This document shows, in pieces, positions 1 to 64,000 of a DNA stretch of 64,000 nt. The position numbers and the translations under genes were made by a program. The stretch spans positions 1 to 64,000 of the forward strand of contig NZ_NHSN01000013.1 in assembly GCF_016653405.1 (NCBI RefSeq). Direction: 5' to 3'. The stretch is from Halorhodospira halophila. Its GTDB lineage: Bacteria > Pseudomonadota > Gammaproteobacteria > Nitrococcales > Halorhodospiraceae. The notes beneath the pieces were generated by a model. It did no database searches, was not told the DNA's origin, and saw nothing but the letters and a program-made list of their open reading frames with translations. Position 1 is the first letter of the stretch, and every line of letters starts with the position of its first letter.

Positions 1-951
1 CCCCAGCGCCCGATTGAGCAAGAAGAACGCCACCCCCACCAGCACACCAATGACAATCCGCTGCCCCGCCCCCGACGAACGTACCGCCGTGAATACCAGC
101 GGAATGGTCACCAGCAACATCGCCAACGTCGCCAGCGGCGTCGCCACCTTCTCCCAAAGCGCCAACCGATACGGCCCGCTGTCGAGTTCATTGGCCTCCA
201 GATAGCGGATGTACGTCCACAGCTCCGGCACCGGCAGCGTCGAGGGATCCGCCACCACCACGGCGAGCACCTCCGGGCTCAGCGCCCCCTCCCACGACCA
301 CTGCGCCAGCTCCCGGCGCTCCAGCTGATGCTCGCCGTAGACCGTCTTGACCACGTCCTCGAGCCGCCACTGTCCGTCGTGGTAGTGGGCGCCCTCGGCA
401 TCGATCCGCTCGGTCAGACGCCCCTCGACGAAGCGGAAGAGCGTCACCGACTCCAGGTGGGACGCCGAGCGCGGCCGCTCGGCGCGCAGGAAATCCCGCC
501 CATCCCGGGCCCACAGCGCCCCGTCCGGTCCGGTGCGCAGCTCGTCGGCCTCGGACAGCCCGCGCACCGCCGCGGCCTGCCGCTCGGCCGGCGGCACCAC
601 CAACTCGCCCACCGCCGTCGCCAACAGGGCCAGGATCACCCCACCAACCAGCACCGCACCGGCGATCTGCACCACCGAGACCCCGGCGGCGCGCATGGCA
701 GTCAGCTCCTGCCGGGCGGCCAGGGCACCCAGACCCATCAGGGCGCCGATGAGCGTTGCGAAGGGGAAGGCCTCGTAGGCCAGCGCCGGCGCCTCGAGCA
801 GGGCCTTGAGCAGCATGGTGGGGGTATCCAGGTCGTCGTCGGCGACCCCGTCGACCATGCTAAAGACAAAATCCAAAGCGAGGATGGCGGCCAGGGCAAC
901 CAAGGACGCCGCGATAACCGTCCGCGCCAGGTAACCGGTGAGGATGCGCAT
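1..951 (-). CDS. lptG: LPS export ABC transporter permease LptG (3' end off window)
   Basis: LptG is one of the two inner-membrane permeases (with LptF) of the LptBFGC machine that extracts lipopolysaccharide for transport to the outer membrane. The frame opens at ATG 951 (MRILTGYLARTV) and runs off the left edge, leaving 317 residues. Visible are an N-terminal membrane helix, further helices at about residues 55-115, a beta-rich periplasmic jellyroll stretch, and the start of the C-terminal helix block. The ATG overlaps the lptF stop as TGATG, so the genes are translationally coupled. The last part of the protein lies outside the window. The family call is firm from position and topology. 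Confidence 0.9.
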   Translation of the reverse strand, partial: MRILTGYLARTVIAASLVALAAILALDFVFSMVDGVADDDLDTPTMLLKALLEAPALAYEAFPFATLIGALMGLGALAARQELTAMRAAGVSVVQIAGAVLVGGVILALLATAVGELVVPPAERQAAAVRGLSEADELRTGPDGALWARDGRDFLRAERPRSASHLESVTLFRFVEGRLTERIDAEGAHYHDGQWRLEDVVKTVYGEHQLERRELAQWSWEGALSPEVLAVVVADPSTLPVPELWTYIRYLEANELDSGPYRLALWEKVATPLATLAMLLVTIPLVFTAVRSSGAGQRIVIGVLVGVAFFLLNRALG

Positions 952-2066
952 CAGCCACGCCCCCGGGCCGCCGACCGCAGCCAACCCGGCCCAGCGCCGA
1001 AGCGCCGGCGGGTCCAGAGCACCACGGCCACCCCAGCCAGGACGTGGACCCACCACAGCCCCAGGGGGGCCGGCACGATACCCGCCTCCAGCCACTCGCG
1101 TCCGCTGCTCAGCAGCTGGAAATAGGCGACGAAGACCAGCACCGCGCTGAGCAGCTTGCCGTAGCGGCCATCGCGGGGCTCGGCCTTAGCCAGCGGCACC
1201 GCCAGCAGGCTCAGCACCACCACCATCACCGGCATGGAAAGCCGCCACTCGATCTCGGCCCGGTCCTGCAACCCGCCGGCGGCCCACAGCTCACCCATCG
1301 GCGTGCCCTCGCGGTCGCGGCTCACCTCCCGCGGCGTGCGGGTGTCGATCAACAGCCCGTGGCGATCGAAAGCCGTCACCCGCCAGTCCAGCTGCCCCGG
1401 ATGACCGTCGTAACGGTACCCGTCCTCAAAGACGAAGAAACGCTGCCCCGTCTCCGGGTCGATCAGCTGCCGGCCCCGGTCAGCGCGGATGACGGTCTCC
1501 AGCTCGCCATCGCGGGCGTGGGCGAAGACCTCGCGCAGCACGCCGTCGCCCTCGGTACGGCTGGCGTAGACCGTGCCGGCGTCACCGCCGCCGATGAACC
1601 GGCCGGCCTGCAACGCACCGAGATCCGCGGTGCGTGCCGCCTGTTCGGCGTAGACATCAGCGGTGTGCGAGGCCCACGGTGCCGCCACGGTGGACAGCCC
1701 CCCCACGGCCAGCGCCACCGGCACGGCCAACAGGAGCAGGCCGCGCATCTGCCGCCCGGGGCCCACGCCGCAGGCGGCGAGCACGGGCAGCTCGCTGTCG
1801 CGGTAGAGCCGGCCCAGCGCCAGGACGATGCCGAGGAACAGCGCCGCCGGGATCACCACACCCAGATAGCGCAGGATCTGCAGGCCCATGAGCACGGCCA
1901 CCGCCCCGCCGGGCAGATCCCCACCGGCGGCATCGGCCAGGTAGTCGATGAGCTGGTTCGCCGACAGGACCGCGAAGAGTACGGCGAGCACGGCCAGCGC
2001 CGCCCAGGCCGCCTCGCGGACCAGATAGCGATCGATGATGGTCAGACCCAAGGGTGACGGCCCCAT
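951..2066 (-). CDS. lptF: LPS export ABC transporter permease LptF
   Basis: LptF pairs with LptG in the inner membrane to move LPS onto the Lpt bridge. The chosen start is ATG 2066 (MGPSPLGLTIIDRYLVREA), giving 371 residues, the normal family size. A much longer open frame continues upstream only because GC-rich antisense of pepA lacks stops. Three hydrophobic helices lie in the first 120 residues, a periplasmic domain is in the middle and three helices are at the C terminus. It is divergent from pepA across about 120 bp, the classic gammaproteobacterial arrangement, and is followed by lptG with a TGATG overlap. Confidence 0.92.
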   Translation of the reverse strand: MGPSPLGLTIIDRYLVREAAWAALAVLAVLFAVLSANQLIDYLADAAGGDLPGGAVAVLMGLQILRYLGVVIPAALFLGIVLALGRLYRDSELPVLAACGVGPGRQMRGLLLLAVPVALAVGGLSTVAAPWASHTADVYAEQAARTADLGALQAGRFIGGGDAGTVYASRTEGDGVLREVFAHARDGELETVIRADRGRQLIDPETGQRFFVFEDGYRYDGHPGQLDWRVTAFDRHGLLIDTRTPREVSRDREGTPMGELWAAGGLQDRAEIEWRLSMPVMVVVLSLLAVPLAKAEPRDGRYGKLLSAVLVFVAYFQLLSSGREWLEAGIVPAPLGLWWVHVLAGVAVVLWTRRRFGAGPGWLRSAARGRG

Positions 2067-2189
2067 CCCGGCGTGCGCTGCAAAAAAGCTACACGATTCC
2101 GTAGACTGTGCGTCTGCGCAAGGCAACCGACGCAGCGCGGCCGAGCATAACCGAGCCAGCGCGCGGTGACGAGGGCACGGGAGACTTCC

Positions 2190-3685
<1,496 letters not shown>

Positions 3686-3689
<4 letters not shown>

Positions 3690-4117
3690 GCCGGGTCGAC
3701 TTCTACATCCTCGGCGGTCCCGGCGCAGCGCTGCGCGAGCGCTTCGCCTGCCGGCTCGCCGAGAAGGCGTACGAAAACGGCTACGGCGTGCTGCTGCTCA
3801 CCGAGGACGACGAACAGAGCGAGCGGCTCGACGCCCTGCTGTGGACCTTCCGCCAGGGCAGCTTCGTCCCCCACGCCACCCTCGCCGCCCGCGACGGCGA
3901 ACCGGTGGCGGTGGGCCGCGACGAGCACGCCGCCGACGACGCCGTACTGGTCAACCTCACCGAGCACACCCCGGCCACCTGGCGGGAGCGCCGGCGCGTG
4001 GCCGAGGTGGTCGACCAGCGCGAGGCGGTCCTGCGCGCCAGCCGCCAGCGCTACCGCCTCTACAAGGAGGCCGGCTGCGAGCCGCACACCCACCGCATCG
4101 AGGAGGGGCGCCGATGA
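3686..4117 (+). CDS. holC: DNA polymerase III subunit chi
   Basis: Chi links the clamp-loader complex, through psi, to single-stranded DNA-binding protein at the replication fork. This 143-residue protein starts with SRVDFYILGG, typical of chi, and has the conserved TFRQGSFVPH stretch in the middle. The start is GTG 3686, overlapping the pepA stop as GTGA, and its own stop overlaps the next ATG as ATGA, so three genes are translationally coupled. Position between pepA and valS is the standard gammaproteobacterial order and supports the call. Confidence 0.9.
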
Positions 4118-4617
4118 ACCCGTCCAACGACAAGCCGCAACCGCCGCTGCTCTACGACGTCGTCGTCCCCGGCGAGCAGGTGCGCGCCAACGACGGCCCG
4201 TGGCTGCGTCCCGAGGCCGACGGCGACGCCCCCGGGGAGCAGCCGCAGCCGCCCTTCGCGGAGGCGGCAGCAGCGCCCGCCGCCTCCGAGCCCTCAACGG
4301 CGCATGATGCCGCGCAAGCGCCGCCGGCCGGAGCGGCGTCCCCCCTAACCGCGGCGCAGCGCGCCGATATCGAGCGCCACGCCACCCGGGAGCTGGCCCG
4401 GCACCTGCGCAGTGAACTCGAGCGCCGCCTGCCCGACGCCCTGCGCGAGGCCGAGGCGCCCATCCGCAAGGCGGTGGACGATGCGCTGATCGACGCCGTG
4501 GCGGCCAGCCGCCGCCAGCAGCCGCCGGAGGAGCCGAGCGGCGGCTCCGGGGGCACCACCCCCGGAGCGGACGACTCCGAATATCCGAACACGAACCAAC
4601 CCGCACCGAATCGCTGA
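4114..4617 (+). CDS. Hydrophilic protein of unknown function between holC and valS
   Basis: No family is recognised with confidence. The protein has 167 residues. The first half is rich in Ala, Pro and Glu with little predicted order. Residues of about 85-135 look helical and charged ([20 protein letters not shown]), and the tail is Gly/Ser/Asn/Pro-rich. There is no signal peptide or membrane helix. The start is ATG 4114, overlapping the holC stop, with aggaggggcg just upstream, which is a strong ribosome site, so the gene is very likely translated. Other proteobacteria also carry an uncharacterised small gene between holC and valS; whether this is the same family cannot be told here. Confidence 0.75.
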
Positions 4618-4631
4618 GGATCGAGGCCCCG

Positions 4632-7385
4632 ATGGAGAAGACGTACGACCCGAGCGCAATCGAGTCCCGACTCTACGAGCTCTGGGAGCAGGGCGGCCAC
4701 TTCGCCCCCTCCGGCGAGGGCAGCCCGTACTGCATCATGATCCCGCCGCCGAACGTCACCGGCACCCTGCACATGGGGCACGCCTTCCAGGACACGGTGA
4801 TGGACGCCCTGGTGCGCTACCACCGCATGGAGGGCCACAACACCCTCTGGCAGCCGGGCACCGACCACGCCGGGATCGCCACGCAGATGGTCGTCGAGCG
4901 CCAGCTCGAGGCCGAGGGGCTGAGCCGCCACGACCTGGGCCGCGAACCATTCCTGGAGCGCGTCTGGCAGTGGAAGGCGGAGTCCGGCGGCACCATCCAG
5001 AACCAGCTGCGCCGCATGGGCGCCTCCGTGGACTGGAGCCGCGAGCGGTTCACCATGGATGAGGGCCTCTCCGAGGCGGTCACCGAGGTCTTCGTCCGCC
5101 TCTACGAGGAGGACCTGCTTTACCGCGGCGAGCGCCTGGTCAACTGGGACCCGGTGCTGCACACCGCCGTCTCGGACCTGGAGGTGGTCTCCGCCGAGGA
5201 GCAGGGCCACATCTGGCACATGGTCTACCCCCTCGCCGACGGCAGCGACTCCGTGGTGGTGGCCACCACCCGCCCGGAGACCATGCTCGGCGACACCGCC
5301 GTGGCGGTGAATCCGGAGGACGAGCGCTACACCCACTTGATCGGCAAGAGCGTGCGCCTGCCCCTGGTCGGCCGCGAGATCCCGATCATCGGCGACGACT
5401 ACGTCGACCCGAGCTTCGGCAGCGGCTGCCTGAAGATCACCCCGGCCCACGATTTCAACGACTTCGCCGTCGGCGAGCGCCACGGCCTGGCGCGGATCAA
5501 CGTCCTGACCGAGGATGCGCGCATCAACGACAACGCCCCGGAGTGCTATCAGGGCCTGGATCGCTACGAGGCGCGCGAGCGGGTGGTCGAGGACCTGCGC
5601 GCCGAAGGCCTGCTCCAGCAGGTCGAGGACCATAAGCTGATGGTCCCCCGGGGCGACCGCAGCGGGGCGGTGATCGAGCCGTACCTGACCTGGCAGTGGT
5701 TCGTGCGCGCCGAGCCCCTCGCCCGCCCGGCCATCCAGGCCGTCGAAGACGGGCGCATCCGCTTTATCCCCGGCAACTGGGACAAGACCTACTACGAGTG
5801 GCTGCGCAACATCGAGGACTGGTGCATCTCGCGGCAGATCTGGTGGGGCCACCGCATCCCGGCCTGGTACGACGAGCAGGGCCAGGTCTACGTCGGCCGC
5901 TCCGAAGCCGAGGTCCGCGAGCGCCACGGCCTGGGCGATGCGGTGCTGACCCGCGACGAGGACGTCCTCGACACCTGGTTCTCCTCCGCCCTGTGGCCCT
6001 TCTCGACCCTGGGCTGGCCGCAGCAGACCGAGGCGCTGCGCACCTTCTACCCGACCTCGGTGCTGGTTACCGGCTTTGACATCATCTTCTTCTGGGTGGC
6101 CCGGATGATCATGTTCGGGCTGCACTTCATGGGCGATGTCCCGTTCCGCGAGGTCTACATCCACGGCCTGGTCCGTGACCCCGAGGGGCAGAAGATGTCC
6201 AAGTCGAAGGGCAACGTCCTCGACCCGCTGGACATCGTCGACGGCATCGACCTGGAATCGCTGGTGGCCAAGCGCACCGCCGACATGATGCAGCCACAGC
6301 TGGCCGAGCGCATCGAGCAGATGACCCGCCGCCACTACCCGGAGGGCATCAAGGCCCACGGCACCGACGCCCTGCGCTTTACCTTCGCCTCGCTGGCGAC
6401 CACCGGGCGCGACGTCGTCTTCGACCTCGGCCGCGTGGAGGGCTACCGCAACTTCTGCAACAAGCTCTGGAACGCCGCCCGCTACGTGCTGATGAACACC
6501 GAGGGTGCCGACTGCGGCAGCGGCGGGCCGGTGGAGCTGGGCGCGGCCGAGCGCTGGATCCGCTCGCGACTCGATTGCACCGTCGCCGAGGTCCGTCAGG
6601 CCTTTGCCGACTACCGCCTGGACCAGGCCGCGCAGGCGATCTACGAGTTCACCTGGGACGAGTACTGCGACTGGTATCTGGAGCTCTCCAAGCCGGCCCT
6701 GCGCGAGGGCACCGAGGCCCAGGCCCGCGGCACCCGCCAGACGCTGATCCAGGTCCTCGAGGAGCTGCTGCGCCTGACCCATCCGCTAATGCCGTTTATC
6801 ACCGAGGCGATCTGGCAGCGCGTCGCCCCGGTGGCCGGCATCACCGGTGAGACCATCATGCGCCAGCCCTACCCGACCCCGCTGGCCGAGCGGCGCGATG
6901 AGACCGCCGAGGCGGAGATCGACTGGGTGCAGCGGGTGATCCTCGGCGTGCGGCGGATCCGCGGCGAGATGGACATCTCACCGAGCCGGCCGGTGCCGGT
7001 GCTGCTGCGCCACGCCGGCGAGCGCGACCGGGCCCGCCTGGCCGAGCACGAGGGATTCGTCACCACCCTGGCCCGGCTCGAGTCGATCCGCGTCCTCGAG
7101 GCCGACGAGCAGCCGCCGGAGTCGGCCCTCGCCCTGGCCGGCGAGATGGAGGTCCTGGTGCCCATGGCCGGGCTGGTGGACAAGGACGCCGAACTCGCCC
7201 GCCTGGCCAAGGAGCGCGCCCGGCTCGAGGGGGAGATCGAGCGCGCCGAGAAGAAACTCGGCAACGAGAGCTTCGTCGCCAAGGCGCCGGCCGAGGTGGT
7301 GGACAAGGAGCGGGCGAAGCTCACCGAGGCGCAGCAGGCGCTGGAGAAGGTCGCCGAGCAGGAGCGGCGGGTGGAGGCGCTTTAG
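4632..7385 (+). CDS. valS: Valine--tRNA ligase
   Basis: A class Ia aminoacyl-tRNA synthetase that charges tRNA-Val. The ATP-binding HIGH-type motif appears as LHMGH near residue 47 and the KMSKS loop as KMSKSKGN at residues 521-528. An editing (CP1) domain lies between them. The C-terminal 80 residues form the expected ValRS coiled-coil arm, rich in Lys, Glu and Ala. The length of 917 residues is normal. It is the last gene of the pepA operon and its final codons overlap the 3' end of the convergent rimI by 4 bp. Confidence 0.97.
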
Positions 7386-7846
7386 AACGGGGGCGTCACC
7401 GCTCTGGCCATGATCAGCGCATCCTCACGGCCGTCGGCGGCCGGATAGTAGTCCGGCCGCCGGCCCACCTCATGGAAGCCGTGGCGCTCGTAGAGGGCGA
7501 TTGCCGCGGTGTTGGAGGGTCGCACCTCCAGGAAGAGGTTCTCGGCCTGCATCACCTCGGCGCGCTCGACGGCCACGCGCAGCAGATGAGCGGCGATGCC
7601 CTGGCGCCGCCAGTCGGGGTCGACGCAGATATTGAGGATGCTCCCCTCGCCGCCGGCGCAGCTGACCACCAGGTAGCCGAGGAGCTCGCGCCCGTGCGCT
7701 TGGACGAAACAGCCGTAGCCGGCCGCCATGCAGTCGCGGAAGATGCGTCCGCTCCAGGGATAGGCCACCGAGCGCTGCTCGATGGCGAGCACAGTACGAA
7801 GATCCTCGTAGGTCATCGGCCGGGGTTTGCCGATTGAATCCGCCAT
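7382..7846 (-). CDS. rimI: Ribosomal protein S18 alanine N-acetyltransferase RimI
   Basis: A GNAT-fold enzyme that acetylates the N-terminal alanine of ribosomal protein S18 using acetyl-CoA. The protein of 154 residues has the acetyl-CoA pyrophosphate loop [14 protein letters not shown] at about residues 77-90 and the typical [18 protein letters not shown] segment near residue 105, followed by [12 protein letters not shown]. It starts at ATG 7846. It is convergent with valS, with a 4-bp overlap of the coding ends, so the two transcripts run into each other unless terminated inside the genes. Confidence 0.9.
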
Positions 7847-7883
7847 GGCTGTTTCTTGCTTGTTATGGGCAGCCCCGGAAGCA

Positions 7884-8174
7884 CTACTGCATCCGTGCGA
7901 TCGCGAAGATCGCCGCCAGGATCACGGCCGTCTGCCCGGCAAGTAGACCGACCAGCCAACGCAGGACGCTGGCGCGCAGCTGCTCGATCTCCTTTTGCAA
8001 CCGCAGTTCCGTCTCGCGCAGGTGCGTCTGTGTCGCCAGGTCCTTGACCTCCGGATCCTTGACCTCCGGATAGCGCTCCTCCATACGCTCGAACGCCTCC
8101 GCGATCAGACGCGCGCGCGTTTTATCGTCAGGCGCGGAGGCCAGCTGCTCGTAGAGTTCGACAACGGAAGTCAT
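7884..8174 (-). CDS. Small coiled-coil protein with C-terminal membrane helix
   Basis: The 96-residue protein has an N-terminal helical part, a central charged coiled coil (THLRETELRLQKEIEQLRAS) and a hydrophobic C-terminal segment (VGLLAGQTAVILAAIFAIA) that should anchor it in the membrane. This layout resembles the uncharacterised DUF1640/CCDC90-type proteins, but homology is inferred from shape only. ATG 8174 is preferred over a TTG start at 8210 because gaagg precedes it. The DNA holds an exact short tandem duplication near 8042-8072 that encodes a repeated PEVKD unit. It follows the uracil-DNA glycosylase gene on the same strand. Confidence 0.65.
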   Translation of the reverse strand: MTSVVELYEQLASAPDDKTRARLIAEAFERMEERYPEVKDPEVKDLATQTHLRETELRLQKEIEQLRASVLRWLVGLLAGQTAVILAAIFAIARMQ

Positions 8175-8240
8175 GCCTTCGACGCTAGCACCAGCGAGAT
8201 CCGACGGCAACGCGGTAGGCCCTGGGCATCGGCCGCCGCT

Positions 8241-9131
8241 CTATCCCACCTGCTTGGGCACCGAGTCGTTCTCCACTAGCGCGCGGATCCGCTTGAGATC
8301 CTGCCACACCTTGGCCTTCTCACCGGGGGAGCGCAGCAGGTAGGCCGGGTGGTAGGTCACCCAGACCGGGATCGACTGCTCGCCGTAATGGTGGAGCTGC
8401 CCGCGCAGCTTGGCCAGCGGTGCTTTCGTTTCCAGCAACTGCTGTGCTGCCACCCGCCCGAGGGCGACGATGGCCTTCGGCTCCAGGAGCTCGAGCTGCC
8501 GGCGCAGGTAGGGGGTGCAGGCGGCCACCTCGTCGGGCCGCGGATCGCGATTGCCCGGCGGCCGGCACTTGACGATGTTGCCGATGTAGACCCCGCCGCG
8601 GTCGCGGCCGCGATCGATGGCGGCGAGCATGGCATCAAGAAGCTGCCCGGCGCGGCCGACGAAGGGCTCACCCTGACGATCCTCCTCCGCACCGGGCCCC
8701 TCGCCGATGATCACCAGATCCGCCTGCCGATCGCCGACCCCGAAGACCGTCTGCGTGCGCCCCTCGCAGAGCTTGCAGGCCTGACACCCGGCCACCCGCG
8801 CCGCCAGGGCGTCCCAGTCGAGGCCGTCGCAGTCGTTGCTCGGATCGGCCGGCGCCGCGGGGGTAACCGGCTCCGGTGCGGCGGCAGCCTGCCCGCCCGT
8901 CTTGTCCTCGGGGGTCGCGGTGGCGGAGGCATCGGACGTCGCCGGCACCGCACTCTCTGCGGCACCACGCTCCGGCGGATGGCCGTCGACCGCCGTCCGC
9001 GCCGGGCCGTCACCGGCGGCGCCGGCGGCAGTCGACGCCAACGGCGCCTCCGGCTCTAGCACGGCGGCGTCGCGGGGGATGTAGCAGTCCACCCCCAGCC
9101 GGCGCAGGTAGCTGAGCCGCCGGGTATCCAC
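8241..9131 (-). CDS. Family 4 uracil-DNA glycosylase with iron-sulfur cluster
   Basis: Removes uracil from DNA to start base-excision repair. The catalytic domain begins about residue 105 and shows the family 4 hallmarks: the cysteine pair CQACKLC, the active-site block GEGPGAEEDRQGEPFVG, further cysteines in VKCRPP and AACTPYL that complete the 4Fe-4S set, and the HPAYLLRSP motif. The first 25 residues (MDTRRLSYLRRLGVDCYI) look conserved and are joined to the domain by a long Ala/Pro/Thr linker. The start is a GTG three bases after the leuA stop, so it is probably translated with leuA. It could be mistaken for a phage DNA polymerase-like domain, which belongs to the same family. Confidence 0.9.
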   Translation of the reverse strand: MDTRRLSYLRRLGVDCYIPRDAAVLEPEAPLASTAAGAAGDGPARTAVDGHPPERGAAESAVPATSDASATATPEDKTGGQAAAAPEPVTPAAPADPSNDCDGLDWDALAARVAGCQACKLCEGRTQTVFGVGDRQADLVIIGEGPGAEEDRQGEPFVGRAGQLLDAMLAAIDRGRDRGGVYIGNIVKCRPPGNRDPRPDEVAACTPYLRRQLELLEPKAIVALGRVAAQQLLETKAPLAKLRGQLHHYGEQSIPVWVTYHPAYLLRSPGEKAKVWQDLKRIRALVENDSVPKQVG

Positions 9132-9134
9132 GCC

Positions 9135-10685
9135 CTAGACGTCCGCGGCCTGGGGGTGGCGCCGATCCGGCGAGGCGAGGAGCTTGTTCAGGGCGTTGAT
9201 GTACGCCTTCGCCGAGGCGATGACGATGTCCACATCGGCGCCCTGGCCGTTGGCCACGCGGCCGCCGCGCTCCAGCCGCACGGTGACCTCACCCTGGGAG
9301 TCGGTGCCGGAGGTGATGTTGTTCACCGAGTAGAGCAGCAGCTCGGTGCCCGACTGCACCAGCGAGTCCACCGCCATGAACGCCGCATCCACCGCACCGC
9401 TGCCCGGGGCCACGGCCTGGCGCTCCTCGCCGTCGATCAGCAGCGAGACGGTGGCCTCCGGCTGCTCGCCGGTCTCGGAGCAGACGTGCAGCGAGAGCAG
9501 CCGGATGCGCTCGTTCTCCAGCGCCGCGCCGGCCTCGGTGACCAGCGCCTGCAGGTCCTCGTCGAAGATCTCGTGCTTCTTGTCGGCCAGCGTCTTGAAG
9601 CGCGCGAAGGCCTCGTTGAGCTGCTCCTCGGAGTCGAGATGGATGTCCAGCTCCTCGAGCCGCGAGCGGAAGGCGTTGCGGCCGGAGTGCTTGCCCAGGA
9701 CCATGCGGTTGGTGTGCCAGCCGACGTCCTCGGCGCGCATGATCTCGTAGGTCTCGCGGTGCTTGAGCACGCCGTCCTGGTGAATGCCGGACTCGTGGGC
9801 GAAGGCGTTGACGCCGACGATGGCCTTGTTCGGCTGCACGTGGAAGCCGGTGATGTTGGCCACCAGCTTCGACGTAGGCACGATCTCGCGCGCGTTGATC
9901 CGCGTCGAGCAGGAGAAGACGTCCTGGCGGGTCTTGACCGCCATGACCACCTCCTCGAGCGCGGCGTTGCCGGCGCGCTCGCCCAGACCATTGATGGTGC
10001 ACTCCACCTGCCGCGCCCCGGCCTGGACCGCGGCCAGGGAATTGGCCACCGCCACGCCCAGGTCGTTGTGGCAGTGCACCGAGAAGACCGCCTTGTCCGA
10101 GTTGGGGATGCGCTCGCGCAGGGTGCGGATCAGCCCGCCGAACTGCTCCGGCAGGTTGTAGCCCACCGTATCCGGGATGTTGATCGTCCGCGCGCCGGCG
10201 TCGATGGCCGCCTCGATGATCCGGCAGAGGAAATCGTGCTCGGAGCGCCCGGCGTCCTCCGGCGAGAACTCCACGTCGTCGCACAGCTGCCGGGCCAGAC
10301 TCACCGCGTGCACCGCCGCATCCACCACCTGATCCGGGGTCATGTGCAGCTTGTTCTGCATGTGGATCGGCGAGGTGGCGATGAAGGTGTGTATGCGCCC
10401 GGCCTCGGCCTGGGCCAGGGCCTCGCCGGCGGCGTGGATATCGGGATCCCGGGCCCGGGCCAGGGCGCAGACCCGGCTCTCCTTGATGGCCTCGGCCACG
10501 GCCCGGACGCTCTCGAAGTCGCCGCTGCTCGCCGCCGGGAAGCCGGCCTCGAGGACGTCGACGCGCATGCGCTCAAGCCCCTTGGCGATGCGCACCTTCT
10601 CCTCGCGGGTCATGGAGGCGCCGGGGCTCTGCTCCCCGTCGCGCAGCGTGGTATCGAAGATGTAGAGATGGTCGCTTGCACCCAT
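9135..10685 (-). CDS. leuA: 2-isopropylmalate synthase
   Basis: Catalyses the first committed step of leucine synthesis, condensing acetyl-CoA with 2-oxoisovalerate. The N-terminal TIM barrel opens with [17 protein letters not shown] at about residues 8-24, has the metal-binding HCHNDLG near residue 203 and the NGLGERAGN block near 235. The C-terminal LeuA dimer and leucine-sensing regulatory domain covers about residues 390-505. The length of 516 residues is normal for the type common in proteobacteria. A promoter and a structured leader lie upstream (10686-10955). It is co-directional with the udg gene downstream. Confidence 0.96.
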
Positions 10686-10788
10686 GGCTGCTCAGCCCTG
10701 TGTCGTGGCGGCCTACGCCGCCGAATGGAATACGTTCACGGCGCCGCCGCGGGCGCCCGTGCAGAAACGGTCGTGGGGAAGGATTCGA

Positions 10789-10831
10789 GCCGGCCGTCAG
10801 GCCGGCAGTCGATCCCCGCCGCGCAGGCGGG
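10789..10831 (-). promoter_or_regulatory. Two adjacent perfect hairpins in the leuA leader
   Basis: Two hairpins sit side by side: arms of 7 bp at 10789-10795 and 10800-10806 with a 4-nt loop, and arms of 6 bp at 10815-10820 and 10826-10831 with a 5-nt loop. A 39-codon open frame on the minus strand (10797-10916) ends with its TGA inside the loop of the first hairpin. No T-run follows, so an intrinsic attenuator is not shown. A leader role in leuA control is only inferred. Confidence 0.4.
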
Positions 10832-10926
10832 CGTTGCTAAGCAGCCGCACGCCGCCAGCGCCGCTGCAGCGAAGCCAGCGGACGTGGGGCGCGGGATTGG
10901 CCGGGCAGGTATTCATGATGCCTTCG

Positions 10927-10955
10927 AATATATCGCCGCAGCGCCGCCCGGGCAA
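10927..10955 (-). promoter_or_regulatory. Sigma-70-type promoter for leuA
   Basis: On the minus strand, TTGCCC (10955-10950) and TATATT (10932-10927) are separated by exactly 17 bases, in the short gap after the pssA stop. This would give leuA its own transcript with a leader of about 235 nt. The match is by eye. Confidence 0.6.
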
Positions 10956-10959
10956 GCGT

Positions 10960-11709
10960 TCAGGCGCGCCGGTGGCGACGCCGGCGGCGCAGCCGCAGCA
11001 CGGTCAGCACCGGGCCGGAGAACATGTAGATCAAAAAGCCCAGACAGATCGCCGTCGGCGGGTGCACCGCCACCAGCGCCATGGCCAGCACCAGCCCCAC
11101 CACCGAGGTGAACCGCACCCGGTAGCGGAAGTCGAGCTCCTTGAAGCTCTCGTAACGGACGTTGCTGACCATCAGCACCGCCCCCAGTAGCACCACCACC
11201 CCCACCGGGATGGCGGCCTCAAGCCCGGTCAGCCCGATACGGTCGCCGAACCAAACCAGACCGACCACCGCCCCGGCAGCTGCCGGACTGGGCAGCCCCT
11301 GGAAGTGGCGCTTGTCGTCCACCCCGCTCTGGGTGTTGAACCGCGCCAGGCGCAGCGCGGCCCCGGCGACGAAGAGGAAGGCCACCAGCCAGCCAACGTT
11401 ATCCCAGGGCGTGCCGGCGCCGGTGTTGCCCAGCGCCCACAGGAAGGCCACCGCCGCCGGGGCGAGGCCGAAGCTGACCATATCGGCCAGGGAGTCGTAC
11501 TGCACCCCGAAGTCGCTCTGCGTCCCGGTCAGCCGCGCCACCCGGCCGTCGAGGCCGTCGAAGACCATGGCCACCAGCACGGCCACCGCGGCGCGACCGA
11601 ACTCGCCGTCGATGGCGGAGATCACCGCCATGAAGCCGAAGAACAGGCACCCCGTGGTGAACAGGTTCGGCAGCAGGAAGATGCCGCGCCGACGGACCCG
11701 CTTATTCAT
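10960..11709 (-). CDS. pssA: CDP-diacylglycerol--serine O-phosphatidyltransferase
   Basis: Makes phosphatidylserine, the precursor of phosphatidylethanolamine, from CDP-diacylglycerol and serine in the inner membrane. The CDP-alcohol phosphotransferase signature is complete: DGLDGRVARLTGTQSDFG followed by VQYDSLAD at about residues 51-76. About seven hydrophobic segments follow or flank it. At 249 residues it is the small type II enzyme. The last helices end in an Arg-rich tail. Its start overlaps the end of the rhodanese gene by 8 bp. The ilvC-pssA-leuA neighbourhood is common in proteobacteria. Confidence 0.93.
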   Translation of the reverse strand: MNKRVRRRGIFLLPNLFTTGCLFFGFMAVISAIDGEFGRAAVAVLVAMVFDGLDGRVARLTGTQSDFGVQYDSLADMVSFGLAPAAVAFLWALGNTGAGTPWDNVGWLVAFLFVAGAALRLARFNTQSGVDDKRHFQGLPSPAAAGAVVGLVWFGDRIGLTGLEAAIPVGVVVLLGAVLMVSNVRYESFKELDFRYRVRFTSVVGLVLAMALVAVHPPTAICLGFLIYMFSGPVLTVLRLRRRRRHRRA

Positions 11710-12151
11710 GCCGCGCCCCCGGCGCCGTATCCAGCGGGAGGCCGTCGGCGTTCCAGGCCATCACCCCGCCCTGCAGGTTGAAGACCGGCTCGAAGCCGTG
11801 CCGGGTGAGCAGGTGCGCCGCGCCGGCCGAGCGCATGCCGCTATGGCAGTAGACCACCACGGGACCACCACCCGGGCAGTGGCCGCGCAGCTCCTGCAGA
11901 CGCCGACGCAGTTGATGCTTGGGGATGTGCACGGCGCCGGGGAGGACGCCGCCGCGGACCTCGGGACCGGTCCGCACATCGAGGAACAGGGTCTCGCCGT
12001 CGTTGACCCGGCGCACCGCCTCGGCCACCGGCAGCGGCCGATAGCGACGCGTCAGGCGACGCCAGAGCAGCCGCCCGCCGAGCACCGCCACGGCGGCGAT
12101 CGCGACGAAACGGACAGGGTCCTGCTCGATCCAGTGAAGCAGCTCGGTCAT
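11702..12151 (-). CDS. Membrane-anchored rhodanese-like protein
   Basis: A single rhodanese domain preceded by one membrane helix (about residues 14-30). The predicted catalytic cysteine is C102 in the loop CHSGMRS, so sulfurtransferase activity is plausible, on sulfide, thiosulfate or a persulfide carrier. Which substrate is used cannot be told. The aspartate of LFLDVR (residues 56-61) and the AWNADGLPL tail fit the fold. It lies between ilvC and pssA and overlaps the pssA start by 8 bp, so it is co-translated with pssA. There is no obvious pathway link with its neighbours. Confidence 0.85.
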   Translation of the reverse strand: MTELLHWIEQDPVRFVAIAAVAVLGGRLLWRRLTRRYRPLPVAEAVRRVNDGETLFLDVRTGPEVRGGVLPGAVHIPKHQLRRRLQELRGHCPGGGPVVVYCHSGMRSAGAAHLLTRHGFEPVFNLQGGVMAWNADGLPLDTAPGARHE

Positions 12152-12173
12152 GGGGCTCCCGGCGCCACCGGCG

Positions 12174-12196
12174 GGCGGGCCCGACGGGCCCGCCCC
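12174..12196 (-). terminator. Strong hairpin between ilvC and the rhodanese gene
   Basis: A perfect 10-bp stem with a 3-nt loop (arms 12174-12183 and 12187-12196) fills the gap after the ilvC stop. No T-run follows on the minus strand, so it may reduce read-through or protect the ilvNC message rather than fully terminate. Confidence 0.45.
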
Positions 12197-12212
12197 ACGC
12201 GCGGACGCTGGC

Positions 12213-13289
<1,077 letters not shown>

Positions 13290-13784
13290 CTAGACGCGCA
13301 GATGGCGCTCGCCGCGGCTGATGCCGATGACACCGGAGCGGACCACCTCTAGGATGTTGCTCGGGCCGATGGCCTCGATGAAGGCGTCGAGCTTGTCGCT
13401 CGTGCCGGTCATCTCGATGGTATAGATCTTCTCGGTGACGTCGAGGATGCGGCCGCGGAAGATGTCCGTCAGGCGCTTGAACTCCTCGCGCTGCTCGGCG
13501 ACGCCGGCGGTGACCTTGATCAGCATCATCTCGCGCTCGATGTGCTTGCCCTCGGTCATGTCCACGACCTTGATCACATCGAGCAGCTTGTTCAGCTGCT
13601 TGATGATCTGCTCGATGATCTGGTCGTCGCCGATGGTGACCAGGGTCAGCCGCGAGATGCTCGGGTCATCGGTGGGGGCGACCGTCAGGCACTCGATGTT
13701 GTAGCCACGGGCCGTGAACATGCCCGAGATGCGCGACAGCGCGCCGGACTCGTTCTCCACCAGCATCGAGATGATGTGCCGCAT
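13290..13784 (-). CDS. ilvN: Acetolactate synthase small (regulatory) subunit
   Basis: The regulatory subunit that binds valine and activates the thiamine-diphosphate large subunit. The N-terminal ACT domain (HIISMLVENESGALSRISG, then FTARGYNIECLTV) covers about residues 3-75 and a second ACT-like domain follows. The length of 164 residues fits the IlvH/IlvN type. ATG 13784 is preceded by gggggagag. Unusually there is no large-subunit gene (ilvB or ilvI) directly upstream: the gene has its own promoter and faces a pilin-like gene. The large subunit must be encoded elsewhere. The symbol ilvH would fit equally well. Confidence 0.93.
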   Translation of the reverse strand: MRHIISMLVENESGALSRISGMFTARGYNIECLTVAPTDDPSISRLTLVTIGDDQIIEQIIKQLNKLLDVIKVVDMTEGKHIEREMMLIKVTAGVAEQREEFKRLTDIFRGRILDVTEKIYTIEMTGTSDKLDAFIEAIGPSNILEVVRSGVIGISRGERHLRV

Positions 13785-13825
13785 GTAGCTCTCCCCCGGA
13801 CCGCAATGTGCGGAGTAAATGCGGG

Positions 13826-13854
13826 AAAATACTGGCCGGTGGGGCGGAGGTCAA
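13826..13854 (-). promoter_or_regulatory. Sigma-70-type promoter for ilvN-ilvC
   Basis: TTGACC (13854-13849) and TATTTT (13831-13826) on the minus strand are spaced by 17 bases, placing the transcript start about 35 nt before the ilvN ATG. This shows that ilvN is the first gene of its operon here. Confidence 0.65.
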
Positions 13855-13950
13855 GCAGGGGCCAGCCAACCTCTCCAGCGGCCGCCACCGCAACCGCCTC
13901 GGACGAGGGCACAGCCTACCATCTCGCCGATACGCGCCCATGACCGCGGT

Positions 13951-13979
13951 TTGACTCCCCTCGCGCGCGCGAGCTAATT
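13951..13979 (+). promoter_or_regulatory. Possible promoter with embedded palindrome before the pilin-like gene
   Basis: TTGACT at 13951-13956 is a good -35 element, and 17 bases later CTAATT is a poor -10. The spacer consists almost entirely of a perfect 14-bp palindrome (13960-13973, alternating CG). Such a palindrome between the boxes could be an operator or a DNA-topology switch. This is an inference from spacing only. Confidence 0.4.
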
Positions 13980-14012
13980 TTTGGGTCGAAAGCCTGCGTG
14001 CAGGGAGAGATC

Positions 14013-14468
14013 ATGCGGCACACAGGGAACCTCTGGATCGCCGGCCCGCTGACGTGCCTGATCGGCTTGGTTTCAACCTCAGCTACGGCCCAGACGCCGG
14101 GGCAGGATCAGGCCTCTTTTAGCCAGGAAATCTCGGTCCAGGAACCCGTCCAGGCCGGGATTGAGGAGCCGAACCCGCACATGAAGCTCAACGGAGGGGC
14201 CCCCATCACCGCCGGGGAGAGCGCCTCCGGAGAGTTCAAGTATCTCGTCAAGGGGTTCGGCCCCATGCAGATCACCTTTGACGAGTCGCTCCGACAAGGG
14301 CCCGATGGGGCCGAGGAGCATGCAGACCTGGAAGTACCGGGGACGCAGCGGGAGTTCGTCAAGCTGCTGCATGTGGATGACGGGGAGGTGACCGCAAAGA
14401 CCGAGGAGGAAGCACCCTCCGGCAGCTATCAGTGGGAGGTCACCGTCACCGCCTCGTACGACTGGTGA
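14013..14468 (+). CDS. Exported pilin-like protein
   Basis: A 151-residue protein with a clear signal peptide (hydrophobic LTCLIGLVSTSATA, cleaved near residue 26) and an acidic beta-rich body. Its last residues, SGSYQWEVTVTASYDW, share the pattern G-x-aromatic followed by alternating Val/Thr and a C-terminal aromatic with the two pilin-like proteins of the facing operon (19034-19477 and 18378-18950). Such C-terminal strands are typical of chaperone-usher pilins. ATG 14013 was chosen over 13998 because cagggagaga precedes it by the right distance and the signal peptide starts there. It may be a minor or tip subunit. The family assignment is inferred, since no sequence-specific motif is known to me. 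Confidence 0.7.
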   Translation: MRHTGNLWIAGPLTCLIGLVSTSATAQTPGQDQASFSQEISVQEPVQAGIEEPNPHMKLNGGAPITAGESASGEFKYLVKGFGPMQITFDESLRQGPDGAEEHADLEVPGTQREFVKLLHVDDGEVTAKTEEEAPSGSYQWEVTVTASYDW

Positions 14469-14527
14469 CACCGCCCCTAAACATCGCTAAAGCGCCGCCC
14501 AGGTAAGCGCCCCTCCCGGCTAGCAGC

Positions 14528-17434
14528 TCACTGCGACTCCAGACCGAGCTTCCCGGTCCGCTCCCAGTGGGCGATCTCGTCCAGCGGAGCCTGATCTGCG
14601 GGGACGATCACCGAGTCCCCATCGTCTGGATCACCATTGAGCATCTGCACCTCCTCGACCAACGCCGCTAGATCTTCGTCGGACATCGGGGCCTCCAGCC
14701 GCTCCAGCACATGCTCCAGGTGCTCGCGAAGGCTGTACCCCTCGTCGAATCCGAAGCGAATCTCTTCCACCGGGGAAGCTGGCTCAGCAGCCTGGACGAT
14801 CTCACCATCATCGTGGATGGTCAGGTCGTAACCGCGGGCCAAGTCCCCATCGTCCTCAATGGCGACCCGCTGCGCGGTCGCTGATTGCGGCACGCCAAGG
14901 CGCTCCGCCTGCTCCTCGGAGGCCTGGATCCGGTAAGCGCCAGGGGGGAGTCGATCGAGGATGTAGAGGCCGTCAAAGACACTGCGCTCGCTGCGCACGA
15001 CCTCGCCGCTCTCGGCATCGACCGCTTCCACCTCGAAGCCCGAGACCTCCTCGGGGTCGTACAGCCCGCGCCGCCGCTGCACTGTACCGTCCACCTCCCC
15101 GGTCTCGTGCAAGGCGTACTCCACGGGCAGCACCCTGCCGGGGCGCGGCTTGAAGCTCACCCCCTCCTTGGCCGGCCGCACGAAGGGGTTCTCGATGGAG
15201 CCGACATCAACCTCAACATTGACCGGCTCGTGTGGCTCCAGTCGGGCCACCCAGGCCTCACCGTCCTCGTTACTGGCCCCGCACTGACGGTCGGCACAGA
15301 CCTCGACATTCTCCACGGGCTCCCCGTCCTGGTGCACGCGGGCCAGGACGGCGCCGTGATCGTAGCCGCGCCCGGCCTCCGGATCGGGATACCAGCCGCC
15401 ATCCGGATGGGGCAGACCGCCGACGTCCACGCCGACCGAGACCTGCCAGCTCCCCTCGGTATCGATCTGGCCCCGCCCCGACAGCCGCCAGTACTCGCGG
15501 CTCGTGCGGGAGAGCCCCAGCCGTAGGCGGTGGGGGCGATCGTTGAAGCTCCCGCGCAGGCTAGCGCTGCCGCGCCAGTTCGCGTTGAGGTCCTGGCTGT
15601 GCTCAGCGTTAGCGCTGTCCATCTCCGCCTCGGGGGCGAGGTCGTAGCTGACCCCGAGGCTCAGCCGCCCCTGGCGATGGCGGCCCCAGCGGGTTTGGAG
15701 GCTTCCCCGCGCTGCGGGATCCTCGTCATCCGTCCGGCTGACGCGGAGCGAATGCCTCAGGCGCTGCCCACCGATGGTCACGTTTTCGCGGGTGCGCAGC
15801 CGCTGCCAGGTGGATTCGCCGTCCGCCGACTCCTGGTGCTCATAGCGCAGCCGCGTGCGCAATGGCCCGAGGGAGCCGGCGGCCTGGAGCTCATGGCCGT
15901 GGCGCAGCTCGCCGCTGACGCGGCTGCGGATGGCGTCGCCCTCGAGGCCATCCACATGGGTGTACTCGTAGCCGAGATCCAGCGGCCCCAGCCCCCGATC
16001 CAGGGACAGCCGCCAGGCGCTGCCATCCTCGCGATCGAAGGCACCGCGCACACGGCCCCAGACGCCCAGGGCGCTGAAAGCGGCGTCCGCACCCACAAGC
16101 TCGCGCTCGGCCGGAGCCGCCTGCTCATCGGGCTCCTGGTAGTGGACGTCCGCGCCGACAGTCACGGCCTCGGTCACGCCGACATCCACCCGCCCGGCAG
16201 CGCTCCGGACGTGCTCATCGGCTGGGTCCTGCTCGTAGAGGCTCTCGCCCTCCCGGACGGCGTCGAGGCTGTAGTGCACCCTGCCCGGGGGCAGCAGCCC
16301 GGGGCCGATCTCGATGGTGCGCGTGATGGTCTCCCGCTCACCGTGCGGCCCGTAGAACTCGATGGTGTAGGGGTTGGTGCCCGGCCGGGCGTCGATGTCG
16401 TCGAACTCGAGGCGGTCCGTATCGACGTCCTGGGCGAAGTCGATCAGGTCACCGTCGCGATAGAGTTCGACATCCCAGCCCTCGGGGACCTCGATCTCGA
16501 TTGTCTGATCGGTGAAGGTCGTTCGCGCCACGCCCTCCGGACGGTTGGTCGCGGTCACCCCCATCCCGGAGCGACCGCGGCGGACCAGGTCATAGCGCGG
16601 CGGATTGACCCGACCTAGCTCGTAGCGCTCCAAAGCCGGGTGGCTAACCTGCTGGCCGAGCACGCCGTCGAATCGGCGGAGGCCATCCTCGTCATTGGCC
16701 AGGAGCCGCCACTCCGACTCGTGCCAGAGCACATCACCGGCCCCTGCAAGATCGCCCCGTGTAGCGGTCTGCTCGTCGTTCAGCCGCTGGTCGAGGCTCA
16801 GGGACCATGCGGGGCGAGTCAGCGCGCGCCGCGGGAGCGGCTCCCGGGGCAGCCACGCCTCCCCCTCGTCGGCGGGAGCCCCGTCGCGAAGCTCCGCCCA
16901 GCGGGACTCGCGCTCCAGCCGGCTGAGCACAGGAAGCTCCTCCTCAGCGCGCATGTGGATCTCGGCATCGCGCGGGCGGTGCTCGAAGTCCACGGGCAGG
17001 AACGCCTGGATGGCCTCCTCCCGGAGGTAGAGGTCATCGTGCTCCTGGATCCAGTCCTCGTCCCCGAGGACCAGGGGGTCGCCTCCGACCTTGCCCATGC
17101 CGCTCTCGGCGTCGAAGGAGACCGTGCGGTCGGGATCGAGGACCCACCCAGTCACCTCGCCCTCGCGGGGTTGCACGTCCAGCGCCAACTCCAGGTGGCT
17201 GGCGATCTGCCCGAGGGGGTAGTAGACCGCTTCCCCCTCCTGGATCAGGTATTCGGTATCGGCGAGCATGTAGCCCTCTAGGCTGAGGCGGACGATCATG
17301 TCGCTCCGCGCTTCCTCGTCCGCCTCCTCGAGGGCATCCAGTGAGAGGGGGCTCGATGCGAGGCCGATCGATGGCTGCAGCGCCAGGGAGAGGCCAACGA
17401 AACCGGCCAGGAGCGCGGCGCGGGCGGACACCAC
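14528..17434 (-). CDS. Outer-membrane usher-like protein of a divergent chaperone-usher pilus system
   Basis: A very large exported protein (968 residues, signal peptide to about residue 26) following a PapD-like chaperone gene. Residues 45-190 hold an N-terminal domain with the pattern [17 protein letters not shown] and [15 protein letters not shown]. Around 310-370 is a beta-sandwich block ([29 protein letters not shown]), and the middle is strand-rich, as expected for the barrel. Near residues 700-740 and 780-860 are carboxypeptidase-regulatory-like repeats ([16 protein letters not shown]). This matches alternative ushers (CS1/TcfC-like) rather than classical FimD. The start is GTG 17434, 9 bp after the chaperone stop. 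A pilus-assembly role is inferred from these features plus the operon. Confidence 0.75.
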
Positions 17435-17443
17435 CCCGACCGG

Positions 17444-18298
17444 TCACTCGACCGTCACGACCTCTTCCGCGAGGACATGGCCGCCCTCGGGGGCCGGGCT
17501 CCCGTCCTCCGCCTCGTCGAAGGCCCGGTAGACCAGCCGCAGCCGGTCACCCGCCCGGATCCCGGCCTCGGCATTGTCGAGCTCGATGATGCGGTGATCC
17601 GCCATGGAGGCGGGCACCACGGCGCGGGAGCGCTCCAGGACCGGCTCCGCCTCACCCTCCCGGTAGACGGCCAAGTCGCCGTAGACGCCCCGCTCGCCGT
17701 TGCGCTCGAGCACCACCTCGAGGGTATCGTCATCCTCCTCGGCCACGCGGCGGACCTCGCCGAAGGCGGGCTCGGCCTCGGGCTCACCGTAGGTGATCGC
17801 CATGGGCACGCTCATGGCGAACAGGGTCTCGATCTCCACCGCCACCTCGTCCTCGCCGAGATCGTCGGCGAAGGCCTGGGCATCCCCGGTCGGCATGGTC
17901 CGGACCGCGAGCCGCGCCCGGTACTCGCCCGGCTCCAGGTTATCCGGGAAGCGGGCCATCATGCGCACGGTCTGGCTCTCGCCCGGCTCCAGCGTCATCT
18001 GCCGCGGATGGAACCGCACCAGGTCAGCCCCGTAGTAACCACGATCGCTGTTCGGAGGCTCGACCGGCTCCTTCAGCTCTGTGCCGGCGCGGGGTGTCAC
18101 CTGCTCGTCCAGGACCAAGACGCGATACTCCTGGCGCTCGTCGCTGCGATTGAAGACCTGGACCTGCGTGGCGCGCTGCTGCTCATCCAGGAAGACGCGC
18201 TGCGGGGCGAGCTGCAACGAAGCCATCGCATCGCCCACCACCGCCAAGCTGAGCCCCGCAGCTGCCAGCCACGACGCGCCGAACGCGAGCCTGCGCAT
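17444..18298 (-). CDS. Periplasmic pilus chaperone (PapD-like)
   Basis: A 284-residue exported protein. The signal peptide ends near SLAVVGDAMA (residue 26). It opens with LQLAPQRVFLDEQQRATQVQVFNRSDERQEYRV, the classic first strands of a pilus chaperone in which subunits are bound by donor-strand complementation. The conserved block VRFHPRQMTLEPGESQTVRM follows at about residue 92 and a second Ig-like domain starts near 165. It is acidic, as expected for a halophile's periplasm. It sits between the pilin-like genes and the usher. The call rests on the fold pattern and gene order. Confidence 0.85.
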   Translation of the reverse strand: MRRLAFGASWLAAAGLSLAVVGDAMASLQLAPQRVFLDEQQRATQVQVFNRSDERQEYRVLVLDEQVTPRAGTELKEPVEPPNSDRGYYGADLVRFHPRQMTLEPGESQTVRMMARFPDNLEPGEYRARLAVRTMPTGDAQAFADDLGEDEVAVEIETLFAMSVPMAITYGEPEAEPAFGEVRRVAEEDDDTLEVVLERNGERGVYGDLAVYREGEAEPVLERSRAVVPASMADHRIIELDNAEAGIRAGDRLRLVYRAFDEAEDGSPAPEGGHVLAEEVVTVE

Positions 18299-18329
18299 AC
18301 GACCGACCTCCCCACACCTGAAAGAAAGG

Positions 18330-18361
18330 GCGGGGGCTCCGGCGTCCTCGCCTGCCCCCGC
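18330..18361 (-). terminator. Nested hairpin between pilin-like gene 2 and the chaperone gene
   Basis: Outer 8-bp arms (18330-18337 and 18354-18361) enclose an inner 4-bp stem with a 4-nt loop. On the minus strand a pyrimidine stretch (ccctttctttc) follows, so this resembles a leaky intrinsic terminator that would keep chaperone and usher below pilin levels. Confidence 0.55.
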
Positions 18362-18377
18362 AAGGATCCCCGATCAG

Positions 18378-18950
18378 TTAGAAATCCGCGTAATCCACGT
18401 AGGCGTGGATCGTCGCGCTATAGGTCCCTGCCTCGATGTCCTCCGGGATCGGGGACTCGGTTGTGGCCTGATCGCCGTTGGCCTCACAGCCACAGACAAT
18501 GATCGGGTACTCGTAAACACCATCGCCGTTCAGCTCAACGGGACCCTTCGAGAAGTCGAAGGTCGCCGAGAGCATCATCTCGAACGTGTCGGAGCCATTC
18601 TCCACCTCCAGGATGGCCCTCTTGTCATCGACCTCATCCAGATCGCCGTCCAGCTTGAGATTGACCAGCTTCTCCGGCTCGCCCTCGATCGTGAGCTGCG
18701 GCTCATTGTAGCTCTCGGGCAAGGGCTCGCCGGTAAAGAGCGGGTCATCCCAGGTTAGGTCCGGCTCGACCGTGACATTGAGCTCGGCAAGCTCCGTCAC
18801 CTCGAGCGAGACCTCCATCGACTCCTCGGCATCGGACCCGTCCTGATCCGCCGATGCCGTACCTGCGACGACGGCGAGCACACTGGCCACCGTCCATGCC
18901 GCAACACTCTTGTGAGCCCGGCACGGTGGATAGCGCTTCCATCGGCTCAT
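18378..18950 (-). CDS. Exported acidic pilin-like protein 2
   Basis: A 190-residue protein with an N-terminal signal (basic MSRWKRYPPCRAHKS, then hydrophobic AAWTVASVLAVVAGTASA) and a very acidic body of alternating strands. The C terminus, IEAGTYSATIHAYVDYADF, follows the G-T-Y plus alternating-hydrophobic pattern of chaperone-usher subunits. A CGC motif (residues 153-155) is unusual and might coordinate metal or form a strained disulfide. The ribosome site aggaggtga is near perfect, suggesting high expression. It is the second gene of the operon. Specific function is unknown. Confidence 0.75.
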   Translation of the reverse strand: MSRWKRYPPCRAHKSVAAWTVASVLAVVAGTASADQDGSDAEESMEVSLEVTELAELNVTVEPDLTWDDPLFTGEPLPESYNEPQLTIEGEPEKLVNLKLDGDLDEVDDKRAILEVENGSDTFEMMLSATFDFSKGPVELNGDGVYEYPIIVCGCEANGDQATTESPIPEDIEAGTYSATIHAYVDYADF

Positions 18951-18976
18951 GGCTCACCTCCTCTAGCCTTGATTCA

Positions 18977-18999
18977 GCGGGCCCCTCTGCGGGGCCCGC
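18977..18999 (-). terminator. Hairpin after the first pilin-like gene
   Basis: A perfect 9-bp stem with a 5-nt loop (arms 18977-18985 and 18991-18999) lies in the 83-bp gap between the two pilin-like genes. Strong hairpins after a major subunit gene usually cause partial termination or 3'-end stabilisation. No clear T-run is present. Confidence 0.5.
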
Positions 19000-19033
19000 G
19001 TTTCATCCTGCAGATCCTCGGCTGAGGAGGCAC

Positions 19034-19477
19034 TTAGAAAGCCGTATAATCCGCCGTGATACTCACGCTCCCCTCATGTTCACCGGTGTCCGCGTTTTCA
19101 TCGACCTCAACCGTCAACTCCCCGCCAGCATCCAAGTCATCTTCGTCGGGCAGACTGTCAGTAAAGTCCTCCGGGGTCGTGAGAGAGACACCAGTGCCAT
19201 CGAAACCCGTCGACTCATAAGTAACCTGTACGTTCTCGCCGCCTTCGCCACTCACGCTAGCGTCAAAGGAATGATCCTCTTCCTGGCCTTGGACGTACTG
19301 GTCATCCAAACTCGGCTCATTATCAATCGTGACTTCCACCGCCTCCCAGACCTCGACCTCAACGTCGAAGCTGTCACTGTCCTCCCAGTCGTCGGCCGCG
19401 ACATTCCCGGCCCCGATGGCCAGAACGGAACCCGCGGTCAGCGCCAGCGCACCCTTGGTCCAGTCGAACTTCCGCAT
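19034..19477 (-). CDS. Exported acidic pilin-like protein 1 (likely major subunit)
   Basis: A 147-residue protein with a signal peptide (LALTAGSVLAIGAGNVAA, cleaved near residue 28) and a highly acidic, strand-rich mature part. It ends TGEHEGSVSITADYTAF, matching the other two pilin-like proteins in the pattern of the last strand. It is first in the operon, with gaggaga seven bases before ATG 19477 and a strong hairpin after the stop, the usual layout for a major pilin. Homology to known pilin families is not evident by eye, so the role is inferred from context. Confidence 0.75.
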   Translation of the reverse strand: MRKFDWTKGALALTAGSVLAIGAGNVAADDWEDSDSFDVEVEVWEAVEVTIDNEPSLDDQYVQGQEEDHSFDASVSGEGGENVQVTYESTGFDGTGVSLTTPEDFTDSLPDEDDLDAGGELTVEVDENADTGEHEGSVSITADYTAF

Positions 19478-19547
19478 GACTGCTTCTCCTCTGTTTCCCT
19501 GTGCGAATCCTTTGGTCTGCTTCAGCCAAGAAGCGACTTCCGGTGGT

Positions 19548-19592
19548 CCAGCCCCGGGTCATTTCTCCGGTCGTCGACCCGGGATTGGCTGG
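19548..19592. promoter_or_regulatory. Interrupted inverted repeat upstream of the pilus operon
   Basis: CCAGCC-CCGGGTC at 19548-19560 mirrors GACCCGGG-AT-TGGCTGG at 19576-19592, with a 3-nt bulge. It lies 70-115 bp before the first pilin ATG, so it is either an operator or part of the 5' leader. Confidence 0.4.
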
Positions 19593-19752
19593 CACTTGGG
19601 ACGCTACCAAAGCCCCCTGACCGTTTCCGTCCAGCTGTTCCGACGAATGGGCGCCCTCGATCGTCCGAAACATCAGACACCCGCGCACTGGCCGATCTGT
19701 CCATGGATCTGGACACTCCACCCTTCCATCGCCCGTCGCCCCTCCGGTTAAC

Positions 19753-19762
19753 TAAACGTTTA
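19753..19762. promoter_or_regulatory. Perfect palindrome TAAACGTTTA upstream of the GGDEF-EAL gene
   Basis: A 10-bp perfect palindrome in the shared region between the pilus operon and the HTH-GGDEF-EAL gene. The form resembles operators of LacI-family regulators, but no regulator is identified. The neighbouring HTH protein is one candidate for binding here. Confidence 0.3.
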
Positions 19763-19769
19763 CCAGTGA

Positions 19770-19788
19770 GGGGCCGCAACGCGGCCCC
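19770..19788 (+). other. Perfect 8-bp hairpin in the leader of the GGDEF-EAL gene
   Basis: Arms 19770-19777 and 19781-19788 with a 3-nt loop lie about 45 bp before ATG 19833. It may stabilise or control the message. The rest of the 355-bp gap 19478-19832 holds only the inverted repeat and palindrome listed separately and a weak sigma-54-like site. Confidence 0.4.
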
Positions 19789-19832
19789 GGGAGGAGCGCA
19801 AGCGCGGGGCCACTTGGACAAGGAGTGCACCG

Positions 19833-21773
19833 ATGAGCACGGAGCTCGAGGTCTTCATCCGCCGCTGTGCCAACGAGCAGGGCCTGTCCCTGGCCGAGGT
19901 CGCCCGGCGGGCCGGGATGAGCCGGCAGTCGCTCTACGATTTCTGGTCCCGCGACGGGTATCCGAACCTGGGCACGGTGGCGGAGGTGGCCGAGGTGCTC
20001 GGGGTGCACCCGCTGCGGCTGCTGGAGCTGCAGTTCCCTGACCACGGCGACGGCGAGGATCGCTGCCACACCCTGCGCTGGAACCTGGACCGGGCCGGGC
20101 TGGCCGCCGCGCTGCTCGAGCACGGCCCACAGCCCGTCGTCGGCCTGGACGCTGAGGGCCGGGTGGCGCTCTGCAATCCGGCCGCCAGCGAACTCCTCCA
20201 GCGCCAACCGCAGCGGGTCCTGGGCGAGCCGGCCGAGCGCATCCTGCCCGGCGAGGCGCTGGCGCGGATCCGCACCCAGTGCCCGCTGATGACCGGTGAC
20301 CCCGCCCCGCCCCACGCCACCCCGCGCGGCGGCGTCCGGCTGAGCACCCGTCGCGGCGAGGACGGCAGCCTGCTGCAGGCCCGGGCGCAGCTGATCGAGG
20401 CGCCGCTGCACGAGCGTCCGCTGGTCCTGCTGCTGCTCGACCCCCGGGAACCGGGCCCCGGGGCCACAGCCGAGGGGCCGCCACACCCCGTCGATCGGGA
20501 ACCGCTTACCGGTCTCCCGGACCGGGACTCCACCGAGGCGCTGCTGCGCTGGACCATGCAGCGCGCCGAGGCCCGGGACACCGAGCTGGCCGTACTGGTA
20601 GTCCAGCTCGACGGCTTCGAGCGCACCGAGGCCGGGCTGGGTGCGGAGATCGCCGATCGGGTGGTGCACGGCGTCGCCGAGCGTATGGGCGGGCAGTTGC
20701 GCCACGCCGATCTGCTCGGCCACCTGGGACGCGGCCAGTTCGCCGCCATCCTGCCGGAGACCGGCTCGCGCAGCGGCGCCCTGCAGGTCGCGCAGCGCAT
20801 CGGCCAGGCCCTCGAACAGCCGGTGGAGACCGGCACCTGCACCTGCCGGCTGCAGCCGCGCATCGGCATCGCCCTGTTCCCCGAGCACAGCCGCCACGCC
20901 GCCACACTGCTCGAGCAGGCGCGCTCGGCGGCCACGCACACCGCTGCGGACCACCAACCCGGGCAGATCGTCGAGCCAGACCTGGGCGATCGCGTCGCCC
21001 GGCGCGTGTCCCTGATCCGCGACCTGCGCCGGGCGCTGGATCGGCACACCCTCTGCGTCCATTACCAGCCGGTCTTCGATCTGGCCAGCGGTGAGCTCAC
21101 CGCCCTGGAGGCCCTGCTGCGCTGGCCCGAGGATCCCACCCCCCAGCCCGGCATCGAGGAGGTCATCGACGCCGCCGAGCAGGCCGGCCTGCTCGGCGAT
21201 CTGGACCGCTGGGTGGTGGAGCAGGTACTGGCCGACCTCGCCGACTGGCACGCCCAGGGGCGCCGCGTCCCGCGGGTGAGCGTCAATACCGCCGGGCGCA
21301 CCCTGGGCACCGGCGCGCTGGATCCGGCGGTGCTCAGCAAGCGTCTGGAGCGGCTGGGCCTGCCGGCGCACACCGTGGACATCGAACTCTCCGAGCGCCA
21401 GCTGCTGGAGACCGGCGGCGCCGGCCATGAGGGCCTGGCCCACGCCCGCCGGCACGCCTTGGGGGTGACCATCGACGACTTCGGCACCGGCTACGCGTCG
21501 CTCGTCTCCCTGCGCGATCTCCCCGCCGGGCGGCTCAAGGTGGACCAGACGCTGATCCGGGACCTGCCAACGGACCCGGACCAACAGGCGCTAGTGACCA
21601 GCATCGCCGGGCTCGCCCAGCGCTTCGGTATGGGGCTGGCCGCCGAAGGGGTGGAAACCGGCCAGGAGGCGGAGCTGCTGCAGCAAATGGGGTTCAACGA
21701 GGCGCAGGGCTACCACTTCGGCCACCCCGCGCCGGCGGAGGTGATCGCCGGGCGGCTGACCGCGGCGTCCTGA
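19833..21773 (+). CDS. HTH-PAS-GGDEF-EAL cyclic-di-GMP phosphodiesterase-like regulator
   Basis: The 646-residue protein joins an N-terminal Cro/C1-type helix-turn-helix (about 15-62: LSLAEVARRAGMSRQSLYDF) to a PAS domain (about 85-190), a GGDEF domain (about 215-370) and an EAL domain (about 400-640). The GGDEF signature is replaced by GRGQF, so cyclase activity is unlikely. The EAL domain keeps its key residues: EALLRW with E426, the DDFGTGYASL block with D548 and D549, and AEGVET near 604. It therefore probably cleaves c-di-GMP. The HTH suggests direct DNA binding. There is no membrane helix. It is divergent from the pilus operon, which it may control. The start has aaggag upstream. Confidence 0.9.
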   Translation: MSTELEVFIRRCANEQGLSLAEVARRAGMSRQSLYDFWSRDGYPNLGTVAEVAEVLGVHPLRLLELQFPDHGDGEDRCHTLRWNLDRAGLAAALLEHGPQPVVGLDAEGRVALCNPAASELLQRQPQRVLGEPAERILPGEALARIRTQCPLMTGDPAPPHATPRGGVRLSTRRGEDGSLLQARAQLIEAPLHERPLVLLLLDPREPGPGATAEGPPHPVDREPLTGLPDRDSTEALLRWTMQRAEARDTELAVLVVQLDGFERTEAGLGAEIADRVVHGVAERMGGQLRHADLLGHLGRGQFAAILPETGSRSGALQVAQRIGQALEQPVETGTCTCRLQPRIGIALFPEHSRHAATLLEQARSAATHTAADHQPGQIVEPDLGDRVARRVSLIRDLRRALDRHTLCVHYQPVFDLASGELTALEALLRWPEDPTPQPGIEEVIDAAEQAGLLGDLDRWVVEQVLADLADWHAQGRRVPRVSVNTAGRTLGTGALDPAVLSKRLERLGLPAHTVDIELSERQLLETGGAGHEGLAHARRHALGVTIDDFGTGYASLVSLRDLPAGRLKVDQTLIRDLPTDPDQQALVTSIAGLAQRFGMGLAAEGVETGQEAELLQQMGFNEAQGYHFGHPAPAEVIAGRLTAAS

Positions 21774-21872
21774 CCCGCTGCTCCCTTCGCCCCCGCGCCC
21801 TGCTGCGCTACCCTAGTCCGGTTCCGCGGCCCAGCCGTCGCCGAAGACCGGATCCAGACAGGGAGCGAATCG

Positions 21873-23579
21873 ATGCGCGTCACCCGTTTTCCGCTATCCA
21901 CCACCCGCGAGACCCCGGCCGACGCCGAGATCGTCAGCCACCAGCTGATGCTGCGCGCCGGCATGATCCGCCGCCTCTCCTCGGGGCTTTACACCTGGCT
22001 GCCCCTGGGGCTGCGCGTGCTGCAGAAGGTGGAGCGGATCGTGCGCGAGGAGATGAACCGCGCCGGGGCGCTGGAGGTGCTCATGCCCGCCGTGCAGCCG
22101 GCGGAGCTCTGGCAGGAGTCCGGGCGGTGGGAGAAGTACGGCCCGGAGCTGCTGCGCATCAAGGACCGCCACGACCGCGACTGCTGCTTCGGCCCCACCC
22201 ACGAGGAGGTGATCACCGACCTCTTCCGCCGGGAGATCCGCAGCTACCGCCAGCTGCCGGTGAACTACTACCAGATCCAGACCAAGTTCCGCGACGAGAT
22301 CCGCCCGCGCTTCGGCGTCATGCGCGCCCGTGAGTTCCTGATGAAGGACGCCTACTCCTTCCACCTCGATGAGGATGACCTGCGCGCCGAGTACCAGCGC
22401 ATGCACGAGGCGTACTGCCGGATCTTCCAGCGCACCGGACTGGCCTTCCGGCCGGTGGAGGCCGACACCGGGGCGATCGGCGGCAGTGTCTCCCACGAGT
22501 TCATGGTCCTCGCCGACTCCGGCGAGGACGCCATCGCCGTGTGCGAGCCCAGCGGCTACGCCGCCAACGTCGAGCTGGCCCCGGCACTGCCGCCGCAGGA
22601 GCCGCGCCCGGCGCCCGGCGCGAACATGGAGGAGGTGGCCACACCGGAGCAGCGGACCATCGCCGAGGTGGCTGCCTATCTGGGGCTGCCCGAGTCGCGC
22701 AACCTCAAGACCCTGGTGGTCGAGGGCGCCGAGGGCGGACTGGTGGCGCTGCTGCTGCGCGGCGACCACGAGCTCAACGCGCTCAAGGCCGAGAAGCACC
22801 CGGCGGTCAAGGCGCCGCTGACCTTCGCCGAGGCCGAGCGCGTCGAGCGCGAGCTGGGCTGCCCGTTCGGATCGCTGGGGCCGGTGGGGCTGACGGGGAT
22901 CCCCTTGATCGCCGACCACGCCGCCGCCGCGATGGCCGATTTTGCCTGCGGCGCCAACCGCGAGGGCTACCACCTGACCGGCGTCAATTGGGGCCGCGAC
23001 CTGCCCGAGCCGGAGACCGCCGACCTGCGCGAGGTCGAGGCCGGCGACCCGAGCCCCGACGGCGAGGGCACCCTGACCCTGCGCCGCGGTATCGAGGTGG
23101 GGCACATCTTCCAGCTCGGCACCACCTACAGCGCGGCCATGGGCGCCAGCGTACTCGATGAGCAGGGCCAAGAGCGCACCGTGACCATGGGCTGCTACGG
23201 CATCGGCGTCTCGCGGGTGGTGGCCGCGGCCATCGAGCAGAACCACGACGATCAGGGCATCTGCTGGCCGGCGCCCATCGCCCCGTTCCAGGTCGCCCTG
23301 GTGGCCATCAAGGCCGAGGATCCGGCGGTGGCCGAGGCCGCCGAGGCGCTCTACGGTGAGCTGACCGCCAGCGGCATCGATGTCCTCTACGACGACCGCG
23401 ACGCCCGCCCCGGGGTGAAGTTCGCCGACATGGAGCTGATCGGCATCCCCCACCGGGTGGTGGTCAGCCCCCGGGCGATCCAGGACAGCAGCGTGGAATA
23501 CAAGGGTCGCCAAGACGACAACCCCACCAGCGTCCCCCGCACGGAGATCGTGACATGGCTGAAGAACCGTCTGACCTAG
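21873..23579 (+). CDS. proS: Proline--tRNA ligase
   Basis: A class II synthetase charging tRNA-Pro. Motif 2-type sequence appears as [23 protein letters not shown] (shown in part, about residues 138-160), and the editing (YbaK-like) insertion covers about 225-390, as in bacterial-type ProRS. The C-terminal anticodon domain includes [19 protein letters not shown]. The length of 568 residues is normal. ATG 21873 follows agggagcgaa. The 3' end overlaps the following SDR gene by 25 bp in another frame. Confidence 0.96.
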
Positions 23580-24430
23580 GCCCTCGCGGCCGCGTCCTCA
23601 TCGCCGGCTGCGGCCGCATCGGCCAGGCCCTGGGCAGCCGCCTGGCCGCCGGCGGGGCCGAGGTCTTCGGCCTGCGCCGCCAGCCCGAGGGCCTGCCCGA
23701 GGGGATCACCCCGATCGCCGCCGACCTCGAGGACCCGGCGACCCTGGCCGAGGCGGTGCCCACCGGGCTCGATACCGTCTACTACATCGTCACCCCAGGG
23801 AGCTACGACGACGACGGCTACCGCCGCGCCTTCGTCGACGGCCTGCACAACCTCGCCGGCGTGCTGCGTCGCCACCCGGCCGCGCCGCGGCGGCTGGTCT
23901 TCGTCTCCAGCACCGCCGTCTACGGCCAGCAGGCCGACGAGTGGATCGACGAGGACAGCCCCACCGAGCCCGGGCGCTTCTCCGGGCAGCGCCTGCTCGA
24001 GGCCGAGGCCATCGCCCTCGCCGGCCCGTGGGCCGGGGTGGCCGCCCGCTACGGCGGCATCTACGGCAGCGGCCGCGACTTCCTCATCCGCAAGGTCGAG
24101 GCCGGCGAGCCGTGCCAGGAGGGGCAGTACACCAACCGCATCCACAGCGAGGACGTGGTCGGCAGCCTCGCCCACCTCGGCCGCGACGAGGTTCCCGGCG
24201 GGGTCTACCTCGGGGTGGATGACGCCCCCTCGACCCAGTGCGAGGTGATGGACGGCATCGCCGAGTTGCTCGGCGTACCGCGACCCCCGCGCGGCGAACC
24301 GGGCAGCGGCGGCATGCGCGGGGTAGGCAGCAAGCGCGGCTCGAACCGCAAGCTCAAGGCCAGCGGCTACTGCTTCCGCTACCCGACGTTCCGGGAGGGG
24401 TATGCCGCACTGATCGGCGGCGGGGCGTAG
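23555..24430 (+). CDS. NAD(P)-dependent SDR-fold epimerase/reductase
   Basis: An extended short-chain dehydrogenase-like protein of 291 residues. The nucleotide-binding loop is [10 protein letters not shown] (residues 18-27). The serine region SSTAVYGQ has tyrosine Y129, but the usual YxxxK is not retained at its normal place (the [12 protein letters not shown] stretch replaces it). It resembles the YeeZ-type family of unknown substrate. It starts inside the proS end (25-bp overlap), so the two are translationally linked. No pathway can be assigned from context. Confidence 0.75.
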
Positions 24431-24481
24431 CGCGCCGGCGCACGCGGCCGGTGTGCGGCAGCCACAGCCGCCAATGGCCCG

Positions 24482-24756
24482 TCAGCGGACGGTGAAATCC
24501 GCCGGGGCCGGGTCGTCGGCCGGCTCGCAGTGGACCGCGGTGACGCTGGCCGCCGGCGGCCCCTGATGCAGCCACTCGCGCAGCTGCGCGACCGCCTCCG
24601 GCGGCCCGCAGGCGAGCACCTCCACGCGTCCGTCGCGCAGGTTGCGGGCGTAGCCGGTCACGCCCAGGCGCACCGCCTGCTCCTGGGTGGCGGCCCGGAA
24701 GCAGACCCCCTGCACCCGGCCGCTGATGGTACAGCGTGTCTTCTCGTCGGTCGTCG

Positions 24757-24760
<4 letters not shown>
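24482..24760 (-). CDS. acyP: Acylphosphatase
   Basis: A 92-residue alpha/beta enzyme that hydrolyses acyl phosphates such as acetyl phosphate and 1,3-bisphosphoglycerate. The signature [12 protein letters not shown] is at residues 14-25, holding the phosphate-binding loop and catalytic Arg23, and [13 protein letters not shown] at about 36-48 contains the catalytic Asn. ATG 24760 overlaps the stop of the upstream YihY-type gene as ATGA. Acylphosphatases are often found next to unrelated membrane genes, so context adds little. Confidence 0.92.
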
Positions 24761-27123
<2,363 letters not shown>

Positions 27124-27948
27124 GCCGACGCCCGGCGGCCAGCGAGGCCCGATCCAGGGTCTCGAAGAAGGCCAGCAGCCCGGGCAGCTCCCGCGGCAGG
27201 CGGCGGATCAGGTAGCGCGCCGTGGCGTCCGGCAGCTCCAGCCCCCGCTGTGCCGCGCGCTGGCGGAGGATGGCCAGGCACGTGGTCTCGTCCGGCTCGC
27301 GCACCGCCACCACCGGGCCCCACCCCAGGCGCGAGCGCAGATCCGGCAGCCCCAGCGGCAGCTCCGCCGGCGGCCGTTGCCCGGCGAAGAGCAGCCGCCC
27401 GCCGCGCTCCACCACCCGGTTGTAGAGGTGGAAGACCGCACCCTGCCACTCGTCGCGCCCGTGCAGCGCATCGAGATCGTCGAGGGCGATCAGCTGCGCC
27501 TGCTCCCAGCCGTCGAGCACCGCCGCGCCGTGGCCGAGCAGCTGATCCAGCGGCAGGTAGACCGCCACCCCGCCGGCGCTGGTCACGCGGCGGCAGGCCC
27601 CCTGGAGCAGGTGGCTCTTACCGACCCCGTGGGGGCCGTGCAGGTAGAGCGCCGGCGCCTCGAGCACGCCGTCGGCCAGGTCCGTGACCAGGCGCAGGGC
27701 CGTATCGTTCTCGCCGGGCACGAAGCGGTCGAGCTCGGCGGCGGCGTTCCAGCGGATGTTCAGTGGCAGTTGCACCGATCCCCCCGGTGGGCATTGCGGG
27801 TGGGCTCATTCCAGGGCGCCGTCGCCGCCCTGTCAAGCGCCGCCTTGTCCAGCGGCGCAGGCCTGTTAATCTCCCGCGCACGGAACCCGGCCCGCGGTCG
27901 CCGCGGGCCGCCGACCCGACACCCACACGGATCGAGGAGCCGCTCACC

Positions 27949-28671
27949 ATGCGCAGACGTTTTATCCACCTGGCCGCGGCCGTGGCACTGGCCACCGCCG
28001 GCGGCAGCGCAGCCGCCGATGGCCGCGAGGCCTCGGCCAGCCTAGGTATCGCCATCAACCAGGGCAACACCGAGTCCGAGCGCTACAACCTCAACGCCGA
28101 CTACCTGGAGCGCACCAACGCCCACCGCTTCACCGCCAACCTGGAGCTCAACCGCGGCAAGGACGGCGACGGCGATGAGGACGTCAACAACTCCCGCATC
28201 GGCGCCGGCTACGACTGGTTCTTCCACGGCCCCTGGTACGCCAACTCCAATCTCTCCTGGCGCCAGGACCGCAAGGCCGACCTGCGCCAGCGCTACGTCG
28301 CCGGTATCGGTGCCGGCTACCAGTTCTTCGACGACGACCGCATCCGCCTCTCCGCCGAGGCCGGCCCCACCTACATCAGCGAGGAGAAGCTGGACTCCGG
28401 CGATCGCAACCGCGAGGCCGCCGCGCGCTGGGCACTGGACTACCGACAGTACTTCATGGAGGGGGCCCTGCGCTTTTTCCACCGCCACGAGCTGATCAGC
28501 GAGCTGAGCGACTCCGACGAGTGGTTCGTCACCTCGCGCACCGGGCTGCGCATGCCGCTGATGGAGAACCTCAGCGCCAGCCTGCAGCTCAATTACGACT
28601 ACGACAACAACACCGAGGCCGACTCCCGCTACGACGCCACCACCCTGGTCAACCTGACCTACGACTGGTGA
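27949..28671 (+). CDS. DUF481-family outer-membrane beta-barrel protein
   Basis: A 240-residue exported protein. The signal peptide is RRRFIHLAAAVALATAGGSAAA, and the mature part carries alternating-residue strands and ends in VNLTYDW, an outer-membrane barrel C terminus with a terminal aromatic. The opening strands (SASLGIAINQGNTESERYNLNADY) are the DUF481 hallmark (YdiY-like, called salt-induced outer-membrane proteins). The mature part is acidic. ATG 27949 follows gaggag. It is divergent from hda. The transport or structural role of the family is unproven. Confidence 0.85.
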   Translation: MRRRFIHLAAAVALATAGGSAAADGREASASLGIAINQGNTESERYNLNADYLERTNAHRFTANLELNRGKDGDGDEDVNNSRIGAGYDWFFHGPWYANSNLSWRQDRKADLRQRYVAGIGAGYQFFDDDRIRLSAEAGPTYISEEKLDSGDRNREAAARWALDYRQYFMEGALRFFHRHELISELSDSDEWFVTSRTGLRMPLMENLSASLQLNYDYDNNTEADSRYDATTLVNLTYDW

Positions 28672-28687
28672 GCCGCGCACGCAGCGG

Positions 28688-29809
28688 CTACGGCTGCCAG
28701 CGGTAGCTGCGGGTCAGCTGCCCGCCGCCGGGGCCGACCTCGGCGGCGGGCAGGGCCTCCGGCCAGAGCGTCTCGGCGTCGTCCAGATCCTCGGCCACCC
28801 GCTCGGGGCTGCGCGCCAGGAGCAGACGCAGGGTCACCCGATCGCCGGCAATGCGCTGCACATCCACCTGCTCGACGCCGGTGACCTCCTCCAGATAGCG
28901 CACCGCACCGAGGTAATCCTCCACGGCGTCGATGCCGGTCAGGGCGATCTCCAGCTGCTGGCCGTCGTGCTCACCGGGGACCACGGCGAAGCGGCGGGTC
29001 AGGGCGCCACCGACCTCATCGAGCCCCTCCGTCACCACGCGCTCCAGCTCACCCGGGCCGGTGTGATGCTGCAGGGCGTCCTCGCCGGTGAGCACCGTCC
29101 AGCGCGCCCGCCAGGCGCCGGTACCCGCCTTGCGCAGGCCCACCGCCACCACCGCGGCGCTGCCGTAGCGCTGCGAGGCCTCGCGCAGCGACTCGTCGAA
29201 TCCGCCCCAGATGTCCACGAAGCCCACCGCCTGCCGATCGCGCAGATCCAGTGTCGGGTACATCAGCGGCAGGGCGCGCTGCTCGGCCCCGTCGTGGAGC
29301 GTTTCGAGCACCTCGCCCTCGGTCCCCGCCGCGGCGAAGCCGAGCAGATCACGCCGACCGTCGATCTCCGTGGCCACCCAGAGCAGGATCGGCGCCCGGT
29401 GCTCACCCCAGACGGCCACGTCGCGCTCGCCCAGGTGGCGGCGCAAAACCCCGCCCTCGTAGCGCAGCTCCACGGCCAGCTCATCGTCCAGGCGCAGGTA
29501 GCGGTAGCTCTCCAGATAGCGCTCCGCGTCGTCGAGGAGCTCCCCCGCCGGGTGGTCCTCCAAGCCGTGGTAGACCCCCACCATGCGCCCGATGACCCGT
29601 TCCAGGCCGGCCTCGACGGCCGCCTCGCGCTCGGCGTCCTGACGGCTGTCCACACGGACCTCGGCGGTGTAGAGATCACTCGCCGCCGCCGTACCCACCC
29701 CGAGCAGGGCGCAGGCGGCCAGGACCACGACCGGCAGGGCGCGGCGACGGGGGTGAAGACGGTCGGGGGCGGAGGGTGCGGCCGTGCTCATGGGCGGGCT
29801 GTCGGTCAT
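28688..29809 (-). CDS. DUF2066 domain protein
   Basis: A 373-residue exported or membrane-anchored protein: a basic start, then [17 protein letters not shown] near residues 27-43, then a soluble body. The first domain ([31 protein letters not shown]) is the DUF2066 pattern, and the family is regularly divergent from purM, as here. The function is unknown. ATG 29809 is used, although ATG 29791 is also possible and neither alters the hydrophobic segment. The protein is acidic. Confidence 0.8.
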
Positions 29810-30075
29810 CCGTAGGGGTCAGGGTTCAGGGTGGATCACTGAGGGTGCAGAGCGCACGCCTGCTGTCCAACATACCACGAGCCACGGGGCCCCATGGAGC
29901 CGCGATCCACGTCGCCGGGGCCCGACAGGCTGCACCGACGCCGTGGCATCAGGGCGCCCTGCAACCCCGGCCGCCCGCGTTCAGCCGGGCGCTTGGCGCC
30001 GCCGGGGGCCGGGCGTCATACTACGCGGCATTGGCTTACGAGCCCTGCCCACCGGTACACCCCAGGAGAACCGCC

Positions 30076-31115
<1,040 letters not shown>

Positions 31116-31119
<4 letters not shown>

Positions 31120-31784
31120 GCCAGGGCCCGCGGATCGCCGTCCTGCTCTCGGGCAGCGGCAGCAACCTGCAGGCCCTGCTCGACCAGCACGCCGCCGGGC
31201 AGCTGCCCGGAACCTTCGCCTGCGTACTCAGCAACCGGGCCGACGCCTACGGGCTACAGCGGGCCGGGGTGGCCGGTGTGCTCACGGCGGTGGTCGACCA
31301 TCGCCTCTACGCCGACCGGGAGGCCTTCGACGGCGCCCTGGTTGAGCAGTTGGAGGCGGTGGGCGTGGATCTGGTGGTGCTCGCCGGTTTCATGCGCATC
31401 CTCACGCCGGTCTTCGTCCAGCGTTTCGAGGGGCGGCTGCTGAACATCCATCCGTCGTTGCTACCGGATTTCCGCGGTCTCCACACCCATGAGCGGGCCC
31501 TGGAGGCGGGGGTCGAGGAGCACGGCTGCACGGTGCATTTCGTCACGCCGGAGCTCGACGCCGGCCCGGCCATCGTGCAGGGGGTGGTGCCGGTCCATGC
31601 CGGGGATTCGCCCGAGGCGCTGGCGCAGCGGGTGCAGGTGCAGGAGCACCGGGTCTATCCGCTGGCGGTGCGCTGGTTGGCGCAGGGGCGGCTGGCGCTG
31701 ACGGAAGCCGGGGTCGAGCTGGACGGGCGGGTGCTTTCGGGGCCGGTGCGCGTCCGGGCGGAGGATGCGGTCGATGCGCTATAG
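31116..31784 (+). CDS. purN: Phosphoribosylglycinamide formyltransferase
   Basis: Transfers formyl from 10-formyl-tetrahydrofolate to GAR. The 222-residue protein begins with [17 protein letters not shown], the GAR phosphate-binding loop, and contains the catalytic [20 protein letters not shown] segment (Asn, His) and later [13 protein letters not shown] with the conserved Asp. The start is GTG 31116, overlapping the purM stop. The downstream gap contains one of the two large inverted-repeat elements of the window. Confidence 0.95.
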
Positions 31785-31806
31785 GGGCGGTTTCGGTTGC
31801 GGCGAC

Positions 31807-32040
31807 GAGCACCGTCCGGGTGAGCCCCCGGGGTCGAGCGCAGGACGCGCCCCTGCGGGGTGCCCTGTGCTGCTCACCCCGGCGGGGCCGCTCGCTTAAC
31901 TCGCGGCGCTGACGCGCCGCTCGGACAAAACCTCGCTGATCCGCGCGAACCACGATGGGTTCGCGCGGATCCCCCGCCGGGGCTGCGCTGCTCGGCGCGC
32001 CCTGAAGGCTCGACCCAGGGGACCCACCCGGACGGTGTTC
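31807..32040 (-). repeat. Large inverted-repeat element, copy A (core on minus strand)
   Basis: This element fills most of the 353-bp gap 31785-32137. The outer arms 31807-31839 and 32008-32040 are inverted repeats matching at 29 of 33 positions. Between them lies a core shared with copy B in reverse orientation: hairpin 1 with 14-bp arms (31938-31951 and 31958-31971, 6-nt loop) and hairpin 2 with 7-bp arms (31903-31909 and 31914-31920, 4-nt loop). No open frame or transposase is associated. It could be a structured RNA, a mobile palindromic element or a chromosomal site. Nothing else was seen in this gap except the ribosome site of the next gene. Confidence 0.85.
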
Positions 32041-32137
32041 CGGCGCGGTTGCCAACTTGGCCGATTGGGACGAACCCCAGCGCCAACGGGCTGCCTAAAG
32101 AGCAATAGCGTGCGAAACCGCCTGATAAGGAGTCAGC

Positions 32138-32905
32138 ATGAGGGATCCATCCAGCCTTATTCCCGCGCCTCGTCGCGTGGCGGCATGGCTGCTGCTGGGG
32201 CTGCTTGCCGGCACCGCCGCCCTGGCCGCCCCCGCCGCGCTGGCCGAGGCGGAGCGCATCCCCGAGTTCCGGGCGGAGTATGAGGTGAAGTACGGGCGTC
32301 TGACCCTGGGCACCAGTCGGCTGGAGCTGGAGTATCTGGGCGATGACCGTTACCGCTACGAGATGTTCGTCCGTCCCCGCGGGCTCGCCCGGGCGGTGCT
32401 GGGCACGAACCTGACCGATATCAGCGAAGGGCGTGTCCTGGAGGACGGCACCCTGCGGCCGGAGCGCTTCATCCATAAGCGCGAGGGCCGCGACGAGCGC
32501 CACGAGGAGATCACCTTCGACCACGACGCCGGGCAAGTGACCTTCGAAGACGGCGAGCGCATCGACCTAGAGGAAGGCGCGGTGGACCGGCTGCTGCCGC
32601 AGCTTCTGATCATGCGCGATCTCTCGGCCACCTTCGACCGGGTGCTGACCTACCGGATCGCCGACGACGCGGAGATCTCGGACTACAGCTTCGAGCGCAA
32701 GGGCCGCGAGCGCGTCTCGGTCGCCGCCGGTTCCTACCGGGCCGAGCGCATCCAGCGCGTGCGCGACGGCGACAGTTCCCGTGAGTCCAACGCGTGGGTC
32801 TACCGGCGCATGCACAACCTGCCGGTGAAGATTGAGCACGCCGACAGCGGACGCACCTTCGTCATGGAGCTGACCGACGTCAGCGGACCGATTCGCGACG
32901 ACTGA
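32138..32905 (+). CDS. DUF3108-family exported protein
   Basis: A 255-residue protein with a signal peptide (VAAWLLLGLLAGTAALAAPAALA, cleaved near residue 37) and a soluble body opening FRAEYEVKYGRLTLGTSRLELEY, the DUF3108 pattern. The family often lies just after purN, as here. It is likely a periplasmic or outer-membrane-associated beta-rich protein of unknown role. ATG 32138 follows gataaggag. The mature part is strongly acidic. Confidence 0.8.
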   Translation: MRDPSSLIPAPRRVAAWLLLGLLAGTAALAAPAALAEAERIPEFRAEYEVKYGRLTLGTSRLELEYLGDDRYRYEMFVRPRGLARAVLGTNLTDISEGRVLEDGTLRPERFIHKREGRDERHEEITFDHDAGQVTFEDGERIDLEEGAVDRLLPQLLIMRDLSATFDRVLTYRIADDAEISDYSFERKGRERVSVAAGSYRAERIQRVRDGDSSRESNAWVYRRMHNLPVKIEHADSGRTFVMELTDVSGPIRDD

Positions 32906-32914
32906 GGCCGGCGG

Positions 32915-33484
32915 TCAGGAGCGCGGCAGCGTGACCCCGTCCTGGCCCATGTACTTGCCGCCCCGATCGGCGTAGGAGATGTCGCACGGCTCGTCAGACT
33001 CAAAGAAGAGCATCTGCGCCACGCCCTCATTGGCGTGGATCTTCGCCGGCAGCGGGGTGGTGTTGGAGAACTCCAGCGTCACCCGCCCCTCCCACTCCGG
33101 CTCCAGGGGCGTAACGTTGACGATGATCCCGCAGCGGGCATAGGTCGACTTGCCCAGGCAGATGGTCAGCACGTTCCGCGGGATGCGGAAGTACTCCAGC
33201 GTGTAGGCCAGCGCGAAGGAGTTCGGCGGGATGATGCAGACGTCGCCGTGGACGTCCACGAAGCTCGCGGCATCGAAGTCCTTCGGGTCCACCACCGCGG
33301 AGTTGATGTCGGTAAAGATCTTGAAGTCCTTGCCGCAGCGGACGTCGTAGCCGTAGCTCGAAGTCCCGTAGGAGATGACGCGCTTTCCCTCTGGCGTATC
33401 GCGCACCTGACCCGGCTCGAACGGCTCGATCATGCCGTACTCCTGCGCCATGTGCCGGATCCACCGGTCCGATTTGATCGTCAT
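32915..33484 (-). CDS. dcd: dCTP deaminase
   Basis: Deaminates dCTP to dUTP, the main source of dUMP for thymidylate synthesis. The 189-residue trimeric enzyme shows the conserved [17 protein letters not shown] stretch (about 39-55), the substrate-binding and catalytic [19 protein letters not shown] block (the E of WEGRVTLE lies at the active site) and the C-terminal [17 protein letters not shown]. It is convergent with the DUF3108 gene, with a 9-bp gap. It is the monofunctional form rather than the dCTP deaminase/dUTPase. Confidence 0.95.
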
Positions 33485-33546
33485 GCGGCGCCTTCTCCTG
33501 ACTGCGTTCTGGCGGGGATTCTAGGGCGCAGAGCCCCGGATGACCA

Positions 33547-33578
33547 GGGTGCACGCCCGCCCCCGCGGACGTGCACCC
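33547..33578 (-). terminator. Hairpin downstream of mgtE
   Basis: 9-bp perfect arms (33547-33555 and 33570-33578) with a 14-nt GC-rich loop lie directly after the mgtE stop on the minus strand. There is no T-run, so intrinsic termination is uncertain. Confidence 0.4.
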
Positions 33579-33588
33579 CGACGCGGCA

Positions 33589-34938
33589 CTAGAGCATGTG
33601 CCCGAGCATCGCCGTGGCGATGGTGAAGTAGATCAGGATGCCGGCGATGTCGGCGATGGAGGTGATCAGCGGCGCGCTGGCCGTGGCCGGGTCCAGGTTC
33701 AGCCGGGCCAGGCCGAAGGGCAGCAGCATGCCGATCATGCTGCCCATGAAGACCACCGCGACCATGGCGAAGGCGACCACCCAGGCGATGTCCAGGCCGC
33801 CGCGGTAGAGCCCCAGCGCCCAGACCGCCAGGCCCACGGTCAGACCCAGGGCGATGGCCACGCCGGCCTCCTTGCCCCAGAGCCGCAACCAGTCCCGTGC
33901 CTTGACATCCCCGGTGGCGAGCGCGCGCACCATCAACGTGGCCGACTGGGTGCCGGCGTTGCCCCCGGTGTCGACGACCAGCGGCAGGAAGGTGACCAGG
34001 ACGATGACCGCCTCGATGGTCTCCTCGAAGGAGGCGATGATCTCGCCGCCGAACATGTTGATGAACACCAGCAGCACCAGCCAGCCGACCCGCCGCTGGT
34101 AGAGCAGCTTCATGCTGGCGTCGCGCATACTGAAGTTGAGCACGCCGACACCACCGACCTTCTGGAAGTCCTCGGTGGCCTCGGCCTCGGCCACGTCCAT
34201 GACGTCGTCCGGGGTCACGGTGCCGAGCAGCACCCCCTCGGTATCGACCACGGGCAGCGCCGTCAGGTCGTAGCGCTGCACCGTCTCCACCGCCTTCTCG
34301 CGATCCTCGAACGCCGAGACACTGATGAAGTGATAGTCCATCAGCTCTTCGACCTTCGTCTCCGGCGAGGCGACGATGAAACGGCGGATGGTCAGCGCGT
34401 CGAGCAGGCGTCCGTCACGGTCGGTGACGTAGATCACGTTCACCGTCTCGGCCTTCTCGCGCTGGCCGCGGATATGCTGCAGGCTGCGCTCCACGGTCCA
34501 GTCGGCACGTACGGCGATGTAGTCCGGCGTCATCAGCCGGCCCACACTCTCCGCCGGATAGCCGAGCAGCTCGCGGGCCTCGCGCTGCGCCCCCGGGGGC
34601 AGCAGCTCAAGCAGCCGCTGGGTGGCTTCGGCGGGCAGCTCCTGGAACAGCGCGGTGCGATCGTCCGGTGTGAGCGCGGCGACGATCTCCCGCGTCTCGT
34701 GGTCGGTCATGTCCTGGAGCAGCGCGTCCTGATTGTCCCCGGAGAGGTACGAGAAGACCTCCGAGGCCCGCGGCCGCGGCAGCAGCTTGAACAGGAAGAT
34801 ACGCTGCGACTTCTCCAGGCTGAGGATCAGTTCGGCGATGTCCTGATCCGGCAGCTCCTCGATGCGAGCGCGAACGTCTTTCCAGCGCCTCCCATCGAGG
34901 AGCTGTCGGATCTCGTCGAGCAGCTCTTCGTAGGCCAT
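33589..34938 (-). CDS. mgtE: Magnesium transporter MgtE
   Basis: A Mg2+-gated magnesium channel/transporter of 449 residues. In order: a helical N domain (about 20-130), two CBS domains (about 135-255) that sense cytosolic Mg2+, and five membrane helices (about 285-449) with the pore sequence VDTGGNAGTQSATLMVRALA. ATG 34938 follows aaggagccaagc. It is the second gene after a stand-alone protein with the same kind of regulatory domains, 51 bp upstream, suggesting shared regulation. Confidence 0.93.
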   Translation of the reverse strand: MAYEELLDEIRQLLDGRRWKDVRARIEELPDQDIAELILSLEKSQRIFLFKLLPRPRASEVFSYLSGDNQDALLQDMTDHETREIVAALTPDDRTALFQELPAEATQRLLELLPPGAQREARELLGYPAESVGRLMTPDYIAVRADWTVERSLQHIRGQREKAETVNVIYVTDRDGRLLDALTIRRFIVASPETKVEELMDYHFISVSAFEDREKAVETVQRYDLTALPVVDTEGVLLGTVTPDDVMDVAEAEATEDFQKVGGVGVLNFSMRDASMKLLYQRRVGWLVLLVFINMFGGEIIASFEETIEAVIVLVTFLPLVVDTGGNAGTQSATLMVRALATGDVKARDWLRLWGKEAGVAIALGLTVGLAVWALGLYRGGLDIAWVVAFAMVAVVFMGSMIGMLLPFGLARLNLDPATASAPLITSIADIAGILIYFTIATAMLGHML

Positions 34939-34989
34939 GCTTGGCTCCTTGTCGTGCGTCTTCTTGGTTGGGCTTACCTCGGGGCGGCG

Positions 34990-35655
34990 TCAGCCGCCCT
35001 GCCCGCGCGCGCCGCCACGGCGGAACCGGCCACCCAGGCCGAGGCGCGGCAGCCAGCCCCGGCGTTCCGGAGCGCTCGCCTGGACGGCCGCTCGCCGGAG
35101 CACCCCGGTCAGCCGCCCGTAGCGATCGACCACCGGCAGTTCGTCGGTCCCGGCGCGGTCCATGGTGCGCACTGCGTGCGGGGCGTCGTCCAGCTCCTCG
35201 AGCGAGGGGCGCGATGCGGCCAGGCGGCCCACCGGGGTGTCGCCGGCGTCCTGCAGGACGCCGCGGGCCACCACCCCACGGTAACGCCCATCCCCCTGGA
35301 CAACGTACGCCTCGCGGCCACCGTGGGCGTCGAGCATGCGCGCGGCGGCCGCGGCAGGCACGGCGTCGTTGACGGGGACGAAGTCGTCGCTCTGGCAGGC
35401 CCCGACGCAGGCGCTCGGCAGCGTCAGCAGATGGCGCAGGGCCTGGCGACGCTCCTCGGGGAGGCGGCGCTCCAGATCGCGGTAGACATCGCGCGGCAGG
35501 TGGCGGGCGACCCGGGCGAAGGCGTGCAGCGGGGTGTGCTGCGCCTCGCGGGCGGCCTCGCGGATGGGCTGCTGCGCCAGGCGGCGGGCGCGGGCGATGG
35601 CCTCATCGGTGGCGTGGCGGGTGTCCGTGGCGGCGGTGCGCGGCTTGTCGAACAT
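34990..35655 (-). CDS. Soluble MgtE-N/CBS-like protein, no membrane domain
   Basis: A 221-residue soluble protein. Residues 40-80 (ARHLPRDVYRDLERRLPEERRQALRHLL) resemble the helical MgtE N domain, and residues 85-200 form a CBS pair (MLDAHGGREAYVVQGDGRYRG, then DELPVVDRYGRLTGVLRR). The end is Arg/Gly-rich. There are no membrane helices, so it looks like the regulatory half of a magnesium transporter on its own. ATG 35655 follows ggaggag; the longer frame to 35952 has no support. It probably forms an operon with mgtE. A regulator of MgtE is a reasonable inference, not shown. Confidence 0.75.
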   Translation of the reverse strand: MFDKPRTAATDTRHATDEAIARARRLAQQPIREAAREAQHTPLHAFARVARHLPRDVYRDLERRLPEERRQALRHLLTLPSACVGACQSDDFVPVNDAVPAAAAARMLDAHGGREAYVVQGDGRYRGVVARGVLQDAGDTPVGRLAASRPSLEELDDAPHAVRTMDRAGTDELPVVDRYGRLTGVLRRAAVQASAPERRGWLPRLGLGGRFRRGGARGQGG

Positions 35656-36090
35656 GGCGACTCCTCCCTGTTGGCGTGCAGCGGCACGCAGCGGCGCATG
35701 CAGCCGCGCCGCGTGGATTCGTATCAGGGGGAGGCCCTGCCTGTTGCGAGGCCCCCGGCCCTGCCTGTTGCGGAGCGCCGTCGCGGCGGGCTCCGGGCAG
35801 GGCCGGGTCGGATCAGACCCGGGCCGAGCGGCCCGCCGCGTGGCGGTCGTGCCGCAGCGCGCCGAACACGGGGTCCGGGGCCACGGCGCTGGTACTCGGT
35901 ACTTGGCTATCCATTCGTTCCGTTCGGGCGGCCCCGGGGGCCACCCACACACTCGGTCGGCTGAGATCGGTCCTTAAAATAGCGGCAGGCGGCGCTTGCG
36001 TCAATTTTTGCGGCGCATCACGGTTGACCCGCCCGCCCCCCTCGCGTATGAAAGCCGGCTTCGGATCGACACAGATGAGGAGCACGCCGG
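35656..36090. other. Divergent intergenic region with direct repeats and hairpin
   Basis: The 435 bp contain no gene I can support. Visible structure: an exact 16-bp direct repeat (35733-35748 and 35757-35772, 24-bp period) beginning ggccctgcctgttg; a 7-bp hairpin (35803-35809 and 35816-35822, 6-nt loop); and an AT-rich patch (35975-36010) that likely holds the promoter of the UppP-family gene. On the minus strand this would be the leader of the CBS-mgtE operon. I recognise no known magnesium riboswitch in it. Confidence 0.45.
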
Positions 36091-36954
36091 ATGGCCCTTT
36101 GGATCGCCGTGCTGCTGGGGGTCGTGCAGGGGATCTTCATGTTCCTGCCGGTCAGTTCCACGGCCCACATGGTGTTGCTCGAGCACTGGCTGATCGGCCG
36201 GGACCACCCGATGCCGGCACCAGAGAGCGCCGAGATGATCCTGTTCAACCTGGTGGTCCACGTCGGGACGCTGGTCTCCATCGTGGTGGTCTTTGCCCCG
36301 AGCCTGCTGCGCTTCACGCGCTACAGCCTGCGCGACGCCTACGGCTGGGCCCGGGCCGGACGCTTCCAGGGGCCGCCGCTCTACGCCCGGCTGTTCCTGC
36401 TCGGCATGCTCTCGGTGCTGTTCACCGGCGTGGTGGGGCTGACGTTGAAGGCCGTCTTCGAACAGGTCTTCGCCAACCCGTGGATGATCGGCTTCACGCT
36501 GATCCTCACCGGCGCCCTGCTTTTCTGGACCGACAAGCTCCCGCCCCGGCGCCGCGGGCTGCGCCAGACGGGGGTGGGGACGGCGACGATCATCGGCATC
36601 GCCCAGGGCTTCGCGCTCATGCCCGGGCTCTCGCGCAGCGCGCTGACCATCGTCTTCGGCCTGTTCGCCGGTCTCAAGCGGCGCTGGGCGGCGGAGTACA
36701 GCTTCTTCCTGGCCATCCCGACCATCTGCGCGGCCACCCTGCTCCAGGCCATCGAGGTCTACCGGCTCGGCGGCCTGGAGAGCGTGAGCGTCGCCGCGCT
36801 GGCCACCGGCTTCGTGGTCGCCGCGGTGGTGGGCATCGTGTCGCTGAAGCTGGTGATCTACTTCCTCTACCGGGCCCAGCTGAAGGTCTTCTCCTTCTAC
36901 GTCTGGGCCCTGGCCGCGGCGATCCTCCTCGGCTGGATCGACCTGCCCATGTAG
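36091..36954 (+). CDS. UppP/BacA-family membrane phosphatase-like protein, atypical first motif
   Basis: The family recycles undecaprenyl diphosphate for wall synthesis in the inner membrane. This 287-residue protein has about eight helices. The second motif is present as PGLSRSALTIVFG (with the key Arg), and the first region keeps LPVSSTAH with His26. However, the E-x-x-x-E pair is changed: Glu17 of the E. coli protein aligns with Gln13 and the catalytic Glu21 aligns with Met17 (VVQGIFMFLPVSS). It may use another substrate, or another residue may replace the Glu. ATG 36091 is preceded by gaggag. No symbol is given because function may differ. Confidence 0.8.
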   Translation: MALWIAVLLGVVQGIFMFLPVSSTAHMVLLEHWLIGRDHPMPAPESAEMILFNLVVHVGTLVSIVVVFAPSLLRFTRYSLRDAYGWARAGRFQGPPLYARLFLLGMLSVLFTGVVGLTLKAVFEQVFANPWMIGFTLILTGALLFWTDKLPPRRRGLRQTGVGTATIIGIAQGFALMPGLSRSALTIVFGLFAGLKRRWAAEYSFFLAIPTICAATLLQAIEVYRLGGLESVSVAALATGFVVAAVVGIVSLKLVIYFLYRAQLKVFSFYVWALAAAILLGWIDLPM

Positions 36955-36999
36955 GGCCTCACCCGGCTGGCGGGCGCCGATACCCGCCAGCCGGTGGGG

Positions 37000-37722
37000 T
37001 CAGAAGCGGATGGCGTCGAAGGAGACCCCCAGGTAGAACTCGTCGTCCTCGCCGGAGGACATCTCCCGGCCGTAGGCCAGATCGACCTGGACCAGGTCGT
37101 CGAGCAGGCTGCGCCGGACCCCGAAGGCGCCCCGGGCGTCGTTGTCGCTTTCGGTATCACCACTGACCTGCAGGATCACGTCCCAGCGCTCGGTGAAACG
37201 CCAGTCCAGGCCCAGGCCCCAGATGCCGTCGGTGTCATCGGCCGTGCGATCGTGGTTGACGCCCAGGTTGGCGTGAACCGTGGTGCGCTGGCCCCAGTCC
37301 ACGGTCAGCGGCACCAGCAGGAAGTGCTCGCGGCGCTGGTCGTTGCTGATGTCGTAGTCGGCCCCGGCGGCCAGGCCCAGCCCATAGCCGTCGCGGTGGC
37401 GGTCGCGCCAGAGCCACAGCCCCTCGACATCCAGGAAGGCATTGGCATCGGCGCCCTCGTCACCCTCGGTGCCCAGGCCCACGGTGGTCTGCCAATTGCC
37501 GGTACCGCGGGTGGTCAGGGCGCCGAAGGTGCCCACCCCGTCTGCCCCGCTGCGATCAACCTCCTGGTGCCAGAGCTCCACGGTGCCGCTGCGCCGGTCG
37601 ATCAGCTCGGCCTCGATGAGCTCGTAGGCATCACCAGGGAGCGGGCCGCTGAGCGCCGTGCCACTGGCCAGGGCGCCGCCGAGGCCGGCGGCCGCCGCCA
37701 TCCACCCACCGTAACGTTGCAT
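37000..37722 (-). CDS. Outer-membrane beta-barrel protein of unknown function
   Basis: A 240-residue protein with a signal peptide ([18 protein letters not shown]) and a mature part made of alternating-residue strands ([38 protein letters not shown]), ending [10 protein letters not shown] with a terminal Phe as in outer-membrane barrels. The sequence is acidic. It resembles small barrels of the DUF481 or phenol-degradation-like type but I cannot place it. ATG 37722 faces metG divergently. Confidence 0.7.
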
Positions 37723-37750
37723 ACTGCCTCCTGTTCATGTTGCGGGATCT

Positions 37751-37758
37751 GGCATAAT
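37751..37758 (+). promoter_or_regulatory. Extended -10 promoter of metG
   Basis: TGGCATAAT-type sequence (TG-N-CATAAT) about 37 bp before the metG ATG. The -35 region is weak, as is usual with an extended -10 element. Confidence 0.45.
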
Positions 37759-37794
37759 GCGCGGTTTCCCGCACAGCAAACCGAATCCGGAGAT

Positions 37795-39828
37795 ATGGCA
37801 CGCCGCATACTCGTCACCAGCGCCCTGCCCTACGCCAACGGCCCGATCCACCTGGGCCACCTGGTGGAGTACATCCAGACCGACATCTGGGCTCGCTTTC
37901 AGCGGCTGCGCGGCAACGAATGCTACTACGTCTGCGCCGATGACGCCCACGGCACGCCGATCATGCTGAAGGCACGGGAGCGCGGCGTCGAGCCGGAGCA
38001 GCTGATCGAGGAGATGGCCGCCAGCCACCAGGCCGATTTCGCCGATTTCCTCATCGGCTTCGACCGCTACCACTCCACCCACTCGGAGGAGAATCGCCAC
38101 TTCGCCGAGCTGATCTACCAACGCCTGGAGGCCGGCGGCCACATCGAGCGCCACACCATCGAGCAGCTCTACGACCCGGGCGAGGGGATGTTCCTCCCCG
38201 ATCGCTACATCAAGGGCACCTGCCCGCGCTGCGGCGCCGCCGAGCAGTACGGCGACTCCTGCGAGGCGTGCGGGGCCACCTACACCCCCGCAGAGCTCCA
38301 GGATCCGGTCTCGGTGATCTCCGGCGAACGCCCGGAAATCCGCCAGAGCGAGCACCTGTTCTTCCGCCTGCAGGACTTCGAGGCCATGCTGCGCCAGTGG
38401 GCCAGCACCGAGCACCTGCAGCCGGAGATCATCAACAAGCTCAACGAGTGGTTCGAGGCCGGGCTGCGCGATTGGGACATCTCCCGCGACGCGCCGTACT
38501 TTGGCTTCCGCATCCCGGGCACCGAGGACAAGTACTTCTACGTCTGGCTCGATGCGCCCATCGGGTACATGGCCAGCTTCCGCCGTCTGGCCGAGGAGCG
38601 CGGCATCGACTTCGACGCCTTCTGGGATGCCGAGCGCGCCGACGAGACCGAGCTCTACCACTTCATCGGCAAGGACATCGCCTACTTCCACACCCTGTTC
38701 TGGCCGGCGATGCTCCATGGATCCGGCTACCGCACGCCGACGTCGGTCTACTGCCACGGCTTTCTGACCGTCAACGGGCAGAAGATGTCCAAGTCGCGCG
38801 GGACGTTCATCACCGCGCGCACCTACCTCGAGCACCTAGACCCGGAGTACCTGCGCTACTACACGGCGGCCAAGCTCTCGGATTCGGTGGAGGACATCGA
38901 CCTCTCCTTCGACGACTTCGTCCAGCGCGTCAACTCCGATGTGGTGGGCAAGCTGGTGAACATCGCCAGCCGCTGTGCCGGGTTCATCACCAAGCGCTTC
39001 GACGGCCGCCTGGCGCCGCGGCTCAGCGCCCCGGAGCTGTTCCGCACCTTTACCGCCAGCGCCGAGCGCATCGCCGAGCTCTACGAGCAGCGCGAGTACG
39101 CCCGCGCGGTGCGCGAGATCATGCACCTGGCCGACCAGGCGAACCAGTACATCGACGCCGAGAAGCCGTGGGAGCGGATCAAGGACCCCGAACAGGCGCA
39201 GGCGGTGCAGGAGATCTGCACCATGGGGCTGAACCTCTTCCGCATCCTGGTCCTGTACATCAAGCCGATCATGCCGCGGCTGGCCGAGGACGCCGAGGCG
39301 TTCCTGAACATCGAGCCGCTGAGCTGGGCGGACGTGCAGGCCCCGCTGCTCGATCACGGCATCAACAAGTTCAAGCCGCTGAAGACGCGGATCGACCCGC
39401 AACAAGTGGAGGCCGTCGTGGACGCATCCAAGGAGACCCTGGCATCAACCGAGGCGCAGAGCGAGGCGCCGAAGGGCCGTCTGGCCGAGGACCCCATCGA
39501 TGAGCAGATCACCATCGAGGACTTCGCCAAGCTGGATCTGCGCGTGGCGGAGGTCAAGGTGGCCGAGACGGTGGAGGGCGCCGACAAGCTGCTGCGCCTG
39601 GAGCTGGATCTCGGCGGCGAGACGCGTCAGGTCTTTGCCGGGGTGCGTCAGGCGTACAGCCCGGAGCAGTTGCTGGGCAAGCGGGTGGTCTGCGTGGCCA
39701 ACCTCAAGCCGCGCAAGATGCGCTTCGGGACGTCGGAGGGCATGGTCCTCTGCGCGGGGCCGGGCGGTGAGGATCTCTGGGTGGTCGGTCCGCAGGACGG
39801 TGCGGAGCCGGGGATGCGGGTGAAGTAA
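37795..39828 (+). CDS. metG: Methionine--tRNA ligase
   Basis: A class I synthetase for tRNA-Met. The ATP motif is PIHLGH (residues 17-22) and the KMSKS loop KMSKSRG begins at K330. Zinc-knuckle cysteines are in [19 protein letters not shown] (about 142-160). The C-terminal 100 residues are the EMAP-like tRNA-binding dimer domain ([14 protein letters not shown]). ATG 37795 starts at [16 protein letters not shown], the normal family start. The Shine-Dalgarno ccggag is very close (2-nt spacing). 677 residues. Confidence 0.96.
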
Positions 39829-39953
39829 CCCTTTCTGGCTGCGATCCGGCGGGGTTTCGGGTGTGCGTTGGTTGGGTGAGGGGTGCCGGGTGCCGCTGAG
39901 TGCGCGCTGCCTGACGGCGGCGTCCCCTGCGCTGCTCGCCCGGGCCGCGGAGA

Positions 39954-40199
39954 CCGCGTGGGCGGTTGTGGCGGTGGGGACCCGGTGGCCTTTTGAGCGT
40001 GCCGAGCAGCGCAGCCCGGAAGGGGGTTCAGCGCGAACCTCTCCTGGTTCGCGCTGAACAGCGAGGTCTTGTCCGAGCGGCGCGCTAGCGCCGCGAGTTG
40101 AGCGAGCGGCCCCGCCGAGCGAGCAGCACAGGGGACCCCGCCGCCAGGCGGGGCACGCTCATCGGCACCGGGTCCCCACCGCCGCAACCGCCCACGCGG
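39954..40199 (+). repeat. Large inverted-repeat element, copy B (core on plus strand)
   Basis: The 424-bp gap 39829-40252 between the ends of metG and the protease gene holds this element. Outer arms of 34 nt (39954-39987 and 40166-40199) are inverted repeats with one difference, which as RNA is a G-U pair. The core matches copy A at 31807-32040: hairpin 1 with 14-bp arms (40026-40039 and 40046-40059) and hairpin 2 with 7-bp arms (40077-40083 and 40088-40094). The core begins near gccgagcagcgcagcc and ends near gagcagcacagg. The outer arms of A and B have unrelated sequence yet the same layout. No gene is seen in this gap. Confidence 0.88.
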
Positions 40200-40252
40200 A
40201 CCCCGTACAAGCCCAGGCCGGCCCCGTACAACCGCCCACGCGGGGCCCCGGA

Positions 40253-41524
40253 CTACCGCCGCCGCTGCTGCTCCCGCGGCACCTCCCGGAGCTCCACCTC
40301 AAACTCCCGCTCGGCACCATCACGCAGCACCGTCAGCGTCACCGAATCCCCTGCCCGACGGGCGAAGATCAGCCGCTGCAGCTCCCGCGGCTCCGAGACC
40401 GCCTCACCGTTGACGTGCGTGATGACATCACCATCCGCCGGCATGGCGCGCCCCTGGACGCTCACCTCGAACGAAGCCCCCTGCAGGCCCGCCTCCTCGG
40501 CCGGACTGCCGGACTCCACATCGACCACCATCACCCCGCGCTCGGGGAGGTTCAGCCGCTCGCGGATCCCCTCGGGATACCCCTCCAGGCCGGCGACCAT
40601 CACCCCCAGACGAGCCCGGGAGGTCAGATCCGTGAGGCCGCCCTCCTCCATCTCGCCCAGGCTCTCCTGGAGCAGATTGCTCGGCACGGCAAAGCCCACG
40701 CCCACCGAACCGCCACGGCCGGTCAGCCCGCCGCCGCCGGGGACGATGGCCGTGTTCACGCCGATCACCTCGCCGGCGGAGTTGAGCAGCGGCCCGCCGG
40801 AGTTGCCGGGGTTGATCGCGGCGTCCGTCTGAATCATGGGGATCTCGATCTGCCCGATCCCCGGCAGGTCCCGGCCGACGCCTGAGACGATCCCCGTGGT
40901 TACCGTCGAGCTGAGCCCGAAGGGATTGCCGATGGCAATGGTCTTCTGCCCGACCAGCGCCTGATCGGAATCGGCCAGGGTCAGCGGCTCGGCGTCCTCC
41001 GGGACGGCCCCCGGATCCTCGGGCTTGAGCAGGGCCAGGTCGTAGAGGGCGTTGGCGCCGACCACCCGGGCCGGTACGGCGTCGTGCTCAGCAAAGCTGA
41101 GCTTCACCGATGCGCCCTCGCGCAGCTCCACGCCCTCCTCCTCCAGGGCGTTGCGGATGACGTGGTAGTTGGTGACGATATGGCCGTCGCTATCGATCAG
41201 GAAGCCACTGCCCGCCCCCTGGCGCCGGGGCGCCTCGCCGCGCGGACGATCGCGCTCGAAGAACTCGCGGAACTGCGGCGGGATCATCCCCTCCGGAATA
41301 CGCTCGAAGGGATCCACGCGCTCACCCCGGACCTCCACCTCGATGGCCACCACCGAAGGCCCGTAGCGCTGGAAGATCTCCACCGTATTGCGCTCGTCCG
41401 GCTGGAGGTGCTCCAGATCGTCGGCCAGCGCCGGCGTGCTCACCAGAGCGATCAGGGCCATTGCCAGCACGGCCCCCAGAACCAGCGGCGTACGTCGATG
41501 CTGCATTCCGTGTGCTACCGTCAT
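40253..41524 (-). CDS. HtrA/Deg-type periplasmic serine protease with one PDZ domain
   Basis: A trypsin-like protease acting on misfolded envelope proteins. The export signal LVLGAVLAMALIALVSTPALA covers about residues 13-33. The catalytic triad is visible: His in GHIVTNYHVI, Asp in LYDLALLKPE and Ser in INPGNSGGPLL. A single PDZ domain follows (RLGVMVAGLEG to about 423). Size and one PDZ place it between DegS- and DegQ-like proteins; no symbol is given. ATG 41524 (MTVAHGMQHRR) has ggaaag upstream, better than TTG 41554. It is divergent from the rnf operon. Confidence 0.9.
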   Translation of the reverse strand: MTVAHGMQHRRTPLVLGAVLAMALIALVSTPALADDLEHLQPDERNTVEIFQRYGPSVVAIEVEVRGERVDPFERIPEGMIPPQFREFFERDRPRGEAPRRQGAGSGFLIDSDGHIVTNYHVIRNALEEEGVELREGASVKLSFAEHDAVPARVVGANALYDLALLKPEDPGAVPEDAEPLTLADSDQALVGQKTIAIGNPFGLSSTVTTGIVSGVGRDLPGIGQIEIPMIQTDAAINPGNSGGPLLNSAGEVIGVNTAIVPGGGGLTGRGGSVGVGFAVPSNLLQESLGEMEEGGLTDLTSRARLGVMVAGLEGYPEGIRERLNLPERGVMVVDVESGSPAEEAGLQGASFEVSVQGRAMPADGDVITHVNGEAVSEPRELQRLIFARRAGDSVTLTVLRDGAEREFEVELREVPREQQRRR

Positions 41525-41635
41525 AAGGCTTTCCACCTGTGGGTTGTTCATCAAGTAGTGGACAATAAGGTTGGGGTGTTAAGTTCACCCTGTTCGTAAC
41601 GGATCAAGCCACCGATTTCCAACACGGGGATGGCG

Positions 41636-42718
41636 ATGGATCTCCTGTTATTGGCCGTGGCGGCCGTGCTGGTCAACAACTTCGTGCTCACCCAGTTCCT
41701 CGGGCTGTGCCCGTTTCTGGGCGTCTCGCGCAAGGTGGAGACCGCCGCGGGCATGGCGGCGGCCACCGCCTTCGTGCTGACCCTCGCCTCGGTGCTGAGC
41801 TACCTGGCCTTCACGTACATCCTGGTGCCGCTCGATGCCGAGTACCTGCGCACGCCGACCTTCATCCTGATCATCGCCATCGCCGTGCAGCTGACCGAGA
41901 TGGCCGTGCGCTTCACCAGCCCCATGCTGCAGCAGGTGCTCGGCCTTTACCTGCCGCTGATCACCACCAACTGCGCGGTGCTCGGCGTCGCCCTGCTCAA
42001 CCTGCGCGGTGACCACGACCTCATCGCCTCGGCGGTCTACGGCGCCGCGGCGGCGGCCGGCTTCGGGCTGGTGCTGGTGATCTTCGCCGCCCTGCGTGAG
42101 CGCCTGGAGAGCGCCGAAGTGCCGCGCGCCTTCCGCGGCGCGCCGATCGCCCTGGTCAGCGCCGGCATCCTCTCCATGGGCTTCATGGGCTTCGCCGGCC
42201 TGGCCCAGGCCGAGGAGCGCGAACTGGCTGTCGAACCCGAGGACATGGTGGCCGTCGAGGTCACCACCCTGGCCCTGGAGGAGGGCGGCGCGCCGGCGCC
42301 GGTGGTCCTGCTCGGCGAGCCGGACAGCGAGCGGGTGGTGCCGATCTTCATCGGCCCGGCCGAGGCGCAGGCCATCCACGACGCCCTGCACGGCGTCGAG
42401 CCGCCGCGGCCGATGACCCACGATCTGTTCGGCAGCGTGCTGCGCGCCACCGGCTACAGCCTCGAGGCGGTCTACATCGACGCCATCGTCAACGGCGCCT
42501 ACGTCGCCGCCCTGGCCCTCAAGCCGGAGGACGGCGATGCGGTGCGCTACATCGACAGCCGCTCCAGCGACGCCATCGCCCTGGCGCTGCGCGCCGAGGC
42601 CACCATCTACGCCGCCCCCGAGGTCCTCGAGGCGGCCGAGGAGCGGGAACAGCCCCGCCCCCAGGACGAATCCCTGCGCATGACCCGACTGAACCTGCTG
42701 CCGGGTCCGACGACGTGA
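41636..42718 (+). CDS. rnfA: RnfA fused to a C-terminal bifunctional nuclease (DUF151) domain
   Basis: Residues 1-195 are RnfA, a six-helix membrane subunit of the ion-pumping ferredoxin:NAD+ oxidoreductase ([20 protein letters not shown] near the start, [12 protein letters not shown] in the middle). Instead of ending there, the frame runs on through [12 protein letters not shown] into a soluble domain at about 204-335 with the pattern [33 protein letters not shown] and [18 protein letters not shown], which is the DUF151/bifunctional nuclease fold. No stop, gap or frameshift is seen at the joint. ATG 41636 is preferred over 41630 because gggg is then six bases upstream. 360 residues. It is the first gene of the rnf operon. 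Confidence 0.9.
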
Positions 42719-42749
42719 GGCCACCACCGATCATGTTACCCTGTATCGT

Positions 42750-44795
42750 ATGTTCAGCGCGGTCCTGACCCTCACAGCCATCGCCGGTCTCTGCGGTGTC
42801 GGTCTCGGCGCCGCCGGGCGCCGCCTGGCCGCGCAGCGCGACCCGGTGGTCGGGCACATCGACGAGCTGCTGCCGCAGACCCAGTGCGGCCAGTGCGGTT
42901 ATCCGGGCTGCCGGCCCTACGCCGAGGCCGTGGCCGCCGGCGAGGCCGCCACCAACCTGTGCACGCCCGGCGGCAACGCCACGGCAAGGGCCATCGCCGA
43001 TCTCCTGCAGGTCGACCCCGAGCCGGTGGCCGAGGACAACACCGGGCCGGCGGTGGCCTTCATCGACGAGAGCCAGTGCATCGGCTGCACCCGCTGCCTG
43101 CCGGCCTGCCCGGTAGACGCCATCGTCGGCGCCCAGCGCCAGGTGCACACCGTCCTCGCCGACGAATGCACCGGCTGCCGGCTGTGCGTCGAGGCCTGCC
43201 CCATGGACTGCATCACCATGCAGCCGGTGGAACCGCCACTGAACGCCCGCATCCGGCCGCTGCCGACGCCGCAGTCGACCACCGCCCGGCCCGAGCAGCG
43301 CCCCGGCCCGCTGCGCCACCAAGAGGTGCAGCCACGGCGCCGGGGCGTCGCCGTGGCGGGCGCCAAGGACCGCTCGCGCAACGGCCCACTGGGCAGCCTG
43401 GCGCTGCCGGCCCAGCTGGTGCTGCCGCTGCTCGATCACACCGGCGCCGAGGTGCCGGCCACCGTGGCCGTGGGTGAGCACGTCCGCCGTGGCACGCGGA
43501 TCACCGAGGGGCACAGCGGCGTGCCGCTGCACGCGCCCACTTCCGGCGTGGTCAGCGCCATCGAGCGCCGGCCCATCGTCCACCCGGCCGGTGGTACCGC
43601 GCCGTGCCTGATCCTTGAGGCCGACGGCGCCGACTGCCGCGAGACGGCCATGGCGACCATCGAGGACCCGCTGCAGGCGGAGCCGGAGGTCCTGCTGCGA
43701 CGCATCGCCGATGCCGGCGTGCGCGGCATGGGCGGGGCAGCCTTCCCCTCGGCACTGAAACTCGCCGACGCCGCGCGCAGCGGCGTCGATACCCTGGTGG
43801 TCAACGGGGTCGAGTGCGACACCTACCTCACCTGCGATGAGACGCTGCTGCGCATGCGCGCCGAGGCGATCATCGACGGCGCCCGCATCGCCGCCCGGGC
43901 CTGCGGCGCCGAGCGCATCCTCGTCGCGGTGAAGAACTCGGCCCCGGAAGCCGCCGCGGCGGCCGAGGCGGCCATCGAAACCGCCGAGGCGGACATCCAG
44001 GTGGTGCGCGTCGGCGGCGACTACCCGGCCGGCAACGAGCGCCACATCGTCTACCCCGCCACCGGACGCACCGTGCCCCCCGGCGCCCGGCCGCCGGCGG
44101 TGGGGGTGGTCTGCCAGAACGTCTCCACCCTCGACGCCATCCACCGCGCCGTCCACCAGGGCGAGCCGTCGGTGGAGCGGCTGGTGACCGTCACCGGCGG
44201 CGGCATCGCCGAGCCGGGCAATTACTGGGTCCGGGTGGGCACGCCGCTGGCCGCCCTGATCGGCCGGGCCGGCACACCCGGCTGCCGGACCATCGTCGGC
44301 GGCGGCATCATGGGCACCCCGGTCACCGACCGGCAGGTGCCGCTGACCCACGGCATGAACGGCGTCGTGGTCGAGTCCGCCGACGAGGCGCCGCTGTTCG
44401 AGCAGCCGTGCATCAGCTGTGGACGCTGCGCCGAGGTCTGCCCCGAAGGCCTGCAACCGTTCGAGATGGCCCGACGCATCCGCGCCGGTGTCGGCGTCGG
44501 CGAGGCCGCCGAGCACATCGACATCGACCCCATGCGCTGCACCGGCTGCTCGAGCTGCGAGTTGGTCTGCCCCAGCTCCATCCCCCTGGCGGCGATCACC
44601 GGGCACGCCCGGGACGTTGCCCGCTCCCGCATGCGCGAGCGGGAGCAGGCCGAACGGGCCCGGCAGCGCCACGAGGCCCGACAGGCCCGCGAGGCACGCC
44701 GCCAGCGCGAGAAGGAAGAGGCGCGCCGGCGCAAGCGTGAAGCCATGGCCGCCAAGGCCGAACAGAACCGCTCGGGCGAGACCACGGAGGGTTGA
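42750..44795 (+). CDS. RnfB-RnfC fusion protein of the Rnf complex
   Basis: One 681-residue frame carries both subunits. Residues 1-175 are RnfB: an N-terminal membrane helix, the Cys set C46, C49, C54, C71 ([10 protein letters not shown]) and two 4Fe-4S ferredoxin motifs (C110/113/116/120 and C140/143/146/150). Residues from about 205 are RnfC: the SLBB-like start, [13 protein letters not shown], the FMN/NADH region [13 protein letters not shown], and two more cluster motifs ([14 protein letters not shown] and [14 protein letters not shown]). A charged helical tail of about 55 residues ends the protein. The two are normally separate genes; joining them fixes their 1:1 ratio. The start lacks a clear Shine-Dalgarno. 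Confidence 0.92.
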
Positions 44796-44797
44796 GC

Positions 44798-45769
44798 TTG
44801 GCGGCACCCACAACGCCCAGGATCATGGGGCTGGTCCTGCTCGCCCTGTTGCCGGGGGCCGGCGTGCTGGTCTGGCTCTTCGGCGTCGGTGTCCTGCTGA
44901 ACATCGGCGCGGCACTCACCGCCGGTGTGGCCGCCGAGGCTCTGGTATTGCGCCTGCGTGGCCGCCCGGTGGGTCCGGCGCTGGCCGACGGCAGCACGCC
45001 GCTGGCGGCGCTGATCATCGGCATCGCCCTGCCGCCGCTGCTGCCCTTCTGGATCCCGGCGCTGGCCGGCGCCCTGGCGGTGCTGCTGGGCAAACAGGTC
45101 TACGGCGGACTGGGCCAGAACATCTTCAACCCGGCCATGGTCGGCTACCTGGCGGTGGTCCTCGCCTTCCCGCAGGCGGTGAGCCTGTGGCCGGCGCCGG
45201 AGCCCGGCCTGGGCGCGGCGATCCCCGCCGCAGAGGCCCTGCAGTACTTCCTTACCGGCGCCCTGGCGCCGATCACCGACGCCATGACCCACGCCACGCC
45301 GCTGGACCGGCTGGCCACCGAGGGCTTTGCCGCCCTGCCCGGCGACGGCGGGCTGCTCGGGCAGACCCAGGCCGCCGGGGCCTGGCTGTGGCTCGGCGGC
45401 GCCTTCCTGCTCGGCGGCGCCTTCCTGCTAACGCTGCGCATCATCGACTGGCGCCTGCCGCTGGGCGTGCTTGCCGGCACCGCTGCCACCGCCGCGCTCC
45501 TGCAGCTCGGCGACGGCGCCCCGGTGCTCTTCCATCTGCTCTCCGGGGCGACGCTGCTGGTGGCCTTTTTCATCGCCACGGACCCGGTCAGCGCCCCGCG
45601 CGAGCCCACGGCGCGGCTGATCTACGCGGCGCTGATCGGCGTGGTGGCGTTGGTCATCCGTGAGCTCGGCGGTCATCCGGACGGCTTCGCCTTCGCCGTG
45701 CTGATGCTCAACGCCACCGCACCGCTGCTCGACTACGTGGTACGCCGCAGCGCTGGGGAGGCGGCATGA
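44798..45769 (+). CDS. rnfD: Rnf electron-transport complex subunit D
   Basis: A multi-helix membrane subunit with covalently bound FMN. The Thr attachment motif appears as LLSGATLLVAFFIATDP (Thr in SGAT). The 323 residues include the usual GKQVYGGLGQNIFNPAM block near residue 97. The start is TTG 44798, seven bases after cggagg; a TTG at 44792 overlapping the previous stop is too close to the ribosome site. Its stop overlaps rnfG as ATGA. Confidence 0.93.
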   Translation: MAAPTTPRIMGLVLLALLPGAGVLVWLFGVGVLLNIGAALTAGVAAEALVLRLRGRPVGPALADGSTPLAALIIGIALPPLLPFWIPALAGALAVLLGKQVYGGLGQNIFNPAMVGYLAVVLAFPQAVSLWPAPEPGLGAAIPAAEALQYFLTGALAPITDAMTHATPLDRLATEGFAALPGDGGLLGQTQAAGAWLWLGGAFLLGGAFLLTLRIIDWRLPLGVLAGTAATAALLQLGDGAPVLFHLLSGATLLVAFFIATDPVSAPREPTARLIYAALIGVVALVIRELGGHPDGFAFAVLMLNATAPLLDYVVRRSAGEAA

Positions 45770-46440
45770 CGCTACCGGTGAGCCTGCGCGCCGGGGGCAT
45801 CCTGGCCCTGTTCGTGGGCATCGGTCTGGCTGCGGTGGCACTGGTCCACGAGCAGACCCGCGAGCAGATCGCCACCGCCGAGCGCCAGGTGGTGCTCGAT
45901 CGCCTGGCCGCGGTGCTGCCCGACGGCCACGACAACGCCCCGGAAGAGCAGGTCTACGAGCGCCCCAACCCGCTGGATCACGCCACGCCGCTGCGCATCT
46001 ACCCCGCCTACGCCGACGACACGTACCTGGGCGCGGCGGTCGAGGTGGAAACGCCGGAGGGCTACGCCGGCACCATCCGCCTGCTTGTGGGCATCGACGC
46101 CGACGGCGAGATCATCGGCGTGCGCACCGTGGCCCACCGCGAGACACCGGGGCTTGGGGACGCCATCGAGACGGCACGCAGCGACTGGATCCACGGCTTC
46201 GACAACCGGGCCCTGGGCGAGCCGCCGGAGGCGGACTGGCGCGTGCGCCAGGACGGCGGGGCGTTCGACGGCATCACCGGGGCGACCATCACCGCCCGGG
46301 CGGTGATCGACGCCGTGCGCGCGGTGCTGATCGACCACGCCGCCGAACCGGAGGCCTACCGCGGTGAAGCCCACGCCGAGGACGCCACCGCCATCGACCC
46401 CGAAGCCGACGGCCACAGCGACGAGGGGCCCACCGGATGA
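45766..46440 (+). CDS. rnfG: Rnf electron-transport complex subunit G
   Basis: A periplasmic FMN-binding subunit with one N-terminal membrane helix (about residues 9-27). The covalent FMN site is DGITGATITARAV (Thr of TGAT, about residue 172). HRETPGLGDAIE is the conserved FMN-domain stretch. 224 residues, with a His/Asp/Glu-rich C-terminal tail that is longer than needed and fits a halophile. ATGA overlaps occur at both ends with rnfD and rnfE. Confidence 0.92.
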   Translation: MTLPVSLRAGGILALFVGIGLAAVALVHEQTREQIATAERQVVLDRLAAVLPDGHDNAPEEQVYERPNPLDHATPLRIYPAYADDTYLGAAVEVETPEGYAGTIRLLVGIDADGEIIGVRTVAHRETPGLGDAIETARSDWIHGFDNRALGEPPEADWRVRQDGGAFDGITGATITARAVIDAVRAVLIDHAAEPEAYRGEAHAEDATAIDPEADGHSDEGPTG

Positions 46441-47081
46441 GCGAGACACCGACGACCCGCAGCATCTTCCGCGACGGCCTGTGGGGCAACAACGCCGCCC
46501 TGGTCCAGCTCCTTGGCCTCTGCCCGCTGCTGGCGGTGACCACCACCGCCGTGGCCGGGCTGGGCCTGGGCATCGCCACGCTGCTGGTGGTCACCGCCTC
46601 GAGCGTGGTGGTCTCGCTGATCCGCAACATCGTTCCGCAGGATGTGCGCATCCCGGTGTTCATCCTGGTCATCGCCGCCTTCGTCACCATCGTCGAGCTG
46701 GTGGTGGCGGCGTGGCTCCACGACCTCTACCGCACCCTGGGGCTGTTCCTGCCGCTGATCGTCACCAACTGCGCCATCCTCGCCCGCGCCGAGGCGTTCG
46801 CCTCGCGGCAGCCGGTGGGCCCGGCGGCGCTGGATGGGATCGCGACCGGCACCGGCTTCGCCGCCGTGCTGATCGTCCTCGGCGCCCTGCGCGAGCTCAT
46901 CGGCCGCGGCACCCTGCTCGACGGCGCCGAGCAGCTCTTCGGCCCGGCCGCCGCCGGCTGGACGGTGGAACTGGTCGACGGCGACGTCTTCCTGCTCGCC
47001 ATCCTGCCGCCCGGGGCGTTCATCGGCCTGGCCCTGCTGCTGGCGATCAAGAACCGCATCGACGACCGCCATGGACGCTGA
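46437..47081 (+). CDS. rnfE: Rnf electron-transport complex subunit E
   Basis: A six-helix membrane subunit related to RnfA. The conserved start FRDGLWGNNAALVQLLGLCPLLAVT and the central LFLPLIVTNCAIL, which carries the cysteine of the transmembrane iron centre, are present. 214 residues, normal length and without a fused domain, in contrast to RnfA here. It overlaps rnfG by ATGA and its last 11 bp overlap the start of nth. Confidence 0.93.
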   Translation: MSETPTTRSIFRDGLWGNNAALVQLLGLCPLLAVTTTAVAGLGLGIATLLVVTASSVVVSLIRNIVPQDVRIPVFILVIAAFVTIVELVVAAWLHDLYRTLGLFLPLIVTNCAILARAEAFASRQPVGPAALDGIATGTGFAAVLIVLGALRELIGRGTLLDGAEQLFGPAAAGWTVELVDGDVFLLAILPPGAFIGLALLLAIKNRIDDRHGR

Positions 47082-47712
47082 GCAGCGCTACGAGCTTTAC
47101 CGGCGGCTGAGCGAGGCGCTGCCCGAGCCGCAGACGGAGCTGCTCTACGAGACCCCCTTCGAGCTGCTGGTGGCGGTCTCGCTCTCGGCGCAGAGCACCG
47201 ATGAGAGCGTCAACCGCGCCACCCGGGCCCTCTTCCCGGTGGCCAACACCCCCCAGGCGATGCTGGAGCTGGGCGAGGACGGGCTCAAGCCGTACATCCA
47301 GCATATCGGCCTCTACAACAACAAGGCGCGCAACATCATCGCCGCCAGCCGGCAGCTGATCGAGCACCACGGCGGCGCGGTCCCCCGCGAGCGCGCCGCC
47401 CTCGAGGCGCTACCCGGCGTCGGGCGCAAGACGGCCAACGTCATCCTCAACGTCGCCTTCGGCGAGCCGACCATCGCCGTGGATACGCACATCTTCCGCG
47501 TCGCCAACCGCACCGGGCTGGCGCCGGGGAAGAACGTGCGCGAGGTGGAGGAAGGGCTGGAGGCGGTGACGCCGGAGCCGTTCCGGCTCCACGCCCACCA
47601 CTGGCTGATCCTGCACGGGCGCTACACCTGCACCGCTCGCCGCCCCCGCTGCGGGGCGTGCGTTATCGCCGATCTGTGCAGCTTCCCGGAGAAGGCCCCG
47701 GAGCGGACCTGA
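47071..47712 (+). CDS. nth: Endonuclease III
   Basis: A bifunctional DNA glycosylase/AP lyase for oxidised pyrimidines. The catalytic Lys120 (GVGRKTANVI) and Asp138 (AVDTHIFRVANR) fall at the same numbers as in the E. coli enzyme. The C-terminal 4Fe-4S set C-x6-C-x2-C-x5-C is intact (CTARRPRCGACVIADLC). 213 residues. ATG 47071 lies inside the rnfE end, and nth following rnf is a common order in gammaproteobacteria. Confidence 0.96.
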   Translation: MDAEQRYELYRRLSEALPEPQTELLYETPFELLVAVSLSAQSTDESVNRATRALFPVANTPQAMLELGEDGLKPYIQHIGLYNNKARNIIAASRQLIEHHGGAVPRERAALEALPGVGRKTANVILNVAFGEPTIAVDTHIFRVANRTGLAPGKNVREVEEGLEAVTPEPFRLHAHHWLILHGRYTCTARRPRCGACVIADLCSFPEKAPERT

Positions 47713-47715
47713 GGG

Positions 47716-47737
47716 CCGGGGCGCCGATGCGCCCCGG
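47716..47737 (+). terminator. Terminator-like hairpin after nth
   Basis: A perfect 9-bp stem with a 4-nt loop (47716-47724 and 47729-47737) starts 4 bp after the nth stop and is followed by tcgattccctc. It likely ends the rnf-nth message. Confidence 0.55.
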
Positions 47738-47821
47738 TCGATTCCCTCACGCGCCGCCCCGCCAGGCAGCGGGCACCGCCGCCGGCGGCCCACCGGCAGC
47801 GACTGCCCTGCCCGACCGGGG

Positions 47822-49033
<1,212 letters not shown>

Positions 49034-49074
49034 GGGAGGCTCCTGGGCAGTATTCAGTGGTTGGCGTTCAGGGT

Positions 49075-50004
49075 TCAGTCTGCAGGGTGCAGCGGACCGT
49101 TTTCAGGCGGCAGCATCAGGAATTCCAGCAGCGCCTTCTGCGCGTGGAGGCGGTTCTCGGCTTCGTCCCAGACGACGCTCTGCGACCCCTCGAGCACGGC
49201 GGCCTCCACCTCCTCGCCGCGGTGCGCGGGCAGGCAGTGCATGAACAGCGCCTCGGGGCCGGCGCACTCCATCAGCGACTCGGTCACGCAGAAGCCGCGG
49301 AAGGCCTCCTCGCGGGCGGCCTGCTCGCTCTCCTGGCCCATGCTCGCCCAGACATCGGTGGTCACCAGATCGGCCCCCTCGGCGGCGGCGTAGGCGTCGT
49401 CGAAGAGCTGCACCCGCTCGCCGCCGAGCGCCAGGATATCCGCTTCCGGGCGGTAGCCGGGCGGCGCGGCGATATGCAGGTCGAAGCTGAGCAGTCCGGC
49501 GGCCTCGATCCAACTGTGGCACATGTTGTTGCCGTCGCCGATCCACGCCACGCGCCGATCGGTGATCGGCCCGCGGTGCTCGGTGAAGGTCTGCAGGTCG
49601 GCGAGCAGCTGGCACGGGTGGCACAGATCCGAGAGGCCGTTGATCACCGGCGCGGCCGAGTACGCGGCGAAGCGCTCCAGCATATCGTGGCCGAAGGTGC
49701 GGATCATCACCGCATCGACCATGCGCGAGATCACCCGCGCCGTGTCCTCCACCGGCTCGCCGCGGCCGAGTTGGGTATCCCGCGGCGACAGGAACAGCGC
49801 GTGGCCGCCGAGCTGGGCCATGCCCGCCTCGAAGGAGACCCGCGTGCGGGTGGAAGACTTCTCGAAGACCATCCCCAGCACGCGGCCCTGCAGGGGCTGG
49901 TGCAGCTGCCCGGCGCGGTGCATGTCGCGCAGCTCCGTGGCCCGGCGCAGCAGCTGGTGGATCTCATCGGCGGAGCAGTCACGCAGGGTGAGGAAGTGGC
50001 GCAT
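49075..50004 (-). CDS. argF: Ornithine carbamoyltransferase
   Basis: Forms citrulline from ornithine and carbamoyl phosphate. The carbamoyl-phosphate loop is [13 protein letters not shown] (about residues 46-58), and the downstream [17 protein letters not shown] and C-terminal [13 protein letters not shown] (with the catalytic Cys) are diagnostic. ATG 50004 ([10 protein letters not shown]) is chosen over TTG 50007, with ggaggg eight bases upstream. 309 residues. It lies between argD and argG. Confidence 0.95.
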
Positions 50005-50033
50005 CAAAGACGCCCTCCGTGGTTCGGTTCAGG

Positions 50034-51203
50034 TCAGGCGCCGGCCAGGTGGCGGCGCACCAGGTCGGCGACGCCGTCGGCGAGCTGGCCGATCTCGTCG
50101 TCGTCCAGGATCAGCGGCGGCACCAGACGGACCACGTTGCCGGCGGTGACGTTGATCAGCAGCCCCGCGTCGAGGGCCCGGCGCGGCAGCGCACTGGCAT
50201 CGCCGGCAAGCTCGATGCCGGTCATCAGGCCGCGACCGCGGATCTCGCGGACCCCCTCCACCCCGGCCAGCTTCTCGGACAGGCGGGCGCGCAGCGCCTC
50301 GCCGGCGCGCTCGGCCGCCGCCGGCACGTCCTCGCGCTCAAGGGTGTCGAGCACCGCCAGCGCCGCACGGGCGGCCAGCGGATTGCCACCGTAGGTGGTG
50401 CCGTGGCTGCCCGGGCCAAGGGTCCCGGCGCACCCGGCCGCGGCCAGGCAGGCGCCGATGGGCAGCCCGTTGCCCAGGGCCTTGGCCAGGATCAGCACAT
50501 CCGGACGGATGCCGGCCTGCTCGAAGGCGAACAGCGTCCCGGTGCGCCCCATGCCCGTCTGCACTTCATCGAGCATCAGCAGCCAGCCGCGCTCGTCGCA
50601 GATCCGCCGCAGCCGCGCCAGGTAATCCGCCGGCGGGATCCGCACCCCGCCCTCGCCCTGGATCGGCTCCACCAGCACGGCACACACGGCGTCGTCGTCG
50701 ATGGCCGCCACGGCGTCGGCGTCGCCGTAGGGCACGCGCCGGAACCCCTCGGGCAGCGGCGCGAAGCCCTCGTGGGCGGCGGGATTGCCGGTGGCCGCCA
50801 GCGCCCCCAGGGTCCGCCCGTGGAAGGCGCCGTCGGCGACCACGATCTGCGGTGCCCCCACCCCCAGCGCGGCCGCGTGGCGGCGGGCGAGCTTGATGGC
50901 CGCCTCGTTGGCCTCCGCGCCGGAGTTGCAGAAGAACGCCGCGCTCATCCCGGCGGCGGCGCACAGGCGCTCGGCCAGGCGCTCCTGCAGCGGCACCCGG
51001 TAGAGGTTCGAGGTGTGCACCAGGGTCTGCGCCTGCTCGGCCACCACACGGGCGATGGCCGGATGGCTGTGGCCCAGCCCGCAAACGGCGATGCCGGCCA
51101 CCCCATCGAGGTAGGCGTGGCCCTGCTCGTCGTAGAGCCACGCCCCCTCACCCCGGGCGAAGGCAACGGGCAGGCGATTGTAGGTCGGGATCAGGGCTTC
51201 CAT
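50034..51203 (-). CDS. argD: Acetylornithine transaminase
   Basis: A class III PLP aminotransferase of arginine synthesis. The PLP-binding region shows CNSGAEANEAAIKLAR near residue 100, the LMLDEVQTGMGRTG block near 215 and the Schiff-base lysine in ILAKALGNGLPIG near 247. Starting at ATG 51203 (MEALIPTYNRLPVAF) gives 389 residues, the family norm; the frame is open further upstream without family sequence. The Shine-Dalgarno is weak. It could also act on succinyl-diaminopimelate, as ArgD often does. Confidence 0.93.
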   Translation of the reverse strand: MEALIPTYNRLPVAFARGEGAWLYDEQGHAYLDGVAGIAVCGLGHSHPAIARVVAEQAQTLVHTSNLYRVPLQERLAERLCAAAGMSAAFFCNSGAEANEAAIKLARRHAAALGVGAPQIVVADGAFHGRTLGALAATGNPAAHEGFAPLPEGFRRVPYGDADAVAAIDDDAVCAVLVEPIQGEGGVRIPPADYLARLRRICDERGWLLMLDEVQTGMGRTGTLFAFEQAGIRPDVLILAKALGNGLPIGACLAAAGCAGTLGPGSHGTTYGGNPLAARAALAVLDTLEREDVPAAAERAGEALRARLSEKLAGVEGVREIRGRGLMTGIELAGDASALPRRALDAGLLINVTAGNVVRLVPPLILDDDEIGQLADGVADLVRRHLAGA

Positions 51204-51263
51204 GGGCGGTCTCATACACGCGGCAACCGACTCCGGGAGCCGGGCAAAAACGCCTAAATTAAC

Positions 51264-51281
51264 CGCCGGCTGAAACCGGCG
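51264..51281 (-). terminator. Hairpin downstream of rnt
   Basis: A 6-bp GC stem (51264-51269 and 51276-51281) with a 6-nt loop, followed on the minus strand by gttaattt and, further on, gttttt. A plausible intrinsic terminator of the rnt transcript before argD. Confidence 0.5.
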
Positions 51282-51338
51282 CAAGCACCGCAACCCCTTG
51301 GATTCACGGTCCGGAGGTGTCGGGACCGCCGAGGGGAC

Positions 51339-52022
51339 TTAGAAGCTCGATGGCCGACCGCAGTGCTCGTCCCAGCGGTTGACGATGGCGCAGAAGAGTT
51401 CGGCGGTCTTCTCGGCGTCGTAGATGGCCGAGTGGGCCTCCTTGGCGTCCCACTCGATCCCCGCCGCCTTCACCGCCTTGGCCAGCACCGTCTGCCCGTA
51501 GGCGAGCCCGCCCAGGGTGGCGGTATCGAAGCTCGAGAAGGGATGAAAGGGGTTGCGCTTGAAGTTGGTCCGCGTCACCGCGGCATTGAGGAAGGCCAGG
51601 TCGAAGAAGGCGTTGTGGCCGACCAGCACCGCCCGGTTGCAGCCGGTGTTGCGCAGCTCCTGGCGAACCGGGTTGAACACCTTGCCCAGGGCATCCCGCT
51701 CGGGCACCGCCATGCGCAGCGGATGCTCCGGGTCGATGCCGTTGAGCTCCAGCGCCTTGGGGTCGATGCGCGCGCCCTCGAACGGCTGGACGTGGCAGGT
51801 GTGCGTCTCCGCCGGATAGAGCCGGCCGCTCTGCTCATCGGCACGCAGGATCACCGCGGCGATCTGCAGCAGCGCATCGGTCTCCGCCTGCAGCCCGCCC
51901 GTCTCCACGTCCACCACCACCGGCAGGAAGGCCCGGAAGCGGGTACGCAGCGGCGGGATCTCGGTGCTCTGGATACGCCTTGGGTCGTCCGACGACGTCT
52001 GCGGGGCGTTGTGCTCGCTCAT
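51339..52022 (-). CDS. rnt: Ribonuclease T
   Basis: A DEDDh exoribonuclease that trims the 3' ends of tRNAs and other stable RNAs. The first exonuclease motif is [12 protein letters not shown] (Asp and Glu, about residues 33-44), the second [12 protein letters not shown] (about 130-141), and the third [14 protein letters not shown] (His and Asp, about 197-210). It carries the RNase T-specific insert with [17 protein letters not shown]. 227 residues. Followed downstream (minus strand) by a hairpin and argD. Confidence 0.94.
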
Positions 52023-52091
52023 GGGGCTGCCGTAACTGGGTGAAGGTGCCGCATGCTACGGCGCCCCGTGCCCGCGAGCAAGCCGCCGCCG

Positions 52092-52427
52092 TCAGCCGCT
52101 GGCGCCGGCCCCGGCGGCCTCGACCATCTGCTGGAGCTCGCCGGAGTCGAACATCTCCATGATGATGTCACAGCCGCCGACCAGCTCCCCGTCGATGTAG
52201 AGCTGCGGGATGGTCGGCCAGTCGCCGTAGTCCTTGATGCCCTGACGGATGCGCTCATCCTGGAGCACGTCCACGTAGGCGAACTCCCGCCCGCAGCCGG
52301 CCAGCGCCTGGGCCGCCCGCTGCGAGAAGCCGCACATGGGCTGATCCGGGCTGCCCTTCATGTACAGCAGGATCGGGTTCTCCGTCACCTGACGGGCAAT
52401 GGTCTGCTGAACCGTCTCGTCGCTCAT
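52092..52427 (-). CDS. grxD: Monothiol glutaredoxin, CGFS type
   Basis: Carries and delivers 2Fe-2S clusters, usually with BolA partners, using glutathione. The active-site CGFS is at residues 32-35 (MCGFSQRAAQAL), with the conserved KGSPDQP before it and WPTIPQLYIDGELVGGCDI after it. The start at ATG 52427 (MSDETVQQTIARQV) gives 111 residues, the family size; the longer frame to 52478 has no support. It neighbours rnt, a frequent gammaproteobacterial pair. Confidence 0.95.
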   Translation of the reverse strand: MSDETVQQTIARQVTENPILLYMKGSPDQPMCGFSQRAAQALAGCGREFAYVDVLQDERIRQGIKDYGDWPTIPQLYIDGELVGGCDIIMEMFDSGELQQMVEAAGAGASG

Positions 52428-52529
52428 GGTGTCTCCATCCTCTGCGGCAGGTCCGCGGCGCCGACCGAACTCGGCCACCGCCTGGCGGGCATCGTAAAAC
52501 GGGTCCCGGGCAGGCTCATCCCACCCACC

Positions 52530-53567
52530 CTAGGGTTGGCGCAGGCGCCAGGTCAGGGTCTCGCCGGCGCGCAGCGGCACCACCGGCTCGTCGCCGCCGG
52601 GGTAGCTTTGCGGCACCTCCAGCGGGGCCCGCTCCAGGGTCACCGTCTCCTGGTTGACCGGCAATCCGTAGAAGGCCGGGCCGTTGCGCCCGGCAAAGTC
52701 CGCCAGCCGCTCCAGCGCCCCGGCCGCCTCGAAGGCCTCCGCGTAAAGCGACAGCGCGATGGGCGCGGTGTAGCAGCCGGCACAGCCGCAGGCCGACTCC
52801 TTCGCGCCCTGCGGATGGGGGGCGGAGTCGGTGCCCAGAAAGACCCGTGGATGCCCCGAGGTGGCCGCCTCGAGCAGCGCCTCGCGGTCGGCCTCGCGCT
52901 TGAGGATCGGCATGCAGTAGTAGTGCGGCTTGAGCCCGCCGACGAGCAGGTCATTGCGGTTGTAGAGCAGGTGCTGCGGCGTAAAGGTCCCGGCCAGGCG
53001 GGGATCGTCGCCGGTGACCAGCTCGGCGCCCTCGGCGGTGGTCACGTGCTCGAGGACCACCTTCAGCCGCGGGTGGCGATCGAGCAGAGGCTGCAGGACA
53101 TCATCGATGAAGGCGGTCTCGCGCTCGAAGATATCCAGCTCCGGCCCGGTCCGCTCGCCGTGGATAAGCAGCGGCAGCCCGTGCTCCTCCATGGCCGCCA
53201 GGGCGTCGTAGCAGAGCAGCAGATCGGTAACGCCGGCATCGGAGTGCGTGGTGGCTCCGGCCGGGTAGAGCTTGACGGCGTGCACGAAGCCGCTGGCCGA
53301 CGCCCGGGCGATCTCCTCGGGCAGGGTGTTGTCGGTGAGATAGAGCGTCATCAGCGGCTCGAAGGTCGCGCCCGCCGGCAGCGCACCGAGGATGCGCTGC
53401 CGATAGGCCGCCGCCTGCTCCACCGTGGTCACCGGCGGCTGCAGGTTGGGCATGATGATCGCGCGCGAGAAGACCGCCGCGGCCTGGGGGGCCACGGCCT
53501 GCATGAGGGCACCGTCACGCAGATGCAGGTGCCAGTCGTCGGGGCGGGGCAGCGTCAGGGTATCCAT
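52530..53567 (-). CDS. pyrC: Dihydroorotase
   Basis: Cyclises carbamoyl aspartate in pyrimidine synthesis. The zinc-binding DDWHLHLRDG (HxH, residues 10-19), the carboxylated lysine in VKLYPAGATTHS (about 98-109), the HGE and LEHVTT metal ligands and the LGTDSAPHP catalytic Asp are all present, as in the class II enzyme of E. coli. ATG 53567 (MDTLTLPRPDDWHLHL) gives 345 residues. It is transcribed away from tRNA-Ala. Confidence 0.96.
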   Translation of the reverse strand: MDTLTLPRPDDWHLHLRDGALMQAVAPQAAAVFSRAIIMPNLQPPVTTVEQAAAYRQRILGALPAGATFEPLMTLYLTDNTLPEEIARASASGFVHAVKLYPAGATTHSDAGVTDLLLCYDALAAMEEHGLPLLIHGERTGPELDIFERETAFIDDVLQPLLDRHPRLKVVLEHVTTAEGAELVTGDDPRLAGTFTPQHLLYNRNDLLVGGLKPHYYCMPILKREADREALLEAATSGHPRVFLGTDSAPHPQGAKESACGCAGCYTAPIALSLYAEAFEAAGALERLADFAGRNGPAFYGLPVNQETVTLERAPLEVPQSYPGGDEPVVPLRAGETLTWRLRQP

Positions 53568-53662
53568 GCCGGGGAGTTTCCAAGGGCCGCCGGCCGGTTG
53601 CAAGGGGCCGCCCGGGGGTTTTGTGCCGCGCCAGCGCATGGTAAAGTGCGCAACTGATCGAT

Positions 53663-53738
53663 GGGGCCGTAGCTCAGTTGGGAGAGCGCGACATTCGCAT
53701 TGTCGAGGTCAGGGGTTCGACTCCCCTCGGCTCCACCA
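53663..53738 (+). tRNA. tRNA-Ala (anticodon CGC)
   Basis: 76 nt including an encoded CCA. The acceptor stem GGGGCCG/CGGCTCC has the G3-U70 pair that identifies alanine tRNAs. The D arm is GCTC-GAGC, the anticodon stem CGACA/TGTCG has loop TTCGCAT (anticodon CGC, reading GCG) and the T arm contains GGTTCGACTCC. Confidence 0.97.
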
Positions 53739-54103
53739 TCCCTCCCCAAACTCCTATTCTCCTGCCTCGTACGGCATCTCCGGGAAAAGCCCTGGCATGA
53801 GCCGCGGCGCCAGCCGCACCGGAAAAGCGAGGTAGAGCGGTGCGCGGCTGCTTTTGGCCCGGTTCGCCGCGATCTTCTGCCGCCTTGATGGCCGCTTCCT
53901 TGTCCGCCTCTCCTTTGTCCATAAGACCCACATTATCAGCGTTTTAGAAAAACGACAGCATAGGATTGGCCGGTTTTCTGGCCGGTTTTCCGGCCGGTTC
54001 CTTGGGATGATGCAACCCGGGCGCTGTCGGCGGTCTTAACACCGCATCGCCGAAGCGGCTGCCCCCTCTATAAAAAACCTCTCTGATCAAATACCTGGCT
54101 CGA
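53739..54103. other. Non-coding stretch between tRNA-Ala and the sigma-54 activator
   Basis: No supported gene. Lower GC than the neighbourhood in part (53930-53980). It holds three tandem copies of an 11-12-bp unit, ggccggtttt-c (53969-54000), and an inverted repeat GCGGT-6-ACCGC (54030-54045), about 60 bp upstream of the sigma-54 promoter, where an activator site would be expected. No tRNA 3'-end duplicate (att site) was found. Confidence 0.4.
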
Positions 54104-54119
54104 TGGCACGGATTCTGCT
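54104..54119 (+). promoter_or_regulatory. Sigma-54 promoter before the activator gene
   Basis: TGGCACG-GATT-CTGCT: the -24 GG (54105-54106) and -12 GC (54117-54118) have the correct spacing, with a perfect TGGCACG half. It lies 45 bp before ATG 54165, so the activator may control its own gene. Confidence 0.7.
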
Positions 54120-54164
54120 TCGCGGTGTGTCCATCCTGAACCACCTGCCAGGAGAGACAACCGC

Positions 54165-55532
54165 ATGGGAGCACCGACCCTCGCCCGCGCCGCCGCGGGT
54201 CTGCGCAGCGTCCTGAGCGTCACCCCCGGCACCCCCGCCCAACCCGTGCGCCCGAGCGCCGAGCCGCCGGGCTGGTCCCTGACCCGTGTCGAGGACTGGG
54301 CAACCATCGAGCGGCTGCTCACCGCCGACCACCCGCCGGTGGGGCTGATGCGGGTGGTCGCCGACAATATCGACGCCTGCCAGCGCTTTCTCGCCGGAGG
54401 CAGCGGCGTGGAGTGGATCGCCCTCTGCGATCCGCCCGACGGGCAGAGCCACGATGCGCTGGAAGACCTGCTGGCCACCGCCTTCTTCGACTTCCACACC
54501 CTCCCCGCGGACCCCGACCGGCTTGCGGCCGTTCTCGGCCACGCCGCCGGCATGGGGCAACTGCGCCGCCACACCCGGGCTCGTCAGGCGGAGCTGACCG
54601 CCGATACCGGCGGCATCCTCGGCGACAGCCCCGGCATCCAGGCTTTGCGCCGGGACCTGGCCAAGGTGGCGCGCTGCCCGGCCACGGTGCTCATCCACGG
54701 CGAGAGCGGCTCGGGCAAGGAGCTGGCCGCCCAGGCCATCCACCACGCCTCATCCCGTGCCGCCGGCCCCTTCGTGGCGGTCAACTGCGGCGCCATCCCA
54801 ACCAATCTGGTCCAGTCGGAACTCTTCGGCCATGAGCGCGGCGCGTTCACCGGGGCACAGCAGCGCCGCTGCGGGCACCTGGAGCGGGCCCAGGGCGGCA
54901 CCATCCTCCTCGATGAGGTCGGCGAGCTGACCCTGGAGCACCAGGTCAATCTGCTGCGTGTGCTCGAGGAGCGGGCAGTGACCCGGGTCGGGGGCACCGA
55001 GCGCGTGCCGCTGGACGTGCGCGTCGTCGCCGCCACCCACGTGGACCTGGCCGCCGCCGTGGAGGCCGGGCGTTTTCGCGAGGATCTTTACTACCGGCTC
55101 AACGTGCTGCGCATCGACATCCCGCCCCTGCGCGAACGGGGCGACGACATCGAGCGCCTGGCCCACGTCTTCCTGGAGCGCTTTCGCAGCGCCTACCTCA
55201 GCCCGGTGCGCGGCTTCACCGGCCCGGCGCTGGGGGCGCTGCGCCGGCACAGCTGGCCGGGCAACGTGCGCGAGCTGATCAACCGCATCCAGCGCGCCGT
55301 GGCCATGGGCCACCGCCCCCTGCTCACCCCCGGCGATCTTGGCCTGGAGGCCCGGCAGGGGCCGATCCGCCAGGTCGAGACCCTGGACGACGCCCGCGCT
55401 CGGGCGGAACGGGCGGCGATCCTCGGCGCCCTGGCCCGCTGCGAGCGCAATGTCTCACGGGCGGCCCGCGAGCTGGGCATCTCGCGGGTGACGCTCTATC
55501 GCATCATGCACCGCCTGGGGCTGCAGCCATGA
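54165..55532 (+). CDS. Sigma-54-dependent transcriptional activator (AAA+, Fis-type HTH)
   Basis: A 455-residue enhancer-binding protein. Residues 1-140 form a receiver-like or VpsR-like N domain without a clear phosphoacceptor motif. The AAA+ domain follows, with Walker A GESGSGKE (179-186), the sigma-54 contact loop GAFTGA (226-231), Walker B-type GGTILLDEVGEL and the arginine-rich FREDLYYRLNVL sensor region. A Fis-type helix-turn-helix ends the protein (RNVSRAARELGISRVTLYRI). The intact GAFTGA means it should activate sigma-54. Its stop overlaps the ATG of the outer-membrane protein gene. It is a candidate regulator of the 61.3-kb operon, which has the same promoter class. Confidence 0.9.
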   Translation: MGAPTLARAAAGLRSVLSVTPGTPAQPVRPSAEPPGWSLTRVEDWATIERLLTADHPPVGLMRVVADNIDACQRFLAGGSGVEWIALCDPPDGQSHDALEDLLATAFFDFHTLPADPDRLAAVLGHAAGMGQLRRHTRARQAELTADTGGILGDSPGIQALRRDLAKVARCPATVLIHGESGSGKELAAQAIHHASSRAAGPFVAVNCGAIPTNLVQSELFGHERGAFTGAQQRRCGHLERAQGGTILLDEVGELTLEHQVNLLRVLEERAVTRVGGTERVPLDVRVVAATHVDLAAAVEAGRFREDLYYRLNVLRIDIPPLRERGDDIERLAHVFLERFRSAYLSPVRGFTGPALGALRRHSWPGNVRELINRIQRAVAMGHRPLLTPGDLGLEARQGPIRQVETLDDARARAERAAILGALARCERNVSRAARELGISRVTLYRIMHRLGLQP

Positions 55533-56581
55533 GCCGGCGGCGGCGCTGGACCGGCGCCACCCTGGCCGCGCTGCTGGCCACCGCGCCGCTGCTGGCCATC
55601 GCCGACACCCCGGAGGCGGTGGGCGCCCCGCCCCCGCCCCAGGAGACCGCCGGCGGGCTGCAGCAACGCACCATCCTCTCGCCGCAGGGTTCGTTCACCG
55701 CGGAGCCTTCGCTGAGCTACTCGCAGTCCACCTCGACCCTGGTGGCGATCGACGGCGTCACCATCCTGCCGGCCATCGCCGTGGGACTGATCTCGGTGCG
55801 CCAGACCCAGCGCGAGAGCCTCACCGCCGCGCTGGGCCTGCGCTACGGGCTCACCGACCGGCTGGAGGTGGAGACACGCATCCCCTACGTCTACCGCGAG
55901 GAGCAGGTGCGCGAGCGCGAGGTGCTCCAGGCGAGCGATACCGCGGGTGTGGTCGAGTCCACCGGCTACGGCCTGGGCGACGTGGAGGCCTCCCTGCGCT
56001 ATCAGCTCAGCAGCGGCCGCGGTGACGGGGTGATCTTCACCGGCGGCCTGCGGATGAAGAGCCGTACCGGCCGGGACCCGTTCGAGGTGGAGACCACCGA
56101 GATCCCGCTCGACGACAGCGACGGCGATGGACCCAACGTCTCCATCTACACCGAACAGCCCACCGGCAGCGGCTTCTACGCCGTCCAGCCCAGCCTCAAC
56201 TGGGTCTACCCCTCCGAGCCGGCGGTGCTCTACGGCAGCCTGAGCTACCTCTACAACGTCCCCCGCACCGTCACCCTGCGCAGCGGCGATCGCGTACGCA
56301 TCGAGCCGGGCAGCGCCATCGGGGTGAGCTTCGGCATGGGCCTGTCGCTCAACGACCACACCTCGCTGAGCCTCGGCTACGACCACACGACGGTGCAGCG
56401 CACGCGTACCGACGTGCAAAACCCCGATCCGGAGTTTGGCCGTTTCCAAGTGGGCTCGCTGCTGCTTGGCGCCTCGCACCGGCTCGGCCCGCGCAGCAGC
56501 CTGGGGCTTTCCGTGGGCGTAGGGGTGACCGAGCAGGCTCCGGATGTGCAGGTCACCCTGCGCCTGCCGGTGCGCTTCTAG
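55529..56581 (+). CDS. Outer-membrane beta-barrel transporter-like protein
   Basis: A 350-residue exported protein with a signal peptide (TLAALLATAPLLAIA), then a short Pro-rich segment, then strands such as GSFTAEPSLSYSQSTSTLVA and SLTAALGLRYGLTDRLEVETRIPYVYREE. It ends VTLRLPVRF with a terminal Phe, an outer-membrane sorting signal. It resembles the broad phenol-degradation-like/transporter barrel family that also includes partners of amyloid secretion loci. Its ATG overlaps the activator stop (ATGA), so the two are co-expressed. Substrate unknown. Confidence 0.75.
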   Translation: MSRRRRWTGATLAALLATAPLLAIADTPEAVGAPPPPQETAGGLQQRTILSPQGSFTAEPSLSYSQSTSTLVAIDGVTILPAIAVGLISVRQTQRESLTAALGLRYGLTDRLEVETRIPYVYREEQVREREVLQASDTAGVVESTGYGLGDVEASLRYQLSSGRGDGVIFTGGLRMKSRTGRDPFEVETTEIPLDDSDGDGPNVSIYTEQPTGSGFYAVQPSLNWVYPSEPAVLYGSLSYLYNVPRTVTLRSGDRVRIEPGSAIGVSFGMGLSLNDHTSLSLGYDHTTVQRTRTDVQNPDPEFGRFQVGSLLLGASHRLGPRSSLGLSVGVGVTEQAPDVQVTLRLPVRF

Positions 56582-56588
56582 GCAGCCC

Positions 56589-56611
56589 GGGGGCGGCGCT
56601 CAGCCGCCCCC
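56589..56611. terminator. Shared hairpin between convergent genes
   Basis: A perfect 9-bp GC stem (56589-56597 and 56603-56611) with a 5-nt loop lies between the barrel gene and the oxoprolinase gene. The loop contains the oxoprolinase stop codon (56600-56602). It may act in both directions. Confidence 0.5.
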
Positions 56612-59600
56612 GTAGCCGCCGCCACCGGGGGTCTCGATGACGATCCGATCCCCCGCGGCGAGCTCCCGGGTGGCGGTACCCGGAAGCTCCTCGACGCCGC
56701 CGTCGCTGCGCTCGATGGCATTGCGCCCGCACGCCGCATCCCCGCCCCCGGCCAGCCCGAAGGGCGGCACCCGGCGCCGGTTCATCAGCGTGACCACCGT
56801 CATCGGCTCGAGGAAGCACAGCCGCCGGATCACCCCCGCCCCGCCGGGATACGCCCCGGCACCGCCGCTGCCGTGGCGGATGGCAAAACACTCGACGCGC
56901 ACCGGGTAGCGCCACTCCAGCACCTCCGGGTCGGTCAGGCGCGAGTTGGTCATGTGCGTATGCACCGCCGAGCTGCCGGCGAACCCCGGCCCGGCCCCGG
57001 CACCGCCGCAAAGGGTCTCGTAGTACTGGTGGCGCTGGTTGCCGAAGGTCAGGTTGTTCATGGTGCCCTGGCTGGCGGCCATCGCCCCCAGCGCCCCGTA
57101 GAGGGCATCGGTGACGGCCTGGGAGGTCTCCACGTTGCCGGCGACCACGGCCGCCGGATGGCGCGGGTTGAGCATCGAGCCCTCCGGCACGGCGATCTCC
57201 AGCGGCTGCAGGCAGCCGTCGTTGAGCGGGATGTCGTCATCGACCAGCGTGCGGAAGACGTAGAGCGTCGCCGCCCGGGTGATGGCCAGCGGCGCATTGA
57301 AATTGCTTGGCAGCTGCTCCGATGTCCCGGCGAAGTCGATGCGCACCCGGCGGGCGGCGTGATCCGGGCGCACCGCCACGCGGATCCGAGCCCCGCTGTC
57401 CATCTCGACGGTGAAATCACCGTCGCTGAGCCCATCGATGACCCGGCGCACGTGCTCGGCGGCGTTCTCCTGGACGAACCCCATGTAGGCCTGGACCACC
57501 GGCAGGCCGAACTGCTCGACCATGCGCCGCAGTTCGGCCACGCCCTTCTCGTTGGCGGCGATCTGCGCCTTCAGATCGGCGATGTTCTGCGCCACGTTGC
57601 GCGCCGGATACGGCCCGGCGCCCATCGCCGCGGTGAACGCCTCCTCCAGAAAGCGCCCCTCGGCGACCACCTGCAGGTCGTTGATGAGCACCCCCTCCTC
57701 GCTCACGCAGGTGGAGTCCGCCGGCATCGACCCCGGCGTGCGGCCGCCCACATCGGCGTGGTGGCCGCGGCTGGCGCAGAAAAAGAGCAGCTCCTCGCCA
57801 TCCTCGGAGAAGACCGGCGTCACCGCCGTGAGATCCGGCAGGTGCGTGCCGCCGTGGTACGGGTCGTTGAGCAGATAGCAATCCCCGGGACGCATGCTCG
57901 CGCCACGGGCGCGCAGGATGGCGCGCACCGACTCCGACATCGAGCCGAGGTGGACCGGGATGTGCGGCGCGTTGGCCACCAGGTTCGCCTCGGCGTCGAA
58001 GAGCGCGCAGGAGAAGTCGAGCCGCTCCTTGATGTTCACCGACTGCGCCGTGCCGGCAAGCGTCGTACCCATCTGCTCGGCGACGGAGCGGAACAGGTTG
58101 TTGAACACCTCCAGCAGCACCGGATCGGGGCGGCGGGTGTCGACCTGCGGCGCCTGCGCCAGCGTCCCGCCCCCCACGGTCACCGCGCGGCGCAGGATCA
58201 GGTGATCGCAGGCGGTGACCTCGCCCTGCCAGCCGGCATCGATCACCGTGGTGGCATTCTCCTCTTGGAGGATCGCCGGCCCCGGGATGCGCATCCCCGG
58301 CACCAGGTCGGCGCGGGCGTAGACCGGCTGCTCGGTGATCCGCTGGCCGTCCCAGGCCTGCACCCGGGCCAGTGGCTGCGGCGGGTCCGCCGGTGACGGC
58401 GCCTCATCCTCCGGGGCCTCCACGGCCGCCGCGCGGTGGATCGCCTCGACGCTGAGCGCCTCGATCACCCGCGGGCGGTCTTCCAGGACGAAGCCAAACC
58501 GCTGCCGGTGCGCGCGGGCGAAGGCCTCGTCCAGGGCGGCCACATCCGCACCACCGGGGACCACCAGCGCGGTGTCGGTGCCGGCGTAGCGCACATGGGC
58601 CTGCACGTACACCATCGCCGCATCGGCGGCCAGCCCCTGCTCGGCCAGCTCGGCCCGCGCCTCGGCGGTGAGCTCGTCGATGACGCGCTCAAGCAGCGGC
58701 GCGCTGGCCGGCTCCAGCGGCGCCTCCACGCTGCGCTGGGCCATGGCGGTGATATCGGCCAGGCCCATGCCGTAGGCCGAGAGCACCCCCGCCAGCGGGT
58801 GGATGAACACGGTGCGGATGCCCAGGCAGTCGGCCACGGCGCAGGCGTGCTGACCGCCGGCACCGCCAAAGCAGTTGAGGGCGTAGCGGGTCACGTCGTG
58901 GCCGCGCTGCACGGAGATCCGCTTGATCGCCTGCGCCATGTTCTCCACGGCGATGCGCCGAAAGCCGGCGGCCACCTCCACCGGGTCGCGGGCGTCACCC
59001 GTCTCGGCGCGGATCCGCTCGGCAAGCTCGGCAAAGCCCTGGCGGACCCGGTCGGCATCCAGCGGCTGATCGGCGTCGGGGCCGAATAGGTGCGGGAAGA
59101 ACGCCGGCCGGATGAGGCCGAGCAGGACGTTGCAGTCGGTGACCGTCAGCGGGCCGCCCCGGCGATAGGCCGCCGGTCCCGGATCGGCGCCGGCGGAGTC
59201 GGGCCCGACCCGGTACTTCATACCGTCGAAGTGGCAGATGGAACCGCCGCCGGCGGCGACGGTGTGGATCTGCATCATCGGCGCGCGGATGCGGTTGCCG
59301 GCGATCTCGGTCTCGAAGGTGCGCTCATAGGCGCCGTCGTAGTGGGCTACGTCGGTGGACGTCCCGCCCATGTCGAAGCTGATCAGCCGCTCGAACCCGG
59401 CCATCGCCGCCGTGCGCACCGCCCCGACGATGCCGCCGGCCGGACCCGAGAGGATGGCGTCCTTGCCCTGAAAGTGCGCGGCACTGGTCAATCCGCCGTT
59501 GGACTGCATGAACAGCAGCGGCACATCGCCCAACTCCGCGGCCAGGCGGTCGACGTAGCGGCGCAGCACCGGCGAGAGGTAGGCATCCACCACGGCGGTA

Positions 59601-60238
59601 TCGCCGCGGCCGACGATCTTCATCACGGCGGCGGCCTGCGCACTGGTCGAGACCTGGGTAAAGCCCACCTCGCGGGCGATGCGCGCCACCGCCTGCTCGT
59701 GCCCGGCATCCCGCCAGGCGTGCATGAGCACCACCGCCAGCGCCCGGTAGCCGGCGGCGTGGGCGGCGGCCAGGCGCTCGCGCACGCAGGCCTCATCCAG
59801 GGGGCGGACCACCGCGCCGTCGGCACCCAGGCGCTCGGGGACCTCCAGGACCTCCGAGTAAAGCATCTGCGGCAGGCGCACCCGGCGGTCGAAGAGATCC
59901 GGGCGGTGCTGATAGCCGATGCGCAGCTGATCGGCGAACCCCTCGGTGATGGCGAGCACGGTGGGCTCGCCGCGGTGCTCGAGCAGGGCGTTGGTCGCCA
60001 CCGTGGTGCCCATGCGCACCGACTCGATCCGCTGGGCCGGGATCGGGGCGTCGGCGGGAAGACCGAGGATGGCGCGGATCCCGTGGAGGGCCGCATCGCT
60101 GTACTGCTCCGGGTTCTCGGATAGGAACTTGCGGGCGATCAGACGCCCATCGGGGGCGCGGGCGATGACATCGGTGAAGGTCCCGCCCCGGTCGATCCAG
60201 AACTGCCAGCGCTCTCCCGCCGCATGGCCGTCCGTCAT
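56600..60238 (-). CDS. 5-oxoprolinase/hydantoinase, fused HyuA-HyuB type
   Basis: An ATP-dependent amidohydrolase of 1212 residues joining the HyuA-like half (about 1-690: [27 protein letters not shown], the ATP-grasp-like acetate kinase fold) and the HyuB-like half (about 700-1212: [34 protein letters not shown], and a Gly-rich end). The fused arrangement is that of 5-oxoprolinase, opening 5-oxoproline to glutamate. Hydantoin or other lactam substrates cannot be excluded. ATG 60238 ([14 protein letters not shown]) was chosen over an upstream start. No partner genes are nearby; it sits between two parts of a probable surface-fibre region. Confidence 0.9.
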
Positions 60239-60349
60239 GGCCCACTCCCGCGTCCGAACACGACCGGGCATCTTCGCATAGAGCGCGGACGGGAGGCATC
60301 CGCGGGGCAGCGGACGGGGTGCAGGGCGCCGCCAGGCAATCGGCGAACG

Positions 60350-60426
60350 TGGCGCCCCGGGCAGGATTCGAACCTGCGACCTATCGCTTAGGAGGCGATT
60401 GCTCTATCCGACTGAGCTACCGGGGC
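60350..60426 (-). tRNA. tRNA-Arg (anticodon CCT)
   Basis: 77 nt with an encoded CCA. On the minus strand the acceptor GCCCCGG pairs with CCGGGGC. The anticodon stem ATCGC/GCGAT encloses loop CTCCTAA (anticodon CCT, reading AGG). The T arm has GGTTCGAATCC. Confidence 0.97.
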
Positions 60427-60461
60427 CGGAGCCCAACTTGTACGCATCCGCCCGCCACTGG

Positions 60462-61067
60462 TCAACCGGCACGGCGGTGGCGCAGCAAGAGGTTGCGCAG
60501 CCGATACAGCAGAAACGCGATCGCGGCGATGGCCAGCAGCAGTGTGACCACGCTGCCGTAGGTACCGAGATACGCCTCCAGCCGGGCCCAATTGGAGCCG
60601 GTGGCGTAACCAGCGGCCAGGAGCACCCCGTTCCATAGCGTGGTGCCGAGCAGCGTCAGCAGCAGGAACGGCGCCAGCCCCATGGGCAAGAGCCCGGCCG
60701 GGATCGAGACCAGGCTGCGCACAGTGGGCACGAAACGCCCGAAGAGCACGATCCACGCCCCGTGGCGGCGGAAGATCGCGGTGGTCACCTCCAGATCGCG
60801 CTCCTGGATCAGGTACCACCGGCTGCCGCGCCGCACGCCGGCCCGGACCCGTTCCCCGCCGATGGCGCGCACTACCAGATAGATCAGCGTCGAGCCCAGG
60901 GTCGCCCCAGCGCTGGCAGCAACCAGGGCGGTCAGCGGATCGAGTTCCGCCCGGTAGACGGCGTAGCCGAGGAACGGCATCACCGCCTCGGGCGCCAGCA
61001 CGATCATCACCGCGAAGATCCCCACCCAGCCCAGCAGCTCCACGGCCTCGACGATCAACTCCGGCAT
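60462..61067 (-). CDS. DedA-family membrane protein
   Basis: A 201-residue inner-membrane protein with about five hydrophobic segments. The DedA pattern is present: a loop with PEAVMPFLGYAVY, the GATLGSTLIYLVVRAIGGE block and FGRFVPTVRSLVSIPAGLLPMG, which carries the conserved arginines. DedA proteins act in lipid scrambling and undecaprenyl phosphate recycling in other species; the role here is not known. ATG 61067 has aggagg at the right distance. Confidence 0.88.
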   Translation of the reverse strand: MPELIVEAVELLGWVGIFAVMIVLAPEAVMPFLGYAVYRAELDPLTALVAASAGATLGSTLIYLVVRAIGGERVRAGVRRGSRWYLIQERDLEVTTAIFRRHGAWIVLFGRFVPTVRSLVSIPAGLLPMGLAPFLLLTLLGTTLWNGVLLAAGYATGSNWARLEAYLGTYGSVVTLLLAIAAIAFLLYRLRNLLLRHRRAG

Positions 61068-61347
61068 GCACCCTGCCTCCTCTGCGGTTGGACCCCCGAC
61101 GCCCGGAGACGCGGGCCGATGCACAGCCTAACAGCCCGGCCCGGGTACCACCCGGGCAACCCCTGTAAGGGCGGGGCAACACCAACAGCATCCACGGCAA
61201 AGCGCCGCACTGCGCGGCCTCGGCACCGCCACCCTCGCCAAGCGTTACACCGGCGCAGCACTCGACCCCGCACGACCACTCAGTCGCCGCGTCCGACCAA
61301 CGCCCCATCCCCTTTTTAAACAACATCTTAGGCACCTCGCGCGAAGT

Positions 61348-61363
61348 TGGCCCGGCAATTGCT
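61348..61363 (+). promoter_or_regulatory. Sigma-54 promoter of the repeat-protein operon
   Basis: TGGCCCG-GCAA-TTGCT has -24 GG (61349-61350) and -12 GC (61361-61362) with exact spacing and a perfect TTGC. Transcription would start near 61374, giving a 100-nt leader that holds a strong hairpin (61413-61435). Apart from this, the gap 61068-61472 shows nothing I can name. Confidence 0.75.
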
Positions 61364-61412
61364 TACATCAGGGTGCGGCGCCGCACGTCCCCCCAGGCGG
61401 CGCCTCCGCGGA

Positions 61413-61435
61413 GGCCCGGCCCCGACGGCCGGGCC
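61413..61435 (+). other. Leader hairpin of the repeat-protein message
   Basis: 9-bp perfect GC arms (61413-61421 and 61427-61435) with a 5-nt loop, 37 bp before the start codon. It would stabilise the 5' end or hide the ribosome site region. Confidence 0.4.
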
Positions 61436-61472
61436 CCGCGTTAACCACCAACGACCGAGAAGAGGGAACGAC

Positions 61473-62741
61473 ATGATCAAGCAGACGACGCTCGCCAGCA
61501 CCCTGGTCCTGGCCATGGCCCTGAGCGGCAACGCGTGGGCCAACCCGCAAAACACCGTCGAAGGCGAGGAGAACGAGGTCAGCGCCTCCGTCAACGCCGA
61601 CGCTGAGGGCAGCAGCGCCGCCGCCAGCGAGCAGTCTTCGGCCAACGTCAACAACAGCTCCCAAGAAGGGTCCTACAACACGGACAAGACCTACAGCTCG
61701 GAGCGGACTTACAACAAGGATGACAACTCCGACAACAGCCTGACCGACTCCCAGAACAGCTCGAGCAGCTCCGAGATGACCTGGAACAAGGACGACAACT
61801 CCGACCAAAGCACCAACGTGGCCGACTCGTACAACAGCGACAAGAACTACAGCTCGGAGCGCACCTACAACAAGGATGATAACTCCGACAACAGCACCAA
61901 CCTGACCGACTCCCAGAACAGCTCGAGCAGCTCCGAGATGTCCTGGAACAAGGACGACAACTCCGACCGCAGCACCAACGTGGCCGACTCGCACAACGAC
62001 AACTCGGACCGCAGCGACAACTCGGACCGCAGCTCGAGCGTGGCCGATTCGCACAACAGCGAGAAGAACTACAGCTCGGAGTTCACGTACAACAAGGATG
62101 ACAATTCGGACAACAGCGTCGCGGATTCACACAACTCGGAGAAGAACTACAGCTCCGAGCGGACCTACAACAAGGACGACAACTCCGATAACAGCTCCAG
62201 CATCGCAGACTCGTACAACGACAACTCGGACCGCAGTGACAACTCGGATCGGAGCCTGACCGACTCCCAGAACGACAACTCCGATCGCAGCACGAGCGTT
62301 GCGGACTCCAACAACTCGGATAGCAGCATCAACGACTCGTTCAACAAGGACTCCAGCGATCACTCGGACAACAGCATCGCCGACTCGTACAACAGCGACG
62401 ATAGCGACAACTCCGACAACAGCACCGCTGATTCCCACAACACCATGGACTCGCACAACACGATGAAGGACTCGCAGAACGAGATCACCGACTCGTTCAA
62501 TCACTTCCTCGACATGGAAATGACCGTGGCCAGCTCCGAGCTGCGCGGCACGGTCAGCGGCAACACCCTGCGCATCGGCGGTGACGACGACGCCTGGCTG
62601 CACGTCAACAACCGCATGGCGGAAGGCTCGGTCTCCGGCAACGCGGGCATCACCCAAGTCTCGCAGAACGGTGGTGTCGGCAGCCTGATCCAGCAGAACG
62701 TCACCATGCAGGGCAACGTGCGCATCAACCCGGCTCAGTAA
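61473..62741 (+). CDS. Exported Asp/Ser/Asn repeat protein, candidate fibre or amyloid subunit
   Basis: A 422-residue protein with a signal peptide (TTLASTLVLAMALSGNAWA). Residues 65-345 are low-complexity repeats of Asn, Ser, Asp and Lys: the unit NKDDNSD occurs six times, often as YSSERTYNKDDNSDNS, with linkers LTDSQNSSSSSE and VADSHN. The C-terminal 80 residues differ (SGNTLRIGGDDDAWLHV, GITQVSQNGGVGSLIQQNV) and look like a beta-helical or amyloid-type domain. Such composition suggests an extracellular, highly soluble spacer with an assembling end. ATG 61473 follows agaggg. It is the first gene after a sigma-54 promoter, followed by two hairpins and a small exported protein. Confidence 0.8.
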   Translation: MIKQTTLASTLVLAMALSGNAWANPQNTVEGEENEVSASVNADAEGSSAAASEQSSANVNNSSQEGSYNTDKTYSSERTYNKDDNSDNSLTDSQNSSSSSEMTWNKDDNSDQSTNVADSYNSDKNYSSERTYNKDDNSDNSTNLTDSQNSSSSSEMSWNKDDNSDRSTNVADSHNDNSDRSDNSDRSSSVADSHNSEKNYSSEFTYNKDDNSDNSVADSHNSEKNYSSERTYNKDDNSDNSSSIADSYNDNSDRSDNSDRSLTDSQNDNSDRSTSVADSNNSDSSINDSFNKDSSDHSDNSIADSYNSDDSDNSDNSTADSHNTMDSHNTMKDSQNEITDSFNHFLDMEMTVASSELRGTVSGNTLRIGGDDDAWLHVNNRMAEGSVSGNAGITQVSQNGGVGSLIQQNVTMQGNVRINPAQ

Positions 62742-62771
62742 GGACACGACCGGCAACAAAAAGCCGGAACC

Positions 62772-62851
62772 GGGGCGGGTCCCACCCGCCCCGACCTCCC
62801 GGCAAGGACGTTTCGGCAAGGACAGGTCCGCCCGGCAGCGCCGGGCGGACC
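62772..62851 (+). terminator. Two strong hairpins between the repeat protein and next gene
   Basis: A 9-bp stem with a 3-nt loop (62772-62780 and 62784-62792) and a 12-bp perfect stem with a 3-nt loop (62825-62836 and 62840-62851). The direct repeat cggcaaggac lies twice between them (near 62800 and 62815). Without T-runs, they probably limit read-through or stabilise the upstream message. Confidence 0.5.
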
Positions 62852-62869
62852 GCATCGGGAGCATCCTTC

Positions 62870-63250
62870 ATGAACGAGATCAAGCAACGGCGTAGCGGGC
62901 GGACCAAAGTCTGGGCACCGGCGCTCACCCTCGGCGCAGCGCTGGCGGCCCTGCCTGGGCTCGCGGCGGCCGACGCCCTCGCCTTCGAACAACTGCTCGG
63001 CACGCCGGTGGCCGCCGCGGCACTGGACGAGCACCGCGGCATGGCGGACACCTTCCGTTACCAGACCAGCACCATCTCGGAACAGGGCACGGTCCTCGGC
63101 AACGTCGTGGAATCAAGCCCCAGCGGCATGAACATCATTCAGGACGGCGCCCTGCGCGACAATCACGGGCTGACCACGATCATCCAGAACTCCGGTCACC
63201 ACGTGATCATCCAGGAAGCCACCAACATCAACGTGACGGTCACCCCATGA
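62870..63250 (+). CDS. Small exported protein with Ile-Ile-Gln repeats, amyloid-accessory-like
   Basis: A 126-residue protein with a signal peptide (ALTLGAALAALPGLAAA, after a basic start). The C-terminal half has repeated beta-type units MNIIQDGALRDN, LTTIIQNSGHH and VIIQEATNINVTVTP, like strands of a curli- or Fap-type fold. A similar GSLIQQNV motif ends the preceding repeat protein, so the two could interact or co-polymerise. ATG 62870 has gggag upstream. Its stop overlaps the next gene (ATGA). I know no family with certainty. Confidence 0.7.
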   Translation: MNEIKQRRSGRTKVWAPALTLGAALAALPGLAAADALAFEQLLGTPVAAAALDEHRGMADTFRYQTSTISEQGTVLGNVVESSPSGMNIIQDGALRDNHGLTTIIQNSGHHVIIQEATNINVTVTP

Positions 63251-63951
63251 GCCGCCGCGCCACGGCACTGGCCACCCTCGGCGCCCTGGCCTGCCTGGCC
63301 CTGGCCGCGCCGGCCCCGGCCCACGCGGCGGGGCTGCCGATCCAGCAGCTCGGCGGCGGCCACCACGTCCAGGTGGAGAGCCTGCAGTCGGTGCGCTTCC
63401 GCGGCGTGGTCCGCCAGGCCCTGGACTACAGCTGCGGCTCGGCGGCGGTGGCCACCCTGCTCAGCTACCACTACGACCACGAAAAGGGCGAGCCCGAGGT
63501 CTTCGCCGGCATGTTCGCGGCGGCGGATCAGGATCTGGTGCGCACCGAGGGCTTCTCGATGCTCGACATGCAGCGCTACCTGGCCGAGCTGGGCTACCGC
63601 GCCGACGGCTTCAACCTCACCCTGGCGCAGGTGGCCGAGCTACGCATCCCCTGCATCGTGCTCATCGATACCGGCGGCTACCTGCACTTCGTGGTGATCA
63701 AAGGCATCCGCGACGGCCAAGTGCTGGTCGGCGACCCGGCCATGGGCCTGCGCACCTACAGCGCCCAGACCTTCGAGCAGCTGCGCCGCGGCCCGCTGCT
63801 GATCATCCGCGACCGCCACGACCTCGCCCAGTTGAGTTTCAACCCGGACCGCGCCTGGGCTGTACAGACCCGCCTGCCCTTCGAGCACGCCCGCGAGCAC
63901 CAGGGGCTGAGCGACTTCACCGGCAACCTACGCCGCCCAGGAGCGTGGTGA
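63247..63951 (+). CDS. Exported C39-like cysteine protease (FapD-like)
   Basis: A 234-residue protein with a signal peptide (LGALACLALAAPAPAHA) and a papain-like C39 domain. The catalytic set is visible: Cys63 in ALDYSCGSAAVATLL, His147 in GGYLHFVVIKG and Asp163 in VGDPAMG. C39-like proteases are found in functional-amyloid (Fap) operons, where FapD is of this type, as well as in bacteriocin exporters. Here it is periplasmic and free of an ABC transporter, which fits the Fap-like case. ATGA and TGATG overlaps join it to the genes on both sides. Confidence 0.82.
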   Translation: MSRRATALATLGALACLALAAPAPAHAAGLPIQQLGGGHHVQVESLQSVRFRGVVRQALDYSCGSAAVATLLSYHYDHEKGEPEVFAGMFAAADQDLVRTEGFSMLDMQRYLAELGYRADGFNLTLAQVAELRIPCIVLIDTGGYLHFVVIKGIRDGQVLVGDPAMGLRTYSAQTFEQLRRGPLLIIRDRHDLAQLSFNPDRAWAVQTRLPFEHAREHQGLSDFTGNLRRPGAW

Positions 63952-64000
63952 TGGTCATGGCCGCACGCCTCGTTCACCGCACCGGCTGGGCCCTGGGCCT
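63951..64000 (+). CDS. Start of an exported protein gene (cut by window end)
   Basis: An ATG overlapping the previous stop (TGATG) opens MVMAARLVHRTGWALGL, which looks like the start of a signal peptide. Only 16 codons are inside the window. By position it is the fourth gene of the sigma-54 operon. A barrel or secretion partner is possible, but that cannot be shown from this window. Confidence 0.5.
   Translation, partial: MVMAARLVHRTGWALG

Follow-up and report, generated by a model that had tools for sequence, protein, structure and literature searches.

The gap downstream of metG in a stretch of Halorhodospira halophila DNA (64,000 nt of contig C13 from a 2.86-Mb draft genome, labelled G000; hereafter the window) holds a dispersed, non-coding, strongly folding intergenic element, of which this copy (copy B) is one member. 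A conserved core of approximately 120-165 nt is enclosed by outer arms that in this lineage measure approximately 27-56 nt and are near-perfect mirrors of each other within a locus, though their sequence varies from locus to locus. The explanation that we favor, with some reservation, is that the arms are rewritten by template switching, that the core is sometimes flipped in the process, and that the element is kept as a 3'-end hairpin. Comparison genomes are labelled G001 onward.

Structure of the element in the window

Copy B lies between metG, which ends at 39828, and a convergent gene on the minus strand (40253-41554) that, as read from its translation, probably encodes a DegP/DegQ-like protease. 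An earlier note on this DNA had described a folded element with two core hairpins in this gap, and the coordinates (Table 1) and computed folds bear this out. The 34-nt arms that it reported (39954-39987 and 40166-40199) have a single difference, a T facing a G, and the ungapped repeat extends to 40 nt, such that the 34-nt left arm is part of the longer one. RNA folding of the arms together with the core (39948-40205) gave a z-score of -11.7, and folding of the core alone gave -3.7 on the plus strand and -4.1 on the minus strand; the hairpin 2 stem was also present in the computed RNA fold. The same intergenic gap contains a relic of 63 nt with 81% complementarity to 40115-40177, which a second search also picked up, at 39902-39945.

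Table 1. Positions of copy B, copy A, and the relic within the window
Feature	Coordinates	Strand	Remarks
Copy B, left outer arm	39948..39987	+	40 nt; inverted repeat I2, 93% complementary
Copy B, right outer arm	40166..40205	+	inverted repeat I2
Copy B, conserved core with short shared margins	39992..40165	+	covariance model R1 match, 166.5 bits
Copy B, hairpin 1	40026..40059	+	14-bp stem, 6-nt loop; two co-changing pairs relative to copy A
Copy B, hairpin 2	40077..40094	+	7-bp stem, 4-nt loop; inside motif region TGTCCGAGCG...GCGAGTT
Relic: inverted copy of core 3' end and inner right arm	39881..39943	-	left of left arm; inverted repeat I1
Copy A, one outer arm	31807..31839	+	33 nt, 88%
Copy A, conserved core (orientation opposite to copy B)	31838..32005	-	covariance model R1 match, 174.2 bits
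Copy A, other outer arm	32008..32040	+	

Comparison with copy A confirmed the paired differences that had been noticed between the two copies. Hairpin 1 is a perfect 14-nt stem in both (31938-31951 with 31958-31971 in copy A; 40026-40039 with 40046-40059 and the loop TCTCCT in copy B), and the two base pairs that differ are each changed on both sides. Hairpin 2 retains its 7-bp stem (31903-31909 with 31914-31920 in copy A; 40077-40083 with 40088-40094 in copy B), and the 4-nt loop alone differs. The outer arms of the two copies are unlike in sequence, and each pair is still complementary.

A simple consensus scan of positions 39800-40300 yielded no promoter- or terminator-like sites. A pattern scan of the same interval for terminators (GC-rich hairpins with loops of 3-8 and a T run) returned none on either strand, compared with a shuffle mean of 0.3. 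Rfam 15 models at gathering score matched only two tRNAs over the window, and a search for plasmid homologs of the window copy found none.

Distribution and gene context of the family

A covariance model (R1) built from 17 copies detected 19 copies in the own genome, not just the two from which the earlier note had proposed a covariance search; a BLAST search of the same genome gave 18 core-sized matches together with shorter pieces. Under strict filters, R1 matched 88 places in nine of 59 genomes, the own genome included: 16 each in G006 and G009, 10 in G013, nine in G003, seven in G004, six in G010, four in G005, and one in G001. The same-genus genomes G002, G007, and G008 had no R1 match. 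Motifs common to the copies, as read from the alignments, were CCGAGCANCGCAG, TGTCYGAGCG...GAGTT, and CGAGNAGCGCAGGGNACC. A broader model, built from 26 copies and scoring at most eight candidates per genome, identified relatives (E <= 1e-4) in 49 of 369 Gammaproteobacteria and in 42 of 272 genera. Among the matches listed, the short-form pattern was carried by Stenotrophomonas, Xanthomonas, Luteimonas, Pseudoxanthomonas, Lysobacter, Silvimonas, Methylophaga, and Burkholderiaceae.

No Rfam 15 family reached its gathering score over the copies tested or over 20 of the 30 loci from the broader-model search. In a loose Rfam search of six loci, only one family, a microRNA, overlapped a copy (in G010), scoring 47.1 bits against a gathering score of 168 bits; we took this as a chance match arising from the long hairpin. 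A literature search that included sequence strings found no description of the element, which does not by itself prove its absence in print.

Additional features accompany the core elsewhere in Gammaproteobacteria. A T-rich hairpin (TTTCTTTTGGTTACTTTTCTTTG... and its complement) often follows the core, and many copies occur as inverted pairs approximately 70-270 bp apart. Searched for by itself, the T-rich hairpin was present at no fewer than 40 places in several Paraburkholderia plasmid records.

In G006, 14 of the 16 copies were located within 577 kb (538-1115 kb), a concentration that none of 200,000 random placements matched in any equal arc. Forty stretches of this chromosome (2,678,452 bp) were sampled for GC skew of the plus strand. 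The skew was negative in 36 of them, which extend from 20 kb to 2646 kb; positive values were limited to 1-20 kb, 2646-2678 kb, and a single, largely masked stretch whose value was close to zero. The usual two-replichore change of sign did not appear, as would be the case if a single replichore took up almost all of the chromosome, and because the sampled skew hardly changes sign, the copies could not be placed relative to origin and terminus.

The copies were mostly located between convergent genes. A codon-usage gene caller placed 10 of 16 copies in G006, 10 of 15 callable copies in G000, and four of seven in G004 in such positions; it could place 15 of the 19 G000 copies, and a few gaps over 600 nt suggest missed genes. 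As background, 19 sampled G006 stretches contained 37 convergent pairs among 286 neighboring gene pairs and 17 among 90 pairs with gaps of 100 or more, from which the excess in G006 had binomial p values of 5e-6 and 1.5e-4, respectively. This location suggests a shared 3'-end hairpin as the likely use of the element. With less certainty, we infer from gene positions that both genes may use it as a shared 3'-end structure that works in either orientation; the pattern scan around copy B provided no intrinsic terminator-like site in support of such a role.

Change in arms and core at orthologous loci

Arms were analyzed in 82 of the 88 matches, leaving out six at contig ends, and were measured in 72 of these, omitting short flanks. 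The flank-to-flank alignment score was 21 or more in 68 of the 72 copies (range 8.5-56), whereas control flanks from other copies had mean scores of 6.4-10.8. The four low-scoring copies were G000:C12:7103 (with an N in the arm), G000:C15:1465, G006:907270, and G003:C177. High arm scores across copies occurred with orthologs and among the related copies in G013. The arms of the G013 copies resemble each other, as do some G009 arms, and arms can therefore also travel with the core. Two G010 copies that are 99% identical over 141 bp carry perfect arms of 34 and 35 nt, and these arms are unrelated past about the innermost six bases. This pair rules out that arms and core always move as a unit; either new arms were made once the copy had been duplicated, or conversion made the cores of two long-established copies alike. 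In the wider family, long arms were rare: among the 27 broader-model loci (of 30) included in the arm check, three scored 28.5, 28.5, and 16, one scored 11, and the others 6-8.5. Between the same two convergent genes, three Stenotrophomonas genomes have two cores in inverted arrangement, and the outer arms of these cores also seem, by eye, to have changed together.

Within loci, arm changes were predominantly mirrored. Aligning the inner 34 nt of the four arms in 18 ortholog pairs between species (a nineteenth, with an N in an arm, was left out) gave 120 mirrored and 49 one-sided columns, along with 384 conserved and eight other columns. The mirrored columns comprised 40 transitions, 60 transversions, and 20 indel columns, counts in which some indels are alignment edges, some one-sided columns are misalignments, and homology is uncertain where arms have been rewritten. 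Three of the 18 pairs exhibited 10-17 mirrored columns and no one-sided column.

The orientation of the core also changed. At 14 loci common to G000 and G006, identified by their flanking genes, the core was inverted relative to the neighboring genes in eight, including copies A and B, and was not inverted in six; two of the 14 calls (C12:7103 and C15:1465) were based on one flank, and the count omits the G000 copies C10:21 and C10:1018, which have tandemly duplicated flanks. Inverted cores were also found in one of five G000-G004 pairs and two of six G004-G006 pairs, comparisons that are not mutually independent. Three flips were the clearest. One was between G000:C25 and G004:C54, where a core with 99.4% identity lies in reversed orientation between arms that are recognizably the same. 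The other two, with reversed cores and largely conserved arms, were between G000:C29 and G006:2405579 and between G000:C9:86246 and G006:631818. Moreover, G000:C8:125420, G004:C98:483, and G006:538415 represent one locus with nested arms; by eye, the loops that lie between its inner and outer arms have traded places and been inverted in G000 relative to G004.

In a tree of the cores, G000-G006 pairs formed a clade at five of the 14 loci, namely four of the eight flipped pairs (A, B, C12, and C9:86246) and one of the six unflipped pairs, and four of five G000-G004 pairs formed a clade. This mixed tree indicates that copies also exchange sequence and that a flipped core does not make a pair any less orthologous. 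Because just five of 14 pairs form clades, exchange between copies, or new insertion at some loci, may explain part of the flips.

The core itself covaries beyond chance, as the earlier note had predicted. Both sides had changed in 22 of the 50 consensus pairs of alignment A1, compared with 7.8 in shuffles, and 95.9% of cells paired, compared with 31-46% when partners were slid by one to three columns; the structure was derived from A1 itself, which favors it, and the copies are related. The mirrored pairing had been taken as the mark of a selected structure throughout. The core covariation agrees with that reading, but the arms do not support it as stated: the inversion of the core together with the mirrored transversions and indels points to copying from arm to arm. 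Judged from these alignments, arm pairing is probably best explained by such copying, and not by base-by-base selection alone.

A trace of strandedness accompanies this pattern. Copying alone predicts that leftover A-C mismatches are as frequent as G-T mismatches on the sense strand of the core. The arms of 67 copies had 27 G-T and 10 A-C mismatches on this strand (25:10 with the G013 cases merged, p 0.017), and stem P2 of the wider family had 18:5 distinct cases of G-U versus A-C (p 0.011; 99 of 114 elements, 15 with stems too short being omitted), whereas stem P3 had no bias (1:2; 100 of 114 elements, 14 omitted for the same reason). Arms and P2 combined gave p 0.0003 in a test that was conceived late and on copies that are related, and the A1 core gave 29:7, a ratio that is biased since its structure was inferred with G-U allowed. 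This excess is unexpected from copying alone and thus counts against pure arm-to-arm copying; it suggests that folding of the sense strand of the core is of importance too, as RNA or as one DNA strand.

Finally, we compared loci that lack the element. At the copy A site and a third locus, the element was absent from G002, G003, G007, and G008, and no inverted repeat there exceeded background (scores of 6-10.5; 60 random stretches had a mean of 9.5 and a maximum of 14), which indicates that arms need not pre-exist. At the copy B site, G003 had an unrelated 20-bp hairpin (score 17.5), and G002 had another inserted sequence with a different palindrome (score 19); in the metG/degQ-like gap of G002 (contig C22), two small ORFs accompany a 19-bp palindrome around GGGGACAGACC. 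The idea that all arms derive from terminator hairpins already in place was rejected, given that element-free relatives had none above background at two of the three loci and that the window has no comparable hairpin with a stem over 16 nt outside the elements. G006 was discarded as an empty site for G000:C5:28212 because the site holds an apparent remnant of the element, and no clean young insertion was found from which to read a target-site duplication.

Explanations for mirrored arms and inverted cores

Template switching between inverted repeats has been described as homogenizing the arms and inverting the spacer (PMC8604942, PMC8794818). The element resembles the repeats described there, in which quasipalindromes are corrected, in that its arms are made identical and the segment between them is inverted, and both traces were found in the ortholog pairs. 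Because arm homogenization and spacer inversion together are the published signature, we read the arm pairing as arm-to-arm copying. During replication, a single strand would fold into a long hairpin, and the polymerase would switch template from arm to arm and rewrite one arm from the other; this would keep the arms paired while their sequence drifts, and would occasionally turn the core round. Less certainly, the element would persist because a long hairpin at gene 3' ends, mostly those of convergent genes, serves both sides and works either way round. Unlike the cases described in these two papers, the spacer here is a conserved, dispersed core of 120-165 nt between arms of 27-56 nt. Published spacers are short (up to 70 bp were searched in yeast, and rRNA loops are 4-8 nt; PMC8604942, PMC8794818), and a 165-nt spacer is therefore an extension of template switching. 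Homologous or strand-exchange recombination between the arms, which would homogenize them and flip the core, predicts the same homogenized inverted repeats and inverted segment. The two processes leave similar traces; arms of approximately 30-50 bp are short for RecA-dependent recombination, and we regard this route as possible but unlikely. That natural selection preserves the whole fold, arms included, through compensatory mutations, with the element acting as an RNA in its own right or as the structured 3' part of an mRNA, appears to us similarly improbable. It would account for the covarying core, for the G-U excess in the arms and stem P2, and for the higher identity of ortholog cores (mean 93.8%, range 90.6-97.6%, in 12 G000-G006 pairs) than of flanking DNA (approximately 88%, the mean of 23 flank matches from the same pairs). 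It leaves unexplained the inversion of the core and the three pairs with mirrored changes and none one-sided, and neither the unbiased stem P3 nor the absence of promoter- and terminator-like sites around copy B in the simple consensus scan favors it.

A REPIN- or MITE-like mobile element inserting into existing hairpins, such that the arms belong to the target, seems rather improbable. The dispersal of the copies, the inverted copy pairs in other genomes, the near-identical G010 cores with different arms, and the unrelated hairpin at the vacant copy B site of G003 are all in keeping with insertion, but the copy A and third loci of four relatives had no inverted repeat above background, and the window outside the elements contained no short-loop hairpin whose stem exceeded 16 nt (loops of 3-12 and at most two mismatches allowed). 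Moreover, neither the own genome nor G013 had a match to the one transposase family examined, PF01797 (IS200-like). An association with RAYT/IS200 was rejected, since PF01797 was found in 34 of 49 carriers and 181 of 320 non-carriers (p 0.12, not significant). Invertible promoters, which change by conservative site-specific recombination, have a DNA segment that is flanked by inverted repeats and found either way round. The orthologous loci display the same behavior, and an invertible switch with its own recombinase would produce it; unlike in invertible promoters, however, the arms of most loci have no sequence in common, and hence no common outer recombination site, and the copies are located mostly at gene 3' ends and not at promoters, which makes such a switch highly improbable. 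Finally, the core itself could be the driver, through a dedicated enzyme or a fold that stalls replication, of a self-inverting, strand-polar 3'-end structure, made of RNA or single-stranded DNA, that rewrites its own flanks. We consider this proposal doubtful; if true, a widespread bacterial element would make and renew its own locus-specific hairpin.

Relation to known repeats

The element is a real, widespread structured repeat for which no name was found. Its kind is ordinary; what sets it apart is that its core inverts and that its arms are copied and specific to each locus. REPs are described in PMC2817692 as short palindromes that carry a GT(A/G)G-type head and span approximately 20-40 nt. 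Like REP, BIME, and REPIN sequences, the element is a dispersed intergenic palindromic repeat that sometimes occurs in inverted pairs; unlike REPs and BIMEs as described in that source, its core is longer and branched, its own genome lacks a PF01797 match, and no GT(A/G)G head was seen by eye in the alignments of 17 and 26 copies, so that the identity with REP/BIME raised as a possibility in the earlier note did not hold. The stem-loop sequence families of PMC2267715 are likewise repeated, folding, and intergenic; no matching family was met in that paper, the main text of which does not name Halorhodospira, Xanthomonas, or Ralstonia. With respect to MITEs, the core ends pair over approximately 10 bp (helix 1) and are shared, whereas the long outer arms mostly are not, and BLAST of the own genome showed core-sized copies and fragments only. 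The element would be a MITE in a loose sense only.

Mirrored base-pair changes are standard evidence for a selected RNA structure. Here, much of the covariation accompanies segment inversions and looks like DNA copying, while the core covaries too and the G-U bias hints at selection on one strand. The family, with its many copies and orthologs, could help to separate copying from selection and to correct covariation tests, and its wider membership among Gammaproteobacteria, with no Rfam match, deserves a name.

Partial copies were also observed. A second, solitary core end lies just outside an arm of copy C10:7363 in G000 (near C10:7591-7615) and resembles the relic in the window. At G006:C1:631818-631867, a copy has shrunk to 50 nt between intact, still pairing arms, and looks deleted between direct repeats of GAGCAGCGCAG at both sides of the core.
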